The notes below the pieces were generated by a model. It saw nothing but the letters and a program-made list of their open reading frames with translations, was not told the origin of the DNA and searched no databases. The position numbers were made by a program, and so were the translations under genes. Below, one piece after another: positions 1 to 64,000 of a DNA stretch of 64,000 bases. The stretch is from the NCBI GenBank assembly GCA_017507005.1, contig JAFWBT010000031.1, forward strand, positions 1 to 64,000, given 5' to 3'. Positions within the stretch are counted from its first letter, which is position 1. The number at the start of each line of letters is the position of its first letter. The stretch comes from Clostridia bacterium. GTDB lineage: Bacteria; Bacillota; Clostridia; Christensenellales; Borkfalkiaceae.

Positions 1-2775
1 CTCGGTAAGCGTGTAGACTATTCCGGTCGTTCGGTTATCGTCGTTGGTCCCGAGCTGAAAATTTATCAGTGCGGTTTGCCTAAGGAAATGGCAATCGAGC
101 TTTTCAAGCCGTTCATTATGAAACGCTTGGTAGAGAGCGGTCAGTGCCACAACATCAAGACGGCAAAACGCGCAGTAGAAAAGGCGAAAGATATGGTGTG
201 GAACGTTTTGGAAGACGTTATCAAAGACCACCCCGTGCTTTTGAACCGTGCGCCTACGCTGCACCGTTTGTCTATTCAGGCGTTCGAGCCCGTGCTTATC
301 GAGGGCCGTGCGATTAAGATTTCGCCCCTTGTTTGCGGACCTTTCAACGCCGACTTCGACGGTGACCAGATGGCTGTGCATCTTCCCTTGTCCGTAGAAG
401 CGCAGGCGGAAGCAAGATTCTTGATGTTGTCTGCGAACAACATTTTGAAGCTGGCTGACGGTAAATCCGTTATGTCGCCCACGCAGGATATGATTATCGG
501 CGCTTACTGTCTTACCATTAAGCGTCAAGAAGAAGGCAAGACGTACGACGAACAAGGTCGTCCCGACCCCAACGGTGAAACGTACGTTGCGCCCGTATAC
601 TCGTCCGAAAACGAAGCAATCCTTGCTTATCAAAACAAGATTGCACACGAACAGGACGAAATGTATCTCAAACGTGTTATCGAATTGCCCGAAGGTAAAT
701 TTGAAGATTTGCCTTTCGACGAAAATGGCTGCTATCGTTGCCCCGTGGAAAACAAGCCCGGCGAAACGATTATCAAGAGCGCGGAAGTTCGTCGCAACGA
801 AAAGACGGGCAAATTGGAAGTATCGGGTATTATCAAGACGACCATCGGCCGTTTGATTTACAACGACGGACTTCCTCAAGACCTCGGTTTCGTTAAGAGA
901 AACACGCCCGAATCGTACTTGCGTTTGGAACTCGACACCGAGTTTATCGGCAACGCAAGAGCAATCGGTAAAAAGCATCTTTCTCGTATCGTAGAAGCGT
1001 CGTTCAGAACGGGCAAAGCGCCCAAGGCTTCGTACGTGCTTGACGCGATGAAGGAAAGAGGTTATAAATATTCGACGCTTGCGGCACTTACGACGTCCGT
1101 ATTCGATATGAAGATTCCCGCAGAAAAGCAGGAAATCATTGAAAATGCAGAAAAAGAAGTATCCAAGATTGCGAAGAAATATGCGCGTGGTTTGTTGAAC
1201 GAAGACGAACGTTACAGCGCGGTAATCTCGCAGTGGGACGCTGCTACGGATAAAGTGGCTAGCCTCTTGAAAAAGCAGGGTGAAGAAGACAAGTTCAATC
1301 CTATTTGGATGATGGCTGACTCCGGCGCCCGTGGTTCCATCGACCAGATTAAGCAACTTGCTGGTATGCGTGGTCTAATGGTTAACCCGCAGGGTAAAAA
1401 GATTGAAGTTCCCGTTAAATCTTGTTTCCGTAACGGCTTGTCCGTTCTCGAATACTTCATTTCCTCGCACGGCGGCCGTAAAGGTTTGACCGACACCGCT
1501 TTGAAGACGGCTGACTCGGGTTACCTTACCCGTCGTCTGGTAGACGTATCGCACGAAATTATCGTTCGTGAAGAGGATTGCTGCGCAGGCAGAAAGCCCC
1601 AAGGCATGGTGGTAAAGGCGATTTACGACACCGTTGGTAAGGAAATCGAAGGCTTGAAATCGAGAATCCTCGGTAGATTTGCGGCAGAGGATGTGATTCA
1701 TCCCACGACGGGCGAAGTGCTCGTTGGTATGAACCAGTTTATCGACGAAAAGGAAGCGGCGGCTATCTGCGACGCAGGTATCACCGAAGTTTCTATTCGT
1801 AGCATCTTTGCTTGTACGTCGAGATTCGGCGTTTGCGCGAAGTGTTATGGTAAGAACATGGCTACGACGTTGCCCGTTCAGGTAGGCGAAGCAGTCGGTA
1901 CGATTGCGGCGCAGTCTATCGGTGAACCCGGTACACAGCTTACCATGCGCACGTTCCATACGGGTGGTATCGCAGCGACGGGGGACATCACGCAAGGTCT
2001 TCCCCGTGTCGAAGAATTGTTCGAAGTAAGAAAACCGAAGGGTTGCGCGACGATTTGCGAAGTGGAAGGCGTTATTTCCATCGACGATTCCGACGGCTCG
2101 AAGCATATCAAGGTGTGCGACGAGGCAACGGGCGAAGTGAAGAAAGAATACAATCTTCCTTTCAACGCAGAAATCAAGGTAAAGAACGGCGAAAAGGTAA
2201 CGCCGGGTGTACTCTTGAACGCTGGTAGCGTATATCCTCAGGATATTTTGCACGTACAAGGCGTTAAGGGCGTACAGGACTATATCCTTGAACAGGTACA
2301 GTCGGTATACCGTTCGCAAGGCGTTGAAATCAACGATAAACACGTTGAAATCATCGTTCGTCAGATGTTGAAAAAGGTCCGCGTAGAAAGCGCAGGCGAC
2401 ACCAACTTGTTGCCCGGTGAACTCGTGGATATGGTTACCTTCCAAGACGAAAGCGCAAAGGCTTTGGCAAACGGCGGCAAGCCCGCTCTTGCAAAGCGTG
2501 TGTTGCTTGGTATCACGAAGGCGGCTCTGGCTACCGATTCCTTCCTTTCGGCTGCATCCTTCCAGGAAACGTCGAGAGTGCTCACCGAAGCGGCTATTCG
2601 CACCAAGCGCGACTATCTCGTCGGCTTGAAAGAAAACGTTATTATCGGTAAGCTGATTCCTGCCGGTACGGGTACAAAATCGTACAAGAATATCACGCCG
2701 CAGTATATCGGCGGATACAACGCAACGGCAGCGGAAGCGGACGAAAACGTAGAAAACGGCGAATCCACACTCTAA
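1..2775 (+). CDS. rpoC: DNA-directed RNA polymerase subunit beta' (5' end outside window)
   Basis: This is the largest catalytic subunit of RNA polymerase. The reading frame is open from base 1, so the N-terminal zinc-binding and clamp part is missing; 924 codons remain. The universal Mg-binding motif NADFDGDQM is encoded at 346-372. Further on come the bridge-helix/trigger-loop region ([13 protein letters not shown], about 1930-1970), a second Cys cluster ([11 protein letters not shown], about 1825-1855) and the usual C-terminal end. A terminator follows the stop at once. The following gene has its own promoter, so rpoC closes its operon (rpoB presumably lies just upstream, outside the window). 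Identity is certain. Confidence 0.99.
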
Positions 2776-2817
2776 GCGTAGAGTGCATAAAAACGTATAG
2801 TCGTTAAAAAATGACAT

Positions 2818-2855
2818 AAAAAGACTTTCACTATATACGGTGGAGGTCTTTTTTT
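2818..2855 (+). terminator. Rho-independent terminator after rpoC
   Basis: The arms AAAAAGAC...TTTCAC and GGTGGAGGTCTTTTTT can pair (with G-U pairs) around a short AT-rich loop and are followed by a T run, 43 bases after the rpoC stop. Confidence 0.8.
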
Positions 2856-2884
2856 CGGCGTGAGCGTATTGCCGTATATTCTTA

Positions 2885-2913
2885 TTGACATTTATACGAG
2901 GAAGTGGTATAAT
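2885..2913 (+). promoter_or_regulatory. Sigma-A promoter of the glycosyltransferase/YfhO/GtrA operon
   Basis: TTGACA (2885-2890) and TATAAT (2908-2913) are both perfect consensus and are separated by exactly 17 bp. This rules out an upstream in-frame start at 2885 for the next gene, because that codon lies in the -35 box. Confidence 0.9.
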
Positions 2914-2956
2914 GATTCCGTATGGAAAGGCGCAGTCTTTTGCGCGGAGGATAAGT

Positions 2957-4255
2957 ATGGAAAATCAAACGAACGAAAAAGAACTCGTCGTGACGGAACA
3001 AGCGGCGCAAATACAACAAACGCCGCAGGAAGAACAGCCGTTGCAGACGTTGCCGACGGAAAACTCGGCAATGAAACGCTGTTTGGACGCCGTAAAGGGC
3101 TTTTTAATTAAGTATGAATTTGCATTGTTATTTATTGCCATTACGATAATGACGATGTTGGTGCGCTTTGCGTTGTTCGACGGCAGGTCGGGGGATTATA
3201 ACGGTTTTTTAAGCGAGTGGTTTAACACGATTAAGGCGGAAGGGCCGCTCAAAGCGTTGGGACACAAAATCGGAGACTACACGCCCGCGTATTTTTACAT
3301 ACTGACGATACTTACGTTTATTCCCGTCAGTTCGTTGGTTTCGATTAAATTCGTGTCTTGTATTTTCGACATCGTGCTGGCGATAGCCGTGTGCCTTTGC
3401 GTGAAAGAGCTGACGAAGAGCAAATGGAAGACGTTTGCGGCGTACGCTATCGTTTTATTGATGCCCAGCGTGTTTTTCAATAGCGGCGCGTGGGCGCAAT
3501 GCGATTCCATTTTCACGTCTTTCTGCATTTGGAGCTTGTATTTCTTATTAAAAAAGAAAAACGTTACCGCCGTGATTATGTACGGCATAGCGTTCGCTTT
3601 TAAATTGCAGGCAATATTTATGGCGCCGTTGTTTGCGGTGATGTGGTTTAAGGGGAAAATCCCTTTATGGTCGCCCTTGCTGGTGGTGGGGGTATACGTA
3701 TTGTTCTGCGTGCCCTCGTGGCTGTGCGGCAGAAGTCTTTGGTCGCTGCTCACGGTATATTTCGACCAAGCAGGCTCGTATCGTATGCTGACGCTGTTTG
3801 CGACGACGTTTGTGGCGTTGTTTGGGAAGGTGAGTATGAATTCCAACAGCCACCACGTCGATAGGGTATCAACAATGCTGATAATGCTCGCGTTGACGGT
3901 GACGATTTTGCTCATTTATCTGTGCGCGAGAAAGACGAAATGGAAGAGAGAAAGCGCGATAGACTTTGCATATTTGTTCTGTTTAATCGTGCCGTTTTTC
4001 CTGCCGCATATGCACGAACGGTATTTCTATCTTGCAACGCTCGTTTCTATCGTGTATTCGTTCTTGCACCCCAAGCGTATTTACGCGGCGGCGATTTCGG
4101 AATTTTGCGCGTTCTACGTCGTTTGCAATCATTTGTATACAATCAATTATCTGTCCTTGCAGATTGTCACTATGATTCAGGTAGCGAATATCGTTTTGTT
4201 GTTGCGCGATCTTTGGAAAGACTATATCGTAAACGGAGCAAACGAGAACGCATAA
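2957..4255 (+). CDS. GT-C-type membrane glycosyltransferase
   Basis: A 432-residue integral membrane protein with a short charged N-terminal tail (about 45 residues) followed by roughly ten hydrophobic segments. The pattern, with SGDY near the first extracellular loop, GDYTPAYFY and SGAWAQCDSIF, is that of polyprenyl-phosphate-sugar-dependent GT-C/mannosyltransferase-like enzymes. Start chosen at the ATG with GGAGG just upstream; the longer frame would begin inside the promoter. It heads an operon with a YfhO-family and a GtrA-family protein, which supports transfer of a lipid-linked sugar to a surface polymer. The donor and acceptor cannot be read from sequence. Confidence 0.8.
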   Translation: MENQTNEKELVVTEQAAQIQQTPQEEQPLQTLPTENSAMKRCLDAVKGFLIKYEFALLFIAITIMTMLVRFALFDGRSGDYNGFLSEWFNTIKAEGPLKALGHKIGDYTPAYFYILTILTFIPVSSLVSIKFVSCIFDIVLAIAVCLCVKELTKSKWKTFAAYAIVLLMPSVFFNSGAWAQCDSIFTSFCIWSLYFLLKKKNVTAVIMYGIAFAFKLQAIFMAPLFAVMWFKGKIPLWSPLLVVGVYVLFCVPSWLCGRSLWSLLTVYFDQAGSYRMLTLFATTFVALFGKVSMNSNSHHVDRVSTMLIMLALTVTILLIYLCARKTKWKRESAIDFAYLFCLIVPFFLPHMHERYFYLATLVSIVYSFLHPKRIYAAAISEFCAFYVVCNHLYTINYLSLQIVTMIQVANIVLLLRDLWKDYIVNGANENA

Positions 4256-4277
4256 GGATAAGCCCGTGGAGGCAGCT

Positions 4278-7172
4278 ATGGAAAATAAACAACAATTAAC
4301 GGCGGAAACAATCGAAAACGCGATGGAAAACGAAGCCGCAGAAAGGGTGAAAAAAACCGAAAATCAAACGGAAAACGAACGCGTGGCGCAGGGGAACGAG
4401 GACGTTCTGCTGCGTGTTTGGCGCATTTTGCAACGCTGTGGAAAGGCGTTGGAGAGGTTTGTGTGGGCATTTCCGCCGATTATCGTGTTTGCTGCTATGT
4501 TTTTGTTCTTTAAATTGAACGGACTGTATCCGTATGGGAACAAAACTATGTCTTGGTGCGATATGGATCAGCAAGTCGTGCCGTTGCTTATACAGTTGAA
4601 GGATATTTTGGCAGGCAAAGAGGGGCTGTTTTTCAGCTTTAAGAACGCCGGCGGTATGAATTTTTACGGCGTGTTCTTTTTCTTTCTGTCCAGTCCGTTT
4701 TCCCTGCTGGTAGCGTTCGTGGACAAATCGGACGTTTCGCTGTTTGCCAACGTGTTGGTAACGCTGAAAATGTGCGCCATTTCCCTCACGGCGTCCTTGT
4801 ATTTTGCCAAAAAACACCCCGAAGCGGGACTTTTGAATATTATTTTCTCCGTGTTATACGCCTTTTCGGGCTACGTGATGATGTACTATCAAAACGTAAT
4901 GTGGCTGGATATCGTATATCTGTTCCCGTTATTGTTGTTGGGCTTGGAAAAACTCAAAGAGGGAAAACGATTGCTGTTCACCGTCGTTTTGGCGGCGTGC
5001 GTGTTCGTCAATTATTACCTCTCATACATGGTAGTCGTATTTTTACTCTTGTACGTGTTCGTCTGCCTGATTTTGGAAAAAGATAAAAAATTTGCAGGGA
5101 ATTTCTTGCTCTGTTGCGCGGTGGCAGCGCTTGCAACGGCGGTGGTGTGGTTGCCCTCGCTCGTGCAATATTTCACGTCGGGCAGAAAGACCTCGATTTT
5201 GGAGAGTTTGCAGGCTTCGGCGGCATTTACTGCCTATCAAACGACTTTGCCCACCGTGTTTTCCGTGCTGTTCTTATTCCCGTTCGCGTTTTCTAAAAAG
5301 AACGCCGATAAGGACGGTTTGTTACGGCGCGTGCTGTTCTTTGCAACGCTCGTTCCGCTGTTGTTAGAGCCGGTGAATAAAATGTGGCAAACGGGGAGCT
5401 ATATGAGCTTTCCTACCCGCTACGCCTTTATCACCATTTTCTTGTGCTTGACGCTCGCGATGGACTCGTTGGTACAAAAACAAGAGGATAATGAGGACGA
5501 AAAAGCAGAAGAAAAAGAGGAAGAAAACGAGGGGGATTCGTCGCCTTCAAAGCTGCCGTTTGGGATTAAAAAATGGCTGCAAAATTTGAAAAAGCACCCG
5601 ACCATGTACGCGTTGAGTGCGATTTTGGTGGGTGTTTCGATATGGTATTATTCGTTTGCGACAGGGTATACGAAAGCGCACCACGCTACGATGGACAACT
5701 ATTCAAATACGCTGTGGGGAAACGCGGCGTCCTTTGACGCTTTGTTGAAATTATACGCAGTGGCGTTGGCGGTTGGCGTTTTGGCGTACGTGTTACAGCG
5801 CGCGAAATTGTTACAACCCGTGCTTTTATGGGTGGCAATCGGTGTGATTGCCTTGTCCGAGCTGTACGTTGCGCCTATGACGTATATCTACGCACCCGCG
5901 CACGACGCCGTGTGGCAACAGCAGGTGATAGAGCTTGCCGATCAGGTCGACGACGACGGATTTTTCCGTGTGAAGACGGATAAGGAATATTCGGGGCACG
6001 ATTTTGACGTCAATTTAATGGGCAGCCTTGGTTATAACGCGTTGGGGCATTACACGTCGTTGACGAGCGACGGTTATATGAAATCGATTAAACAGCTTGG
6101 CTATACGTCCTATTGGATGGAAGTGGGGAACAGCGGCGGCACGATTCTTACGGACGCGTTGCTGTCGGTGAAATATTCCGTATCCCATCAAAAGAGCGCG
6201 GCGGACGTGTTCCAAGGCGAATATTATAATATTTCCAACACGCCCTATTATCTGCCGCTTGGGATTATCGCCAAGGAAGATATTATAAAGGGCTGGGACG
6301 AAGCGTTTGGTTTGTACCCTCGCGCGCAAATGCAAGAAAAGCTGTACGCAGACTTTTTCGGTGGCGCGGGCGTGACGACGTACGAATTAAAGGACGCGAC
6401 TTTGCAAAACTTGTCGGTGAAAGAGGAGAACGGAAAATACGTACTGACGCCGCAGGGCGGCTCGACGGCGATGATACTCTTCCAAGTGTCGGTGAAAGAC
6501 AAACAAACGCTGTATTTTAACGCATTTGACGAGAGTACGAACGCTTTGAAACAGAGCATCAACGGCAAATTCAGCGTGTACGCGCCGCACGTGACGGTAA
6601 ACGAATATCCTGCACAAAAACAGAACGGCGTTTTGTGTTTAGGCGAATATGAAAACGAAACGGTGACGGTGAAAGTGCGCGTAAACAGCGCGGTTTCTCT
6701 GCGTGATATCAGCCTTTTCGGGATAGAAAACAAAGCTTTGCAAACGGCGGTGGAAAGCGCAGAGAGCGTGGGCTTGAAGACGAGTAAGAACTCGATTACG
6801 GGCAGTTATACGGCAAAGGGCGGCGAGTGCGTGTTCCTTTCCGTTGCGTACAACGAGGGGATGTCGCTGAAAATCAACGGCAAAAAAGCGGAATTGTACG
6901 AGGTGTACGACGGCTTTACCGCCTTTTATTTAAAGGCAGGCAAGAACGATATCCGCCTGACGTTTACGCCGCAAGGCTTCGTTGGCGGCTTGTGTATTAC
7001 GCTAGTTGGCGTGGGGCTGTTTGCGGCGGCTTGCGTGCTGTGGATTTGGAAAAAATATCGCTGGGAAACGCCTAATTGGGTGGATACCGCGGCGTATTAC
7101 GGACTGTGGATTGTCGGCATAGCCGTCGTGTTCGTGGTGTATTGTATGCCGCTCGTGTTGTGCGCGCTGTAA
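4278..7172 (+). CDS. YfhO-family multi-spanning membrane protein
   Basis: About 964 residues. The N-terminal tail is very acidic and basic. It is followed by 12 or more transmembrane segments, a long extracellular domain (about residues 550-880, beginning with the YFHO-like stretch QVDDDGFFRVKTDKEYSGHDFDVN) and C-terminal membrane segments. Length and order match the YfhO family. In Bacillus, YfhO acts with a GtrA-family and a CsbB-type transferase to decorate lipoteichoic acid with sugar outside the cell. A GTG 12 bases upstream is possible, but GTGGAGG there is better read as the ribosome site for this ATG. An unusual acidic Glu/Asp-Lys insertion sits between membrane segments (around 5480-5535). 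Confidence 0.85.
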   Translation: MENKQQLTAETIENAMENEAAERVKKTENQTENERVAQGNEDVLLRVWRILQRCGKALERFVWAFPPIIVFAAMFLFFKLNGLYPYGNKTMSWCDMDQQVVPLLIQLKDILAGKEGLFFSFKNAGGMNFYGVFFFFLSSPFSLLVAFVDKSDVSLFANVLVTLKMCAISLTASLYFAKKHPEAGLLNIIFSVLYAFSGYVMMYYQNVMWLDIVYLFPLLLLGLEKLKEGKRLLFTVVLAACVFVNYYLSYMVVVFLLLYVFVCLILEKDKKFAGNFLLCCAVAALATAVVWLPSLVQYFTSGRKTSILESLQASAAFTAYQTTLPTVFSVLFLFPFAFSKKNADKDGLLRRVLFFATLVPLLLEPVNKMWQTGSYMSFPTRYAFITIFLCLTLAMDSLVQKQEDNEDEKAEEKEEENEGDSSPSKLPFGIKKWLQNLKKHPTMYALSAILVGVSIWYYSFATGYTKAHHATMDNYSNTLWGNAASFDALLKLYAVALAVGVLAYVLQRAKLLQPVLLWVAIGVIALSELYVAPMTYIYAPAHDAVWQQQVIELADQVDDDGFFRVKTDKEYSGHDFDVNLMGSLGYNALGHYTSLTSDGYMKSIKQLGYTSYWMEVGNSGGTILTDALLSVKYSVSHQKSAADVFQGEYYNISNTPYYLPLGIIAKEDIIKGWDEAFGLYPRAQMQEKLYADFFGGAGVTTYELKDATLQNLSVKEENGKYVLTPQGGSTAMILFQVSVKDKQTLYFNAFDESTNALKQSINGKFSVYAPHVTVNEYPAQKQNGVLCLGEYENETVTVKVRVNSAVSLRDISLFGIENKALQTAVESAESVGLKTSKNSITGSYTAKGGECVFLSVAYNEGMSLKINGKKAELYEVYDGFTAFYLKAGKNDIRLTFTPQGFVGGLCITLVGVGLFAAACVLWIWKKYRWETPNWVDTAAYYGLWIVGIAVVFVVYCMPLVLCAL

Positions 7173-7190
7173 GGCAAAGGAGAAAAAATT

Positions 7191-7715
7191 ATGGAAGAAA
7201 CAAAGGAAAGACAAGAGGGCGCGGAAACGCCCGTAAAACAAACGAAAAAGCAACTCTTTTGGGAGATTTTCCGCTTTTTATTGGTGGGCGGAACGGCAAC
7301 TCTCGTCGATTATTTTGTGTTTTGGCTGTTTGACGGGCTGTTGTTGCCGCTAATCCCCGTGGCAGGCGGCTGGTGGAGTACGTTCTCGCTCGTCGTGGCG
7401 ACGGCGCTCGGCTTTTGCGTAGGGCTTGTCGTTAATTGGCTGCTTTCGGTGAGTTTCGTATTCAAAGACGTGAAGAACAAGGCAGAGGCAAGCTCGAAAA
7501 AATCCTTTATGGTGTTCACGATTATCGGTGTTATCGGGCTTGTAATTACCGAGGTGGGAATAGTACTGCTCGTGGCGATTTTGCCGGAGTTTTCGCTGTT
7601 TGGCGTGACGGAAATTCTCCATACGAGCTGGGCGAAATGGCTGGCGAAAGTGGTGATGACCTGCATTGTGCTCGTGTGGAATTACGTGGGCAGAAAACTG
7701 TTTATTTTCAAGTAA
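7191..7715 (+). CDS. GtrA-family membrane protein
   Basis: A 174-residue protein with four predicted membrane helices and the GtrA hallmarks FRFLLVGGTATLVDY near residue 25 and NWLLSVSFVFK in the middle. GtrA/GtcA proteins are thought to flip undecaprenyl-phosphate-sugar across the membrane for YfhO/CsbB-type glycosylation. It follows the YfhO gene by 18 bases with AAAGGAG at the right distance, and the operon ends in a strong terminator. Confidence 0.88.
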   Translation: MEETKERQEGAETPVKQTKKQLFWEIFRFLLVGGTATLVDYFVFWLFDGLLLPLIPVAGGWWSTFSLVVATALGFCVGLVVNWLLSVSFVFKDVKNKAEASSKKSFMVFTIIGVIGLVITEVGIVLLVAILPEFSLFGVTEILHTSWAKWLAKVVMTCIVLVWNYVGRKLFIFK

Positions 7716-7737
7716 AAAAGTGTCTAAATGAGGCGGG

Positions 7738-7774
7738 TTTTCGGCGGAAGAAATTCCGCCGAAAAAATTTTTTT
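7738..7774 (+). terminator. Terminator of the surface-glycosylation operon
   Basis: A perfect hairpin, TTTCGGCGGAA paired with TTCCGCCGAAA, is followed by a seven-base T run. Confidence 0.88.
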
Positions 7775-7795
7775 AAACTTTTTTTCAAAAAGGTA

Positions 7796-7824
7796 TTGAA
7801 ATTTAGAAAATTGTGTTGTATAAT
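7796..7824 (+). promoter_or_regulatory. Promoter of the candidate small RNA
   Basis: TTGAAA (7796-7801), 17 bp spacer, perfect TATAAT (7819-7824). No credible coding region follows before the terminator at 7906-7937. Confidence 0.75.
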
Positions 7825-7830
7825 GGTATC

Positions 7831-7937
7831 GCAAGTGGGGCTTGTACCTGAAAAGGTTTTTGAAAATGGACTACAAGATGTGTTAAACTCCTTTTTTGAT
7901 GTTGGAAAGAACCGTGGCTTTTGTCGCGGTTCTTTCT
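7831..7937 (+). ncRNA. Candidate small structured RNA of about 107 nt
   Basis: This segment lies between a good promoter and a clear terminator hairpin (AAAGAACCG/CGGTTCTTT, 7906-7935). A helix CTTGTA (7841-7846) with TACAAG (7872-7877) can enclose a small ACCT-GAAA-AGGT tetraloop hairpin. No conserved family (6S, SRP, tmRNA, RNase P or a common riboswitch) was recognised. The only reading frame is six codons, starting at 7866. A separate strong promoter for pflA lies further down, so this looks like a stand-alone transcript, though attenuation of read-through is possible. Confidence 0.55.
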
Positions 7938-8071
7938 AATATTCGTCTAAAATTCATAGGCTTTGAAAGGAGAAAGGGCAAAAAAAGAGAAATTCGGTAA
8001 AAAAGGAAACGCTATCCTATCGTAAAGCGTGATAAAAACGCAAAAAGATGAAAAAAATAATAGGCAAAGGC

Positions 8072-8100
8072 TTGACAAACGCTCGCGCGGCTGTTATAAT
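8072..8100 (+). promoter_or_regulatory. Promoter of pflA
   Basis: Perfect TTGACA (8072-8077) and TATAAT (8095-8100) with a 17 bp spacer. The roughly 85-base leader before pflA is GC-rich and can fold through CGCGCGCG stretches. Confidence 0.88.
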
Positions 8101-8191
8101 AGTAAGCGTGAGAACAAAGGGGCGTCACGGGGACTCGTGCGCGCTATTTTTTTAGGATACGCGCGCGTGAACGTACATAGGAGGAAAAGAG

Positions 8192-8923
8192 TTGGTTGGA
8201 CGTATTCATTCATTCGAATCTTTCGGTACGGTAGACGGGCCTGGTATTCGTTTCGTTCTGTTTTTGCAAGGCTGTCCGTTGCGCTGTCAATATTGCCACA
8301 ATCCCGACACTTGGGGTAGCGGCGGTACGGAATACAGCGTGGAAGAAGTGGCGGAGCGCGCGCTGAAATATCGTAATTATTTTGGCGATAAGGGCGGCGT
8401 TACGGCTACGGGCGGCGAACCGCTGTTGCAAATCGATTTCGTAATCGAATTGTTCTCGCTGTTAAAAAGCAAGGGCGTGCATACCTGCGTGGATACTTCG
8501 GGGATTATGTTCCATCCCGACGATCCTGCGAGCGTGGAAAAGCATAAAAAGCTGATTGAGGTCACCGATTTGTTCCTGCTCGATATCAAGCATATCGACG
8601 ACGAGGCTTGTAAAAAGCTGACGGGGCAGAGCAATCGTAACACGTTGGCGTTTGCGAAATTTTTGAGCGAACACGGCAAAAAGATGTGGATTCGGCAGGT
8701 GCTTGTGCCTGGGCTTACCGACGGGGAAGATTCTCTCCTTGAAACGCGCGCGTTTATCGATACGCTGGCGACGGTGGAAAAGGTGGAGGTGCTCCCGTAT
8801 CATTCCATGGGCGTCGTGAAATATGAAAAGCTGGGCTTGGAATATCCCTTAAAGGACGTGGTTGCGCCGACGAAAGAGCGTGTGCAGGGCGCGAAAAAGA
8901 TACTAAACGAGGGTAGAGCGTAA
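8192..8923 (+). CDS. pflA: Pyruvate formate-lyase activating enzyme (radical SAM)
   Basis: A 243-residue radical-SAM enzyme that installs the glycyl radical on pyruvate formate-lyase, using a 4Fe-4S cluster and S-adenosylmethionine. The cluster-binding CxxxCxxC is at residues 28, 32 and 35 (GCPLRCQYCHN). TVDGPGIRFV before it and ATGGEPLLQ after it are typical. The start is TTG, chosen because AGGAGG lies 7 bases upstream and the family signature begins at once. The next gene overlaps its stop by one base (TAATG). The protein has the family's usual length and sits beside its substrate. Confidence 0.96.
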   Translation: MVGRIHSFESFGTVDGPGIRFVLFLQGCPLRCQYCHNPDTWGSGGTEYSVEEVAERALKYRNYFGDKGGVTATGGEPLLQIDFVIELFSLLKSKGVHTCVDTSGIMFHPDDPASVEKHKKLIEVTDLFLLDIKHIDDEACKKLTGQSNRNTLAFAKFLSEHGKKMWIRQVLVPGLTDGEDSLLETRAFIDTLATVEKVEVLPYHSMGVVKYEKLGLEYPLKDVVAPTKERVQGAKKILNEGRA

Positions 8924-9243
8924 TGAACGAAAAGGACTATAAAGAGCATTTACAAGGACTTTGCTGTGTAGAAATTAGCGGCGAGTCCTGCGCGAATTGT
9001 TTGACGCTGATGCCGATATTAAAAGAGCTTTGCGACGCGCGCGGCGATATTCGTTTGGTGCACGTGGAGGCAGACTATTCGACGCTGGCTTTGATGGAGG
9101 CGTGGGAAGTGGAAAAAGTGCCTACCATACTGCTCGTAGAGGACGGAGAAATTTTTGCCCGTTGTAGCGGTTTTCAGCCTGAGGAAATTTTAGAGCTGTG
9201 GCTGGACGCGAAGATTGAGGAAAGAAGAGCCGCGAAAAACTAA
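8923..9243 (+). CDS. Thioredoxin-like protein with CANC active site
   Basis: A 106-residue single-domain thioredoxin-fold protein with a redox pair C23-A-N-C26 in place of the usual CGPC. The cis-proline region reads KVPTILLVEDGE, followed by the last strand and helix. A further Cys pair is at 14-15. It is translationally coupled to pflA and precedes pflB, so it may keep the activase or the lyase Cys pair reduced, or act in repair. That role is inference from position only. CANC is unusual but compatible with a disulfide reductase. Confidence 0.82.
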   Translation: MNEKDYKEHLQGLCCVEISGESCANCLTLMPILKELCDARGDIRLVHVEADYSTLALMEAWEVEKVPTILLVEDGEIFARCSGFQPEEILELWLDAKIEERRAAKN

Positions 9244-9342
9244 AGACGGAAATCGTCAAGTTTTTGAAACGTTTTTGATTAAACGGATAGGAAACTTGTT
9301 GATATATAAAAGAATAAAATTATTATAACAGGAGTTACTGAT

Positions 9343-11376
9343 ATGATGCAATACAAAGGTTGGGAAGGATTTGTTCCCGGTAAATGGTGCGACGACGAAG
9401 TAAACGTACGCGATTTCATTCAGCGTAACTACACGCCGTATGATGGCGATGCAGAATTCCTTGCTCCCGCAACGGAAGCAACGAAAAAGCTGTGGGATAT
9501 CGTTTGCGATTTGACCAAGAAAGAGATCGCTGCTGGCGGCGTTCTCAACGCGGATACGAAAATCGTTTCCACGCTTACCTCGCACGGCGCAGGCTATTTG
9601 GATAAAGATCTTGAAAAGATCGTTGGTCTTCAGACGGACGAGCCTTTCAAGCGCGCTTTGCAGCCTTTCGGCGGTATTCGTATGTCCGAAGGCGCATTGA
9701 ATATGTACGGCTATGAGATTGATCCTCAGGTAAAGGAAATCTTCACGAAATACCGTAAAACGCACAACGAAGGCGTGTTCGATGCGTATACGCCTGAAAT
9801 GAGAGCGGCTCGTTCCGCACACATCTTGACGGGTCTTCCCGACGCTTACGGCCGTGGCCGTATCATCGGCGACTATCGTCGTGTGGCTCTGTATGGTGTT
9901 GACTACCTCATCAGAAAGAAGGAAGAAGATAAACTCGCTATCAACGGCGATATGACCCCTGAAAAGGTTAGAAACCGCGAAGAAATCGCTGACCAAGTAA
10001 AAGCGTTGAAGGCTTTGAAAGAAATGGCTGCTATCTATGGTTGCGACATTTCCAAGCCCGCAGAAACCGCTCAGCAGGCTATTCAGGCGTTGTACTTTGG
10101 TTATTTGGCAGCTGTTAAAGATCAGAACGGCGCGGCTATGTCCATCGGTAGAAACACGACGTTCTTGGATATCTATATCCAGCGTGACTTGGATAAGGGC
10201 TTGATCACCGAAGAACAGGCTCAGGAATTTATCGATCATTTCATCATGAAGCTTCGTATCGTGAAGTTCATGAGAACGAAAGAATACAACGAATTGTTCT
10301 CGGGCGACCCCACGTGGGTTACCGAATCGATTGGCGGTATGGGTGTTGACGGCAGATCGCTCGTTACCAAGACGGCGTTCCGTGTTCTGCACACGCTCGA
10401 CAACCTCGGTCCCGCTCCCGAACCCAACCTCACCGTTCTTTGGTCGAAGAGATTGCCTGCAAACTTCAAGAAGTTCTGTGCGGACATCTCCATCCGTACG
10501 TCTTCCATCCAGTATGAAAGCGACGAATTGATGAGAGCGGAAATGGGCGACGACTATGCAATCGCTTGCTGCGTAAGCTGTATGAAGGTTGGTAAAGATA
10601 TGCAGTTCTTCGGCGCAAGAGCAAACCTTGCTAAGTGCTTGTTGTACGCTATCAACGGCGGTAAAGACGAGCTGATGAAGGATAAGGTTACGGGCAAACC
10701 TATGCAGGTATCCCCCGAATTCGTGCCTATCTACGGCGACGGCGCGCTCAACTATGACGAAGTTTGCCAGAAGTTTGACAATATGATGACGTGGTTGGCT
10801 GATTTGTACGTGAACACGCTCAACCTCATCCACTATATGCACGATAAGTACAGCTATGAAGCTTTGGAAATGGTTTTGCACGATACGAACGTACGTCGTT
10901 TCTTCGCTACGGGTATCGCTGGTCTTTCCTGCGCGGCTGACTCGTTGTCTGCTATCAAGTACGCAACGGTATATCCTATTCGTAACGAAGACGGTATCGT
11001 AGTAGATTACAAGATCGAAGGCGATTATCCTAAGTACGGTAACAACGACGACAGAGCAGACGAAATCGCTGTATGGATCGTTAAGACCTTCATGAAGAAG
11101 GTTAAGAGCCACTACACCTATCGTGACAGCGTTCCTACGACGTCTATCCTTACGATTACGTCCAACGTTGTATACGGTAAGAAGACGGGTAACACGCCTG
11201 ACGGTAGACGTGGCGGTACGCCTTTGGCTCCCGGTGCTAACCCTATGCACGGCAGAGACGCAAACGGCGCGTTGGCATCCCTTGAATCGGTTGCGAAGAT
11301 TCCTTACGAATATTCGAGAGACGGTATTTCCAACACCTTCTCGATTACGCCCGGTTCGCTTGGTAAAGAAGACTAA
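9343..11376 (+). CDS. pflB: Pyruvate formate-lyase, catalytic core lacking the glycyl-radical domain
   Basis: A 677-residue protein that aligns by eye with formate-lyase from its N-terminus to the conserved DGISNTFSI...GK segment. It contains the catalytic Cys pair C409-C410 (AIACCVS; C418-C419 in E. coli). The enzyme converts pyruvate and CoA to acetyl-CoA and formate. It stops at GKED, where usual PflB (about 755-760 residues) goes on into the radical domain. That domain is encoded by the next gene, after 96 bases. The stop is clean and the next gene has its own ribosome site, so this is a true split and not a frameshift. Two adjacent ATGs are possible starts. Confidence 0.95.
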
Positions 11377-11410
11377 TCATAGTCTTGGATAAAATTAAAA
11401 TTCTCAGCTA

Positions 11411-11430
11411 CGCCCGATTTCTATCGGGCG
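11411..11430 (+). promoter_or_regulatory. Intercistronic hairpin between the two pfl parts
   Basis: Perfect 8-bp inverted repeat CGCCCGAT / ATCGGGCG with a TTCT loop, not followed by a T run, so not a terminator. It lies 43 bases before the start of the radical-domain gene and could protect or process the mRNA and so set the ratio of the two polypeptides. Confidence 0.6.
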
Positions 11431-11472
11431 AGGTTGCGGAAAATACGATAAAAAAAATAAGGAGATAATATT

Positions 11473-11706
11473 ATGTCGAACAGAGTAGATAATTTGGTTC
11501 AGATGTTGGATACCTACGTTAGCGACGGCGGTTTCCACCTCAACGTAAACGTATTCAATCGTGAAACTCTTCTGGACGCGCAGGCGCATCCTGAAAAGTA
11601 TCCTCAGCTCACCATCCGTGTTTCCGGTTATGCAGTTAACTTCATCAAACTGACGAAGGAACAGCAGGATGACGTTATTTCCAGAACGATTCACGAATCC
11701 ATGTAA
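11473..11706 (+). CDS. Separate glycyl-radical domain of pyruvate formate-lyase
   Basis: A 77-residue protein that is essentially the last part of PflB. It contains [14 protein letters not shown], then [12 protein letters not shown] with the radical-bearing glycine at G52, and ends [11 protein letters not shown] like full-length enzymes. AAGGAGAT precedes the ATG. Because the preceding lyase lacks this domain, this small protein must dock in trans for activity, as YfiD/GrcA does when it repairs a cleaved lyase in E. coli. Unlike GrcA it is the neighbour of a core that has no radical domain of its own. The operon ends in a terminator. Confidence 0.95.
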
Positions 11707-11765
11707 TCGGTTTACGGTTCGGATTTTGATATTTGTGAAATTTGGAAATATAGTGTTATGAAAAA

Positions 11766-11798
11766 TACTGCCGCCGCATAAAACCGACGGCAGTTTTT
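11766..11798 (+). terminator. Terminator of the formate-lyase operon
   Basis: CTGCCG and CGGCAG form a stem around a 14-base loop, followed by five T. Confidence 0.75.
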
Positions 11799-11881
11799 CC
11801 TTTTATGCAAGAAATTGCGTAAGACTTGCGTGAGAACTTGCTTGATTGCGCAAGGGATTGCGTAGTTGTTTTGGGGGCGTT

Positions 11882-13153
11882 ATGAAAAAATCGTTTAAAA
11901 TGTTGGCGGCATTGTTTGCCGTGTGTTTTGGTTTGAGCGCGGCGTCTTGCGCGACGGCGGAACAGGCTTTGAGCGAGCTGTTGCAGGCTATGAGCAGCGT
12001 AAGTGCTAGCGAATCGTGCGTTTTATTGCCCGATTCTTTATCTGATTCTTTGTCCGATTCGCTCTCGTCTATATCGTCGGAAGAAACGGTATCGTCGGCG
12101 GATTCGGGGGAAACCTTGGATTCTGTGGATTCGTCTGCGGATTCTTCCGTGGTCGAAGATATTGTTACGGAATCGCTGAGTATTCATTTTTTAGAGCTTG
12201 GCAATAAATACACAGGAGATTGCACGCTGATTGACGTGGGAGACACGGAAGTGTTGATTGACGCAGGCTCGCGTAAAGGCTCGGCGGCGACGATCAACGC
12301 GTATTTGCAGGAATATTGCGAGGACGGCGTTTTGGAATACGTCATTGCGACGCACGCCGACCAAGACCATATCGCAGGTTTTGTTGGGAACAGCGGAAAG
12401 CCGTTGCGGACGGGCGTGCTGTATCAATATTCCGTTGAAACGCTGATTCAATTCCCTTTGACGAATAAGAGCGAACTGACGGCGAGTGGGAATTCTTCGC
12501 TGTACGGGGAGTACGTGACGGCGGTGGAATATGCGAAAGAGCAAGGCACGGCGGTGTATACGGCGCTCCAATGTTATAATAACGAAAACGGCGGCGCGCG
12601 GACGTATACGCTGGGCGACGGCGTGACAATGCAGTTTTTATATCAGCGCTATTACGAGGAAACGACGAGCGACGAGAACGATTATTCGGTGTGTATGCTG
12701 TTAACGCAGGGAGAGAATAATTATCTGTTCACGGGTGATTTGGAAACGAAGGGGGAAGCGTCGTTAGTGGAAAACAACGATTTGCCGCAATGCGTTTTGT
12801 ATAAAGGCGGTCACCACGGCAGCCCGACGTCCTCGACAGAGGCTTTGCTGTCTGTAATACAGCCGCAAATCGTTTGTGTGTGCTGTTGTTGCGGCAGCGA
12901 CGAATACACCGATAACGTAGCGAATATGTTTCCCTCGCAGGCGTTTGTCGACCGCGTTGCACCGTATACGGATAAAGTGTACGTGACGACGATTGTGGCG
13001 GATAACGACGAGGGGTACGAATCTCTGAACGGCAATATCGTCGTTTGGTCGGACGGCTCGGAAGTGACGGTGCGCGGCTCGAATAACGATACGCTGTTTA
13101 AGGACACGGAGTGGTTTAAAAACAACCGTTTGTTGCCGCCTTCGTGGGAGTAA
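11882..13153 (+). CDS. Secreted lipoprotein with ComEC-like metallo-beta-lactamase fold
   Basis: About 423 residues. A Lys-rich signal peptide is followed by a lipobox-like AASC (Cys 23, slightly off consensus), then a Ser/Asp/Glu-rich linker with DSLSDSLSDSLS repeats. An MBL-fold hydrolase domain follows: THADQDHIAG metal-binding motif, GDLETKGEASL, and KGGHHGS. This resembles the extracellular MBL domain of ComEC/Rec2 and free-standing MBL nucleases or phosphodiesterases. It probably acts at the outer face of the membrane on nucleic acid or a phosphodiester, but the substrate is not known. The ATG at 11882 is preferred to an upstream in-frame start because the signal peptide begins there. 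Confidence 0.8.
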   Translation: MKKSFKMLAALFAVCFGLSAASCATAEQALSELLQAMSSVSASESCVLLPDSLSDSLSDSLSSISSEETVSSADSGETLDSVDSSADSSVVEDIVTESLSIHFLELGNKYTGDCTLIDVGDTEVLIDAGSRKGSAATINAYLQEYCEDGVLEYVIATHADQDHIAGFVGNSGKPLRTGVLYQYSVETLIQFPLTNKSELTASGNSSLYGEYVTAVEYAKEQGTAVYTALQCYNNENGGARTYTLGDGVTMQFLYQRYYEETTSDENDYSVCMLLTQGENNYLFTGDLETKGEASLVENNDLPQCVLYKGGHHGSPTSSTEALLSVIQPQIVCVCCCCGSDEYTDNVANMFPSQAFVDRVAPYTDKVYVTTIVADNDEGYESLNGNIVVWSDGSEVTVRGSNNDTLFKDTEWFKNNRLLPPSWE

Positions 13154-13177
13154 AATTGAGGATAAAAAACAAAAATG

Positions 13178-13210
13178 GGTATACCATGTACGCGTTGAAC
13201 GCGTTTTTAG
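13178..13210 (+). repeat. Copy of the GTATACCATGTACGCG dispersed element
   Basis: GGTATACCATGTACGCG is followed by a mini-hairpin ACGCG-TTGAA-CGCGT and a T run, just before the AGGAGG of tcdA. Related copies are at 24905, 60648 and 62251. The core also occurs at the starts of the genes at 47030 and 47686. Confidence 0.6.
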
Positions 13211-13219
13211 GAGGTATAT

Positions 13220-13915
13220 ATGCAATTTTCAAGAACGGCAATATTGATAGGCGAAGAGGGTGTAGAACGGCTGAAAAAATCGCGTGTGGCGGTGTTTGGC
13301 GTAGGCGGTGTAGGCGGCTACGTCGTGGAGGCGCTCGCACGTAGCGGCGTGGGCGCACTCGATTTGATTGATAAAGACTTGGTTAGCGAGAGCAATATCA
13401 ACCGTCAAATTATTGCGTTGCACTCGACGATTGGACAAATGAAAACGGAAGTCGCGGCGGCGCGCGCGAGGGATATCAATCCTAATATTGTCGTGCGTAC
13501 GCATAACGTTTTTTATCTGCCTGAAACGGCGGCCGAGTTTGATTTTTCGCAGTATAATTACGTCGTGGACGCCATTGATACGGTGAGCGGTAAGATTGCC
13601 TTAATTGAGCGCGCAAAGGCGTGTAACGTGCCCGTACTTTCTTGTATGGGGGCAGGGAACAAGCTGAACGCCGTGGCGTTCGAGGTGGCGGATATCACGA
13701 AGACGAGTGTTTGTCCGCTCGCGCGCGTGATGCGTAGAGAACTGAAAAAACGCGGCATAGAACACGTCAAAGTAGTGTATTCCAAGGAAGAGCCGTTGCC
13801 CTCACCCTTGATAGACGAGGAGAGTGGAAAAGCTGTGCCAGGGAGTATCGCATTCGTGCCGTCGGTGGCAGGCTTGATTTTGGCAGGCGAAGTGATAAAA
13901 GATTTGATAAAATAA
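13220..13915 (+). CDS. tcdA: tRNA threonylcarbamoyladenosine dehydratase (TcdA/ThiF-like)
   Basis: A 231-residue E1-like enzyme that adenylates and cyclises t6A37 of tRNA to ct6A. The nucleotide-binding GVGGVGGYV is at about residues 27-35, followed by LIDKDLVSESNINRQ and the conserved DAIDTVSGK and GAGNKLN. The PLARVMRRELKKRG stretch separates TcdA from MoeB/ThiF, as does the absence of a zinc CxxC pair. AGGAGG lies just upstream. It is transcribed alone and ends at a bidirectional terminator. Confidence 0.9.
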   Translation: MQFSRTAILIGEEGVERLKKSRVAVFGVGGVGGYVVEALARSGVGALDLIDKDLVSESNINRQIIALHSTIGQMKTEVAAARARDINPNIVVRTHNVFYLPETAAEFDFSQYNYVVDAIDTVSGKIALIERAKACNVPVLSCMGAGNKLNAVAFEVADITKTSVCPLARVMRRELKKRGIEHVKVVYSKEEPLPSPLIDEESGKAVPGSIAFVPSVAGLILAGEVIKDLIK

Positions 13916-13931
13916 AGGTGATTGACATATT

Positions 13932-13962
13932 AAAAACGCTGTGGAATCTCCACAGCGTTTTT
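13932..13962. terminator. Bidirectional terminator between tcdA and the converging gene
   Basis: Perfect hairpin AAAAACGCTGTGGA / TCCACAGCGTTTTT with A and T runs on both sides, shared by two convergent genes. Confidence 0.92.
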
Positions 13963-13969
13963 AATTGTT

Positions 13970-14320
13970 TTAATCTTGTTTTGTCATCTGCGCCCATTCT
14001 TTTTCTTCTATATCTTTAAAATACTGTCGCGCAGGAGAACCTTTTGTTACATGATGGCGGTAGTCGGTGTAAATGGTAAGTTTTTTATCTCTATAACAAG
14101 TAGGACATCGCATAGTTACGATAATTTTGCGTGTTTTTCCGCCGTTGTCTAATCCGTCGCCCGCCAAAGTTTCATCGACGATATCTTTTGCTCGAAGTGG
14201 CGTTTTGCAAGAAGAGCAATGAGCGTTATTATTTGCCATTTTATTTCTTGTGTTTCTATAAAATCTATGAAATAGCCAAACTAATACAAGCAAAAGAATG
14301 ATGATTACTGCAAAAATCAT
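13970..14320 (-). CDS. Small membrane-anchored zinc-ribbon protein
   Basis: A 116-residue protein. The N-terminus is one hydrophobic helix (IFAVIIILLLVLVWLF); the rest is soluble with two CxxC knuckles (HCSSC and RCPTC) that should bind zinc. Start chosen at MIF because AAGGAG lies just before it; the frame reaches eight codons further up but without a ribosome site. It follows the DUF4177 gene on the same strand and both lie behind the promoter controlled by the divergent XRE repressor. Function unknown. Confidence 0.72.
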   Translation of the reverse strand: MIFAVIIILLLVLVWLFHRFYRNTRNKMANNNAHCSSCKTPLRAKDIVDETLAGDGLDNGGKTRKIIVTMRCPTCYRDKKLTIYTDYRHHVTKGSPARQYFKDIEEKEWAQMTKQD

Positions 14321-14335
14321 AATTTTCTCCTTAAA

Positions 14336-14364
14336 TATAGCCATAGCTTTTAACTATGGCTATA
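14336..14364. promoter_or_regulatory. Hairpin between the DUF4177 and zinc-ribbon genes
   Basis: Perfect 11-bp inverted repeat TATAGCCATAG / CTATGGCTATA with a 7-base loop. It sits between two cotranscribed genes and has no T run. It may stabilise or process the upstream message, or hide the AAGGAG just after it. Confidence 0.6.
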
Positions 14365-14372
14365 CTTATGCA

Positions 14373-14543
14373 TTAATTCTTTTCTTTTACGTATACATAT
14401 TTCATATACTTTTTACCTTCCGAAATGCAAACAAGTTTCCAACCAAATTCGCCAGCCGCGTTCAACTGTTTTTCTTGTTTTTTGTTATCGTTCCCAAAAA
14501 GCAAGTTGGTCTTTACAATTTCTACTTTGTATTCGTACTTCAT
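14373..14543 (-). CDS. DUF4177-family small protein
   Basis: A 56-residue protein starting MKYEYKVEIVKTN and containing the family's typical middle (LNAAGEFGWKLVCIS). DUF4177 proteins are short alpha-beta proteins of unknown function, often found beside regulators and small membrane proteins. GAGGTG precedes the ATG at the right distance. It is the first gene of the leftward unit, with the leader and promoter carrying the XRE operators. Confidence 0.8.
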   Translation of the reverse strand: MKYEYKVEIVKTNLLFGNDNKKQEKQLNAAGEFGWKLVCISEGKKYMKYVYVKEKN

Positions 14544-14571
14544 AATGCACCTCCTTTGTATTAGTAAAAAA

Positions 14572-14601
14572 AGTATATCACACCAAACGGTGTAAAGTCA
14601 A
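14572..14601 (-). promoter_or_regulatory. Leftward promoter with an operator in the spacer
   Basis: On the minus strand TTGACT (14601-14596), an 18 bp spacer and TATACT (14577-14572). The palindrome ACACC-AAAC-GGTGT (14580-14593) fills the spacer, so a bound repressor would block RNA polymerase. Confidence 0.8.
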
Positions 14602-14604
14602 GTA

Positions 14605-14626
14605 TTTTACACCACTTGGTGTAAAA
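14605..14626. promoter_or_regulatory. Second, perfect palindromic operator
   Basis: Ten-base arms TTTTACACCA and TGGTGTAAAA flank a central CT. It shares the core ACACC...GGTGT with the operator at 14580-14593, 25 bases away, and lies against the start of the XRE gene, so it should also control that gene (autoregulation). Confidence 0.82.
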
Positions 14627-14638
14627 TAATATATAATT

Positions 14639-14854
14639 ATGGAAAAAGAATATGTAAAAGCGTTTGCGCAAAATTTAAAAATGCTGATGGGAGATATGAC
14701 AATTACGGAATTTGCGAAAAGGGTGCAAATTCCGCAGCAAACTATTTCAAGATATTTGCTTTGTCAAAGAGAAATTTCTTTAAGTAATCTTTGTAAAATT
14801 GCAGACTATTTCGACGAAGAAATAGATTTTTTGATTGGAAGAAAAGATTTTTGA
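14639..14854 (+). CDS. XRE-family HTH repressor, probably autoregulated
   Basis: A 71-residue protein that is little more than a Cro/CI-type helix-turn-helix (MTITEFAKRVQIPQQTISRYL, residues about 19-40). It is divergent from the DUF4177/zinc-ribbon pair, with twin palindromes between. No Shine-Dalgarno sequence precedes the ATG; the upstream bases are all A and T, so translation may be leaderless. The HTH begins so soon after residue 1 that a later start is unlikely. Ligand or signal unknown. Confidence 0.85.
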   Translation: MEKEYVKAFAQNLKMLMGDMTITEFAKRVQIPQQTISRYLLCQREISLSNLCKIADYFDEEIDFLIGRKDF

Positions 14855-14924
14855 AGTGGTAGTTTACAGCGATAGGACAATTTTTACGAAAAAGAGGCTT
14901 TATAGAGCGTGATAAAAATGGTAT

Positions 14925-14956
14925 AAAAAAAGGCGAGTAGATTTACTCGCCTTTTT
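14925..14956. terminator. Bidirectional terminator between XRE gene and metA
   Basis: AAAAAGGCGAGTA / TACTCGCCTTTTT with a GATT loop; A and T runs on both sides. It overlaps the last codons of metA. Confidence 0.88.
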
Positions 14957-15869
14957 GTACTTTTTCGATATCATACGGGGTGCTCTGGTAAACGAAATAG
15001 TTCAGCCAGTTGGAGAACAACAAATGAGCGTGCCCACGCCACGAAACAAGGGGTGGCTGCGTCGGGTCGTTATCGGGGAAATAGTTTTTGGGAATCTCGA
15101 TAGGCTTGCCTTGCGAAAGATCGCGTAAATATTCGTTTTTCAACGTATCGGGATCGTATTCCGAATGTCCCGTGATAAAGATTTGTCTGCCGTTTTTGGT
15201 CGTGATTGCGTATACGCCCGTTTCCTTGGACGAGGCGAGAATACGAAGTTCGGACACTTTTTCAATATCCTCGCGCAGCACCGTCGTATGCCTAGATTGC
15301 GGCACCATAAACACGTCGTCAAAACCACGGAACAAAATAGAATTTTTATATTCTACCGTATGCGGGAACACCCCGAACATCTTGGCAGGCACGTCGCGTT
15401 TTTGAACGCCGTAATGATAATACAGCCCTGCCTGCGCCCCCCAACAAACGTGGAAAGTGCTGTGGACGTGCGTTTTGCTCCATTCCATAATCTCGCACAG
15501 CTCCGCCCAGTATTCCACTTCCTCAAAGGGCATATGTTCAACGGGCGCGCCCGTGATCACCATACCGTCGAATTTCTGCTCTTTTACGTCCTCAAACGTC
15601 TTATAAAAGGCGAGTAAGTGTTCTTCCGCAACGTTCTTCGATTGATGGGATTTCGTGTGAATAAGCTCCATTTCTACCTGCAAAGGGGAGTTACCAAGGA
15701 GCCTTGCAAATTGCGTTTCCGTTTCAATTTTTTTGGGCATGAGATTGAGAATAAGTATCCGCAACGGACGGATATCCTGCGTGATAGCGCGGGTTTCCGT
15801 CATAACGAAAATATTTTCGCTCTCCAACGTTTTGACGGCGGGTAAATTATTCGGTATCTTAATAGGCAT
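14943..15869 (-). CDS. metA: Homoserine O-acetyltransferase (MetA family)
   Basis: A 308-residue MetA/HTS enzyme that acylates homoserine, the first committed step of methionine synthesis. The catalytic Cys is C142 in [16 protein letters not shown]; the His-Glu partners are in GHSEYD. Residue 111 is Glu (TGAPVE); in this family Glu111 goes with acetyl-CoA use and Gly with succinyl-CoA, so acetyl transfer is predicted. That fits the O-acetylhomoserine sulfhydrylase encoded upstream on the same strand. AGGAGG precedes the ATG. Confidence 0.95.
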
Positions 15870-15910
15870 AGTTTGCCTCCTATTTCGTTAAAAGTGCTTT
15901 TGTTAAAATG

Positions 15911-15952
15911 CTGTCGCTCAATCGCTGTCGTTCAATCGCTGTCGCTCAATCG
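15911..15952 (-). repeat. Three 14-bp tandem repeats between metY and metA
   Basis: Three units of CTGTCGCTCAATCG (the middle one with one change) stand head to tail in the 114-base gap between the two met genes. Role unknown; it may be plain slippage expansion. Confidence 0.75.
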
Positions 15953-15983
15953 CTTTGCGATAAAAGCCGATTGCGTATAACGT

Positions 15984-17270
15984 TTATAAAGTGCTCAAAG
16001 CCTGCTCGATATCAGCAATGAGGTCTTGATAATTTTCAATGCCGCAGGAAAGACGAACGAGGTCGCCGGGTACGCCAGCGGCAATCAATTCTTCTTCGTT
16101 CATCTGGCGATGCGTTGCGCTAGCAGGGTGCAGACAGCAGCTACGCGCGTCCGCTACGTGCGTTTCGATAGCGATAATTTCCAACGCTTTCATAAATTTC
16201 TCCGCCGCCGCTCTGCCGCCTTTTACGCCAAAGCTCACGACGCCGCACGTGCCGTTGGGCATATATTTTTTTGCGAGCGCGTGGTATTTATTCGATTGCA
16301 GACCAGGATAGTTTACCCAGCTGATTTTGTCGCTTTGTTCAAGATATTCCGCTACCTTTTGCGCGTTCAAGCAATGGCGTTCCATACGCACGTGCAGGCT
16401 CTCCAAGCCAAGATTGAGATAGAACGCGCTCTGCGGCGACTGCGTGCAGCCGAAATCGCGCATAAGCTGCGCCGTAGCTTTCGTAATATACGCGCCGCCT
16501 TGACCGAATTTTTCTGCGTACGTAATGCCGTGATAGCTATCGTCGGGGGTGCAAAGCCCAGGGAATTTGTCGGCGTGCGCCATCCAGTCGAACTTGCCCG
16601 AATCAACGATACAGCCGCCGACGGCTACGCCGTGTCCGTCCATATATTTCGACGTGGAGTGGGTGACGATATCCGCGCCGTGTTCAAAGGGGCGGCAGTT
16701 GACGGGAGTGGCGAACGTGTTGTCGATGATAAGGGGTACGCCGTGCGCGTGCGCCGCTTTTGCAAATTTTTCAATATCCAGCACTGTCAAGGCAGGGTTT
16801 GCAATCGTTTCGCCGAACACCGCTTTGGTGTTGGGTTTGAAAGCGGCGTTAAGCTCGGCCTCCGTGCAATCGGGATCGACGAAAGTGAACTCAATGCCCA
16901 TTTTTTTCATAGTAACGGCGAAAAGATTATACGTGCCGCCGTAAATGGACGCCGAGGAAACGACGTGGTCGCCTACGCTCGCGATATTGAACACCGAGAA
17001 AAAGGATGCCGCCTGACCGGACGAGAGGAGCATTGCCGCGCTGCCGCCTTCAAGGGCGCAAATCTTTGCTGCGACGGTGTCGCAGGTGGGGTTTTGCAGA
17101 CGGGAATAGAAATAACCGCTCGCTTCGAGGTCGAAAAGTTTTCCCATATCCTCGCTGGTCGCGTATTTAAAAGTGGTGCTCTGTACGATAGGCACTTGGC
17201 GAGGTTCGCCGTTGCCGGGGGTGTAGCCGCCCTGCACGCAAGTTGTTTCAATGCGACGTTCTTTGTTCAT
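15984..17270 (-). CDS. metY: O-acetylhomoserine sulfhydrylase
   Basis: A 428-residue PLP enzyme of the Cys/Met-metabolism family that makes homocysteine from O-acetylhomoserine and sulfide. The PLP-binding lysine is K208 in THSTSKYMDGHG; YSRLQNPT, SSGQAA and the C-terminal VRLSCGIE are family signatures. Together with metA it forms a two-gene direct-sulfhydrylation pathway; the sulfide could also feed cysK at 47686. CAGGAGG lies before the ATG. Confidence 0.95.
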   Translation of the reverse strand: MNKERRIETTCVQGGYTPGNGEPRQVPIVQSTTFKYATSEDMGKLFDLEASGYFYSRLQNPTCDTVAAKICALEGGSAAMLLSSGQAASFFSVFNIASVGDHVVSSASIYGGTYNLFAVTMKKMGIEFTFVDPDCTEAELNAAFKPNTKAVFGETIANPALTVLDIEKFAKAAHAHGVPLIIDNTFATPVNCRPFEHGADIVTHSTSKYMDGHGVAVGGCIVDSGKFDWMAHADKFPGLCTPDDSYHGITYAEKFGQGGAYITKATAQLMRDFGCTQSPQSAFYLNLGLESLHVRMERHCLNAQKVAEYLEQSDKISWVNYPGLQSNKYHALAKKYMPNGTCGVVSFGVKGGRAAAEKFMKALEIIAIETHVADARSCCLHPASATHRQMNEEELIAAGVPGDLVRLSCGIENYQDLIADIEQALSTL

Positions 17271-17346
17271 AATGATAGCCTCCTGCGCGTACGCATACGG
17301 AATATGCGCGCGTGACCTTATAAATTTATAAAATTTCGTTTGTACA

Positions 17347-17376
17347 AGTATAGCATATAAATGCGTTTTTCGTCAA
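17347..17376 (-). promoter_or_regulatory. Promoter of metY-metA
   Basis: Minus strand TTGACG (17376-17371), 18 bp spacer, TATACT (17352-17347). The leader of about 70 bases holds one GC-rich hairpin but is too short for a SAM riboswitch. Confidence 0.75.
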
Positions 17377-17400
17377 GCGTTTTCGTTAAATGTTTTTACG

Positions 17401-17860
17401 TGCGCGAGGGCGTTTTTTTAAAAAAAGCCGTAAGAGCGACACAAGAGTGCGATAGAGAGATATAAGAGGGGGATAAGCTTCGTTTTTCTGCCTTTGGATT
17501 GTTTTTTATATGGACTATTTTTTTGTTGAAAAAATGCCGTGAACGCATACCTGCCCCCGTCGAGCGGGTAAAAACGGATGTTTTTTGCGCTTGCCGTTTC
17601 GTTGTGAAACGAGGTCGGGGAAAAAGAAAACTTGTTCTAAAAAAAGAGGCATGAACGGACGAAAATAACGCGCTGAAATATGCGTAAAATATATCGAAAT
17701 ATGCATTGAAATATACACTGAAATGCGTATAACCGAAGACGCTGAAAAGGGCGTTTCTTATATTTTGGGCTTGATGAAAAGGAAAAAATTGTGAAAAGTA
17801 GGCGAAAAGAGTAAAATATTGCTAAAATGTTGGGTAAAAAATATAAATACAACCGCCTTT
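17401..17860. other. Gene-poor stretch between metY and the CorC-like gene
   Basis: No credible coding region. Visible items: an inverted copy of the GGGGGCAGGTATGCG motif (17542-17568, minus strand), a small hairpin CGTTTC-GTTGT-GAAACG (17595-17611), and a run of imperfect 12-base repeats of the type TGAAATATGCGT (about 17672-17730). Frames that cross it have no ribosome sites or family features. Confidence 0.6.
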
Positions 17861-17863
17861 GTC

Positions 17864-17893
17864 TTGACAAAACAAAGCGAAAAGTATTATAAT
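17864..17893 (+). promoter_or_regulatory. Promoter of the CorC-like gene
   Basis: Perfect TTGACA (17864-17869) and TATAAT (17888-17893), 18 bp apart; leader of about 113 bases. Confidence 0.85.
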
Positions 17894-17915
17894 AAACAGT
17901 GACGAAGAAAATTCC

Positions 17916-17968
17916 CTCGGCGGACGTTTTGTTTATAAAACAAAAAAGGAGCAAAACGGACGCCTGAG
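17916..17968 (+). promoter_or_regulatory. Structured leader RNA with tandem G-A internal loop
   Basis: CTC-GGCG-GA-CGTTTTG (17916-17931) pairs with CAAAACG-GA-CGCC-T-GAG (17952-17968), giving 14 base pairs interrupted by a symmetric GA/GA loop (tandem sheared G-A pairs) and one bulge. The 20-base apical loop contains AAAAAAGGAG. It lies between promoter and start codon, not followed by a T run, so a cis-regulatory RNA is likely. It does not match a riboswitch family I know. Confidence 0.6.
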
Positions 17969-18013
17969 TGAAAAATATTCGATACGTTTAGAGGAGATTA
18001 AAACAAAAAAATC

Positions 18014-19294
18014 ATGGAACCCCTACCCCTATCAATTGTAATCGCAATTTTGGTCCTTTTTTCAGGCTTCTTTTCCGCAACGGAAACGGCGTATTCCTGC
18101 GCGAATAAAATCAAGCTGAAAAGTATGGTGACGCTCGGCAAAAAGAACGCGCAAGCGGTGTATCGTTTTGCCGATGAAAAATACGACAAATTAGTGACGG
18201 CGATTCTCGTCGGGAACAATATCGTCAACATTACGGCGTCCGCGCTTGGTACGATTTTGTTTGCAAAGCTCATCGTCAATGCCGAGCTGGCAACGACGGT
18301 TTCGACCATCGTTTTGACAGTCGTAGTGCTGATTTTCGGGGAAATTACCCCCAAATATCTCGCCAGCGTTTATCCTGAAAAATTCTGTTTCTTTTTCTAT
18401 CCATTGATGCAGTTTTTCTATTGGATTCTTATACCGATTTGTAAAATTTTCGACGGCTATAAGGCGCTGCTTGCGAAGATATTCAAGCTGAAGAAGGACG
18501 CGACGATTACGGACGAAGAACTGCTGTCTATCGTGGACGAAGCAGAGGAAGACGGTACGCTGAAAGAAGACGAATCGGAATTGCTCCGTTCGGCGCTTGA
18601 ATTTGACGATTTGAAGGTGGAAGATATCCTCGTGCCTCGCGTCAACGTTTACGCTGTGGAAGAAAACTGCACGATGGACGAAGTGTGCGACACCTTTGAA
18701 AAGACGGGGTATTCCCGTTTGCCCGTGTATCGCGATACGATTGACAACGTAATCGGGCTTATTCACCAACGCGACTTTTTCGTTGGCTACGTGAACGGTG
18801 AAAAGCGTTTTTCGCATTTGGTACAAGATATCGTGTTCACGTCCGAGCATATGCGTATTTCCGCCCTCTTAAAACAGCTGCAAAAGCAGAAAATTCATAT
18901 GGCGGCGGTGTCGGATGAATACGGCGGCTTGGTGGGTATCGTTACCTTGGAAGACATTTTAGAAGAGCTTGTCGGCGAGATTTGGGACGAACACGACGAA
19001 GAAGAAGTGCTGTTCGGACAAATCGAAGAAGGCGAATATTGGGTGGACGGCAAGTGCGAGCTGGAAGAATTTTTCAGCCTGTACGATTTGACGGACGAGG
19101 AATCGGAATCGAACACCGTTGCAGGTTGGGTGACGGAAAAAACGGGCTCTATCCCGCCCATTGGCACGACGTTTGAATTTGGCGGCGTGGAAATCAAGGT
19201 CGTAAAAGCGACCAAACAAAAGATATTAAAGCTCCGTTCCAAACGCTTGGGAATCGTCGAAGAGGACGAAAAGGAAAAAGAACTGTCGAAATAA
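18014..19294 (+). CDS. CNNM/CBS-domain membrane protein (CorC/HlyC family)
   Basis: 426 residues in the classic order: an N-terminal CNNM domain with about four membrane helices (FFSATETAYSCANK, LVGNNIVNITASA, EITPKYLA), a pair of CBS domains (about residues 205-330, e.g. VPRVNVYAVEENC and VSDEYGGLVGIVTLEDILEELVGE), and the C-terminal transporter-associated domain. The family includes Mg/Co exporters and so-called hemolysins. The nearest GAGGAG is 17 bases before the ATG, which is long, and upstream in-frame stops exclude a longer form. The structured leader suggests post-transcriptional control. Confidence 0.92.
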   Translation: MEPLPLSIVIAILVLFSGFFSATETAYSCANKIKLKSMVTLGKKNAQAVYRFADEKYDKLVTAILVGNNIVNITASALGTILFAKLIVNAELATTVSTIVLTVVVLIFGEITPKYLASVYPEKFCFFFYPLMQFFYWILIPICKIFDGYKALLAKIFKLKKDATITDEELLSIVDEAEEDGTLKEDESELLRSALEFDDLKVEDILVPRVNVYAVEENCTMDEVCDTFEKTGYSRLPVYRDTIDNVIGLIHQRDFFVGYVNGEKRFSHLVQDIVFTSEHMRISALLKQLQKQKIHMAAVSDEYGGLVGIVTLEDILEELVGEIWDEHDEEEVLFGQIEEGEYWVDGKCELEEFFSLYDLTDEESESNTVAGWVTEKTGSIPPIGTTFEFGGVEIKVVKATKQKILKLRSKRLGIVEEDEKEKELSK

Positions 19295-19405
19295 CGATAG
19301 CGCAATAGCGCCGATATTATAACGACGGTTGGTATCAGTTAGCACAGTTGGCGGTGGATACCAGTTGATAAAAAGAAAGAAATAAATTATTTTAGAGGTG
19401 TATAA

Positions 19406-20419
19406 ATGGCAACGATTTTGGTGACGGGTGGTTGCGGCTATATCGGTTCGCACACGGTACTCGAGCTGTTGAACAAGAATTACGACGTAGTGGTTGTGGA
19501 CAATTTTAGCAATTCGTCTTTCGAGAGCCTTCGTCGCGTGCAAAAAATCACGGGCAAAGAAGTGACCTTTTACGAGGCGGATATTCGTGACGGCGAAGCG
19601 ATGGATAAGATTTTGTCCGCGCACAAAATCGACGCGGTTATCCATTTCGCGGCGTTCAAGGCAGTGGGCGAAAGCGTGCGTTTGCCTTTGAAATATTACG
19701 AAAACAACATCAGCGGCACGGTAACGCTGTTGCAGGCGTTGGCAAAACACAACGTAAAGAAGATTATTTTCTCGTCCTCGGCAACGGTGTACGGCGATCC
19801 CGAACGCTTGCCTTTGGACGAAACTTGCCGTCTTTCGACGACGAATCCCTACGGCAGTACCAAACTTATGATGGAAATGATTATGCAGGATTTGCATAAG
19901 GCGGATAACGAATGGAATATCATTTTGCTCCGCTATTTCAATCCCGTCGGCGCGCACGAAAGCGGCTTGATTGGCGAAGACCCGAAAGGTATCCCCAACA
20001 ATCTGATGCCTTACGTTGCGCAGGTGGCGAGCGGCAAATTGCAGTGCATCAACGTCTTTGGTAACGATTACGACACCCCCGACGGAACGGGCGTGCGCGA
20101 TTATATCCACGTAGTCGATTTGGCTCTTGGCCATATCGCGGCGATTGAGCATTGCAACGACAGCGGCGTGCATATCTATAACCTCGGCACGGGGCACGGG
20201 TATAGCGTGCTCGATATGATTCACGCCTTTGAAAAGGCTTGCGGCAAAACGTTGCCCTACAAGATTTGCGAACGCCGTCCCGGGGACATTGCGACTTGCT
20301 ACGCAGCCCCCGACAAAGCGAAAAAAGAGCTGTGCTGGGAGGCGAAATTCGGCATTGAGGAAATGTGCGCTTCGCAATGGAAATGGCAGAGCGGCAATCC
20401 TCGCGGCTACGAAGTGTAA
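19406..20419 (+). CDS. galE: UDP-glucose 4-epimerase
   Basis: A 337-residue short-chain dehydrogenase-type epimerase that interconverts UDP-glucose and UDP-galactose. GGCGYIGSH (residues 8-16) binds NAD; SSSATVYG and the catalytic Y149-x-x-x-K153 are in place; NVFGNDYDTPDGTGVRDYIHV is typical of GalE. GAGGTG precedes the ATG. It supplies activated sugar that surface glycosylation such as the 2957-7715 operon could use. Confidence 0.96.
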   Translation: MATILVTGGCGYIGSHTVLELLNKNYDVVVVDNFSNSSFESLRRVQKITGKEVTFYEADIRDGEAMDKILSAHKIDAVIHFAAFKAVGESVRLPLKYYENNISGTVTLLQALAKHNVKKIIFSSSATVYGDPERLPLDETCRLSTTNPYGSTKLMMEMIMQDLHKADNEWNIILLRYFNPVGAHESGLIGEDPKGIPNNLMPYVAQVASGKLQCINVFGNDYDTPDGTGVRDYIHVVDLALGHIAAIEHCNDSGVHIYNLGTGHGYSVLDMIHAFEKACGKTLPYKICERRPGDIATCYAAPDKAKKELCWEAKFGIEEMCASQWKWQSGNPRGYEV

Positions 20420-20425
20420 CGCTGC

Positions 20426-21088
20426 ATGATCCAACCTGATATAATCATCCGTTCCGACCGCAAGACGTTGGCAATCTCGATCGATCCGTTCGGGCGATTG
20501 ATCGTGCGCGCGCCTCGTCGATATAGCGAGGAGCGGATTTTTGCTTTTATACAAGAAAAAGAACGCTGGATTTTACGCAAACAAGCGGAAAAGAGGGGGG
20601 CAGGTATGCAATTACCGCCCGAAAACCTCGACGGCTACACCTTTTTATTGCTGGGTGCAAAGTGCCAAATTCGGCTCGTAGACGGGCGGAATATTACGTT
20701 CGACGAGGGCGCTGGTATAATCGGTCTGCCACGCAAAAACGCACGCGATAGGCTGGTGAAATGGCTGAAAGAAAACGCGAAACGCATCTTCACTATCGTC
20801 ACCGAGCGCAAGGCGGCGGAAATGCAAACGTCCTTTCACTCGGTAACGATTACGAGTGCGAAGAGTAAATGGGGTTCTTGTTCGTACGATAACAAACTGC
20901 GGTATACCTTTCGGCTGTTGTACGCGCCGAAAGAGATTATCGAATACGTAGTGGTGCACGAACTCGCGCATACCAAGCATAAAAACCACTCGCCGCGCTT
21001 TTGGGCGGAGGTGGCAAAATACGTACCCGATTGGAAAACAAAGCGGCAATGGCTGAAAACGAACGGGATTTTGATGGAAATATTTTAA
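20426..21088 (+). CDS. YgjP-like zinc metallopeptidase (DUF45)
   Basis: A 220-residue protein with the zinc-binding HELAHTKHKNHSPRFW motif near residue 172 and the preceding KSKWGSCS signature of the YgjP/SprT-like M48-related family. The start is six bases after the galE stop and has no clear ribosome site, so it is probably read by coupling. The internal segment at 20592-20607 carries a copy of the GGGGGCAGGTATG motif. Substrate unknown. Confidence 0.88.
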   Translation: MIQPDIIIRSDRKTLAISIDPFGRLIVRAPRRYSEERIFAFIQEKERWILRKQAEKRGAGMQLPPENLDGYTFLLLGAKCQIRLVDGRNITFDEGAGIIGLPRKNARDRLVKWLKENAKRIFTIVTERKAAEMQTSFHSVTITSAKSKWGSCSYDNKLRYTFRLLYAPKEIIEYVVVHELAHTKHKNHSPRFWAEVAKYVPDWKTKRQWLKTNGILMEIF

Positions 21089-21112
21089 CGAAAACGAAAA
21101 GAGACTATAAAA

Positions 21113-21463
21113 ATGAAGACCATTTCGATTAAAAAACAATGGCTTTTGGCGTTAATTCCTATGTTTGGAGTGTTTATCGTGCTGTTTTGTGGGCTTTTCA
21201 ATCTCAAAAAGATAAAAGGAAAGCTTGACGTTAGCACAATCGGCTACGGATTTTTAACGCTGTTGCCCTTGACGATTTTTCTCATCGTCAGCGTGGCGGT
21301 GTTTGGACGGAACGTAACGGCAGACAACGCGACGCAGGTGGCGGTGACGGTGCTGTTGCTGTCCACGTTGGGCGCGTGGGTGTCGGCGTTCGTTGGCGTT
21401 TGGACGCAAAAGAAAATGCTGGATAGAGCCAGCCAAGAACAATTACAAAACGACCTTGGTTAA
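21113..21463 (+). CDS. Small membrane protein of unknown function
   Basis: 116 residues with three hydrophobic segments (about 10-28, 43-65 and 77-95) and a polar C-terminal tail. It follows the YgjP-like gene by 24 bases with AGAG as a weak ribosome site. No family recognised; codon use is like its neighbours, so it is likely a real gene. Confidence 0.65.
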   Translation: MKTISIKKQWLLALIPMFGVFIVLFCGLFNLKKIKGKLDVSTIGYGFLTLLPLTIFLIVSVAVFGRNVTADNATQVAVTVLLLSTLGAWVSAFVGVWTQKKMLDRASQEQLQNDLG

Positions 21464-21576
21464 AAAGGTCAAGTTTTATAAACAAAGTTTATAAACAAAA
21501 CCGCGCGCGCCGTGTTTAGTAACGCCGTAAAAGCGGTATAAATAAAAGAGAGAATAAACTTCCAAAAGAGGAATAT

Positions 21577-22296
21577 ATGTTAGAACTGAAAAACGTCAGC
21601 TATCACGTCAAAGACGAGCTGGGCGAAAAACAAATATTAAAGAACGTCAATCTTACCTTGGACGAACGATTCGTTGCGTTCACTGGCCCGAACGGCGGTG
21701 GTAAATCGACGCTTGCGAAGGTGATTGCAGGCATTATTCAGCCGACGGAAGGCAAAATTTATCTCGACGGCGAAGATATTACGCCGTTGTCGATTACCGA
21801 ACGCGCGCAAAAGGGCGTATCGTACGCTTTTCAGCAACCCGTGCGTTTCAAGGGCTTGACGGTGCGCGACCTTATCAATATCGCGGCAGGCAAGACGTTG
21901 AAGGTGTCCGACGCCTGCGCCTATCTTTCCGAGGTGGGGATGTGCGCGAGGGATTATATCGACCGTGAAGTGAACGCGTCCCTTTCGGGTGGCGAATTGA
22001 AACGTATCGAAATCGCGACGATTCTCGCCCGCTCGACAAAGCTTTCTATCTTCGACGAGCCGGAGGCAGGAATCGATTTGTGGAGCTTTGGCAATCTTAT
22101 AAAAGTCTTTGAAAAAATGCACGAAAAAACGCAGGGGAATATTTTGATTATTTCCCACCAAGAACGTATTCTCAATATCGCGGACAAAATTGTTGTCATC
22201 GCGAACGGTGAGATACAAAACGTCGGCGCAAAAACGGAGGTTTTGCCCCAACTTTTGGCGGCGGATTCCTGCAAGCGTTTGACGGAAAAATTATAA
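21577..22296 (+). CDS. sufC: SufC-type Fe-S assembly ATPase
   Basis: A 239-residue ABC ATPase. Walker A GPNGGGKS is at residues 37-44, the signature LSGGELKRIEIA near 143, Walker B FDEPEAGID after it, and the switch His in ISHQE. The QPVRFKGLTVRDL Q-loop region and ELKRIEIA are those of SufC and not of importers. It drives Fe-S cluster assembly on the SufB-like partner encoded 16 bases downstream. AGAGG lies upstream. Confidence 0.9.
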   Translation: MLELKNVSYHVKDELGEKQILKNVNLTLDERFVAFTGPNGGGKSTLAKVIAGIIQPTEGKIYLDGEDITPLSITERAQKGVSYAFQQPVRFKGLTVRDLINIAAGKTLKVSDACAYLSEVGMCARDYIDREVNASLSGGELKRIEIATILARSTKLSIFDEPEAGIDLWSFGNLIKVFEKMHEKTQGNILIISHQERILNIADKIVVIANGEIQNVGAKTEVLPQLLAADSCKRLTEKL

Positions 22297-22312
22297 AACG
22301 GAGGGGGCAGGT

Positions 22313-23239
22313 ATGGATTCAATTCAAAAAGACCTATTGAAGCAGATAGCTGATTTGCACGGCGTCCCCGAGGGTGCGTACAATATCCGCGGCAATGGTG
22401 AAAAGCTGGGCCGTAACACGACGGCGAATATCGATATCGTCACCAAAACGGACGGTAAAGAGGGCATTGATATCATCATAAAACCAGGCACGAAAAACGA
22501 GAGTATGCACATACCCGTCATCATCAGCAAGGCAGGCTTGCAAGAGGTGGTGTATAACGATTTTTATATCGGTGAGGACGCGGACGTGACGATTGTTGCG
22601 GGCTGCGGTATTCATAACTGCGGCGGCGTGGATATGACGTCGCGGCACGACGGCGTGCATACCTTTTACGTCGGCAAAAACGCGCGTGTGAAATACGTCG
22701 AAAAACACTACGGCGAGGGGGACGGTAACGGTAAAAACGTGATGAATCCCGAAACGGTGGTGCATTTGGACGAAGGCGCGTATATGGAAATGGAAACGAC
22801 GCAAATCAAGGGTATCGATTCGACCAAGCGTATCACGCGCGCGGATATGAAAGCGGGCGCGGAATTTATCGTAAAGGAAAAGCTCTACACCCACGGCAAG
22901 CAGTCGGCGGATACCGATTTCGTAATCGATATGAACGGCGAGGGCTGTCGCGCAGACGTAATGTCCCGTTCGGTAGCAGGCGGTGAATCGGTGCAGCGTT
23001 TCGTATCGACCATGAACGGCAACGCGCCCTGCTATGGGCATACTGAATGCGACGCGATTATTATGGACCACGCGGCGGTGACGGCTGCTCCCTGCCTTTC
23101 TGCAAACGATATCGACGCCGAGCTGATTCACGAAGCGGCAATCGGTAAAATTGCAGGTGAACAGCTTATCAAGCTGATGACGCTTGGGCTGACGGAGAAA
23201 GAGGCGGAGGAGCAGATAATAAAGGGCTTCTTACATTAA
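22313..23239 (+). CDS. SufB/SufD-like Fe-S scaffold (short form)
   Basis: 308 residues, much shorter than usual SufB (about 470-495): essentially the beta-helix core and C-terminal helices. The Cys that matches the essential SufB Cys is C246 in HTECDAI, and H273 in LIHEAAIGKI fits the SufD/SufB His. A CGIHNCGG pair lies at 98-105. With SufC it makes a two-gene system, like the minimal SmsCB type, with no SufS, SufU or SufD nearby. The ribosome site lies in GAGGGGGCAGGTATG. Confidence 0.88.
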   Translation: MDSIQKDLLKQIADLHGVPEGAYNIRGNGEKLGRNTTANIDIVTKTDGKEGIDIIIKPGTKNESMHIPVIISKAGLQEVVYNDFYIGEDADVTIVAGCGIHNCGGVDMTSRHDGVHTFYVGKNARVKYVEKHYGEGDGNGKNVMNPETVVHLDEGAYMEMETTQIKGIDSTKRITRADMKAGAEFIVKEKLYTHGKQSADTDFVIDMNGEGCRADVMSRSVAGGESVQRFVSTMNGNAPCYGHTECDAIIMDHAAVTAAPCLSANDIDAELIHEAAIGKIAGEQLIKLMTLGLTEKEAEEQIIKGFLH

Positions 23240-23254
23240 AAAACCAAAGAATCT

Positions 23255-23433
23255 GCGGCGAAATACAGCGTTGAACTTACGTTTTTCCTTGGTCACGTAC
23301 GGCTAGTACGCTCCCTGCGGAAAAGCCGCGTTCGCCTTGTCTTTCTTACAGCTTGCTTTGTTTTTGTAAAATAAGGTAGCGGCGAAATACTACGTTGAAC
23401 TTACGTTTTTCCTTGGTCACGTACGGCTAGTAC
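23255..23433. repeat. Duplicated 55-bp repeat between sufB-like gene and aminopeptidase
   Basis: The units 23255-23309 and 23379-23433 are nearly identical (changes near TACAGCG/TACTACG). Each holds TTCCTTGGTCACGTAC and a small hairpin CGTAC-GGCTA-GTACG. Spacing is 124 bases. It is probably a dispersed, non-coding genomic repeat; no gene lies here. Confidence 0.8.
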
Positions 23434-23500
23434 ACTCGTGGGAAAAACAAAGCAACGCCATATCAACAATGAAAAAATAATAACAGGAGATACAGTAACT

Positions 23501-24877
23501 ATGAGTCAACTTGCATACAAAAGAACGAACGTATACGAAGTAGCGGACGAAAAGCTTATGAAAGAGATTTTTGATTACGCAGAAGGGTACAAGCACTTTA
23601 TCGACGAGGGCAAAACGGAACGCGAAGCTTGCGCGTACGTGGAAAATGCGGCGAAAGTGCAGGGCTACAAGCCTTTCAAATTCGGTGAGAAATTAAAGGC
23701 AGGCGATAAGGTGTATTACAACAATCGCGGCAAGAATATTTACCTCATCAAGGTAGGTACGGCGGACGTGGCGAAAGACGGTATCCGTATCATCGCTTCG
23801 CATATCGACAGCCCGAGAATCGATTTGAAACAAGTGCCTTTGTACGAAACGGATGGTATTGCGTTCGGTAAAACGCATTACTACGGCGGCTTGCGTAAAT
23901 ATCAGTGGGCGGCGATTCCTCTTGCGTTGCACGGCACGGTGATGTTGGCAAACGGCGAAAAGTTGGACGTTGCTATCGGTGAGGACGACAGCGATCCTGT
24001 ATTCTATATCAGCGATTTGTTGCCGCATTTGGCTGCAAAACAGAACGTAAAGCCCCTCGGCGAGGCTATCGGCGGCGAAGACCTCAACATCTGGTTTGGC
24101 AATATCCCGTACACGGCGGCAGAGGACGACAAAGACAAGACGGTGAAGGAAAATCTTTTGAAGATTTTGCACGATAAATACGGTATGGCAGAGGCGGATT
24201 TCCTCAGCGCAGAGCTTTCGCTTGTACCTGCGTTCAAGGCAAAGGATATCGGCTTTGACCGCGGTTTAATCGGCGCGTACGGTCACGACGACCGCGTTTG
24301 CTCCTATCCCGCGTACACGGCACTCTTTGACGAAACGTCCAACGAGCATACCGTTATGGTGATTTTGGCAGACAAGGAAGAAATCGGCAGCGAGGGTACG
24401 ACGGGTATGCAATGCGCCGTATTCACCGACCTTATCGACGAAATCGCGGCATCCTTTAACGTGACGTCGGCGGCAGTTCGCGCAAATTCTATGTGTCTTT
24501 CCGCGGACGTAAACGCTGGCTACGATCCTAACTATCCCGAAGTTTGCGAAAAACTGAACTCGGCATACCTTTCCCACGGTGCAGGGATTACCAAATTCAC
24601 GGGCGCGAGAGGTAAGAGCGGCTCGAACGACGCGAACGCAGAATACGTTGGCTATCTCCGTAAGCTGTTTGATGAAAACGGCGTTATTTGGCAGACGGGC
24701 GAAATGGGTAGAGTAGACGTTGGCGGCGGCGGTACGGTTGCGAAATATATCGCAAATATGAATATCGACACCATTGACATCGGCGTTCCCGTAATCTCTA
24801 TGCACTCGCCTTTTGAAGTGATTTCCAAGGCGGATTTGTATGAAAATTATCTCGCTTTCCGCGCGTTCATCAAATAA
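23501..24877 (+). CDS. M18 aminopeptidase (first copy)
   Basis: A 458-residue cocatalytic-metal aminopeptidase. Metal and catalytic residues are visible in SHIDSPR, LADKEEIGSEG, SADVNAGYDP and the last His in SMHSPFEVISK. LVPAFKAKDIGFDRGLIGAYGHDD is typical of bacterial M18 enzymes such as ApeA. Start chosen at the ATG with AACAGGAG upstream; the frame extends 21 codons further without a site and into the duplicated repeat. It is cytosolic and trims N-terminal residues from peptides. Confidence 0.93.
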   Translation: MSQLAYKRTNVYEVADEKLMKEIFDYAEGYKHFIDEGKTEREACAYVENAAKVQGYKPFKFGEKLKAGDKVYYNNRGKNIYLIKVGTADVAKDGIRIIASHIDSPRIDLKQVPLYETDGIAFGKTHYYGGLRKYQWAAIPLALHGTVMLANGEKLDVAIGEDDSDPVFYISDLLPHLAAKQNVKPLGEAIGGEDLNIWFGNIPYTAAEDDKDKTVKENLLKILHDKYGMAEADFLSAELSLVPAFKAKDIGFDRGLIGAYGHDDRVCSYPAYTALFDETSNEHTVMVILADKEEIGSEGTTGMQCAVFTDLIDEIAASFNVTSAAVRANSMCLSADVNAGYDPNYPEVCEKLNSAYLSHGAGITKFTGARGKSGSNDANAEYVGYLRKLFDENGVIWQTGEMGRVDVGGGGTVAKYIANMNIDTIDIGVPVISMHSPFEVISKADLYENYLAFRAFIK

Positions 24878-24904
24878 GCGTAAAAACCCATAAAAATTAA
24901 AAAT

Positions 24905-24922
24905 GCGCGTACCATGTACGCG
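24905..24922. repeat. Palindromic copy of the GTACCATGTACGCG element
   Basis: Perfect inverted repeat CGCGTAC-CAT-GTACGCG (24906-24922) between two convergent genes, just before their shared terminator. Confidence 0.65.
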
Positions 24923-24930
24923 ACGAAACG

Positions 24931-24962
24931 AAAAAGCCGTTGCATTTTGCAACGGCTTTTTT
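24931..24962. terminator. Bidirectional terminator between the two M18 genes
   Basis: AAAAAGCCGTTGCA / TGCAACGGCTTTTTT, perfect stem, A and T runs on both sides. Confidence 0.92.
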
Positions 24963-24981
24963 ATGCTTTTTATACTAAATT

Positions 24982-26262
24982 TTAGCGTACGATAACGCCT
25001 TCTTCGTTGACGGAGATTTCACACTTATAAAACGCCGTCACGCCTTTCACCATTTCTTCAAAATCGGCAATGGCAAAGCTCTCGCAAGCGGAGTGCATGG
25101 CCAGCTGTGCAACGCCGATGTCCACGCTACGAACGCCGACGTGGCGAAGGGTAGCCGCGCCCAACGTACCGCCGCTGCGTACGTCCGAACGATTGAAGAA
25201 TTTTTGATAGCGTACTTCGGCGTTATCGAACACCGTTTTTACGATTGCCGACGAGAACGCGTCGGTGGTGTACGCTTTATCCGCGTGTGCCTTGATTACG
25301 ACGCCGCCGCCAAGGGTGGGTCTGTTCGTAGGATCGCATTTTTCGGGGTGGTTGGGGTGCAACGCGTGCGCGTTATCCACCGAGAGCATAAAAGAGGACG
25401 CCAGTGCCTTATAATATTCGTTGTCGTCAAAACGGAGCGCGTACGCAATACGCTTTAAGGTGTTTTCCAAGAAATCGCCGTCTGCGCCCTGCTGCGTAAG
25501 GTTGCCTACTTCCTCGTTATCAAAGAACGCCGCCACGCAAATTCCCGTGCTTTCGCCGTGGGAAAGGAGCGCCTGCAAAGAGGCGTATACGCTCGTCAAA
25601 TTATCGATACGAGGAGAGGCTAAAAATTCGTCGTTTACCCCAAACGAATAGGGCATGTCCGCGTTCACGAGGTAAAGATCGTAAGAAATCACTTCGCTTT
25701 CCGCGTTTTCGCCATAGACGGCGTCGAGAGAAATGCCCTCACCCGACAGCGCGTACAAGGGCTGTAAATCGATTTGCGGATTGATAGCAAAGCCCTCGTT
25801 TGCGGTGCGGTTTTGATGGATAGCAAGGGAGGGAATCGTCACAAGGAAAGGGGATTCCACCGTTTCCGAACGGAGCAAACCGTCCTCTTTTCTTATCACC
25901 CTGCCCGCGATTTTCAGCGGTCTATCAAGGAAGGAATACCAAAGTCCGCCGCCGTATTTTTCGACGTTCAAGGTGACGTACGCGCTGGAAGAAATCAAGG
26001 GATTTTCCTTTAATTTCAAGGCAGGCGAATCGGTGTGCGAAGCGGCAATTTTATAAGAAAAATCATCTAACGCGCCCACGGTGAAGGCGATAATGCTGCT
26101 GCCGTTTCTCTCTACGAAATATTTTCCGTCCTCGCAAATGGGCCAGTCGTGCCCCTCGGGCAGACGACGAAAGCCGTTTTCGAGCAATATGTTTTTCACG
26201 TTTTCACACGCGTGATACGCCGTGTAAGAGCTTTTTAAAAATTCAATCAAAGAGTTTTTCAT
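24982..26262 (-). CDS. M18 aminopeptidase (second copy)
   Basis: A 426-residue M18 enzyme of the ApeB/aspartyl-aminopeptidase type: AASHTDSPALKLKE, FFDNEEVGN, SVDNAHALHPNHPEKCDP and the final His in QLAMHSACESFAI. It is convergent with and only distantly alike the copy at 23501. CGGAG lies before the ATG. Its C-terminus ends INEEGVIVR-like, as in the family. The cell therefore has two M18 enzymes side by side, probably of different specificity. Confidence 0.92.
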   Translation of the reverse strand: MKNSLIEFLKSSYTAYHACENVKNILLENGFRRLPEGHDWPICEDGKYFVERNGSSIIAFTVGALDDFSYKIAASHTDSPALKLKENPLISSSAYVTLNVEKYGGGLWYSFLDRPLKIAGRVIRKEDGLLRSETVESPFLVTIPSLAIHQNRTANEGFAINPQIDLQPLYALSGEGISLDAVYGENAESEVISYDLYLVNADMPYSFGVNDEFLASPRIDNLTSVYASLQALLSHGESTGICVAAFFDNEEVGNLTQQGADGDFLENTLKRIAYALRFDDNEYYKALASSFMLSVDNAHALHPNHPEKCDPTNRPTLGGGVVIKAHADKAYTTDAFSSAIVKTVFDNAEVRYQKFFNRSDVRSGGTLGAATLRHVGVRSVDIGVAQLAMHSACESFAIADFEEMVKGVTAFYKCEISVNEEGVIVR

Positions 26263-26315
26263 ATACCGCTCCGTTTTTTATGGATTGCGCTCGATTTTCT
26301 ATCGATTGCATACCC

Positions 26316-26344
26316 ATTTTAACACGTTTGCGCGCTTTTGACAA
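26316..26344 (-). promoter_or_regulatory. Promoter of the second M18 gene
   Basis: Minus strand TTGTCA (26344-26339), 17 bp spacer, TAAAAT (26321-26316). Confidence 0.65.
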
Positions 26345-26576
26345 GCCTTTGTGAAAAATATTATGGAAATACTTTCAAAAAATTATCAAATTTTCACAAA
26401 ACCTTGCTAAGTCTTTCACAAAGAAATGGTAAAATTTTGTCATATGCTGAGGCGTTATACAAACGTTTAGAAAGTAAACGCCGTGAAAAATACGTTTTTT
26501 CGACACGGCTTTTAAAAAAGTTTCCTTTTATTGCGATAAAACGAACGGTGGAGCGTAAAAAAGTTCTTCCATATTC
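26345..26576. other. AT-rich intergenic stretch without a gene
   Basis: No credible ORF. It contains TTTTCACAAAA and CTTTCACAAAG...TAAAAT-like blocks (about 26370-26440) that resemble those at 38690-38750. They could be extra promoter elements. Confidence 0.4.
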
Positions 26577-26606
26577 TTGACAAAAGCTGGGGAAAAACTG
26601 TATAAT
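26577..26606 (+). promoter_or_regulatory. Promoter of the MarR-like regulator
   Basis: Perfect TTGACA (26577-26582) and TATAAT (26601-26606), 18 bp apart. Confidence 0.85.
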
Positions 26607-26662
26607 AATAAGCGTGTTCTTATATGAAGAACGAGGAAGAAAATTTAGAGGTGAAATTATTT

Positions 26663-27181
26663 ATGGCAGAAAAACAAAAGACGGCGACGACGATAAAAAA
26701 GCTCAGTAAAAACGAAAGATATCTGAATATGGTGTTTTCCATTTTTAGAAAGCGTGAAACGATTGTCCTTTCTGACAAAACGACGCATTTCAATAACACC
26801 GAGCTGCGCTTAATTGGGGAAGTACTCCGCGCAAAATACGAAGGAAAACGCCTTATTTCTACGCAGCTTGCAACGTTGCTTGGCGTTACCCGTTCGGCAG
26901 TTTCGCAGATTGTAAACCGTTTGGAGAAGGAGGGCGTTGTACAGCGCGTTCCCGACGACGTGGATAGAAAGATTGCGTATATCGAGGTGACGGACGAAAT
27001 GTTGGGCTTGTATGACGAGGACCTTAATAATTGTATCAGCTTTATCGGCAGAGTCGTTAAAAAGTTCGGTGAAGACAAATTTAATACTATGTACGACCTC
27101 GTAGAAGAATTTATGCAGATGATTGATGACGAGAAAGAAGAAGTAGAAGCAAAAAAAGAACGCAAAACGAAGAAGAAATAA
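26663..27181 (+). CDS. MarR-like winged-helix regulator
   Basis: 172 residues. A winged helix with the recognition helix near LATLLGVTRSAVSQIVNRLEK (about residues 70-90) and the wing KEGVVQRVPDDVDRKIAYIEVTDE is of MarR type. The C-terminus is a charged Lys/Glu tail. Start chosen at the ATG after GAGGTG; the frame reaches 13 codons higher without a ribosome site. It precedes a large ABC transporter that it may control. Signal unknown. Confidence 0.82.
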   Translation: MAEKQKTATTIKKLSKNERYLNMVFSIFRKRETIVLSDKTTHFNNTELRLIGEVLRAKYEGKRLISTQLATLLGVTRSAVSQIVNRLEKEGVVQRVPDDVDRKIAYIEVTDEMLGLYDEDLNNCISFIGRVVKKFGEDKFNTMYDLVEEFMQMIDDEKEEVEAKKERKTKKK

Positions 27182-27206
27182 CGCCGTAACGGCGTAAAAG
27201 AGAACG

Positions 27207-27232
27207 ACGGGGATTTTCCCGTTTTTCTTTTT
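27207..27232 (+). terminator. Terminator after the MarR-like gene
   Basis: ACGGG / CCCGT hairpin followed by TTTTTCTTTTT. Confidence 0.65.
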
Positions 27233-27337
27233 CATAAACAGCTTACGTAGCCGTTTTTTTAAAGACGAAAAAGAAACGAAAACGACTGTGAAAGGATAAA
27301 AAGGAAATAATTAGGCAGGCAAAAAAGGAGGAACGTT

Positions 27338-30076
27338 ATGTTACAGCTGAAGAACGTTACAAAAGATTACGTCACCGCGGGGAACGTCGTGCACGCATTG
27401 AAGGGCGTGGATTTATGTTTCCGCAGGAACGAATTCGTATCCGTGCTGGGCGCGTCCGGTTGCGGTAAGACGACTTTGCTTAATATCATCGGCGGGCTCG
27501 ATCATTACACGTCGGGCGATCTTGTGATTTGCGGCGTATCCACGAAAGATTATAAAGACCACGATTGGGACGTATACCGTAATCATCGTATCGGGTTCGT
27601 ATTCCAATCGTACAATCTTATTCCCCACCAAACGGTGCTAGGGAACGTAGAGCTCGCGCTCACGATAGCGGGCGTTTCAAAAATAGAACGCCGCCGTCGC
27701 GCAGAAGAGGCACTTAAAAAAGTGGGCTTGGAAGAAGAAATGCAAAAACGCCCCAATCAGCTTTCGGGTGGGCAAATGCAACGTGTCGCGATTGCGCGTG
27801 CGCTCGTAAACAATCCCGAAATCTTGCTCGCTGACGAGCCGACGGGCGCGTTGGACACCGAAACGAGCGTGCAGATTATGGACCTTATCCGTGAGATTGC
27901 AGGCGAACGCCTCGTGATTATGGTAACGCACAATCCCGAGCTAGCGGAAGAATATTCCTCTCGTATCGTGCGTTTGCAAGACGGGCTAGTTATATCCGAC
28001 TCCAACCCCTACGAGGGCGAACGCTATGAAAGCAAGGCAACGACGACGGACGAAACGCCGTCCGTAGCAGATGTGGCAAAGCCGACGCAAACGGATAAAA
28101 AAGCGATAAAGGCGCAGGCGCGAGCGGCGAAAAAAGCAGAACGCGCGCAACGCAAGGCAGAGCGCAAACAGCGTGAAAAATCGTCTATGTCGTTCAAGAC
28201 GTCGCTGGGGCTTAGCGCAAGAAACCTCGCCTCGAAAAAGGGGCGTACGGCGATTACGTCGGTGGCGGGCAGTATCGGTATTATCAGCGTTTGTTTGGTG
28301 TTGGCGCTTTCTAACGGTTTTAATAATTACATATTAAAAACGCAGGAAGATATGCTCTCGTACTATCCCGTGGAGATTACGGAAACGACGCTGAATATGG
28401 AAGAGATTATGACGGGTATGTCCTCGCGTGACGATATGCCGGATTTGTCCAAACTGGATAATAAAGTATACGTCAATTCCTTCCTTACGAATATCGCCAA
28501 GGGTATGACGGTGAAAAACGACCTTTCGGACGAATATATTGAATATCTGGAAAGTATGGACAAAAAACTGTACGCGGCTATTCAATACAATTACGGTACG
28601 GATTTATCGAACAACGTCTTTACGACGGTGGAAACAGGCATTGAGGCAGAGGGCACGGTGCAAACGCGCTATATGTCGCTGTCGGAATTGAAAGCTTTTT
28701 ACCGCACGCAGATTAGCAATCAGGATGGCAAATACGCCAGCCTTGCTTACCTTGTCGATTATTTGGGCAGCGTGTATGGCAAAATGCCCGGTACGGCAGA
28801 TTTTAACAACCCCGAATACGGCGACTACGTGCGTAGTCAGTATAAAATCTTCGGGGAATTCCCCAAGGCAAGCAATGAGGCGGTGTTGGTAATCGGCGGC
28901 AACAACGACGTCACCGACCTCACGTTAGCGCAGCTCGGCTTTATCGAAGAGGAAAAATTTTTACAGCTTTTTGAAACGGACGAGACGAGCGCGTCGGATA
29001 AACAAGACGAGAAAGCGGAAAAAGATCCCTACACCATTGATTTCGACACGATTTTCAATAAAAAATTCGTGTTGTACGACAACGACGCCGTGTATAAAAA
29101 GGCAGACGAAACGTCCAAATTCCTTTTCGATTATCAAGGCGAAAGGGAAAATCTTGCCGTGGACGGCGATGGTGTGGAAATCAAGATTACGGGTATTTTG
29201 CGTCTTAAAGACGGCTTGACGTACGGCTGCCTTTCCAACGGACTGAATTTCACCGAAAAATTAGTGACGGAATATATCGAACGCAACAAGACTTCGGAAG
29301 TTGCCGCCAGCCTTGCAGAGGGCACGTATACGGGTTCGGGCTACGTTTTGTATTCCAAACCTTTGGCATCTACCGTGCTGAATTCCTATTACGAAGTGAA
29401 AGAATTTGGCGGCTATCCTATGCTGCAACCCATGTGGGCGGCGGATAAGGTTGCCGTGGAAAGAATAGTCGGCGTTAGCGATTCGGTCAGCAGTATTTTG
29501 TTGTATACGGAGAGCTTTGACACGAAAGAGGGTATGCTGGCGCATTTGGATAAATGGAACGAAACGCATCAGGCAGTCGTCAATCCCGAAACGGGCGAAA
29601 CGGAGTCTAAGGAAGTGCGTTACACCGACGCGGTGGGGCTTATGATGGGTATGGTGCAAACGATGCTGAACGCAATCACCTACGTTTTGGTGGCGTTCAC
29701 GTCCATTTCCCTCGTGGTGTCTTCCGTGATGATAGGCATTATTACGTACGTATCGGTGGTGGAACGTACGAAAGAAATCGGCGTATTGCGTTCGCTCGGC
29801 GCGCGGAAAAAGGATATTAAAAACCTGTTCAACGCAGAAACGTTCATTATCGGGCTTGCCTCGGGTGTGTTCGGCGTCGTGGTGACGTACGTTTTATCGT
29901 TCGGCGTCAACGCCTTGCTCGGCGCGCTGACAGGGATTAGCACGCTCGCGTCGTTGCCTTTCCTTTCGGCGGTGACGATGGTGGTTATCAGTATTTTGCT
30001 TACCCTTATCAGCGGCTTGATTCCTGCAAAGGCGGCGGCGAAGAAAGATCCCGTCGTGGCATTGAGAACGGAATAA
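27338..30076 (+). CDS. ABC transporter, fused ATPase and FtsX-like permease
   Basis: 912 residues. The N-terminal ATPase of MacB/LolD type has Walker A GASGCGKT (38-45), LSGGQMQRVAIARAL and LADEPTGALD. A basic Ala/Lys/Arg-rich linker (about 255-285) follows, then an FtsX-type permease: one helix (SIGIISVCLVLALSNGF), a long extracellular domain of about 380 residues, and three C-terminal helices with KEIGVLRSLGARKKD. MacB-like pumps of Firmicutes export peptides or mediate resistance and envelope signalling. AGGAGG precedes the ATG. Substrate unknown; the MarR-like gene upstream may regulate it. Confidence 0.92.
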   Translation: MLQLKNVTKDYVTAGNVVHALKGVDLCFRRNEFVSVLGASGCGKTTLLNIIGGLDHYTSGDLVICGVSTKDYKDHDWDVYRNHRIGFVFQSYNLIPHQTVLGNVELALTIAGVSKIERRRRAEEALKKVGLEEEMQKRPNQLSGGQMQRVAIARALVNNPEILLADEPTGALDTETSVQIMDLIREIAGERLVIMVTHNPELAEEYSSRIVRLQDGLVISDSNPYEGERYESKATTTDETPSVADVAKPTQTDKKAIKAQARAAKKAERAQRKAERKQREKSSMSFKTSLGLSARNLASKKGRTAITSVAGSIGIISVCLVLALSNGFNNYILKTQEDMLSYYPVEITETTLNMEEIMTGMSSRDDMPDLSKLDNKVYVNSFLTNIAKGMTVKNDLSDEYIEYLESMDKKLYAAIQYNYGTDLSNNVFTTVETGIEAEGTVQTRYMSLSELKAFYRTQISNQDGKYASLAYLVDYLGSVYGKMPGTADFNNPEYGDYVRSQYKIFGEFPKASNEAVLVIGGNNDVTDLTLAQLGFIEEEKFLQLFETDETSASDKQDEKAEKDPYTIDFDTIFNKKFVLYDNDAVYKKADETSKFLFDYQGERENLAVDGDGVEIKITGILRLKDGLTYGCLSNGLNFTEKLVTEYIERNKTSEVAASLAEGTYTGSGYVLYSKPLASTVLNSYYEVKEFGGYPMLQPMWAADKVAVERIVGVSDSVSSILLYTESFDTKEGMLAHLDKWNETHQAVVNPETGETESKEVRYTDAVGLMMGMVQTMLNAITYVLVAFTSISLVVSSVMIGIITYVSVVERTKEIGVLRSLGARKKDIKNLFNAETFIIGLASGVFGVVVTYVLSFGVNALLGALTGISTLASLPFLSAVTMVVISILLTLISGLIPAKAAAKKDPVVALRTE

Positions 30077-30153
30077 ACGCAAAAAGGCAATATACGTAAT
30101 AATATACGCAATATATCGTAAAGCGTTAGAAAAAATATAAGAGAGAAAAAGAG

Positions 30154-31074
30154 ATGAATAAAATTCCATTTAGCGTACAATCCGATTATTTTGACGTTAC
30201 CCTGCAAGGGGTGATTTACGAACCGGACGGTAGCGCGCAAAAATTCAAAGGCGTGGTGCAAATCGTACACGGTATGTGCGAATACAGAGAACGCTATGAC
30301 GATTTTATGCGTTATCTTGTCGGCAACGGCTACGTAGCGGCGTGTTACGACCAGCGCGGCCACGGCGATAGCGTAGAAACGGCGGAAGAGCGCGGTTGGT
30401 TTGGCGACCGCGACGGTGTGGCGTTCGTTGAGGACGCTGTAAAAGTGACGAAACTACTGCGCGAACGGTATCCGCAGCTGCCTTTGACGTTGTTTGGACA
30501 CAGTATGGGTTCTATGATTGTGCGCTGTTATCTGCGCGAACACGACGAGCTGATTGATAGGCTGATTGTGAGCGGCTCGCCGAGCAAAAACCCGTTGGCA
30601 GGCACGGCGGTGTTGATAGCGAAAACGCTGTCGGTGTTCAAGGGTGAACGGCATAGAAGTAAAATGCTGTCCTATCTTTCGACGGGCAAAGGGGATAAAA
30701 AATTCCCCAAAGAACCCAAGGGCGCGTGGCTTTCGCACAACCGTAAAAATATCGACGAGTTTTATTCCAACCCCAAGGGCGGTTTCCGTTTTACGTGTAA
30801 CGGCTTTGAAAATTTGTTCAAGCTGATGAAACGCACCTATCAAAAAAAGGGTTATCAGGTGAAAAATTCGTCCTTGCCCATACATTTCGTTTCGGGGGAG
30901 CGTGACGCGGTGGCGGTGAGCGTGGATAAATGGACGGATTCCGTCGAATTTATGAGCAAGCTCGGCTATAAAAACGTAACGGGAAAACTGTATTACGACC
31001 TTCGCCACGAGATATTGAACGAGCCGTCGAATAAGGAAGTGTACGCCGATTTATTAGCGTTTATCAAAGGCTAA
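30154..31074 (+). CDS. Alpha/beta hydrolase (monoacylglycerol lipase/PldB-like)
   Basis: A 306-residue serine hydrolase of the Hydrolase_4 type. The nucleophile elbow is GHSMGS with S117. DQRGHGDS, the Asp in SGERDAV and the His in LRHEIL complete the triad. HGMCEYRERYDDF is typical of the monoacylglycerol lipase/lysophospholipase group. No signal peptide, so it acts in the cytoplasm. It follows the ABC transporter by 77 bases with AGAG-type ribosome site. Natural substrate unknown. Confidence 0.88.
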   Translation: MNKIPFSVQSDYFDVTLQGVIYEPDGSAQKFKGVVQIVHGMCEYRERYDDFMRYLVGNGYVAACYDQRGHGDSVETAEERGWFGDRDGVAFVEDAVKVTKLLRERYPQLPLTLFGHSMGSMIVRCYLREHDELIDRLIVSGSPSKNPLAGTAVLIAKTLSVFKGERHRSKMLSYLSTGKGDKKFPKEPKGAWLSHNRKNIDEFYSNPKGGFRFTCNGFENLFKLMKRTYQKKGYQVKNSSLPIHFVSGERDAVAVSVDKWTDSVEFMSKLGYKNVTGKLYYDLRHEILNEPSNKEVYADLLAFIKG

Positions 31075-31136
31075 AAAACGGCTCGTTGCATATTTTTTAG
31101 CAATGCGCGCATACTGCAATCAGGAGGGAACGGTAT

Positions 31137-31364
31137 ATGCGTATTGTAAATATTATTGCTTACGTTTTAGTAATCGTCGGCGCTGTAAACTGGGGCTTGT
31201 TCGGGTTCTTTGATTTCAACCTTGTATCCTCGATTTTTAACGGCGCGCGTGCAGCAGGCTCGGTGATTGTATACACGCTGATTGCACTTTCGGCGTTGTG
31301 GCTTATTCTTTCGCCTTTCATCACCGACGGCGTATTGTGGCTGAAAAATAGACGTCCGGAATAA
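31137..31364 (+). CDS. DUF378-family small membrane protein
   Basis: 75 residues with two membrane helices and the family pattern IAYVLVIVGAVNWGLFGFFDFNLV followed by VIYTLIALSALWLI. CAGGAGG precedes the start. DUF378 (YuzA-like) proteins have no known function. Closed by a long terminator hairpin. Confidence 0.88.
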   Translation: MRIVNIIAYVLVIVGAVNWGLFGFFDFNLVSSIFNGARAAGSVIVYTLIALSALWLILSPFITDGVLWLKNRRPE

Positions 31365-31383
31365 TTCCGTTCGTTTAACTTTC

Positions 31384-31451
31384 AAAAAACGGAAAAGCGG
31401 ATTTTTTCGGTGTGCGTTCGATATACGCGTGTCGAAAAAGTCCGTTTTTTT
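31384..31451 (+). terminator. Long terminator hairpin after the DUF378 gene
   Basis: AAAAACGGA pairs with TCCGTTTTT, and inside it GGATTTTTTCG pairs with CGAAAAAGTCC. The T run follows. Confidence 0.7.
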
Positions 31452-31512
31452 ATGCTTTTTATGCTTGTTTTATGCGATTATAAATTTCAATAGGCGATTT
31501 TTTATACAGGTA

Positions 31513-31541
31513 TTGACATTTTTATAGATAAGTAGTATAAT
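31513..31541 (+). promoter_or_regulatory. Promoter of lemA and the DUF2207 gene
   Basis: Perfect TTGACA (31513-31518) and TATAAT (31536-31541), 17 bp apart. Confidence 0.88.
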
Positions 31542-31585
31542 AAATATACAGAAATTGAAAGGGGTTATCCCCGAAGGAGAGAACT

Positions 31586-32191
31586 ATGTTACACGCATTG
31601 TTGCTTAGCACGGGCGGCATTATCGGTATCGTGATTGCTGCGCTCGTCGTTATTCTCATTATCGCCGTCGTGGCTTGGTATATCAAGACGCGCAACGCGT
31701 TCGTACGCTTAAAGAACAAAGTGGAAGAAGCGTGGGCGACTATCGACGTTTATTTGAAAAAGAGATTTGATCTTATCCCCAACCTTGTAGAAACGGTGAA
31801 GGGATATGCAAAACACGAGAGCGAAACGCTCAACGCAGTCGTGTCCGCGCGTAGCGCCGCTATGAGCGCGTCTACGCCCGAGGCGAAAATGGCAGCGGCA
31901 AAAGAACTCAATTCGTCCTTGCGTACGCTGTTCACCGCCGTTGCGGAAAGCTATCCGCAGTTGCAGGCGAATACCAACTTTTTGGATTTGCAAAGACAGC
32001 TGCAAGCAATCGAAGGGGAACTGGAAGGCGCGCGTCGCTATTATAACGGCGTCGTTAAGAGCTTTAATACCAAGCTGGAAGTATTCCCCTCGAATATCGT
32101 GGCAAACGGTATGGGCGAAGACTATAAAAAGCGTCCGTATTTCGAGCTGGACAGCGCGGAAGAACGTAAAAACGTAAAGGTACAGTTTTAA
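31586..32191 (+). CDS. lemA: LemA-family protein
   Basis: 201 residues: one N-terminal membrane helix and a helical bundle with the LemA signatures NAFVRLKNKVEEAWATIDVYLKKRFDLIPNL and FPSNIVANGMG. AAGGAG is well placed. LemA proteins are membrane-anchored with the bundle outside in some models; function is unknown. They are often beside DUF2207/TPM-type proteins, as here. Confidence 0.95.
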   Translation: MLHALLLSTGGIIGIVIAALVVILIIAVVAWYIKTRNAFVRLKNKVEEAWATIDVYLKKRFDLIPNLVETVKGYAKHESETLNAVVSARSAAMSASTPEAKMAAAKELNSSLRTLFTAVAESYPQLQANTNFLDLQRQLQAIEGELEGARRYYNGVVKSFNTKLEVFPSNIVANGMGEDYKKRPYFELDSAEERKNVKVQF

Positions 32192-32197
32192 AAAATT

Positions 32198-34168
32198 ATG
32201 AAAAATAACGTATTCAAAACGCGCCGTTTCGGCGCGTTAAATACTCTTTTGGCGGTGCTGTTTTCGCTGTTGATTTTGTGTATGCCTTTGGCGTGGAAAA
32301 CCACAAACGACGGGGGCAGGTACGCGTTGACCGCCGCCGCAGGGGCATACGACGACTTTTATGACGATCCCGTAATCGAAGTGCTTAGCTACTCGGTGGA
32401 AATGGACGTGCATAAAGATCGTTCGATAAGCGTACAGGAGAAAATCACCGTCAAATTTTTAGACGTAGGCTTGACGATGTTTTATCGCAGTTTGCCCATC
32501 GAAGGCGCGCGCTATCGCGATTTCCACGCGGCGTGCGAGGGCAATGACGAATTTGAGTGGTATGTTGCAGACAATCCCGATATGGACGGCTTTATCGACG
32601 TCAACTGCGTTGGCAACGCTGATTTTGGCAAGACGTGGACGTACGATATTTCCTACGTTATGCAGGAAGATACGGGAAACACGTCGGACGGAATGAGAAT
32701 AGACGTAATCGGTTTCGGCTGGACGGTGGTGCTTAACGACGTGTCCGTGGTGATGCGTTTCCCTGCGTCGCTCGTTAGCGAACCGAAAGTGTACGTTGGC
32801 TATGGCAATATAGGCGCGGATGGCAAAGCTACGTATGAAACGAACGCGGATAACACGGAATTAGCGGTGTACGCGCCCTGTCTGCATCTCGCGCCCACGG
32901 ATACCTATGACGAAGTGATGGCAGAGGGGATTACGGTAGAGTTCGATTTGCCCAAAGGCACGCTAGAAAATTACACGAAAACGCTGATAGCCACCGAGGA
33001 TATGTGGAAAATCGTGCTCGGCGGCGTGGCTATCGTGGGGATTGCCATTGCGGCGTTATTGCTCACCCGTAAGAAACACGAGCTGATTACCGTTGTCAAC
33101 GTCACCGCGCCCGATGCAATGGACCCGATGACGATGGGCAAACGTTTAGACGGCGTAATCGATACCGAGGATATCACGTCTATGGTATACTATTTCGCGC
33201 ATAAAGGGTATTTGGCAATCAACCTCGAAGACGAGAACGATCCTATTTTATTGAAAAAAGTGGCGCGGTTGCCCGAAACGGCTCTGCCGCACGAAAAAAC
33301 GCTGTTCAACGGTTTGTTCAAGAGCGGCGACAGCGTTCATACGTCCGACTTAGAGTATAAATTTTTTGAGGCAGCGGAAAAGGCGAAATTGCAAACGCCA
33401 CACGTGAAAATGTATAATAAAAAATCGGTGCTGGGGTATATCTTGGGCGGTGTCGTCGGGGTGTTATACGCCTTTCTCGTGCCTTTCTTAATGGGCTTAA
33501 ACAACGTAGGCGGCGGATATTTATACGGCTACGGCGCGGTGCTTTTTGTTCCGATTGCGGTGATACTCTTTCTTGGCTATATTTCCGAAAATTATCGCTA
33601 TAAATGGAAACCCTCCAAACGTCGTCTAATGTACCTTGCGTATATTGTAATAGCGGCGATTACGTTGGCGCTTTTCACGTGGCTGTTTGCGCCGCATTTT
33701 ATGACGAAATACGAAAAACTAGTGACGTGCGTGTTCGCGCTCGTTCCGTCCTTTATAACGCTGGGCGCTATTTCGCGCGAGGAAGCGTATTTGAAATCGC
33801 TGGGCGATATATTAGGCTTTAAAGAGTTTATCGTTTACACCGAAGAGGATAAGATAAAGACAATGCTCGAAACGGAGCCAGAGCTGTATTATAAAGTATT
33901 GCCGTACGCGCAAGTGCTGGGCGTAACGGACGAGTGGGAGGGGAAATTTGCGAACATTTTATTGCCTCCTCCGTCGTGGTGTACGGGCTATGGTATGTCC
34001 ACGTTCGATTATTTCATTATGCACCGTTGTATGACGCGCGCGTTCGTAACGGCTATGCGCCCTCCGCGCTCCCAAGGCGGCAGCGGTATCGGTCGTAGCG
34101 GCGGTGGCGGCAGCTTTGGTGGTTTTGGCGGCGGCGGCTTCGGCGGCGGTGGCGGCGGCGCAAGATAA
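32198..34168 (+). CDS. DUF2207 membrane protein with Gly-rich C-terminus
   Basis: 656 residues. An N-terminal signal/membrane segment is followed by an extracytoplasmic beta-rich domain (about residues 55-260, VLSYSVEMDVHKDRSISVQEKITVKF). A membrane helix (VLGGVAIVGIAIAALLL) leads to a cytoplasmic-type domain. More helices follow, and the end has a Gly/Ser/Phe-rich tail (GGSGIGRSGGGGSFGG). This is the YciQ-like DUF2207 architecture. It lies seven bases after lemA without its own ribosome site, so it is coupled to it. Confidence 0.9.
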   Translation: MKNNVFKTRRFGALNTLLAVLFSLLILCMPLAWKTTNDGGRYALTAAAGAYDDFYDDPVIEVLSYSVEMDVHKDRSISVQEKITVKFLDVGLTMFYRSLPIEGARYRDFHAACEGNDEFEWYVADNPDMDGFIDVNCVGNADFGKTWTYDISYVMQEDTGNTSDGMRIDVIGFGWTVVLNDVSVVMRFPASLVSEPKVYVGYGNIGADGKATYETNADNTELAVYAPCLHLAPTDTYDEVMAEGITVEFDLPKGTLENYTKTLIATEDMWKIVLGGVAIVGIAIAALLLTRKKHELITVVNVTAPDAMDPMTMGKRLDGVIDTEDITSMVYYFAHKGYLAINLEDENDPILLKKVARLPETALPHEKTLFNGLFKSGDSVHTSDLEYKFFEAAEKAKLQTPHVKMYNKKSVLGYILGGVVGVLYAFLVPFLMGLNNVGGGYLYGYGAVLFVPIAVILFLGYISENYRYKWKPSKRRLMYLAYIVIAAITLALFTWLFAPHFMTKYEKLVTCVFALVPSFITLGAISREEAYLKSLGDILGFKEFIVYTEEDKIKTMLETEPELYYKVLPYAQVLGVTDEWEGKFANILLPPPSWCTGYGMSTFDYFIMHRCMTRAFVTAMRPPRSQGGSGIGRSGGGGSFGGFGGGGFGGGGGGAR

Positions 34169-34210
34169 ACGCGTAGTTGGCGTAAAAAATGTATATAATA
34201 AAACGTATAG

Positions 34211-34241
34211 AAAAAACGCGGATCGAAAGCTCCGCGTTTTT
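34211..34241. terminator. Bidirectional terminator after the DUF2207 gene
   Basis: AAAACGCGGA / TCCGCGTTTTT with an 8-base loop, serving both converging genes. Confidence 0.88.
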
Positions 34242-34267
34242 CCGTGTTACAATATTTAGGAGGTAGG

Positions 34268-35659
34268 TTAATCGTGTTTGGTTAAACGGGAATCGGCAAG
34301 AACAGGGGAGTTCTTTGCAAAACGTTTCACCGATTCCACAGCGTTAAGACAGCGGCGTTTGGTGCGATAATGCTCGCCCAAGCACAGCAGCTGACCGTTT
34401 TTATTCAGCAGTTTATAGATATAGTCGCCGCGCTTTGTCAGCGTCACGCGGAAATTGCCCTCTGCGATATTCGTTTTGTGCGTTTGAATCCCGTTCACCG
34501 CGCCGATATACGTTGTGTATTCTTCGCTAGAAAGCAGTTTTTCGCCGTTGTTGGCAAACAGCTCGAAGAAATATAATTGTTCGCCGTCAACGCCCACGCG
34601 CGTATCGATAATCCATTTACCGTTATAGCCGTCGGCGGGGGGGAGTACTTCCGTGTCGTCCTCGACGGGCACTTTTACAACGTGGTCTTGGATATTCTCG
34701 TCGATAATCGCTGTCTTTGCAAAACGTTTTGCCGATTCAATCGCGCTCTCGCAACGTGCGCGTGTGGGATAGTTTTCTCCCAAGCAAAGGAGCAGATTTT
34801 TACCGCTGAGCAGCTTGAATATGTAGTCGCCTTTTTTCGACAGCGTGATTTTGAAATTGTTGCGTAAGATATTCGCTTTATGCGTTTCAATGCCGCGCAA
34901 AGCGCCGTTGTATGACGTGTATTCCTCGCTGGATAGCAGTTTTTCACCATTGGAAGCGTGCAGCTCGAAGAAATAGTTTTCTTCCTCGTTTTCGGGCGTT
35001 TTCTGCGCTGCGTTCTCGCTCGTTACGATACGGCAAATCACCCATTTTCCACAATATCTCGCCGCTTGGTCGGTTTCGTTTTCCTCGTAAAAATCCATCG
35101 AAGTATCAATATCTTTCAATTCATCTAATAACACGGTATTCTCCTTTCCTTTTATTTTTTTCTTTCTCTCGTTATTCGTCGCCGTTTTTGCAACGTTTTG
35201 CGTATCTTTCGCGCTTTTTTTAGCCATGCTAGGCTCTTTTTTCGTTTGTCCTCTCATCGCTTTTTGCGGCGTTTTCGCCGTTGTGGGCGTTTTCCTTTCA
35301 GATTTTTTCGCCGTTTTTTTAGGCTGTTTTTCCTGCGTAGGGGAGAGAACGTCTGTATTTTGTTCGCCTTTTGTATCTATACTTTTTTCTGCCGCGTCTA
35401 CGTCGGCTTTTTCGCCGTTTTGCGTAGGGCTTTGCATTGTTTTTGCGTCCTGAGCGGCGTAGCGTTCCAAAGCCCGCGTTTTCTTTTCCGCTCGCTTTTC
35501 TTCCGTTTCTTTGGCGTCTTGCAGCCATTTTGCCGTTTTTCGGCTCTTACAATATAGATAGAGGATAACGCTGACGATTATGATAAGAAACACGGCAAAC
35601 CCTGCCATAACGATAGTCAAGGCAAGATTGTTTTTAAAATATTCCAATAGTGCTTTCAC
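34268..35659 (-). CDS. Membrane-anchored protein with two DUF1508 (YegP-like) domains
   Basis: 463 residues starting from GTG with AAGGAG upstream. One N-terminal helix (about 15-35) is followed by a long, very Lys/Glu/Thr-rich disordered stretch (40-185). Two copies of a YegP-like domain follow (about 200-320 and 345-455). Both contain NGEKLLSSEEYT, then an ETHK or QTHK helix and GDYIFKLL / GDYIYKLL. DUF1508 proteins are small soluble units of unknown role; a membrane-tethered tandem is unusual. Confidence 0.75.
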   Translation of the reverse strand: MKALLEYFKNNLALTIVMAGFAVFLIIIVSVILYLYCKSRKTAKWLQDAKETEEKRAEKKTRALERYAAQDAKTMQSPTQNGEKADVDAAEKSIDTKGEQNTDVLSPTQEKQPKKTAKKSERKTPTTAKTPQKAMRGQTKKEPSMAKKSAKDTQNVAKTATNNERKKKIKGKENTVLLDELKDIDTSMDFYEENETDQAARYCGKWVICRIVTSENAAQKTPENEEENYFFELHASNGEKLLSSEEYTSYNGALRGIETHKANILRNNFKITLSKKGDYIFKLLSGKNLLLCLGENYPTRARCESAIESAKRFAKTAIIDENIQDHVVKVPVEDDTEVLPPADGYNGKWIIDTRVGVDGEQLYFFELFANNGEKLLSSEEYTTYIGAVNGIQTHKTNIAEGNFRVTLTKRGDYIYKLLNKNGQLLCLGEHYRTKRRCLNAVESVKRFAKNSPVLADSRLTKHD

Positions 35660-35864
35660 AATAATTTCTCCTTATACCAAACAACCGAAAATTGTGCGCG
35701 GCGGTTTTGAGAAAATTCACCGCGTTTTCTTAAAAACAGGGGCAAAAAATCGTCCGTTTTTTGCATTAAACGCAACCCTGGTATGCTCGTATGTATATTT
35801 TAATATAAAATTTCCAAAAAGTCAATACGTACAAAAAAAATTTTTCGCCGATTTTTCAAAAAAT
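35660..35864. other. Intergenic region without a gene
   Basis: Divergent spacer. The only visible items are the ribosome site of the minus-strand gene and the promoter of the plus-strand gene at its right end. Confidence 0.5.
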
Positions 35865-35893
35865 TTGACAAATAAGCGCAAATAGGGTACAAT
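35865..35893 (+). promoter_or_regulatory. Promoter that gives a leaderless transcript
   Basis: TTGACA (35865-35870), 17 bp, TACAAT (35888-35893). The expected transcription start, about seven bases on, is the A of the ATG at 35900. Confidence 0.82.
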
Positions 35894-35899
35894 GTAGAT

Positions 35900-37111
35900 A
35901 TGGAAAAGATAACGACGGCAATAATCGGTGGCGGCGCGTCAGGTTTGATTCTCGCCACCACGCTGAAAAATGACAATCAAACGATTGTATTGTTTGAACG
36001 AAACGACCGAGTAGGCAAAAAGCTTTCTTCCACGGGCAACGGGCAGGGCAACCTCACCAACGCCGCTGTGTTAGAGGCGGAATACTTCACGTCTTCGGCA
36101 AAGCCTGAACGGATTACGCAGGCGATTCAACGATACGACAATCGCTCGTTTACGGAGTTTTTGCACAGCCTTGGCGTGCTGCTTATCACGGACGAGCGCG
36201 GTCGGGTATACCCCTCGGGCAGGCAGGCGTCGGCGGTGACGGACGCACTGCGTTTTTACGCGCACTCGCGTGGGGTGACGGTGGCGCTTTCCACGAAAAT
36301 CACGGCGATAAAAAAGACGGCGCAGGGCTTTGTTTTGACGGCGGAAACGCCCGACGGTAGCAGGGAATACCTCGCGCAAAACGTCGTGTTAGCCACGGGC
36401 GGCAAAGCGGCGAAAAACTTCGGTACGGACGGCTCGGCGTACGCTTTGGCGGAGCGTTTTGGACATACTTTGACGAGATTACAGCCCTCGCTCGTACAGC
36501 TGAAAACGGACACGGCGCACATCAAGACGCTCAAAGGCATCCGTGTGAACGACGCGGCGCTGACGGCTTACGCGCGCGGAAAGGAAAGGACGGTGGTGGG
36601 CGACGTCATTTTCACCGATTACGGCGTTTCGGGTGACGCGGTGTTCCGTATTTCCGCGTTCATTGCGGACGCGCTCGACGAAAATACTAGCCTCAGCATT
36701 GACTTTTTGCCAGAGTTTTCCTTGGAAACCATTGAACAGACCTTACAAAACAAGCGCGCGAGCTTTCCCGATACGCCTGTTGGCGAGTTGCTGTGCGGCG
36801 TGGTGAACAACCAAATCGGCAGGGCGATTTTTAAACGTGCCAAGGAAGATATTTCTACGGCGGCGCGGCTCGTAAAAGCGTTCCCGTTAGAGGTGAAAGG
36901 CAGCCTTGGTTTCGACTACGCGCAGGTGACGAAAGGTGGCGTGCGTATGGACGAGGTGGACGACGATTTGCAGAGCAAAAAGACAGACGGCTTGTATTTC
37001 ACGGGCGAAATCCTCGACGTGGACGGTCAGTGCGGCGGCTTCAATTTACAATGGGCGTACACGTCTGCGCGTATCGTAGCGGCGGCAATCGATAGAAAAA
37101 TTAGCAAATAG
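35900..37111 (+). CDS. BaiN/HI0933-like FAD-dependent oxidoreductase
   Basis: 403 residues. The FAD-binding Rossmann motif IIGGGASGLILA begins at residue 8, followed by NDRVGKKLSSTGNGQGNLTN, the HI0933/BaiN signature; the C-terminal GEILDVDGQCGGFNLQWAYTSA closes the flavin site. The family includes flavin reductases of bile-acid and other substrates; the substrate here is unknown. There is no ribosome site, and the promoter is so close that the mRNA should start with the AUG. It is followed by a second FAD protein. Confidence 0.9.
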   Translation: MEKITTAIIGGGASGLILATTLKNDNQTIVLFERNDRVGKKLSSTGNGQGNLTNAAVLEAEYFTSSAKPERITQAIQRYDNRSFTEFLHSLGVLLITDERGRVYPSGRQASAVTDALRFYAHSRGVTVALSTKITAIKKTAQGFVLTAETPDGSREYLAQNVVLATGGKAAKNFGTDGSAYALAERFGHTLTRLQPSLVQLKTDTAHIKTLKGIRVNDAALTAYARGKERTVVGDVIFTDYGVSGDAVFRISAFIADALDENTSLSIDFLPEFSLETIEQTLQNKRASFPDTPVGELLCGVVNNQIGRAIFKRAKEDISTAARLVKAFPLEVKGSLGFDYAQVTKGGVRMDEVDDDLQSKKTDGLYFTGEILDVDGQCGGFNLQWAYTSARIVAAAIDRKISK

Positions 37112-37122
37112 AGGGGGCAGGT

Positions 37123-38670
37123 ATGCGTTTATATACGTTATCGGACGTAAAACTGAATATTTGCCAAAAGGAAACGGAGCTTTTCAAAATTGCAGAAAAA
37201 AAATTAAAAACAAAACCTGCGTATTTTGCCATTAAGAAAAAATCCCTCGACGCAAGAGATAAGAGTAATATAAGGTATGTTTATACAATAGAGTTTTCGG
37301 ATACACCGCAAAACCGTACGGAACAGACCTATCCACAGCTCCCCAAGGAGAAAATGCCCAAGTGCGCGACGATAGTGGTGGGTAGCGGCCCTGCGGGGCT
37401 GTTTTGCGCTCTGCGGCTGATAGAACACGGCGTTACGCCCATTTTAATCGAGCGCGGCGCGCCCGTGGACGAGCGTGAACGCGCTATCAATCGCTTTTTT
37501 AGCGAACGGCTGTTAGATGAAAACAGCAACGTGCAGTTTGGCGAGGGGGGCGCAGGCACGTTTTCGGACGGAAAGCTCAATACGCAAACGCATAGCCCGC
37601 TCAATCGTGAGGTGTTGGAAACGTTCGTGCGCTTTGGCGCGCCCGAGGAAATTTTATGGCTGAACAAGCCGCATATCGGCAGCGATAATTTGAAAAAAGT
37701 CGTTAAAAATATGCGCGAATATATCCTAAACAAAGGCGGTAAAGTGCTGTTCTACACCCGTCTAATCGATGTGGAGATTGTAGACGGACAGCTCCGCTTT
37801 GCAACGCTGAAAACGCCAAACGGCGAAGAAAAAATAGAAGTGTCCGCGCTCGTTTTGGCGGTGGGGCACAGCGCAAGAGATACTTTTGAAATGCTGCAAA
37901 ATCGCGGCGTGCCTATGCGTCAAAAAGACTTTGCCGTGGGGGTGCGTATCGAGCATTTACAATCGAATATCGGCTACGCGCAGTACGGCAATGCCTACGC
38001 CCAGCTCCCTGCGGCGGATTATAAACTCGTTTCCCATGCGAGCGAACGCGCCGCGTTCACTTTTTGTATGTGCCCGGGCGGCTACGTTATGCCTGCGGCG
38101 AGCGAGGCTGGCGGTGTCGTCACCAACGGTATGAGCAACTACGCGCGCGATCAACGCAATGCCAACGCTGCGCTTATCGCGCAGGTCAGCCGTGCTGATT
38201 TTGACGGCGACGACGCTCTGGCAGGCGTGCGTTTTCAAAGACGTTTGGAACGCTTGGCGTACGAGGTCGGCGGAGACAATTACGCCGCGCCCGTGCAGCT
38301 CGTCGGAGATTTCCTTGCAAATAAAGAGAGCAACCGTTTTGGCGAAGTCCTGCCCACGTACGCGGCTGGTACGTCCTTTTGCGAGCTTCGCGCCGTGTTG
38401 CCAACACCCATTACGCAGGCATTGAAAAGCGCGATTGTCGATATGGACAGACGTCTGAAAGGCTTTGCCTCGCCCGACGCCCTGCTGACGGCGGTAGAAA
38501 CGCGTACCAGCTCTCCCATCCGTATCGAACGCGACGAAACGTTGCAATCGATAGGCGTAAAGGCTTTGTATCCTTGCGGCGAGGGCGCAGGCTATGCCGG
38601 CGGTATCACTTCTTCCGCCGCTGACGGTATTCGTATCGCTGAAACTATCTATGCAAAATTCTTACAATAA
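37123..38670 (+). CDS. FAD-dependent dehydrogenase (COG2509-like)
   Basis: 515 residues. A small N-terminal domain (about 1-80) is followed by a Rossmann motif VVGSGPAGLFCALRL near 86-100 and then NVQFGEGGAGTFSDGKLNT, LAVGHSARDTFEML and the C-terminal GEGAGYAGGITSSAADG. These are hallmarks of the COG2509 group of uncharacterised NAD(FAD)-utilising dehydrogenases. It starts 11 bases after the BaiN-like gene, with its ribosome site in the repeated GAGGGGGCAGGTATG motif. Reaction unknown. Confidence 0.9.
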   Translation: MRLYTLSDVKLNICQKETELFKIAEKKLKTKPAYFAIKKKSLDARDKSNIRYVYTIEFSDTPQNRTEQTYPQLPKEKMPKCATIVVGSGPAGLFCALRLIEHGVTPILIERGAPVDERERAINRFFSERLLDENSNVQFGEGGAGTFSDGKLNTQTHSPLNREVLETFVRFGAPEEILWLNKPHIGSDNLKKVVKNMREYILNKGGKVLFYTRLIDVEIVDGQLRFATLKTPNGEEKIEVSALVLAVGHSARDTFEMLQNRGVPMRQKDFAVGVRIEHLQSNIGYAQYGNAYAQLPAADYKLVSHASERAAFTFCMCPGGYVMPAASEAGGVVTNGMSNYARDQRNANAALIAQVSRADFDGDDALAGVRFQRRLERLAYEVGGDNYAAPVQLVGDFLANKESNRFGEVLPTYAAGTSFCELRAVLPTPITQALKSAIVDMDRRLKGFASPDALLTAVETRTSSPIRIERDETLQSIGVKALYPCGEGAGYAGGITSSAADGIRIAETIYAKFLQ

Positions 38671-39051
38671 TTGTTAATATTGCACTATTTCATTAAATTA
38701 TCACACAATTTTCATAAAACTTTCACAAAACAGCAGTAAAATGGGGTAGTACATAGGGATATACACTCGAAAAGTCGTTGATGGCGTGAAGGATTGCCGT
38801 GAACGACGTTTATGGCGTAATCGAAAGGACGCGAGCATGTAAAAGAGTTTTTTAAATAGAACTATACTAAACTTTTTTCATATTCTCTCACTAAAAGGTA
38901 TACGGTCTGCACGCGCAGGCCGTATATCTTTTTAATTTCAATATCGCAGATGACGGCGATTTTTACAAAGACGAAATAACCAACACGAAAAAAAGATATT
39001 CCACGTTTTGTTGAAAAAATGTGTAACTGTTGAAAAATACACAAAAAGACA
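38671..39051. other. Intergenic region with terminator, no gene
   Basis: AT-rich. It has blocks ATTATCACACAATTTTCA and CTTTCACAAAACAGCAGTAAAAT (38690-38745) similar to the spacer at 26345-26576, and the terminator at 38899-38933. ORFs crossing it lack ribosome sites. Confidence 0.5.
38899..38933 (+). terminator. Hairpin terminator upstream of the TetR gene
   Basis: TATACGGTCTGC / GCAGGCCGTATA (one G-T pair) with an ACGC loop and a T run. Confidence 0.7.
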
Positions 39052-39080
39052 TTGATTTTTTATATAAAAAGTGGTATACT
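39052..39080 (+). promoter_or_regulatory. Promoter of the TetR-like gene
   Basis: TTGATT (39052-39057), 17 bp, TATACT (39075-39080). It lies inside the longer open frame and so excludes an upstream start. Confidence 0.7.
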
Positions 39081-39110
39081 AAACGCATACGAAAGAAGGA
39101 GAAGAACGAG

Positions 39111-39683
39111 TTGGACAGAAAGGTGGATAGGCGAGTAGTAAAGACGAAGCGGGCGATACGCGAGGCGTTTATTGCGCTGATGGTGGAAAAGGACGTTGAA
39201 AAAATCACGATAAAAGAGATAGCGGAAAAGGCGGATGTCGACCGTAAAACGGTGTATAATTATTACAGCGGTATCCACGAAATTCGCGAGGATTTGGAAA
39301 ACGAAGTGTTGCATATCTTTGAACGGGAAACGCAAGGCAGCTCGTTAGGGCTTACGGATGCGGATTCCGCGTTTGATTTGTTGACAAAAATCATTAACGA
39401 CAATATGCAGATATGTAGCCAACTGATGCGTTTGGATTACAATTCCAACTTCCTCGTCAAGCTGATTGAATATTTCAAACAAAAAATCCGTCAAGAGATG
39501 ATTAAGAACGAGCGTTTCGATCCAAAGCGTATTGATATCGCGGTGGAATATGTAACGTCGGGGCTGTTTTCCGCCTACCGTTACTGGTTTAATTCCGACC
39601 GAACGCAACCGTTAGAGGAGTTTTCAAGAGAGGTGAGCCGTTTGGTGCTCAGCGGTTTGATCGTGTATATGATTTCGATATAA
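39111..39683 (+). CDS. TetR-family regulator
   Basis: 190 residues from a TTG start with AAGGAG nine bases upstream. The N-terminal HTH reads TKRAIREAFIALMVEKDVEKITIKEIAEKADVDRKTVYNYYSG (residues about 9-52), the standard TetR layout. The C-terminal ligand domain is helical and unlike named subfamilies; it resembles the TetR_C_7/DhaS-like group. No obvious operator palindrome was noted. Target unknown; the neighbours are FAD proteins upstream and a lipoprotein downstream. Confidence 0.86.
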   Translation: MDRKVDRRVVKTKRAIREAFIALMVEKDVEKITIKEIAEKADVDRKTVYNYYSGIHEIREDLENEVLHIFERETQGSSLGLTDADSAFDLLTKIINDNMQICSQLMRLDYNSNFLVKLIEYFKQKIRQEMIKNERFDPKRIDIAVEYVTSGLFSAYRYWFNSDRTQPLEEFSREVSRLVLSGLIVYMISI

Positions 39684-39736
39684 AACACCTAAAAATTGTT
39701 ACAAAAACACCTAAAAAATTGTTACAAAAACACCTG
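39683..39736 (+). repeat. Short tandem repeat that ends in a terminator
   Basis: The block AAAACACCTAAAAATTGTTAC occurs twice (39683-39703 and, one base longer, 39704-39725) and begins a third time, running into the terminator arm. Confidence 0.7.
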
Positions 39737-39756
39737 TTTGAGCGGGTGTTTTTTTT
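39726..39756 (+). terminator. Terminator after the TetR-like gene
   Basis: AACACC / GGTGTT stem with a loop TGTTTGAGC and eight T. Confidence 0.82.
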
Positions 39757-39765
39757 GTTTCCGTA

Positions 39766-39794
39766 TTGACAGAGGGGTAAAATCGTGATACAAT
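39766..39794 (+). promoter_or_regulatory. Promoter of the metallophosphoesterase lipoprotein
   Basis: TTGACA (39766-39771), 17 bp, TACAAT (39789-39794). Confidence 0.8.
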
Positions 39795-39829
39795 ATATAC
39801 ATTAAAAAATAATAAGGGGGGAAATCCTT

Positions 39830-42466
39830 ATGAAAAAATGGTCGAAAATCCTGCTTGCTTCGTTGGTGTGTACCAGCTTGTTTGCCGCAGGATGTTTCAA
39901 GAAACCCACTACGTCCGAAGAAGAAAGTTCTTTGGTCGAAAGCAGCAACGCGATAGAAACGAGCAGTGATATCGTCAGCGAAGTCGTTAGTTCTGAAACG
40001 GCGATTAGCAGCGAAGAAATCGCAAGCAGCGAAGAAATCGCAAGCAGCGAAGAAATCGCAAGCAGTGAAGAAATCACGAGCAGTGAGGAGATTCACGAAC
40101 ATAGCCTGACGAAGGTAGACGCGCAAGCGGCAGGCTGTACGCAGGACGGCGTAATAGAGCATTGGACGTGCGAATGCGGTAAATATTTCGCAGACGAAAA
40201 CGCCGAGCAAGAAATTACGGCGGAGGACACCGTGGTTGCGGCGTCGCACACGCTTACGAACGTAGAACGCGTTGAGCCTGTTGGCAAGACGAACGGTAAT
40301 ATCGAATACTGGGCTTGCTCGGTATGTGAAGAATATTTCTCGGATGCAGAGGGCAAGACGGCTATTGTAGACAAAGAGGACGTCGTGATTATCGCGGCGC
40401 TCAATATTCCCGATTTCCTCGTAGAAATAGAATCGGGGCGCGATCCCGTTGTGTTACAGATTTCGGACACGCAAACGTGGTCTTGGGGCGCAAAGCCGGA
40501 AGAACAATGCTATCAATACGTACGCGAAGTCGTTGAAACGACCAACCCCGATTTAATTATTATAACGGGCGATCTCGTTTACGGTCGCTATGACCCCAAA
40601 GGTGAATTGTTCACTAGCCTTATCACTTTTATGGAAACGCTCGACACGCCTTGGGCGCCCGTTTTTGGTAACCACGACAACGAATCGCTGATGGGCGTAG
40701 ATTGGCAGTGTCAACAGCTCGAAGCGGCGGAAAATTGCTTATTCAAACAAGGCGACGTAACGGGGAACGGTAACTATTCGGTAGGCCTTGAACAGAACGG
40801 CGAACTGTTGCGTGTGTTCTATATGATGGACTCCAACGGTTGCGGTAAACCTATGTGCGATGAAGACGGCGTACAAACGGCGCCCGCGGCGGGTACGAAC
40901 GTCGTAAAGACGAGCGTAGGCTTTGGTCAAGACCAAATCGATTGGTATACGAATCAAATCAACGCAATCCACGAGGTGGACGCAGACGTAAAGATTTCCT
41001 TTGCATACCACATCCAGCAGGCAATCTTTATGAAAGCTTTTGAAAAATACGAGGAGTTCGACGCAACGCTTGTTAGCGGTTCTTCGTCCGAGCTTGCAAA
41101 TCCCTTAAATCTTGACACGCTGGAAACGGCGGACGAAACGGATTTCGGCTTCCTTGGTAGATTGCAAAAATCCCCTTGGGATACCTCGTACGCGGTGTTC
41201 AACGGTATGAAAGCGCTCGGCGTAGATTCCATCTTCGTCGGTCACGAACATTGTAACAGCGTCAGCATTGTATACGAAGGCGTACGTTTCCAATACAGCC
41301 AAAAATCGTCCACGTACGATAGATATAATTGGGTTTTGGAAGACGGTACGATAGCAGGCGGCTACACGATGCCTAACGGCGCGCACCCGCTCCTTGGCGG
41401 TACGGTCATCCCCGTTTCTTCCGTGGACGGCTCTATCGGCACGGGCTATATCTGCTATGCAGGAAATCCTTTCTATTTTGAACCCAAACCCGTAGAAATG
41501 CCCGTCGACGGCTTGCAGCTTACTTCGGCGGATTTGCAAGACGGCTACGGTATGTCGTTGCACGGCACGGCGTTTGATGAAAACGTAAACGCGTATAAAA
41601 TCTATTCGGAAAAACAAGGTAAAGTATTCTTTGATACGGCGCTTGCGGCGCAATACGACGTGTTTACGTTCAACGTATTCGTTCCCGAGGATGCGCCGGG
41701 TTCGGGCTGGAATATTGCGCTTCGAGTAAAACCGGACGGTACGCTTACGAACGAGCAAGGCTGTACGGACACCAAGTACGTGTTCTATCAGATGAACGTA
41801 GGTAGCGACGCAATCAATTATTTGCCTCGCGGTCAGTGGCGTACGATTTCCGTGGATATTTCAAATATTGACGAAACGTGTACGGAATTTTCGATTATGT
41901 TTGCGGCAGGCACGACGGCTTGGTTTAGGGATATCGCGTTCACGGAAGCGGCTGAAAAAATCGTTGTAAACGGTTTGCAATACGGCGGCGTAGCGAACGA
42001 GAGCGACCTTTGGACGTGGACGGATGCGGACGGCTCGACGGATAGAGGTTCGATTACGGCAGAGACGTACACGAACGCTGACGGCTCGACGGTGAACGCC
42101 TATAAGGTGACTTCGTCGGAGAACTATCAAAACAAACTGTATGTCAATACGGCGCTGTTGAAAGGCAAGAGCACGGTTACGTTCTCTATCCTCGTAGACT
42201 CGAAAGCGTATACGAGCGACGGTAGTAGCACGGCGGAATATATGCTCCGTATAAAGCCCACGCAGACAGCGGAAACGTTGCCTGGGATTAGCGGTAATTA
42301 CGTTAGCTACGATACGAACGCCGACGGCGATTTGAAGGTCGTTTTAGGGGAATGGAAAACGATTACGATTGATATTACGCCGTTTGCAGACGTATGCACG
42401 GAATTTTCTATCCTCATTTCGGGCGGTAATAATGCGATTTGGGTGAAAGATTTCGCCATTTCGTAA
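39830..42466 (+). CDS. Surface lipoprotein with calcineurin-like phosphoesterase
   Basis: 878 residues. Signal peptide and lipobox LFAAGC (Cys 22). A Ser/Glu linker follows, with five copies of SSEEI(A/T). Two small Cys-containing modules come next (WTCECGKYF and WACSVCEEYF, about 105-180). The metallophosphoesterase domain (about 205-500) has ISDTQ, ITGDLVYG, GNHDNES and GHEHCNS. Two related C-terminal beta-sandwich, carbohydrate-binding-like modules (about 560-700 and 720-878) share the closing CTEFSI motif. It should be anchored outside the membrane and cleave a phosphoester there. Substrate unknown. GGGGGG precedes the ATG. Confidence 0.88.
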   Translation: MKKWSKILLASLVCTSLFAAGCFKKPTTSEEESSLVESSNAIETSSDIVSEVVSSETAISSEEIASSEEIASSEEIASSEEITSSEEIHEHSLTKVDAQAAGCTQDGVIEHWTCECGKYFADENAEQEITAEDTVVAASHTLTNVERVEPVGKTNGNIEYWACSVCEEYFSDAEGKTAIVDKEDVVIIAALNIPDFLVEIESGRDPVVLQISDTQTWSWGAKPEEQCYQYVREVVETTNPDLIIITGDLVYGRYDPKGELFTSLITFMETLDTPWAPVFGNHDNESLMGVDWQCQQLEAAENCLFKQGDVTGNGNYSVGLEQNGELLRVFYMMDSNGCGKPMCDEDGVQTAPAAGTNVVKTSVGFGQDQIDWYTNQINAIHEVDADVKISFAYHIQQAIFMKAFEKYEEFDATLVSGSSSELANPLNLDTLETADETDFGFLGRLQKSPWDTSYAVFNGMKALGVDSIFVGHEHCNSVSIVYEGVRFQYSQKSSTYDRYNWVLEDGTIAGGYTMPNGAHPLLGGTVIPVSSVDGSIGTGYICYAGNPFYFEPKPVEMPVDGLQLTSADLQDGYGMSLHGTAFDENVNAYKIYSEKQGKVFFDTALAAQYDVFTFNVFVPEDAPGSGWNIALRVKPDGTLTNEQGCTDTKYVFYQMNVGSDAINYLPRGQWRTISVDISNIDETCTEFSIMFAAGTTAWFRDIAFTEAAEKIVVNGLQYGGVANESDLWTWTDADGSTDRGSITAETYTNADGSTVNAYKVTSSENYQNKLYVNTALLKGKSTVTFSILVDSKAYTSDGSSTAEYMLRIKPTQTAETLPGISGNYVSYDTNADGDLKVVLGEWKTITIDITPFADVCTEFSILISGGNNAIWVKDFAIS
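40006..40092 (+). repeat. 18-bp tandem repeat encoding SSEEIA
   Basis: Nearly identical 18-bp units (AGCAGCGAAGAAATCGCA) repeat five times, the last two with changes. They lengthen the lipoprotein's linker and are prone to slippage, so linker length may vary between strains. Confidence 0.85.
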
Positions 42467-42482
42467 GCAGTATAAGAACATA

Positions 42483-42517
42483 AAAAAGAAGCAAGCTCTT
42501 TCGGGCTTGCTTCTTTT
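42483..42517. terminator. Bidirectional terminator after the lipoprotein gene
   Basis: AAGAAGCAAGC / GCTTGCTTCTT with an 8-base loop, between convergent genes. Confidence 0.9.
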
Positions 42518-42545
42518 GTGTTAAAATCTATTTTTGTTTGGATTA

Positions 42546-44009
42546 TTACAGTGTGCTGCGAATTGTAATCGTTGCAATGCGGATAGTTTCTTTTTTCGAT
42601 GCGTTTTCCACAGCAGGCGTTTCTTCTGCGGTTTCGTTTGCGGTTTCTTCTGCGGCTTTTTCCGTATTTGCTTGCGCGCAGCACAGCGCATAAATAGCGT
42701 CGTAATAAATCTCGCTCATAAAACGGATTTGCTCGAAGGTGACGTATTCGTTCGCTTGATGAATCGTCGCTTCATCGCCCTTGCGTTCAGGGCCAAAGCC
42801 ACAGCCGCACTTCAAAGCGCGCGCATACGTACCGCCGCCGATTGCGATAGGGGAAGCATTTTCACCCGTTGCCGTGTTATACACCTGCATCAGCGTAGAA
42901 ATCAACGCGCCGTTCGGGTCGTTATAAAGGGGCGGTTGATAGCTCTCTACCGTGTATTCCACGCCGTAGCTATCCAGCTTTTGCGTGATTTCTTCCAAAG
43001 CGTGCGTCGAGGGGAAACGGATATCCGTCGTGATAGACAAAACGCCGTTTTTATACGTCGCAACGTTAGGCGACATCGTGAGATAGCCTGTTTCGTCCTG
43101 CATGGTTTTCAAATCCAAAACGTCAGCAAACAGCAAATCGTACGCCTTTTTACAATCCTCGTTGAAGGTGGACAAAAAGGCAAGCAACGCTTCCAAAGCG
43201 TTTGCGCCCTTGTGCGGAGTGGAGCCGTGCGCCGATTTACCGTATACGCGCAAAATGTTCGTTGTATTGTCGTAGGAAAGCGTCGTGCCGTCGATAGGAT
43301 TTTGATAATGGGACAGCTTGTTGCCAGCCTTTCTCGTTAAAATCGTTTCGGCAAGATCACACACCATATTCGGGCGTTCACCTGCGTTCAACGCAGACAT
43401 GGGTGCCTCGTTTATCGAAAAATGCGTTGTGAAATGCAAGATGCCTTTCTCCGCGTAAATGACGGGGAAATCCGCGTCGGGGGTAAAACCTTCCTCGGGC
43501 ATCGTCGCCACTTTGTTGTAATGCTCGATACATTTCCAGCCCGATTCTTCGTTGCAGCCAACGATAAGTTTTATTTTGCGGTTGGGCGTCAAATTTGCGT
43601 CCTTTAACGCTTTCATTGCGTACAGGCAAACGATAGCAGGGGTTTTGTCATCCATAGCGCCTCTGCCCCAAATTTTCGTGCCTGCCACGCCGCCGTCTGA
43701 AAGGTCGTCGTTGATTACGCCGCCAAAGGGTGGATATTTCCAGCCGTTGCCCGCAGGCACGACGTCCAAATGCGCCAAAATAGCAAATTCCTTGCCCTCG
43801 CCGAATACGACCTCGCCAACGTAGTTGTCATAGTTATGCGTTTCAAAACCCATATCCTTGGCAAGATTTAAAAAGTATTCCAAGCAATCCGCCGCTTCCT
43901 TGCCGAACGGACAGTCCTCGATTGCCGCTTTCATAGACGAATCGAATTTAATGAGCTCCACGGTGGAGCTGACGATTTCGTTAAAATATTTCTGCATTGC
44001 GTGTTCCAT
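42546..44009 (-). CDS. PepV-like M20 dipeptidase
   Basis: 487 residues. Metal-site motifs HLDVVPAGNGWKYPPFGG, GRGAMDDKTPAI and GCNEESGWKC are those of M20A/PepV dipeptidases. Start chosen at MEHAMQKYF, with AGGAA about nine bases upstream; longer frames exist but lack a site and begin in the promoter region. The C-terminus has an unusual Ala/Glu/Thr-rich tail of about 40 residues beyond the normal end (after YALCCAQAN). It should cleave dipeptides in the cytoplasm. Confidence 0.88.
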   Translation of the reverse strand: MEHAMQKYFNEIVSSTVELIKFDSSMKAAIEDCPFGKEAADCLEYFLNLAKDMGFETHNYDNYVGEVVFGEGKEFAILAHLDVVPAGNGWKYPPFGGVINDDLSDGGVAGTKIWGRGAMDDKTPAIVCLYAMKALKDANLTPNRKIKLIVGCNEESGWKCIEHYNKVATMPEEGFTPDADFPVIYAEKGILHFTTHFSINEAPMSALNAGERPNMVCDLAETILTRKAGNKLSHYQNPIDGTTLSYDNTTNILRVYGKSAHGSTPHKGANALEALLAFLSTFNEDCKKAYDLLFADVLDLKTMQDETGYLTMSPNVATYKNGVLSITTDIRFPSTHALEEITQKLDSYGVEYTVESYQPPLYNDPNGALISTLMQVYNTATGENASPIAIGGGTYARALKCGCGFGPERKGDEATIHQANEYVTFEQIRFMSEIYYDAIYALCCAQANTEKAAEETANETAEETPAVENASKKETIRIATITIRSTL

Positions 44010-44111
44010 AAGGTAAATTCCTGCCTTTTTGTAAAATTCCATATCGTTACGATAACGAAAAAATCCTATCGCCGCGTTCGCTTGCTTGGCGCGGCGTTTT
44101 TTCATACTATT

Positions 44112-44140
44112 ATTATACACGATTTACGCCTTTTCGTAAA
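44112..44140 (-). promoter_or_regulatory. Promoter of the PepV-like gene
   Basis: Minus strand TTTACG (44140-44135), 17 bp, TATAAT (44117-44112). Confidence 0.6.
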
Positions 44141-44190
44141 CAAAATAAAGGGGTAAAGATAAAAAAATATTTTTTTTAACGGCGTGGCTT

Positions 44191-44219
44191 TTGACATTTC
44201 TCGTACGGTATGGTACAAT
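44191..44219 (+). promoter_or_regulatory. Promoter of the radC operon
   Basis: TTGACA (44191-44196), 17 bp, TACAAT (44214-44219). Confidence 0.82.
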
Positions 44220-44248
44220 AGAAAAAAGCGCGAAAAAAGGAGACGGTC

Positions 44249-44965
44249 ATGACGGGCGTTACTCACGGTCACGAAGGACATAGAAAGCGGATTATACAAA
44301 AGCTGGAAAGCGGTGCTTTGCAACAGCACGAGCTGTTGGAAGTGCTATTATTCAACGCCGTACCGCGAAGAAATACCAACGATTTGGCGCATAGATTGCT
44401 GGCGGAGTTTGGCACGATTAAGGGGATATTCAGCGCGTCTATGCAACAGCTCCAACGCGTGGCGGGCGTAGGCGAAAACGTCGCGGCGTATCTCTATTGC
44501 GTGGGGCGTTTTATCGACGATTTTTTGGCGTTGGAAGAAGAAGTGTATCCAAAAACTTTCGATAGGGACAGCTTTTTGCCTTTTGTCAAACGAGCGTACG
44601 CGGCGTTAAAACGCGAAGTGGTGGACGCCTATCTTCTCGACCACGACGGCAATATTTTTATGCGTAAGCGTTTTGAAAACGACAGTATGTATAGCGTAAA
44701 GTTTGCCCCCGAAGAGCTTGCGCGAGTGTTGAGCCTTGGTGAGCCGGCTGGGCTGGTTTTGGTGCACAATCACCCGTTCGGCAAAGCGGATTCGTCGGAA
44801 ACGGACGATGCGATGACGACGAATTGTCAGCTCATTTGCAGTATGCAAAACGTATTGCTGTGCGATCACGTCATTTATGCGCCCGACGGCGTGTATAGCT
44901 ATTATCTTAGCGGTAAACTGAAAAAAATCAGCGAGAAATATTCGATTAAAAAGGTATTTCCCTGA
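44249..44965 (+). CDS. radC: RadC/JAB-domain protein
   Basis: 238 residues: an N-terminal helix-hairpin-helix part (ELLEVLLFNAVPRRNTNDLAHRLL...LQRVAGVGENVAAYL) and a C-terminal JAB/MPN domain with HNHPFGKADSSETDD metal-binding motif. RadC proteins were linked to DNA repair, but their activity is unsettled. AAAGGAG precedes the ATG. It heads an operon with a two-component system, a phosphatase and cysK. Confidence 0.9.
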   Translation: MTGVTHGHEGHRKRIIQKLESGALQQHELLEVLLFNAVPRRNTNDLAHRLLAEFGTIKGIFSASMQQLQRVAGVGENVAAYLYCVGRFIDDFLALEEEVYPKTFDRDSFLPFVKRAYAALKREVVDAYLLDHDGNIFMRKRFENDSMYSVKFAPEELARVLSLGEPAGLVLVHNHPFGKADSSETDDAMTTNCQLICSMQNVLLCDHVIYAPDGVYSYYLSGKLKKISEKYSIKKVFP

Positions 44966-44989
44966 TAGACCTGATAGAAAGGAAAAGCT

Positions 44990-46351
44990 ATGAAAAAACA
45001 GCGTGAAAAAGACGTCAAAAAGGGGACGGAGCAAGGCGGCGTCGAAAAAAAGAGTAAGGTGCGTGAATTGCACGATAAATGGAGCGAAGCGTGGGAAGAA
45101 AACCGTATTCGCGCCTATTTCGTGCGCTTGTTCGGAAAATACAATATCCGCAACGAGGAGCAGTTCAGCGTGATTGCCAAATGGCTGATTTTCAGCGTGC
45201 TGATTTTGGTGGAAATCCTTATGATTATACAGCACGCGTATTTTTACGACGGCAAAAAGAAATGGCTGATGCTGACGGTCGTTTTAGGACTGGTCAGCGT
45301 GCTGACGCTCTCGGAAGCGTTAAAGCTATTCGTGATAAAAAAAGGCAAAACGCGTATTGCGTTTTACGTGTTAGACGCCGTGACGGCGTGCTGTTTTATG
45401 CTCGTCACCAGCGGTACGTATCCCGTCCTCATTTATATGATTGTGTTGACGGAAATTTATATCGGGTTAGAAAAAACCCGTCCGTCGGTGGCGTTGCTTT
45501 GTATCGGCGTACCCGTGTACGCGGCGAGCTATTACGTGAGAACGTACCTGCTCGGGGGCGGTGAAGTAAATTTGGCGTCCGTCGGGGTGCACGCGTTCGG
45601 CGCGTTGGTGGCGCTGTTGTTCCATTACGTCGTTGTGAATATCGCGCTCGCGTTCTATCGGCAGTTTTTGCGATTAGACAAAGCGTTGACGGAGCTGGAC
45701 GAGAATAAAAAAGAACTAGAAAAAGCGTACGCGTCGGTGGCGGAAATGACCGCATTGAAAGAGCGTCAGCGTATCGCAAAGGAAATCCACGACACCGCGG
45801 GGCATTCGCTGACGACAGTGATTATGCAAACGGAATCAGCGAAGTTGATTGTCGATAGCGATCCCCAAGAGGCGAAAAACAAAATCGCCGCGGCGAATCT
45901 TCGGGCAAGGCACGCCTTGGAAGAGCTGCGCGATTGCGTACATCTTTTGTCGGGACGCACGGGCGAATTGCCCTTGAAAACGGCGCTGGAAGCCGTGGTG
46001 CGCGAATCGATGGACGGCACGGGTATCGTTATCCGCTCGGAGATAGACGATACGGTGATAGGCGAAGAAACTTGCCGTTTTTTATGCAACACTTTAAAGG
46101 AAGGCATTTCGAACGGCTTGCGTCACGGTAAAGCGACGGCGTTTTGGTTTGAGTTGAAAAAGAGGGACGGCAAACTGTGCTTTTTGCTGTCCGATAACGG
46201 AAAAGGGATGGAAACGGCAGACCTGAAAGAGGGGTTTGGGTTGTCCACAATGCGAGAAAGAGCAAAGGCGCTTGGCGGTGAAATCGATTTCGTGTCCGAG
46301 GACGAAGAGGGGTTTGAAATACGTATGACGTTGCCTGCGCGGGAGGAATAA
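44990..46351 (+). CDS. Sensor histidine kinase (NarL/DesK-type)
   Basis: 453 residues. A charged N-terminal cytoplasmic part is followed by five or six membrane helices (about 65-220), a coiled linker, and HisKA_3 with the phospho-accepting H267 in ERQRIAKEIHDTAGHSL. The ATPase domain has EGISNGLRHGKA and SDNGKGM and ends GFGLSTMRERAKALGG. There is no large extracellular domain, so it probably senses the membrane or an intramembrane signal. It pairs with the response regulator three bases downstream. Confidence 0.93.
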   Translation: MKKQREKDVKKGTEQGGVEKKSKVRELHDKWSEAWEENRIRAYFVRLFGKYNIRNEEQFSVIAKWLIFSVLILVEILMIIQHAYFYDGKKKWLMLTVVLGLVSVLTLSEALKLFVIKKGKTRIAFYVLDAVTACCFMLVTSGTYPVLIYMIVLTEIYIGLEKTRPSVALLCIGVPVYAASYYVRTYLLGGGEVNLASVGVHAFGALVALLFHYVVVNIALAFYRQFLRLDKALTELDENKKELEKAYASVAEMTALKERQRIAKEIHDTAGHSLTTVIMQTESAKLIVDSDPQEAKNKIAAANLRARHALEELRDCVHLLSGRTGELPLKTALEAVVRESMDGTGIVIRSEIDDTVIGEETCRFLCNTLKEGISNGLRHGKATAFWFELKKRDGKLCFLLSDNGKGMETADLKEGFGLSTMRERAKALGGEIDFVSEDEEGFEIRMTLPAREE

Positions 46352-46353
46352 AT

Positions 46354-47007
46354 ATGAGCGGTGAGAAAAAAATCCGTGTGCTGGTCGTGGACGATCAGCG
46401 TGATTTGGCGGAAGAAATCGGGAATATTTTACAATCGGACGAGGCGTTGACGGTGGTTGGCGTGGCGACGGACGGCTTTGACGCGCTGGAAAAAATGCGT
46501 GAAAATACACCCGACGTTGTGCTGTTGGATATCCGTATGCCGAATATGAACGGCGTGGTAGCGACGCAGCGTATCAAATCGGATTATCCCGACGTGAAAG
46601 TGCTGATTTTGACGACGTTTGACGACAGCGATTATATCCTCAACGCCATCAACAACGGTGCGAGCGGGTATCTTTTGAAAGACATCAGCGCGGCGGCGCT
46701 TATCGACGCGGTGAAAAACGCGTACGAGGGGGATACCATTTTGCCTGCCAAGATAGCCAAACGTATCGCGGCGGCGGCACAACACGTGGCGGCGGACCGT
46801 GAAATAAAGCTGACACGCGCTTTTGGATTGTCCGATCGTGAAGTGGAGATTGCCTTGATGATGTACGAAGGGTTTACCAACCGACAAATTTCTGCCGCGT
46901 TAAAGCTGTCGGAGGGTACGACGAGAAATTACGTGTCGGCAATCTACGTAAAAACGCATACGGAAAACCGCGCCGAGGCGATTGCCGCCATTAAGGCTGT
47001 GTTATAA
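46354..47007 (+). CDS. LuxR-type response regulator
   Basis: 217 residues: receiver domain with D13/D14, phospho-acceptor D59 (VVLLDIRMP) and K-site LLKD, then a LuxR/GerE helix-turn-helix (LSDREVEIALMMYEGFTNRQISAALKLSEGTTRNYVSAIYVKT, about 160-205). It should receive phosphate from the kinase at 44990 and regulate transcription. Regulon unknown. Confidence 0.94.
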   Translation: MSGEKKIRVLVVDDQRDLAEEIGNILQSDEALTVVGVATDGFDALEKMRENTPDVVLLDIRMPNMNGVVATQRIKSDYPDVKVLILTTFDDSDYILNAINNGASGYLLKDISAAALIDAVKNAYEGDTILPAKIAKRIAAAAQHVAADREIKLTRAFGLSDREVEIALMMYEGFTNRQISAALKLSEGTTRNYVSAIYVKTHTENRAEAIAAIKAVL

Positions 47008-47029
47008 AAAATCACAAAAGGGGCATACC

Positions 47030-47674
47030 ATGTACGAGACTATCGTGTTTGATTTAGACGGAACGTTGCTGGATACGCTGGACGATTTATGGTCGGCGGT
47101 GAACGCGGCGTTAACGATATGCGGCTTGCCGCTACGAAAAAAAGAAGAGGTGCGCTCGTTCGTGGGGAACGGGATTGCAAAGCTTATCGAACGCGCGTGC
47201 GGCGGCGCGGATAGGGAAACGATAGAAAAAGCGTTGACGGAATTTAAAAAATATTACGCGGCGCATTGCGCGGATAAAACCCAGCCATATGAAGGCATTA
47301 TCGAAACGTTGCAGGCGTTGATAGCGCAGGGCAAAAAACTCGCGGTGCTGTCGAATAAAGCGGATTTTGCCGTAAAAACGTTGGCGGAGAGGTATTTTCA
47401 CGGCTTAATTTTAGAGGCAGTCGGGGAGAACGAAGAGGCAGGGATACGTAAAAAACCTGCGCCCGATTCGTTGTTTGCAGTGATGGAAAGATTGCAAACG
47501 ACGCAAGAAAAGACGTTGTACGTCGGGGATTCCGAAGTGGATATCCAAACGGCGCAAAACGCAGGGGTGGATTGCGTTTCGGTGATTTGGGGCTTTAAGG
47601 ACAGAGAATTTTTATTAAAAAACGGCGCGACAAAACTCGTCGATACGCCTAAGGAATTGTTAGAAATCGTATAA
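47030..47674 (+). CDS. HAD-family phosphatase (phosphoglycolate phosphatase-like)
   Basis: 214 residues. HAD motif I FDLDGTLLDTLDD at residues 6-18, motif II VLSNKAD, motif III with K in RKKPAPDSL and motif IV VGDSEVDIQTA. Of Gph/PgpP type with a helical cap. Start chosen at the ATG preceded by AAAAGGGG; the surrounding GGCATACCATGTACG is the same block seen at the next gene and in non-coding places. Substrate uncertain. Confidence 0.9.
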   Translation: MYETIVFDLDGTLLDTLDDLWSAVNAALTICGLPLRKKEEVRSFVGNGIAKLIERACGGADRETIEKALTEFKKYYAAHCADKTQPYEGIIETLQALIAQGKKLAVLSNKADFAVKTLAERYFHGLILEAVGENEEAGIRKKPAPDSLFAVMERLQTTQEKTLYVGDSEVDIQTAQNAGVDCVSVIWGFKDREFLLKNGATKLVDTPKELLEIV

Positions 47675-47685
47675 AGAGGTATACC

Positions 47686-48588
47686 ATGTACGAGTTGAAA
47701 GCGAATATCGAAGAATTTATCGGCAATACGCCGCTTGTAAAGGTGTCGGGCGGCGCGGCGGAAATTTTAGCGAAAGTAGAGAAATATAACCCCGGCGGCT
47801 CGATTAAAGACCGCGTGGCGCAGGCGATTATAGACGACGCGGAAAAATCGGGCAGATTGCAAAAAGGCGGCTCGATTATCGAGGCGACGTCGGGCAATAC
47901 GGGCATAGGGCTGGCGCTAGTAGCATCGGCGCGCGGCTATAAATCGGTAATCGTTATGCCCGAAACTATGTCGATAGAGCGTAGAAAATTATTGCAAACG
48001 TACGGCGCGACGCTCGTTTTGACAGAGGGCGCAAAGGGTATGAAAGGTGCGGTGGAAAAGGCGGAGGAGCTGTTGCAAACGACGCCGAACGCAATCGTCG
48101 CTGACCAGTTTAACAACCCCGTTTGCGCGACGGTGCATTACGAAAAAACGGGCGCGGAAATTTGGTCGCAAACGAACGGCAAAGTGGATATTTTCGTCGC
48201 TTGCGTGGGTACGGGCGGTACGCTGACGGGGATAGGCAGGTATTTAAAAGAGAAAAACGCGAATATCCGCGTAATCGCCGTAGAGCCTGCAAAATCTCCC
48301 CTTTTGAGCGAAGGCAAGGCAGGTGCGCACGGCATACAAGGTATCGGCGCGAATTTTGTGCCGAGCGTGTTGGATAGGTCGGTGTACGACGAAGTGCTGA
48401 CGGTGACGGACGAAGAGGCGTTTGAAAAGGCGCGCGCGCTTTGTAAAGAGCAGGGCTTGTTCGTAGGGATTTCTTCGGGCGCGGCGTACGCGGCGGCACT
48501 GACGATAGCGGCAAGGAAAGAAAGCGCTGGCAAAACGATTGTGACGGTGTTCCCCGACGACGGCGGTAGATATCTGTCCGTGTTATAA
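47686..48588 (+). CDS. cysK: Cysteine synthase (O-acetylserine sulfhydrylase)
   Basis: 300 residues. PLP lysine K41 in NPGGSIKDRVA, substrate loop EATSGNTGIGLA, PLP phosphate loop GTGGTLTG, and ISSGAAYAAAL near the end. It makes cysteine from O-acetylserine and sulfide. AAAGAGG precedes the ATG. It closes the radC operon; cysteine and the metA-metY route share sulfide. Confidence 0.95.
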   Translation: MYELKANIEEFIGNTPLVKVSGGAAEILAKVEKYNPGGSIKDRVAQAIIDDAEKSGRLQKGGSIIEATSGNTGIGLALVASARGYKSVIVMPETMSIERRKLLQTYGATLVLTEGAKGMKGAVEKAEELLQTTPNAIVADQFNNPVCATVHYEKTGAEIWSQTNGKVDIFVACVGTGGTLTGIGRYLKEKNANIRVIAVEPAKSPLLSEGKAGAHGIQGIGANFVPSVLDRSVYDEVLTVTDEEAFEKARALCKEQGLFVGISSGAAYAAALTIAARKESAGKTIVTVFPDDGGRYLSVL

Positions 48589-48708
48589 GTTTTTTCTAAT
48601 AAAAAGCGAAAAAACAACCAATGGTTTACAAAAAACAACTGATGATACGTGGTTTTTGCACTTGGAAACCTTTATAATAAACACGTAAAAATTTTTTGGA
48701 GGTAAACA

Positions 48709-49194
48709 ATGAAAACACTTGGTCAAAATATCGCGTATTATCGGAAAGAAAAAGGGCTTACGCAAGAAAAGCTCGCAGAGATTTGCGACGTGTCGCCGCA
48801 AGCCGTTTCCAAATGGGAAAACGAGTTGGCTTGCCCTGACATAATGCTGTTGAAAAAATTATCGCGTACCTTTGGCATTAGCGTAGACGAGCTGTTGGAC
48901 GACGGTGAAGAACCGATTGCGCGCTTGGCGGAAAATCAAGAAAAGGGAAAGCTCTTAAAGATTTGCGCCGAGGACGGCGAGGATACAGTCAAGCTGAATT
49001 TGCCTGTTGCACTGATAGAATTGTTGTTAAAGAGCGATGCTTTGCATAACGCTATTACGGTGAAAGGGAAGCAGGATATATTGTCTGCGATTGATTTTAA
49101 TAAAGCGATAGAGCTTGTTTCGCTTGGCGTGATGGGCAAAATCATAGAGGTACGTTCCAAAGACGGCTCGCTCGTCGAGGTGTGGATTGAATGA
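48709..49194 (+). CDS. XRE regulator with C-terminal YvlB/SHOCT-like domain
   Basis: 161 residues. The first 65 are a classic XRE HTH (LTQEKLAEICDVSPQAVSKWENE); the C-terminal part (VKLNLPVALIELLL ... GKIIEVRSKDGSLVEVWIE) resembles the small N-terminal domain of YvlB/LiaX-type envelope-stress proteins. TTTGGAGG precedes the start; -10 TATAAT is at about 48673 with a weak -35. The next gene overlaps its stop (ATGA). It may sense envelope stress; this is inference. Confidence 0.82.
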   Translation: MKTLGQNIAYYRKEKGLTQEKLAEICDVSPQAVSKWENELACPDIMLLKKLSRTFGISVDELLDDGEEPIARLAENQEKGKLLKICAEDGEDTVKLNLPVALIELLLKSDALHNAITVKGKQDILSAIDFNKAIELVSLGVMGKIIEVRSKDGSLVEVWIE

Positions 49195-49421
49195 AGATTT
49201 TTATTACAACGGCAGGGAAAACACGGAAAATTGCCTTGCCGATGAAAGGCGTTTTGAGTATTTTGTTGGCGAAAACACAAGATGAAGAGGTGAAAAAGAA
49301 CCGCAAAAAACTGTTAAAAAGCGTGATGAGGTGTTTAAAAACGTATAAAAAAGAATACGGCTCGTTTGTGCTTTTGGAAGCGGTGGAAAAAGACGGCGTG
49401 GCGGTAAAAATTATCGTGTAA
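49191..49421 (+). CDS. Small basic protein, unknown, coupled to the XRE gene
   Basis: 76 residues, Lys-rich, with a hydrophobic stretch MKGVLSILLAKT and predicted helices, no signal peptide. It overlaps the regulator's stop by four bases (ATGA), so the two are cotranslated and may act together. No family recognised. Confidence 0.7.
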   Translation: MKIFITTAGKTRKIALPMKGVLSILLAKTQDEEVKKNRKKLLKSVMRCLKTYKKEYGSFVLLEAVEKDGVAVKIIV

Positions 49422-49424
49422 AAC

Positions 49425-49459
49425 AAAAAAGGCTTTGGGATATTCCCAGAGCCTTTTTG
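49425..49459. terminator. Bidirectional terminator before mgtE
   Basis: GGCTTTGGGA / TCCCAGAGCC with a TAT loop and A/T runs on both sides. Confidence 0.9.
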
Positions 49460-49512
49460 TATACAATTTTTTCGGTTGTTTGAGCGTTTTTTGTTTCAAA
49501 AATTTGAAAGGT

Positions 49513-51177
49513 TTAGCCCAAGATCCAAATGGATAAATAGCAGAACAAAATCACCGACACTGCGTCTACAATCGTCGTGATGAAAGGGTTTGCAACGACG
49601 GCGGGGTCTAAACGGCAGATTTTTGCCAAGATAGGCAATATCGCGCCGACGAATTTTGCCACAATCACCGTGAAGAACAACGCCAAGGATACGACGAGAC
49701 ATACGTCCCAAGTGTAGCCGCTCACGCCTAAAATCATACCGTCTAACACAATCAGCTTTACAAAACAAGCCGCCGCAAGGGTGAGCCCGAGAAGGATAGA
49801 CGCGCGCAGTTCTTTCCATATTACCTTTCCAACGTCCCGCGATTCCACTTCACCGATGGCGAGGGCGCGGATGACGGTAACGGAGGCTTGCGAGCCGGAA
49901 TTACCGCCCGTACCCATAATCATAGGCACGCAGGCGACAAGGCAAGTGGAGAGTTGAGCCTCGTAGCTGTTGAGAATAATGCTCGTAAACGTAGAGCCGA
50001 GCATAAGGATAAGCAGCCACAGTACGCGCGTTTTCCACAGCGTACAGACGCCCGTTTTTAAATACGGTTTGTCGGTGGGGGTGATGGCCGCCATCTTCGC
50101 GATATCTTCCGTGTTTTCTTCTTGCAAGACGTCCATTGCGTCGTCGACGGTAACGATACCGACGAGCCGCATTTCGCGGTCGACAATGGGCAGGGCTAAA
50201 AAGCCGTAATCGGAGATTTTTCTTGCAACGTCTTCCTTGTCGTCCTCGGTGTACGCGTAGATGACGTTTTCTTTCATAATTTCGGATACGAGCGCCGTTT
50301 TTTGCGCCAGCATCAAATCCTTTGCCGTGACAAGCCCGAGCAGTTTATTCGTTTCGTCGATGACGTAGCAGGTGTATATCGTTTCTTTATCGATTGCCGT
50401 ACGGCGAATCCGCTCGAACGCGTCTTCTACCGTCATTGTCGGGCGGAGCGCCACGAACTCAATCGTCATAATACTGCCTGCGCTATCCTTGGGATATTTC
50501 AGCAGTTCGTTGATGTACGCGCGCGTTTCGCTGTCGCTTTGCGCGAGGACACGCTTTACCACGCTTGCGGGCATTTCTTCGATAAGGTCTACCGTGTCGT
50601 CAAGGAACAGTTCGTCCATAACGGCTTTCAATTCTCTATCGTTCAATTTATGAATCAGCTTTTCCTGCACGTCGCTGTCCATTTCAACGAAGGTTTCCGC
50701 GGCGAGGTCTTTGGGCAGGATACGGAACAAAATCAACAAATCGGTGTCCTGCTCCGTTTCCTCGAATACCTCGGCAAGGTCGATGGCGTTCATAGAGGAG
50801 AGAAGGGGCTTTAATACCGTATAATTCCGTTCTTCCAACAGTTTTAAAATATCGTCGAGCTCGGCAATACGCCGTACGATTTCCTGCGGCATTTCCTCGA
50901 TAATGTCCACGGTTTCGTCTACGGATATCTCGTCCATTACCTTTTCCAGCTCGTCGTCGTACAGCCCACCGATAATTTTTTCCTGCAAATCAGTGGCTAA
51001 AAGGAGCAGGGTGTCGGCGAGCAATTCGCTGTCCAAGACAGAACAAAAAGGAGTAAGGCGGCTATCGTCTATCTCCTTTAAAATCGCGGCAAGTTCTTCG
51101 GGCGAAAGCTTTTTCGCCTGCTCTGCCGCCTGTTCATAGTTTTCAGTTTCTAATGCTAATAAGAGTTCTTTTTCCAT
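49513..51177 (-). CDS. mgtE: Magnesium transporter MgtE with duplicated N domain
   Basis: 554 residues, about 100 more than usual MgtE. Two tandem MgtE_N-type superhelical repeats can be seen: DLQEKIIGGLYDDELEKVMDEI...VDIIEEMP (about 62-100) and DVQEKLIHKLNDRELKAVMDEL...VDLIEEMP (about 165-205). A CBS pair (about 235-350) and a five-helix membrane domain with the pore-region MGTGGNSGSQAS follow. It takes up Mg2+ and is gated by Mg2+ bound between N and CBS domains. GAGGT precedes the ATG. A small leader ORF lies upstream. Confidence 0.93.
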   Translation of the reverse strand: MEKELLLALETENYEQAAEQAKKLSPEELAAILKEIDDSRLTPFCSVLDSELLADTLLLLATDLQEKIIGGLYDDELEKVMDEISVDETVDIIEEMPQEIVRRIAELDDILKLLEERNYTVLKPLLSSMNAIDLAEVFEETEQDTDLLILFRILPKDLAAETFVEMDSDVQEKLIHKLNDRELKAVMDELFLDDTVDLIEEMPASVVKRVLAQSDSETRAYINELLKYPKDSAGSIMTIEFVALRPTMTVEDAFERIRRTAIDKETIYTCYVIDETNKLLGLVTAKDLMLAQKTALVSEIMKENVIYAYTEDDKEDVARKISDYGFLALPIVDREMRLVGIVTVDDAMDVLQEENTEDIAKMAAITPTDKPYLKTGVCTLWKTRVLWLLILMLGSTFTSIILNSYEAQLSTCLVACVPMIMGTGGNSGSQASVTVIRALAIGEVESRDVGKVIWKELRASILLGLTLAAACFVKLIVLDGMILGVSGYTWDVCLVVSLALFFTVIVAKFVGAILPILAKICRLDPAVVANPFITTIVDAVSVILFCYLSIWILG

Positions 51178-51238
51178 ACGCTACCTCAAAAATTTTATTA
51201 TAGGACAAAAATTTTGTCGGTAGGCTCGCGTGTGGAAT

Positions 51239-51316
51239 TTACGCGCGGAAAAAACGATCCGCGGCAAACTGCGCACTTAGCGGGTCTACGACTGAGCTTA
51301 GATGATAGTCTGACAT
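51239..51316 (-). CDS. 25-residue leader peptide upstream of mgtE
   Basis: An ATG with strong AAGGAGG ten bases upstream opens a frame of 25 codons (starts MSDYHLSSVVDP, ends DRFFRA) and stops 61 bases before mgtE. The minus strand between the two holds a palindrome GACAAAA-TTTTTGTC and a TATAAT-like box. Leader ORFs before Mg transporters can couple their translation to the downstream gene's expression. Here the strong site and position suggest the same. It has no known homologue that I recall. Confidence 0.6.
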   Translation of the reverse strand: MSDYHLSSVVDPLSAQFAADRFFRA

Positions 51317-51413
51317 AAGATCGTTTCCTCCTTGTAATTTTTAATGCATACTATTGTATGCGGATTGTTTTTATACATGTCACGCCGCAATCGTGCGTTG
51401 GGGCGTTTTTGTT

Positions 51414-53885
51414 TTACAGTTCTTCGGTGTGTTCGTCGGCGTGTTCGTCTTTGGGCTTGCGTAAGATGAGATAATCGGTCAACAAACAGATTACGCCAAA
51501 GCCGAGCAGAATATACACCATACGTCCGATTGCGCTCGTATTGCTGTTTTCCGCGCCCAAAACGAGAGTTTCGGGATTGACGACGCCGCTCGTTAAGGTG
51601 ACGTATGCTTTCGGGATATAGCCCGTATGCGTTGCGCCTTGCGCGTCAGCGTAGGATACGTGATAGTACGCTCTGTCGAGCTGGTTGATTTCCCCAAGCA
51701 GCGTTACGGTGTTGCCGCGCGGCATTTCACAAACGGTGAGAAGTTCCGTCAAATAGGGGTATTTATACAACGAAACGTCGTTGGTAAGATAGCCCGTGGT
51801 TTGTGTTTCCGTGGGGTATTCAACGCGGTAGTCGCTTGAGCCAAGCTGTTCGCAAGAGGCGGTGTGCACGAGGCAAGTTTTGTACGCTTGCGTGCTTTCG
51901 TCGTAAATGGCGACGATATCGTACACGTCCGTCGAGCCTAATTTCAGCGCCGTTTGTTTGGTTTCGCTACGCTCTGCGTTGACGTAGGGGAATACGGTCG
52001 CGCCTTGCAATTTTTCGATATCAAAGGCGACGACGAGGGCGTTGGGCTTGATATTCACTACGGTAAAGCTTGCGCTTTGCGCGTTGAAAATATTTTTATC
52101 GGCGTTGTTCACGGCAATCGTTTTTACCGTGGGTAGACCGAGTTTTGTCGTTTTTGCGAGATAGTTACCCTCGTAGAGGACGTAGGTGGCGTTTTCTTCT
52201 ATGGAGAACGCGAAGGAACGCACCGCGCCGTCATCGTCGTGGACGAGGGGTTCGTTCAAGGAATAGCTACCGTTTGCCGTGTACGTTGCGTGGGGATTGG
52301 AAAGCCCATCTTTCGGGGCAACGTAGCGGTAAACGCGCGTGCCGCTGAGCGCGTATAAATTGCCGCGATAGTCTACGGTGATTTTGCGCGTGTCGCTGGG
52401 GATAGAGGCGCAGGTTGCCGTGCTCGCCACTGCGGTGGTGAGGAAGTCTGTTTCCGTGTAACGATACACCGCGTTATCGTCGCAGGCGACGTATAAATAG
52501 CCGTAGGCGTCTGCTGTGAGCAGAGTGGGATAGCGGTATTTTGTGGAACTTTTTTGCGTGGCGTCCAGCGTCCAGCTATCGCCGTTTTTGGAAAGGCAAT
52601 AGAACATATTTTCGTCGGTGACGAGATAGTATTTGCCGTACACCGCCGCAATGCCTTGGACGTTGCCGCTAAAGCGATTAAACGAGGCGATTTGTTCGCC
52701 GTAATTGCTTTGAGAAAGGCTGTAAAGTGCCGCGCTCGTGGCGTTTGCCGCAAGCAACGTTTTGCTATCGGAAGCGAGATAGGCGGGCGAGAGCGTCGTT
52801 GCGATAGGTGCTTCAAACGCTTGTGCCGCCGTATCGTATACGGAGATGCGGCGATTGCCGTTGTCCGATACGAACACTTTGTCGTTGGAAAGGAATACGT
52901 CCGTTGCGCCGTTTAAACGGTTTGGCGCGGACGAGCTGTTGCAAATTTCGTAAGCGGTAAATGCCGACTCTTTAAAGGAATACTGTCGTACGACGTCCTT
53001 TTTCACGGCGTAGACGTAATCGTTTAAAAGACAGAGCGAGGAATAGCCGCCCGTTTCCCTTTTTGTGGGGGTGAGTTTGCTTGCCTGTTTTTCCGTGTCG
53101 AACGCGGAAAGGGGATAGGTGAGAAATTCACCTGCCGACGTCGTGCAAACGAATACGCCGTCTTTAATCGTCATCGAAAGCAGTTCGCTTTGGAACGCGG
53201 CGACGAGGTTTGCATTGGCGTTCGTTGTGGGATCGATTTTATTGAGATATTTGCCGCCCTCGGTGTAGTACAGCTCGTTGTTGTAAAAGGCGAGCGTGGG
53301 GGATTGTGAAACGTCGTCGAGAAGGGCGGTGCCTGAGGATTTGTTTAAATCGGACAACGGCGTTTTTAAAATCTGCGCCGAACTACCCGAGGTTTTGGTG
53401 AAATACATCACGTTACCGCTGATGTGGAAGGTGGAGCAGACGAAATCTTTGGAAGAAACCGCCGAGTCTACCGTTTCGGTGGAGCTGAGCATTTCGGGAT
53501 CGAGCACGTACAAATACGTGGACGCGTCGAGGAAATACAGCTTTCCGTTGTCAGCGAATTGGATTTTCTTAATTTTATTTTGCGACGGCGTATCGTGTGT
53601 GTATTTGCGATAGACGTCGTCGGCGCGGTCGTATACGTAAATGACGTTGCCGTCGGCGATTGCGGTGTAGTCTTCCGTTGCCGCTACGTCCGCAGGGGCG
53701 TTGAGGGGAAGATACTCTTCATAGGAAGACGGGGACAGCAATTCAACGGTGGACGTGACAGCCTTTTGCGTTGCCGCGGACGCCGTTTTTTGTGCGCCGA
53801 AAGCCGCCGTTTTCGGTAAGGCGAAAGCGGTGAGGGCGCAGGCAAATGCGCATACGGATAAAATTGTCGTCGAAATTTTTCTCAT
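51414..53885 (-). CDS. Exported beta-propeller-like protein with SH3-like domain and C-terminal anchor
   Basis: 823 residues. Signal peptide (KISTTILSVCAFACALTAFALP). Many short repeats of the LYFLDAST / VYVYDRADD type (about 60-560) suggest a beta-propeller. A small SH3-like module near 700-755 ends THTGYIPKAYV. A membrane helix follows (MVYILLGFGVICLLTDYLIL) with a short charged tail. It should be displayed outside the membrane. No ribosome site precedes the ATG, and the -10 box lies so close that the mRNA is probably leaderless. Function unknown; see the related protein at 54862. Confidence 0.75.
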   Translation of the reverse strand: MRKISTTILSVCAFACALTAFALPKTAAFGAQKTASAATQKAVTSTVELLSPSSYEEYLPLNAPADVAATEDYTAIADGNVIYVYDRADDVYRKYTHDTPSQNKIKKIQFADNGKLYFLDASTYLYVLDPEMLSSTETVDSAVSSKDFVCSTFHISGNVMYFTKTSGSSAQILKTPLSDLNKSSGTALLDDVSQSPTLAFYNNELYYTEGGKYLNKIDPTTNANANLVAAFQSELLSMTIKDGVFVCTTSAGEFLTYPLSAFDTEKQASKLTPTKRETGGYSSLCLLNDYVYAVKKDVVRQYSFKESAFTAYEICNSSSAPNRLNGATDVFLSNDKVFVSDNGNRRISVYDTAAQAFEAPIATTLSPAYLASDSKTLLAANATSAALYSLSQSNYGEQIASFNRFSGNVQGIAAVYGKYYLVTDENMFYCLSKNGDSWTLDATQKSSTKYRYPTLLTADAYGYLYVACDDNAVYRYTETDFLTTAVASTATCASIPSDTRKITVDYRGNLYALSGTRVYRYVAPKDGLSNPHATYTANGSYSLNEPLVHDDDGAVRSFAFSIEENATYVLYEGNYLAKTTKLGLPTVKTIAVNNADKNIFNAQSASFTVVNIKPNALVVAFDIEKLQGATVFPYVNAERSETKQTALKLGSTDVYDIVAIYDESTQAYKTCLVHTASCEQLGSSDYRVEYPTETQTTGYLTNDVSLYKYPYLTELLTVCEMPRGNTVTLLGEINQLDRAYYHVSYADAQGATHTGYIPKAYVTLTSGVVNPETLVLGAENSNTSAIGRMVYILLGFGVICLLTDYLILRKPKDEHADEHTEEL

Positions 53886-53893
53886 ACATTATT

Positions 53894-53922
53894 ATTATAG
53901 CATCTTTTGTAGAAAAAAGCAA
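53894..53922 (-). promoter_or_regulatory. Promoter that gives a leaderless transcript
   Basis: Minus strand TTGCTT (53922-53917), 17 bp, TATAAT (53899-53894). Transcription should begin two or three bases before the ATG. Confidence 0.65.
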
Positions 53923-54238
53923 GGGGATTGTGGATATTTTTACAACCTTTTGACCGATTGTCCAAAAGAAGAAAAAAAGACTGTAAAATTGGAAAAATTT
54001 TCTTTTTTTTGCTTTGTATTTATAAAAATAGGCGTACTATTGTCATATTTAATGGGCTATACTGTCTACAAAAACGAACAAATGTTCGTGTTTTTCATCA
54101 AAAAGTGGGCAGAGTGGACTTGCAAAAATATTTTTTGATGACATAATAAGCCCGTCTTTCGCAGGCGGCGGGTGTGCTGAGGCAGGGCGAGAAGAGAATA
54201 AATAGAAAAATAACGTGTGAAAAAGCGAGGTGAGATTT
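53923..54238. other. Host-prophage junction region, no gene
   Basis: AT-rich and without a credible ORF. It holds the LexA-type box at 54075-54088 and, after it, a plausible promoter TTGCAA-16-CATAAT (about 54119-54146) for the phage regulator. No integrase or tRNA was seen, so the attachment site cannot be placed from this window. Confidence 0.5.
54075..54088. promoter_or_regulatory. LexA (DinR) SOS box
   Basis: CGAACAAATGTTCG is a perfect match to the Gram-positive LexA box CGAAC-N4-GTTCG with the preferred central bases. Confidence 0.7.
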
Positions 54239-54755
54239 TTGGAGAATTATACGAAGGTGGTGCTGTATGCGTATCCGTTGTTGCGTACGGTGGGAGAAGA
54301 TTATGCGGAGCATATCCGCAATAAAGCGTTGCTTTCTTACGATAGCGCGATGACGACGGAGCGTTTGGCGGAGTATCTCGCGGAGGAAATTCTCTGCAAA
54401 GAACGGCTCGAGTGGCTGAAACGTACGGTGGAGGACGTTTTGTCAAGGCTTAGCGACGTGGAACGGACCTTGGTGGCGATACGATATTTTGGAAAAACGA
54501 AAAAAAGTGCGCCGATTCGTGCGGGGCAGAAACGGCGACGGGGACGATAAGGAGAAATGGAGCGAGCGGGCGTATTTTCGACGGCAGCAACGGTTGTCGG
54601 AAAAGGTGGGCGCGATGCTACGCGCAAGCGGATTGACAAAGGAGAAATATTTGCAGGAATTTGCTTCGTTGGAGATTTTTAAAAAGATACATCAATATAT
54701 CGAAGCGGGTAAGGATAGGAAAATTTCCTTGGACGAGCGCAGGTGGCTGAAATAA
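54239..54755 (+). pseudogene. ArpU/sigma-like phage late regulator, broken by a frameshift
   Basis: The first frame (to 54550) encodes about 80 residues ending in DVERTLVAIRYFGK, typical of phage sigma-like/ArpU proteins, and then runs into an unrelated Arg-rich tail. The next frame (to 54755) continues with SERAYFRRQQRLSEKVGAML, which is the expected second half. Removing one A from the run of seven at 54500-54506 joins them into about 172 residues. So it is an indel, an assembly error, or slippage. Start taken at TTG behind GAGGTGAG. It sits before the terminase as late regulators do. Confidence 0.7.
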
Positions 54756-54861
54756 GCCGATTATTGGGGGCTGGTTGTGATGCCTTGATTGCTCTTTTCG
54801 AGGCGTTTTGGCTTGGCGGATTTATTTGTTGGCAGATTTATTTGGTGCTTGGCGGATTTGG

Positions 54862-55719
54862 TTATTCGTCCGTTTCGTACGGGGGACGGCGGGGAGGCTT
54901 TAAAATGAGCGCGGCGAGAATAGGTACGAGCAGGCATAACGCGACGAGGATACCGATTTGCGCTGGGGAGGACGCTGATTTTTCTGATTTTGCAGAAGCG
55001 TTGGGTTGTGAGGACGAGGCGTTTTGCGCGAGATAGTCGGCATATTCGGGGTTTTCTTCGTAATACAACGTGGTGGGTTTGGGGATATACCCGAACGAAT
55101 CGCCGCGCAGGACGTAGCAATAGAGCTGTGCGCCGATACGAAAATCGCCGTAGTAGACGCAAGAGATAGTGATTTGGTCTAAAATCGCGGAATCGGCGTG
55201 CTGGGCGTCGCCGTTTATGTAGTAGTGCGCGTCGAAAACGTAATATAGATAGGGGCGTTTGGGGACGTAGTCAACAAAGGTGAGTTGTTCGGTTTTTGCG
55301 TAGCCCGTCAGGCGTTTTGCCGCGCCGTCGTCGTAGAGATATTCGACCTTGCAATAGTCGGCGCTGTATTCGAGGATTTTGACGTAATACGTTTTCGGCA
55401 GTAAAAAAATGCCGCGCGTTTCGTCGGGGGCGCTGCAAAAATACGTTTCGCTGTCTAAAATGCAGGCGTAACTGCTCGACTGGGGATAGGACGAGGTGGT
55501 TGTTGTTTTGGCGGTTTGGAGTATTTGGGCTGTTTGGGTTTGTTGGGTTGTTTTGGCGGTTTTGGACGAGGGGATTTGCGTGGTGGTTTGGTTGGCGATT
55601 TGGTTCGCGATAGGGCGTGAAAAGACGCCCGTGCCAAGATAGACGGGCGGAAAAACGCTAAAAAACAGCGTTAAAAAGTATAATATGGGCAGTAGGGCTA
55701 AAATCGTGCGTTTTTTCAT
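54862..55719 (-). CDS. Membrane-tethered SH3-like protein of unknown function
   Basis: 285 residues. An N-terminal helix (ILALLPILYFLTLFF) is followed by a Thr/Gln/Lys linker (about 40-75). Extracellular beta-rich SH3-like segments follow (YVKILEYSADYCKVEYLYDDG and, later, GDSFGYIPKP). A Ser/Ala linker and a C-terminal helix (IGILVALCLLVPILAALIL) end the chain. The GYIPK module plus C-terminal helix recalls the end of the protein at 51414. It lies between two phage genes but on the other strand, like a cargo gene. Not recognised. Confidence 0.65.
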   Translation of the reverse strand: MKKRTILALLPILYFLTLFFSVFPPVYLGTGVFSRPIANQIANQTTTQIPSSKTAKTTQQTQTAQILQTAKTTTTSSYPQSSSYACILDSETYFCSAPDETRGIFLLPKTYYVKILEYSADYCKVEYLYDDGAAKRLTGYAKTEQLTFVDYVPKRPYLYYVFDAHYYINGDAQHADSAILDQITISCVYYGDFRIGAQLYCYVLRGDSFGYIPKPTTLYYEENPEYADYLAQNASSSQPNASAKSEKSASSPAQIGILVALCLLVPILAALILKPPRRPPYETDE

Positions 55720-55798
55720 ATTCGTTTTTGGGTTTGGTGGTTTTTTAGAATAGTATAGCGGAAGTAGTATGGGCGGTTTTGGGAGATAAGAGGAGATT

Positions 55799-57235
55799 AT
55801 GAAAGAAATTGTAGAAAAGATACGCAGAATCGAGGAAGAACTGCGACGGCGCAGGGAAAACGATTTACTTGCCGCTTATAATATGGGCGAGAAAGTGCAC
55901 GAGAAACAGTTAGCTTTTCATAAGTGTCCAAAGCGGAATCGCTGGGTGTTCGGCGGAAATCGTTCGGGAAAGACAGAGTGCGGCGCGGTGGAGTGCGTGT
56001 ATATGGCGCGTGGGATACACCCCTATCGGGAAAATCGGCGAGACGTGTGTGGTTGGGTGGTGTCTCTTTCGGGGCAGGTGCAACGCGACGTGGCGCAGAA
56101 AAAGATATTGCGGTATTTGCGGAAGGACTGGATTGAGGAAATCGTGATGTCGAGCGGTAGGCGTGATGCGCCTGAGGACGGAATTATTGATTTTATCCGT
56201 GTGAAAAATGCCTTGGGCGGGAGCTCGGTGATTGGGTTTAAGAGCTGTGATCAGGGCAGGGAAAAGTTTCAAGGAGCGTCGCTGGATTTCGTTTGGTTTG
56301 ACGAAGAACCGCCTGAGGACGTGTATCGGGAGTGTCGCATGCGTGTTTTGGATAGGCGCGGGGATATTTTTGGGACGATGACGCCGTTGAAGGGGTTGAC
56401 GTTCGTGTATAATGAGATATTTCTCAATCGGCGGTGCGATCCTGAGGCGTGGTATGAGTTTGTGGAGTGGAGCGATAATCCGTATTTGGACGAGGAAGAG
56501 GTGCGCGTTTTGGAATCGGCGTTGGACGAGCGGACGTTGCAGGCGAGAAAGTACGGGCGGTTTTTACAGGCAGGCGAGGGGCTGGTGTATCCGGAATTTG
56601 ATGAGAATATACACGTAATCGAGCCGTTTTCGTTGCCGCCGGAGTGGCAGGATACCATTTCGATTGACCCTGGGCTGAACAATCCGTTGTCGGCGCATTG
56701 GTATGCGGTGGATTACGACGATAACGTGTACGTGGTGTTCGAGCATTACGAGGCGGGTAAGGACGTCGATTATCACGCGGCTGCGATAAAGAGTATTTGC
56801 GATAGGTTGGGCTGGAAACGGGACGCGCAGGGGCGTGTGCGGGCGTTGATTGACAGCGCGGCGAAGCAGAGGACTTTGGCAGGCGTTAAAAGCGTCGTGG
56901 AGCTGTTTTACGAACGTGGGATATTGGTGAATCCCGAAGTGGAAAAGGATTTATTTTCGGGGATCGCGCAGGTGAAGAGTTATCTTAATCAGAAAAACGG
57001 ACTGCCGAATATTTATATTTTTAATACTTGTCCGCATCTTATCAGCGAGCTGAAAGGGTATTACTGGGGGAGCGGCGACGTGCCGAGGAAGGTGAACGAC
57101 CATAGTCTAGATGAGATGCGGTATTATTTGATGACGAGGCCGAGAAAAACGCCTGAGCTGGAAAAGAAGAGTGATATTCAGAAAGATAAGGAAAGGCGGC
57201 TGAGAGGTATGAAAAAGAAGACGTTTGATTTTTGA
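55799..57235 (+). CDS. Phage terminase large subunit
   Basis: 478 residues. Walker A GGNRSGKTE (residues 52-60), Walker B LDFVWFDEEP, and the RNase-H-like nuclease part beginning SIDPGLNN with later Asp residues (ALIDSA; SLDEMRYYL). It packages phage DNA into the prohead. A ribosome site AGAGGAG lies upstream. It is the first clear structural/late gene and shows this region is a prophage. Confidence 0.95.
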   Translation: MKEIVEKIRRIEEELRRRRENDLLAAYNMGEKVHEKQLAFHKCPKRNRWVFGGNRSGKTECGAVECVYMARGIHPYRENRRDVCGWVVSLSGQVQRDVAQKKILRYLRKDWIEEIVMSSGRRDAPEDGIIDFIRVKNALGGSSVIGFKSCDQGREKFQGASLDFVWFDEEPPEDVYRECRMRVLDRRGDIFGTMTPLKGLTFVYNEIFLNRRCDPEAWYEFVEWSDNPYLDEEEVRVLESALDERTLQARKYGRFLQAGEGLVYPEFDENIHVIEPFSLPPEWQDTISIDPGLNNPLSAHWYAVDYDDNVYVVFEHYEAGKDVDYHAAAIKSICDRLGWKRDAQGRVRALIDSAAKQRTLAGVKSVVELFYERGILVNPEVEKDLFSGIAQVKSYLNQKNGLPNIYIFNTCPHLISELKGYYWGSGDVPRKVNDHSLDEMRYYLMTRPRKTPELEKKSDIQKDKERRLRGMKKKTFDF

Positions 57236-57399
57236 GGTGGATTATCGTTGGGTTGTGGTGGAGCGTAGTGGCGCTGTGGGGTGGGTGGGGTTAAAGGTGG
57301 TTTTATGGGGTGTTTTTGTGCAAGTTTTTTAAAACGGGGGTAGCAGGTATGCGATGAACGGTTTTGTAGTGGTGAAAGGAGGGCTGAAAAGGAGGACGT
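57236..57399. other. Short intergenic gap in the phage operon
   Basis: No gene. It contains a variant of the GGGGGCAGGTATG motif (CGGGGGTAGCAGGTATGCG, 57335-57353) and a ribosome-like AAAGGAGG for the next gene. Confidence 0.5.
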
Positions 57400-57849
57400 A
57401 TGCGTGAGAGAAAGAAGGAAGAAAAGCTTGGTGATGCGCTGTTGAAGGTGGCACTTGGATATCAAGTGGCGGAGGTGACGGAAGAATGCGCGGAGGTGGA
57501 CGGGGAACTGAAACTGACGAAGCGGAAAAAGACGAAGAAGGATATTCCGCCTGATTTGAAAGCTGTGCAGCTGTTGTTGGCGACGGACGGCAAAGAGGAC
57601 TATGGGAACTGGACAGACGAGAAATTGGAGACGGAGAAAAGTAGGCTACTCTCGGCGTTGCAAGACGGCGTAAAAAACGAGGCGAAAAGCGAGGCGCAAA
57701 GTGGACTGAAAACAGAGGCGAAAAATGCAGAAGAAGAAAGCGTTGAAAAAACGTCAAAAACGGAAAATGGGGAGGGCATGGTCGAGGTGAAAGCGAAAAA
57801 GCCGCGTCCAAAACCGAGAAAAAGAGTGGTGAGAAAGACCAAAAATTAA
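57400..57849 (+). CDS. TerS-like phage protein
   Basis: 149 residues. The N-terminal half (LLKVALGYQVAEVTEE ... DIPPDLKAVQLLLA ... NWTDEKLE) resembles the conserved C-terminal part of small terminase subunits (GYEY...VPPD..A..FWL). The HTH part of such proteins is missing. The C-terminal half is Glu/Lys-rich and ends in a basic tail. It lies between terminase large subunit and portal. It may be a truncated or displaced small terminase or a portal-associated protein. Confidence 0.55.
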   Translation: MRERKKEEKLGDALLKVALGYQVAEVTEECAEVDGELKLTKRKKTKKDIPPDLKAVQLLLATDGKEDYGNWTDEKLETEKSRLLSALQDGVKNEAKSEAQSGLKTEAKNAEEESVEKTSKTENGEGMVEVKAKKPRPKPRKRVVRKTKN

Positions 57850-57864
57850 GGAGGAAATAGGTGT

Positions 57865-59727
57865 ATGACGAAAGCGGAAGAAACGGAAGAAAAGACCACG
57901 CGAGAACGCGAGGAAGAACGGATTGCGAGAGAGGTGACGGAGGATTTTCTCAAACGACGTGAGGAAAGACGGTCGGTGGAGAACGGTTGGCTGTTGAATA
58001 TCAATTTTTTTAGCGGAAATCAGTACTGTGACGTTTCGCCTTTGGGCGGCGTGGTGGAAGAGGACAAGCGTTTTTATTGGCAATCGCGCAGGGTGTTTAA
58101 TCATATCGCGCCGACGATTGATTCGAGAATTGCGAAGCTGGAAAAGATGAAGCCAGAATTGCGTGTGCGTGCGTTTTCGGACGAAGACGGGGACGTGCAG
58201 GCGGCGAAGTTAGCGACGGACGTTTTGAAATACGTGCAGGAAAGAATTGGCCTACGCGAGACGGTGTCCAAGGCTATGGTTTGGTCGGAGACCTGCGGTA
58301 GCGCGTTCTATAAGGTGGTATGGGACGAAAAGGGTGGACGTCAAGTGGCGGTGGATTTGGAAGAAAAGCCCGTGTTTGAGGGCGAGGCGCAGGTAATTGC
58401 CGTGCCGCCGTTTGAGATTTTTCCCGACCGTTTGGACGCGGAAGATTTGGAAAGCGTGGGGAGTTTGATTCACGCGCAGGCGGTATCAGTGGAATATATT
58501 ATGGAAAAATTCGGCGTGGCACTTGAAGGCGGCGACGTTTCGAGTATGCTGGTGCGTAGTGAGCCTGCGGCGGGAAAATTGCCGACGGAAGGGACTTCGA
58601 TGCGTAATATGACATTGAAAAACGCGGAAATTTTGATTGAGCGATATACGAGGCCGAATAGTGAATTTCCAAAGGGTAGGCTGGAAATCGTGGCGGGTGG
58701 AAAGCTGCTGTACGTGGGGGATTTGCCTTACGTGAACGAGGAGCGTGGACAGCGCGGTTTTCCTTTCGTTAAGCAGGATTGTTTGCGTTTGCCCGGGGCG
58801 TTTTTTGCGAGCAGTGTAATCGATCGGTTGATTCCCGTGCAGAGAGCGTACAACGCTGTGCGAAACAGAAAACACGAGTTTTTGAACCGCTTGTCGATGG
58901 GCGTTTTGACTGTTGAGGACGGTTCGGTGGATACCGAAGAATTGGCGGAAGAAGGCTTGTTACCTGGGAAGATTTTGGTGTATCGACAGGGCGGAAAAGC
59001 GCCTGAAATGCTCGATTGCGGCAATGTGCCGACGGAATTTAAGGACGAGGAAGAGTGGCTGGAAAAGGAATTTGCGCTGATTAGCGGCGTGAGTGATCTT
59101 TCGCAAAATTCTACGCCTGCGAGAGTGACGAGTGCGACGGGGTTGCAGCTCTTGTTGTCGCAGGACGAATCGAGATTGTCGGCGACGGTGGCGAGCATTG
59201 AGCGCGCGATGAAGGAAGTGGGCAGACAGATTTTGCGTTTGTATCGACAGTTTGCGGGGACGGCTAGGCTGATGACGCTGACGGGCGAGAACAGAAAGAC
59301 GCAGGTGTATTATTTTAACGCGGCGTCTTTGGCGGTGAACGACGTGCAGTTTGAATCGCAGGAAGCCGTGACGCCCGAAGAAAAGCGCGCGACGCTGTTG
59401 AAACTGTACGAGGCGGGCTTGTTGACGGATGACGAGGGGAAGCTTACGGCGGAGAACAAGAATCGTATTTTGGAGGCGTTTGGGTTTGGCGGATACGAAA
59501 ACGCGAAGGATATTTCGGCGTTGCATATCGCGAAAGCGGCGGAAGAAAATATCGGCATAAAGCAAGGCGAGGAAATTGCGCCGGATGAATATGACGACCA
59601 CGGGTTGCATATCCGCGAGCATACGAGATTTTTGCTGTCGGCGGAGTTCCGTTCGGATAAGAAAAACGGGGAATACAAGCAAAGATTTTTGGCGCATATT
59701 CAGGCGCATAAAAGAGCGCAAAAATAA
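57865..59727 (+). CDS. Phage portal protein
   Basis: 620 residues with the layout of P22-type portals: acidic/basic N-terminus, NFFSGNQYCDVSP near 50, PFEIFPDR in the clip region, RLPGAFFASSVIDRLIPVQRAYNAVRNRKHEFLNR, and a long helical C-terminus. The portal is the dodecameric ring at the head vertex through which DNA is packaged. AAGGAGG precedes the start. Confidence 0.88.
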   Translation: MTKAEETEEKTTREREEERIAREVTEDFLKRREERRSVENGWLLNINFFSGNQYCDVSPLGGVVEEDKRFYWQSRRVFNHIAPTIDSRIAKLEKMKPELRVRAFSDEDGDVQAAKLATDVLKYVQERIGLRETVSKAMVWSETCGSAFYKVVWDEKGGRQVAVDLEEKPVFEGEAQVIAVPPFEIFPDRLDAEDLESVGSLIHAQAVSVEYIMEKFGVALEGGDVSSMLVRSEPAAGKLPTEGTSMRNMTLKNAEILIERYTRPNSEFPKGRLEIVAGGKLLYVGDLPYVNEERGQRGFPFVKQDCLRLPGAFFASSVIDRLIPVQRAYNAVRNRKHEFLNRLSMGVLTVEDGSVDTEELAEEGLLPGKILVYRQGGKAPEMLDCGNVPTEFKDEEEWLEKEFALISGVSDLSQNSTPARVTSATGLQLLLSQDESRLSATVASIERAMKEVGRQILRLYRQFAGTARLMTLTGENRKTQVYYFNAASLAVNDVQFESQEAVTPEEKRATLLKLYEAGLLTDDEGKLTAENKNRILEAFGFGGYENAKDISALHIAKAAEENIGIKQGEEIAPDEYDDHGLHIREHTRFLLSAEFRSDKKNGEYKQRFLAHIQAHKRAQK

Positions 59728-59783
59728 CGCGCGGCGTTAAAAAGAAAGTGAAAAAAGTGAAATAAAAAAGGAGGAGAGAGGAT

Positions 59784-60644
59784 ATGAAAACAGAGGAGAA
59801 CGTTTGCGTGGAAACGTCCCAGACGGAGGAGATTGCAGCGGCAAAGACAGGCGAGAGGGAAGAAAAAATCGGTCTGAAAGATGCCTCGACGGTGCTGGGG
59901 AAGTTTAAGGACGTGGACGCCCTTGCGAGGGCTTACGGCGCTTTGGAAGCGGAATTTACGAGGCGAAGTCAGCGTTTGAAGGAACTGGAGCGTGAGACGG
60001 AAAATTTTCGAGGGAAAAGGAACGGCGAGGGTTCGGGGGTGGAAAAACTCCGTAAGAACGCTGCTGTGAAGAGGGCGCAGGCGCGCGCGTTTGACGCGTT
60101 CGTGGCGGAGGTGAACGATGCGGCGAAGGGGAAAAACGTGGCGAGTGCTGTGGAAAAGGATGCTCGAAAACCCGTTGGCGAAGGGTGCGAAAATGTTGGG
60201 GAGAGCGACGTGGACGTAGAAAATGCGGCTGTGGGCTTGGTGATGGAAAGCGGCGCGAAAGAGGGGAACGGCGCGGCTGTGGATACGGCTGTGGATACGG
60301 CTATGGATACGGTTTTGACGACGGAGGCGCAAAAAACGGAGGATCGGACGGCAACGGGAAACGTTGACGGGACTTTGCAGGAGGACGTCTTGAAAGAGAC
60401 GGCGTCCGTCGCGGAAAACGGAACGGAAACGCTTTCGGCGGAGGAACTGTACGCGCAGGCTGTAAAAAATGAGGACGTGCGGCTGAAAATCATTGGCGAA
60501 TATCTTGTTTCTTTGGGAAAGAGCGGCGCGCCCGTAACGGCGAGCGGTTTGGGTGCGATTGCAGCGCCACCCTTAAAAGCCAGAACGGTGGGAGATGCCG
60601 GTGTTATGGCTTTGAGGTATTTTAAAAAGGGTGCTGTTGAGTAA
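59784..60644 (+). CDS. Probable phage scaffolding protein
   Basis: 286 residues, highly charged and Ala/Glu-rich with predicted helices and low-complexity repeats (AVDTAVDTAMDTV). It has a conserved-looking start (LGKFKDVDALARAYGALEAEFTRRSQRLKELE) as in scaffold or head-assembly proteins placed between portal and capsid genes. AGGAGAG precedes the ATG. Identity is inferred from composition and position. Confidence 0.65.
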   Translation: MKTEENVCVETSQTEEIAAAKTGEREEKIGLKDASTVLGKFKDVDALARAYGALEAEFTRRSQRLKELERETENFRGKRNGEGSGVEKLRKNAAVKRAQARAFDAFVAEVNDAAKGKNVASAVEKDARKPVGEGCENVGESDVDVENAAVGLVMESGAKEGNGAAVDTAVDTAMDTVLTTEAQKTEDRTATGNVDGTLQEDVLKETASVAENGTETLSAEELYAQAVKNEDVRLKIIGEYLVSLGKSGAPVTASGLGAIAAPPLKARTVGDAGVMALRYFKKGAVE

Positions 60645-60647
60645 ATG

Positions 60648-60668
60648 GGCATACCATGTACGCGTTGA
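60648..60668 (+). repeat. Copy of the GCATACCATGTACGCG element
   Basis: GGCATACCATGTACGCG followed by TTGAAGTGTG, right after the scaffold stop. Same family as 13178 and 62251. Confidence 0.6.
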
Positions 60669-60776
60669 AGTGTGTTTTGAGGGCGTAGGGGTGAATTGCA
60701 AAAGCGGGTTTTGCGTGAATTGCAAGGCATTTGCCTTGCGTTGCGGCAGTATTTGTATGAGATTGCTTCGCTACGC

Positions 60777-61006
60777 TCGCAATGACAAGATGGGACTTTG
60801 TCAAGATGCAACGGAACGTTGCCTCGCAATGACAAGATGGGACTTTGTCAAGATACAACGGAACGTTGCCTCGCAATGACATAGGATTTGGTCAAGATGC
60901 AACGGAACGTTGCCTCGCAATGACAGGATAGGATTTGGTCAAGATGCAACGGAACGTTGCCTCGCAATGACAGGATAGGATTTGGTCAAGATGCAACGGA
61001 ACGTTG
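60777..61006 (+). repeat. Five-unit hairpin repeat array
   Basis: Five units of 44-47 bp start TCGCAATGAC at 60777, 60824, 60871, 60915 and 60962. Each carries the perfect hairpin GCAACG-GAA-CGTTGC (degraded at the very end of the last). Units differ in a few bases. This type of repeat is widespread in draft bacterial genomes; here it interrupts the phage operon. Confidence 0.9.
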
Positions 61007-61046
61007 TATGGTATGCAAAAAGTAATATGAAAAAGGAGAAATTTTT

Positions 61047-62213
61047 ATGATAACTATTCAGACTGCGGATAACGCATTGAAATCTTTTTATTTGGACGCG
61101 GTGGCGGAGGCTTTGAACACGAAAACAAACCCTCTGTTGGCGCAAATTGAAAAAACAACTGCGGACGTTACGGGTAAAGACGTCAGAAAAGCAGTGAAAA
61201 TCGGCATTAACGGCGGTATCGGCGCGGGTAGCGAAACGGGCGATTTGCCTACCGCTTCTGCGAACGATTACGTGCAGTTTGTTGCTACATTGAAAAACCT
61301 TTACGGTACGATTGAAATTTCCGACAAGGCGTTGCGTGCGTCTGCGAACAACGAGGGCGCGTTCGTCAATCTTCTGAACGAGGAAATGCAATCTTTGATT
61401 AAGAGCGCGTCGTTTAACTTTGGTAGAATGCTCTTTGGTGACGGTAGCGGTAAGGTTGCGACGGTTAATTCCGTGGCGGATAATAACGTGCTTTACGTTG
61501 ACAACGTAAACGGACTCGCGGAAGGCATGATTGTTGATTTTTACAGCTCTACGGGCGAGGCGCTTGAAGACGTGCGCGAGCTGAAAATTCTTGCCGTGGA
61601 TAGGGAAGCGAAATCGATTAAGATGAGCGGCGCGTCGTTGTCGACCATTGATATTCCCATCGGTTCGGGCGTGTACGTACAATCTTCGTTCGGTCATGAG
61701 ATTACGGGGCTTGGCGCACTGTTCTCGAATAAGGATATTTACGGCGTTTCCAGAACGAAATCAGTGATGAAGCCGTATGCACAAGAAAACGTGGGCGCGA
61801 TCACGGAAGAAATTATCCAAAAAGCTATCGATACCATTGAGGAAAATTCGGGTAGCAAGGTGAATTTTATCGTTTGTTCTTGGGGGGTAAAGCGCGCGCT
61901 GGTGGCGTATTGCAGAGCGAATAATATTGCTTTGCCGACTGTGGAAGTGAACGGCTATAAGGCGTTGGAATTTAACGGTATTCCCGTAATGGCAGACCGT
62001 TTCTGTCCTAAGGGTACTATGTATCTTTTAAATACCGACGACTTTAAACTGCATCAGCTGTGCGATTGGCAGTGGTTAGAAGGGGAAGACGGGAAGATTT
62101 TGAAACAGATTCCCGGTAAGCCCGTCTATACGGCAACGCTCGTAAAATATGCGGAGCTTATGTGTGAACGTCCTTGCGGTCAGGGTAGACTTATCGAGAT
62201 CGACGAGGCGTAA
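61047..62213 (+). CDS. Phage major capsid protein
   Basis: 388 residues, HK97-fold-type coat protein by pattern: N-terminal arm (ALKSFYLDAVAEALNTKTNPL), then the GSETGDLPTASANDYVQFVATLKNLYGTIEISDKALRAS region typical of coat proteins, and a C-terminal part with RGKAL-like KYAELMCERP. Its codon use is like a highly expressed gene. AAAAGGAG precedes the ATG. Confidence 0.9.
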   Translation: MITIQTADNALKSFYLDAVAEALNTKTNPLLAQIEKTTADVTGKDVRKAVKIGINGGIGAGSETGDLPTASANDYVQFVATLKNLYGTIEISDKALRASANNEGAFVNLLNEEMQSLIKSASFNFGRMLFGDGSGKVATVNSVADNNVLYVDNVNGLAEGMIVDFYSSTGEALEDVRELKILAVDREAKSIKMSGASLSTIDIPIGSGVYVQSSFGHEITGLGALFSNKDIYGVSRTKSVMKPYAQENVGAITEEIIQKAIDTIEENSGSKVNFIVCSWGVKRALVAYCRANNIALPTVEVNGYKALEFNGIPVMADRFCPKGTMYLLNTDDFKLHQLCDWQWLEGEDGKILKQIPGKPVYTATLVKYAELMCERPCGQGRLIEIDEA

Positions 62214-62220
62214 AACGTTG

Positions 62221-62236
62221 ACGCTTTTTTAAGCGT
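62221..62236 (+). terminator. Weak hairpin after the capsid gene
   Basis: ACGCTT-TTTT-AAGCGT. It may limit transcription after the abundant capsid message; no T run, so confidence is low. Confidence 0.35.
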
Positions 62237-62250
62237 TTGAGTGGGGTTGG

Positions 62251-62284
62251 GGGTACCCATGTACGCGTTGAGTGCGTTTTTGGG
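62251..62284 (+). repeat. Copy of the CCATGTACGCG element
   Basis: GGGTACCCATGTACGCG followed by TTGAGTGCGTTTTT, i.e. the mini-hairpin ACGC/GCGT with a T run; flanked by GGGTAC on both sides. Confidence 0.6.
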
Positions 62285-62315
62285 TACTCCCGATTTTTAA
62301 AAAAAGGAGGTAGGT

Positions 62316-62867
62316 ATGACGGTAAAAGAAGTGGTGATTGCCGCGGCGACGTCGTTGGGGATCGGGAAATTTGTGCGTGAATATATCGAAGGTTCGTCTG
62401 TGTACGGTATGAAAAACACGGAATTATTGCTCGACTGCTATAATATGGTGGAGAACGAGTTGGCGTTGGATTATTTGCCTTTATATGCGGAGGAGGAAGT
62501 GGAAACGCAGACGGGGGTTGTTCCCTATTCCATTTTCAGCAGAAAAGCGGTGCGGATTTTGCGCGTGAGCGACGAGTGGGAGAATAGCGCGAAATTTACT
62601 TTGTTCCCTGAATATTTAAAAACGCAGCAGGGGAAGGTGAAGGTGGCGTATACGTACACGCCTGAAAAGAAAACGATTGACGATAACAGCGATTATTTGG
62701 TGCAGGCGTCCGTGCGGTTGTTGGCGTATGGGGTGGCTGCCGAATACTGCCTTGCCTCGGGGATGTACGAGGATGCGGCGGTGTGGGATAAAAAATATAA
62801 GGACGCAATCAACGCGGCGTATAAGGCGGCACCTTGTCGTAGATTGCAATCGAGATGGTGGGCGTAA
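62316..62867 (+). CDS. Phage head-tail adaptor (gp4/connector-like)
   Basis: 183 residues, mainly helical with the pattern of head-completion adaptors: EVVIAAATSLGIGKFVREY at the start, YNMVENELALDYLPL, then a basic C-terminus. It lies directly after the coat gene, the normal place for the protein that joins portal and tail. AAAAGGAGG precedes the ATG. Confidence 0.75.
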   Translation: MTVKEVVIAAATSLGIGKFVREYIEGSSVYGMKNTELLLDCYNMVENELALDYLPLYAEEEVETQTGVVPYSIFSRKAVRILRVSDEWENSAKFTLFPEYLKTQQGKVKVAYTYTPEKKTIDDNSDYLVQASVRLLAYGVAAEYCLASGMYEDAAVWDKKYKDAINAAYKAAPCRRLQSRWWA

Positions 62868-64000
62868 TGATTGGGTTTTTGAAAAAGAAATTTGAATCGA
62901 ACGCGAAAACGAAAATGGTGACAATCAACCGTTTTTGCGGCTATGAAAGCGGTAAGGCGGGAGTGATGGACTCGAAAAACAGCGTGAATTGCGATTGCGT
63001 GAGCGGCGCGATACGTTCGGGGATCGGCTTGGAGCCGTTGTTGACGGATTCGGGCGCGATGATCGATTATAAGCAAGAAAATGAAGTGGCGCAGTTTTAT
63101 TGGCTGAAAGCCAAGCAAACGGACGGTTCGTATACTCGTAAGATGACGATTGCCGTCAACGGGTCGCTTTTCTTCTATAATGACACGGATAAGACGTTGA
63201 TAAGAAAGATGTTGATGTCGAAGCCTGAATTGGATACCGTTTACGACGCGCAAGGCAATGCGTATATGGCGTACGTAACGTCGGCGACGGGGCTGCGATT
63301 GTATAGCGAAGCGAGCGGTTTGAAAACGACTGCTGTGACGAAGGCGTTGGGTTTTTGTGTGTTCAAAGACCGTGTTTTTGCGGCGGTGAGCCCGTTTACA
63401 GTGGCGTATTCGGCGCCGTTGGCTCCGACGGATTTTAGCGAGACGGTGGATGATAGCGGTAAGATATATTTGCCTAACGATAGCTGTGGAAAGCTGTTGA
63501 CGATTCGCGCGACGGAAGAGGATTTATATGTTTTTTACGAGCGTGGCGTGACGCATTTGAAACCTAGCGGCGCGGCGAGAGATTTTGAAGTGACGAGGTT
63601 GGCTTATAACGGCGGACCGATTGTCAAGAAGTCTATTTTTGCGTGCCGTGGGAAGATGGTGTTTTTGGCGCAGGACGGGCTGTACGTTTGCGAGGGCAAA
63701 AAGACGCGTCGGATTTGTGAAAAGATGAAAGTGCAGTTGGCGGAGGATTCCGATAAGTGTAGGGCTTCGGGATGCGCGGGGAAATATCTTTTGAATTACG
63801 ACGACGAGTGGCGAGGACAGGTGTTGCTCGTGCTGGACGTGGAAAAGGAAGAAGGGTATTTCGGGACGTATTTGCGGAGTTTGAGCGATTGCGACGGCTT
63901 GGCGGTGTGTAACGTGGACGGATGTTTGCGGTATGCGAAAGAGTTTGGCACGTTGCCTGTAGGCGCGCAGTATCGATTTGAATCGACAAATCAAGACTTT
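62867..64000 (+). CDS. Phage structural/tail protein, runs off the right edge
   Basis: The first 378 codons of an open frame that overlaps the adaptor stop by one base (TAATG). It is rich in short beta-strand repeats with aromatic and Gly residues (LRLYSEASG; KDRVFAAVSPF; EDLYVFYERGVTHLKP; KMVFLAQDGLYVCEG), suggesting a beta-propeller-like protein as in P22 gp10-type tail nozzle proteins. No stop before the end of the window. Function inferred from order. Confidence 0.7.
   Translation, partial: MIGFLKKKFESNAKTKMVTINRFCGYESGKAGVMDSKNSVNCDCVSGAIRSGIGLEPLLTDSGAMIDYKQENEVAQFYWLKAKQTDGSYTRKMTIAVNGSLFFYNDTDKTLIRKMLMSKPELDTVYDAQGNAYMAYVTSATGLRLYSEASGLKTTAVTKALGFCVFKDRVFAAVSPFTVAYSAPLAPTDFSETVDDSGKIYLPNDSCGKLLTIRATEEDLYVFYERGVTHLKPSGAARDFEVTRLAYNGGPIVKKSIFACRGKMVFLAQDGLYVCEGKKTRRICEKMKVQLAEDSDKCRASGCAGKYLLNYDDEWRGQVLLVLDVEKEEGYFGTYLRSLSDCDGLAVCNVDGCLRYAKEFGTLPVGAQYRFESTNQDF

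Follow-up and report, generated by a model that had tools for sequence, protein, structure and literature searches.

Pyruvate formate-lyase (PFL) is one of the main ways in which many anaerobes turn pyruvate into acetyl-CoA and formate, and oxygen destroys its radical part. E. coli PflB (formate C-acetyltransferase; PDB 1qhm and 2pfl) is a single chain. The full-length enzyme is repaired in E. coli by GrcA, or YfiD, a protein whose N-terminal half is disordered. In one study, a version of E. coli PFL cut at 695 reached wild-type activity after activation when it was paired with YfiD constructs, although activation of the PFL-695/YfiD complex is 32-fold below that of PFL cut at 733 and YfiD binding to PFL cut at 695 was not detectable (PMC8683613). 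This poor binding and activation implies that a split enzyme could be a poor one unless its contacts are tighter.

The 64,000-nucleotide stretch of DNA analysed here (the window) also has the Cys pair, radical glycine loop and PflA partner of E. coli PflB, but as two genes with the cut after LGKED. As judged from sequence, this pair probably makes up a complete pyruvate formate-lyase that consists of two chains; we put the probability of this reading at about 0.88.

PFL core and glycyl-radical domain are encoded by separate genes

The gene order in the window is pflA, a thioredoxin-like gene, the PFL core and the radical chain (Table 1). The core scores 1078.3 bits against the TIGR01255 cut-off of 994.2, with its best stretch at model positions 2-662 of 744, and carries the adjacent catalytic cysteines C409/C410 before ending in SLGKED. 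Its predicted model matches 1qhm and 2pfl with 62% identity over 593 and 652 residues. In the shorter chain the radical glycine is G52 within RVSGYA, which aligns with E. coli G734. Because the split point lies between model positions 662 and 665, no part of PFL is missing. A sequence-only reading of this DNA had described a 677-residue core ending in LGKED with the Cys pair, a 77-residue chain with G52 lying 96 bases further on, and a cut before the radical domain; all of this holds.

Table 1. Features of the split pfl cluster in the window
Feature	Position	Strand	Details
Sigma-70-like promoter TTGACA-17-TATAAT ahead of pflA	8072..8100	+	consensus scan, 12/12 matches
pflA, radical-SAM activase of pyruvate formate-lyase	8192..8923	+	TIGR02493 304.3 bits, cut-off 231.75
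Thioredoxin-like protein, CANC motif	8923..9243	+	Pfam PF00085 38.7 bits
PFL core chain gene	9343-11376	+	677 aa, TIGR01255 match
Stem-loop between the two genes, without U-tract after it	11401..11441	+	RNA fold -22.7 kcal/mol
Ribosome-binding site of radical chain (AAGGAGATAATATT)	11459..11472	+	sequence, before ATG
Glycyl-radical chain gene	11473-11706	+	77 aa, TIGR01255 positions 665-744
Terminator-like stem 3′ of radical gene	11767..11794	.	listed on - strand; scan and sequence

C409/C410 are invariant across 33 aligned cores and G52 across 13 aligned radical chains, and the loop R[VI]SGYA is present in all 129 distinct split loci. The cysteines and the radical loop are not on the same chain here, being encoded by two genes with four in-frame stops between them, counting the core's own. 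Absence of the single-chain layout counts against an ordinary PflB and not against function as a PFL.

Antisense to the core lies a 664-aa open frame (9256-11250, minus strand), which codon usage most likely explains. The pfl cluster is directly followed by a Ser-rich protein with a metallo-beta-lactamase-type domain (11846-13153; PF00753, 43.1 bits).

The intergenic gap holds a putative ribosome site and a stem-loop

The gap between the two window genes, 96 bases, is a multiple of three, and the genes share a frame. Many relatives have gaps whose length is not divisible by three, with distances from -38 to 449 bases. Given the four in-frame stops and these out-of-frame gaps, no single indel or simple read-through joins the two parts. 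The separate ribosome site that had been proposed for the radical gene is indeed present before its ATG, and is a strong one (Table 1). More broadly, 126 of 129 distinct split loci have a Shine-Dalgarno-like pentamer 3-18 bases 5′ of the start of the radical gene, a count taken without a shuffle control.

The stem-loop in the window gap has a dinucleotide-shuffle z of -2.76. Among the 20 of 22 genus gaps put to this test (L010, over the length limit, and L087 were left out), z is at most -2.7 in 12 and at most -2 in 14, and the hairpin is not unusual in the other 6; the L087 gap is without structure. The stem recurs even though the gap sequences differ. As a guess, this hairpin could set different amounts of core and radical messages. 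A scan of 46 gaps of at least 200 bases and 90 shorter ones gave no case of the gap hairpin as an intrinsic terminator, and a separate scan of the region listed no terminator in the window gap. Separate promoters within the 46 long gaps numbered 15 against 10.9 expected from shuffles, which is not informative, and an Rfam search of 7600-12000 returned nothing at gathering score.

The signals flanking the cluster are similarly unremarkable in number. Promoter-like sites in the region number 8 against 5.6 expected; because such sites are about as common in shuffled sequence, the consensus promoter ahead of pflA is not evidence of function. Terminator-like sites (5 against 4.6 expected) are likewise about as common in shuffled sequence, and the repeat at 11767..11794 is followed by a TTTTT-like sequence on the plus strand too.

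The split is conserved in the genus

Looking for the same split in relatives, as the sequence-only reading had proposed, we found that 51 of 57 genus genomes encode a stand-alone radical chain, with frames of 78-113 aa. The genomes without it (G020, G022, G024, G026, G042 and G047) are 67-84% complete. TIGR01255 matches exceed the cut-off in 44 of the 57, none of them in one uninterrupted frame: core rows end at model position 662-675 or reach 744 only through 1-2 stops. In this search the tool joined over-cut-off radical pieces to their in-frame neighbours, and the same pieces are short frames in the radical-chain search. The remaining 13 genomes gave fragments, other enzymes or nothing.

Codon comparisons indicate purifying selection on both genes. 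Over the final 433 core codons, dN/dS is 0.04-0.13 in 8 comparisons and saturated in 3, and for the radical chain it is 0-0.12 in 11; these 11 comparisons with relatives represent 9 distinct loci, as L101/L188 and L116/L189 lie on the same contigs.

Split genes occur in two layouts beyond the genus

To describe split loci more widely, we used the best 80 of 584 matches from a scan with the radical-chain alignment (the named loci), in which counts are not frequencies. Of these best 80 of 584, 74 have a core immediately 5′ of the radical gene, 5 show a radical gene but no core within the fetched stretch, and 1, from Enterococcus casseliflavus, is fused. Named matches include Ruminococcus albus KH2T6, R. 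bicirculans 80/3, R. flavefaciens, Massilimicrobiota, Erysipelotrichaceae and Anaeroplasmataceae; a few matching bins are labelled Melainabacteria or Muribaculaceae and may be misbinned. By these matches, the split architecture is widespread in Bacillota and Mycoplasmatota bins, with a few Melainabacteria-labelled ones. The split is thus not unique to this locus: besides its spread among relatives, a family model exists (NF038360) and two PDB chains resemble split cores.

An LG junction is common to all 73 rescored split loci (of 74, among the best 80 of 584), and the core ends 2-6 residues past it in 29 and 14-40 residues past it in 44. Type A, the window's layout, consists of pflA, usually a thioredoxin-like gene, a core ending 2-6 residues past LG, and the radical chain, with a median gap of 44 (63 distinct loci). 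Type B cores continue for 14-40 residues after the junction, frequently with VFxGD, and the median gap is 231 (65 loci). Across the 74 named split loci (best 80 of 584), pflA precedes the pair in 25 and follows it in 24, and the remainder have no pflA within the stretch examined. Of the 25 in which pflA comes first, 21 include the thioredoxin-like gene, whereas L113, L118, L119 and L147 do not (best 80 of 584). None of 7 fused relatives has this gene, their pflA lying directly against the fused gene, and it was not found among the named loci with pflA downstream either (best 80 of 584).

Type B core tails (L141, L158, L162, L163, L167 and others) sometimes contain a Cys-rich piece and PTLFEGLD. 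At L194, a 77-aa ORF between core and radical gene (3566-3799) starts like a radical chain (QVDDIVAMLDGF..GGHMNVDV), has no glycine loop and ends in a stretch resembling a type B tail (SCQAPTLLEGMDD); it is perhaps a decayed or regulatory copy.

No full-length PFL1 was found in most split-pfl genomes checked

In the source genome, an assembly of 33 contigs that is 71% complete, we found no full-length PFL1, although one may lie in the missing part. A full-length pflB elsewhere, which the sequence-only reading had named as a threat to its proposal, did not turn up; the only other match is PFL2-type, on contig C9 (TIGR01774, 798.4 bits). That contig (L004 32-685, 1468-3999 and 4293-5078) carries the PFL2-type enzyme, its own activase and a nearby Cys-rich ORF that looks like a ferredoxin by reading of the letters. 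The absence of a continuous PFL1 both from the genus search and from this 71% complete genome supports a two-chain complex as the probable active form, as had been suggested.

Across the class, the GrcA3 cut-off was passed by 20 of 391 genomes in a spread sample, each with a stand-alone frame of 78-106 aa, and most of the listed matches under the cut-off sit in long frames, that is, in fused enzymes. Together with R. albus, R. bicirculans, Massilimicrobiota An134 and Ruminococcus YE71, which were not scored with the GrcA3 model, these make up 24 split-pfl genomes. PFL1 is solely split in 20 of the 24, one of which (G548) has a stop inside the core; two (G694 and G595) have both split and full-length PFL1, and two (G499 and G701) have contig-cut PFL1 fragments only. 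R. bicirculans 80/3, for example, has the split gene and no full-length PFL1 that we could find. With no full-length PFL1 in 22 of 24 genomes, two of them fragmentary, an obligate second chain is the best reading.

Some genomes carry an additional radical gene away from the core. Among the best 80 of 584 matches, unlinked radical-chain genes occur at L099, L108, L110, L137 and L143, and all five such genomes also carry a linked split pfl. Linked and unlinked chains are identical at 66-70 of their last 70 residues. No other observation hints as clearly that the small chain works in trans; the copies may also stem from recent duplication without a trans role.

Split and fused forms interchange within one family

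Fused forms occur within the same family as split ones. In trees built on the core end plus the radical chain (a quick tree of 79 rows and a careful tree of 45), split rows form one clade with fused rows nested inside, with support of 90 (quick) and 96/89 (careful); the bootstrap is not fully settled and many type A forks are open. The minimum number of changes between split and fused is 7, or 6-7 over bootstraps, and well-supported branches force 4 and 3. The nesting of fused relatives among split ones indicates that the two parts evolve as one unit. A single fission followed by re-fusions may explain this pattern, as may several fissions. The nine nested fused genes listed all keep the ordinary junction length, which speaks somewhat against repeated re-fusion. 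The trees thus suggest that lineages switch repeatedly between split and fused forms, with the direction either way.

A probable two-chain enzyme and its alternatives

By analogy with E. coli PFL, the 677-residue core would carry the substrate and CoA pocket together with Cys409/Cys410, and the 77-residue chain would give the last strand, the Gly52 radical loop and the C-terminal helix. The chains would assemble, PflA of the same cluster would then put the radical on Gly52, and the activated complex would cleave pyruvate with CoA to acetyl-CoA and formate. Less certainly, the split might let an oxygen-broken small chain be swapped without remaking the core.

Several other explanations were weighed against this two-chain reading. 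An assembly error, frameshift or decaying pseudogene might be suspected from a 33-contig, 71% complete assembly and from the stop inside the core of relative G548; its chances are negligible when the chain is present in 51 of 57 genus genomes, 74 named loci (best 80 of 584) are split, both genes appear to be under purifying selection and the radical gene has its own start and ribosome site. We rejected a frameshift or assembly error on the conserved split, across genus and named loci, and on this selection. The shared frame of the window genes, and relatives with a single in-frame stop (L190, L191, L192 and L202), would suit programmed read-through or frameshifting into a joined chain. Such joining is highly improbable, however, with four in-frame stops in the window, gaps from -38 to 449 bases that are out of frame in many relatives, and a ribosome site preceding the second ATG. 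Nor is an indel joining the frames, the other objection that the sequence-only reading had raised against itself, the case here, given the same stops and out-of-frame gaps. The 77-aa protein might also be a GrcA/YfiD-type spare part that repairs oxygen-cut full-length PFL, with the short core as a by-product; NCBIfam indeed calls the family autonomous glycyl radical cofactor GrcA3, and 2 of 24 split-pfl genomes also have full-length PFL1. We consider this unlikely, because the genus search showed no continuous PFL1 (44 of 57 genomes with an over-cut-off match), 20 of 24 further split-pfl genomes showed no full-length PFL1 or, in the case of G694 and G595, did so only beside a split one, and the N-terminal half of YfiD is absent from the chain.

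The idea, raised by the sequence-only reading, that damaged radical chains are consumables renewed on an unchanged core adds to the two-chain reading rather than competing with it. This is a possibility that we take seriously while holding the odds to be somewhat against it. In its favour, a linked, near-identical copy accompanies the unlinked radical gene in all five genomes that carry one (best 80 of 584), a ribosome-site-like pentamer precedes the radical gene in 126 of 129 distinct split loci, the gap stem-loop (z at most -2 in 14 of 20 genus gaps) could set different message amounts, the thioredoxin-like gene is seen with split forms only, and two-part E. coli PFL is reported to work in vitro (PMC8683613). 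On the other side, 6 of 20 genus gaps fold in no unusual way, 4 of 25 split loci (best 80 of 584) lack the thioredoxin-like gene, which was also not found in the pflA-downstream layout, and fused forms recur in the same family.

More broadly still, a large group of gut bacteria might use a renewable radical subunit, made in excess, sometimes from a second gene, and swapped on a long-lived core with a thioredoxin-like helper, in lineages that move between split and fused. We regard this wider proposal as doubtful. If it were true, the excess small chain would come via its own ribosome site and a hairpin-stabilised message, and GrcA-type spare parts of facultative anaerobes would be a reduced version of a design that is normal here. 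With a natural, heritable two-chain PFL in culturable species such as R. albus and R. bicirculans, exchange of the radical domain could be tested directly. Our findings also suggest that many proteins annotated as "autonomous glycyl radical cofactor GrcA3" are obligate parts of an enzyme instead of repair factors, and that a truncated-looking PFL can be a complete enzyme.

Comparison with known systems

We recognised no description of a natural split PFL in the literature, within partial coverage that leaves preprints and most subscription journals outside. What is new here is the distribution, the repeated switching between split and fused forms, the thioredoxin-like neighbour of split forms and the intergenic hairpin. 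The two-chain PFL itself, very probably a true two-chain enzyme, is new as an interpreted variant of a family that NCBI has already named and that has perhaps already been solved. The nearest solved sequence to the window core is PDB 38la_A ("Formate acetyltransferase", 687 residues; E-value 0), which likewise ends in LGKED. Among the tree rows, those most similar to 38la_A are split (78% to L140, against 74% for the best fused row). A second entry, 38lb_A ("Formate acetyltransferase", 739 residues), runs past LGK with a tail. From their sequences both look like split PFL cores, and 38la could be a truncated construct; a radical-chain sequence search matched neither 38lb_A itself nor any radical-domain chain from 38la or 38lb.

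Class II ribonucleotide reductase is not known to be a glycyl radical enzyme. In Pseudomonas aeruginosa, this radical enzyme is reported to be expressed as a split protein (PMC4520616); both the enzyme and the cut differ from those of split PFL. GrcA/YfiD (TIGR04365) has the radical-loop domain in common with the window chain, which scores 96.1 bits against that model's cut-off of 170 and matches positions 62-126 of 126; the YfiD N-terminal half of about 60 residues, disordered in that repair protein, is absent from the 77-aa chain.

The best family for the window chain is GrcA3 (NCBIfam NF038360), at 156.2 bits, 1.8 below the cut-off of 158. Cores beside over-cut-off GrcA3 members mostly have a post-junction tail, whereas the window core has none. 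The name "autonomous cofactor" implies a spare part, but the full-length PFL1 that such a part would repair was not found in most genomes checked, and the 20 class-sample loci over the cut-off all sit behind a PFL core, as the window chain does.
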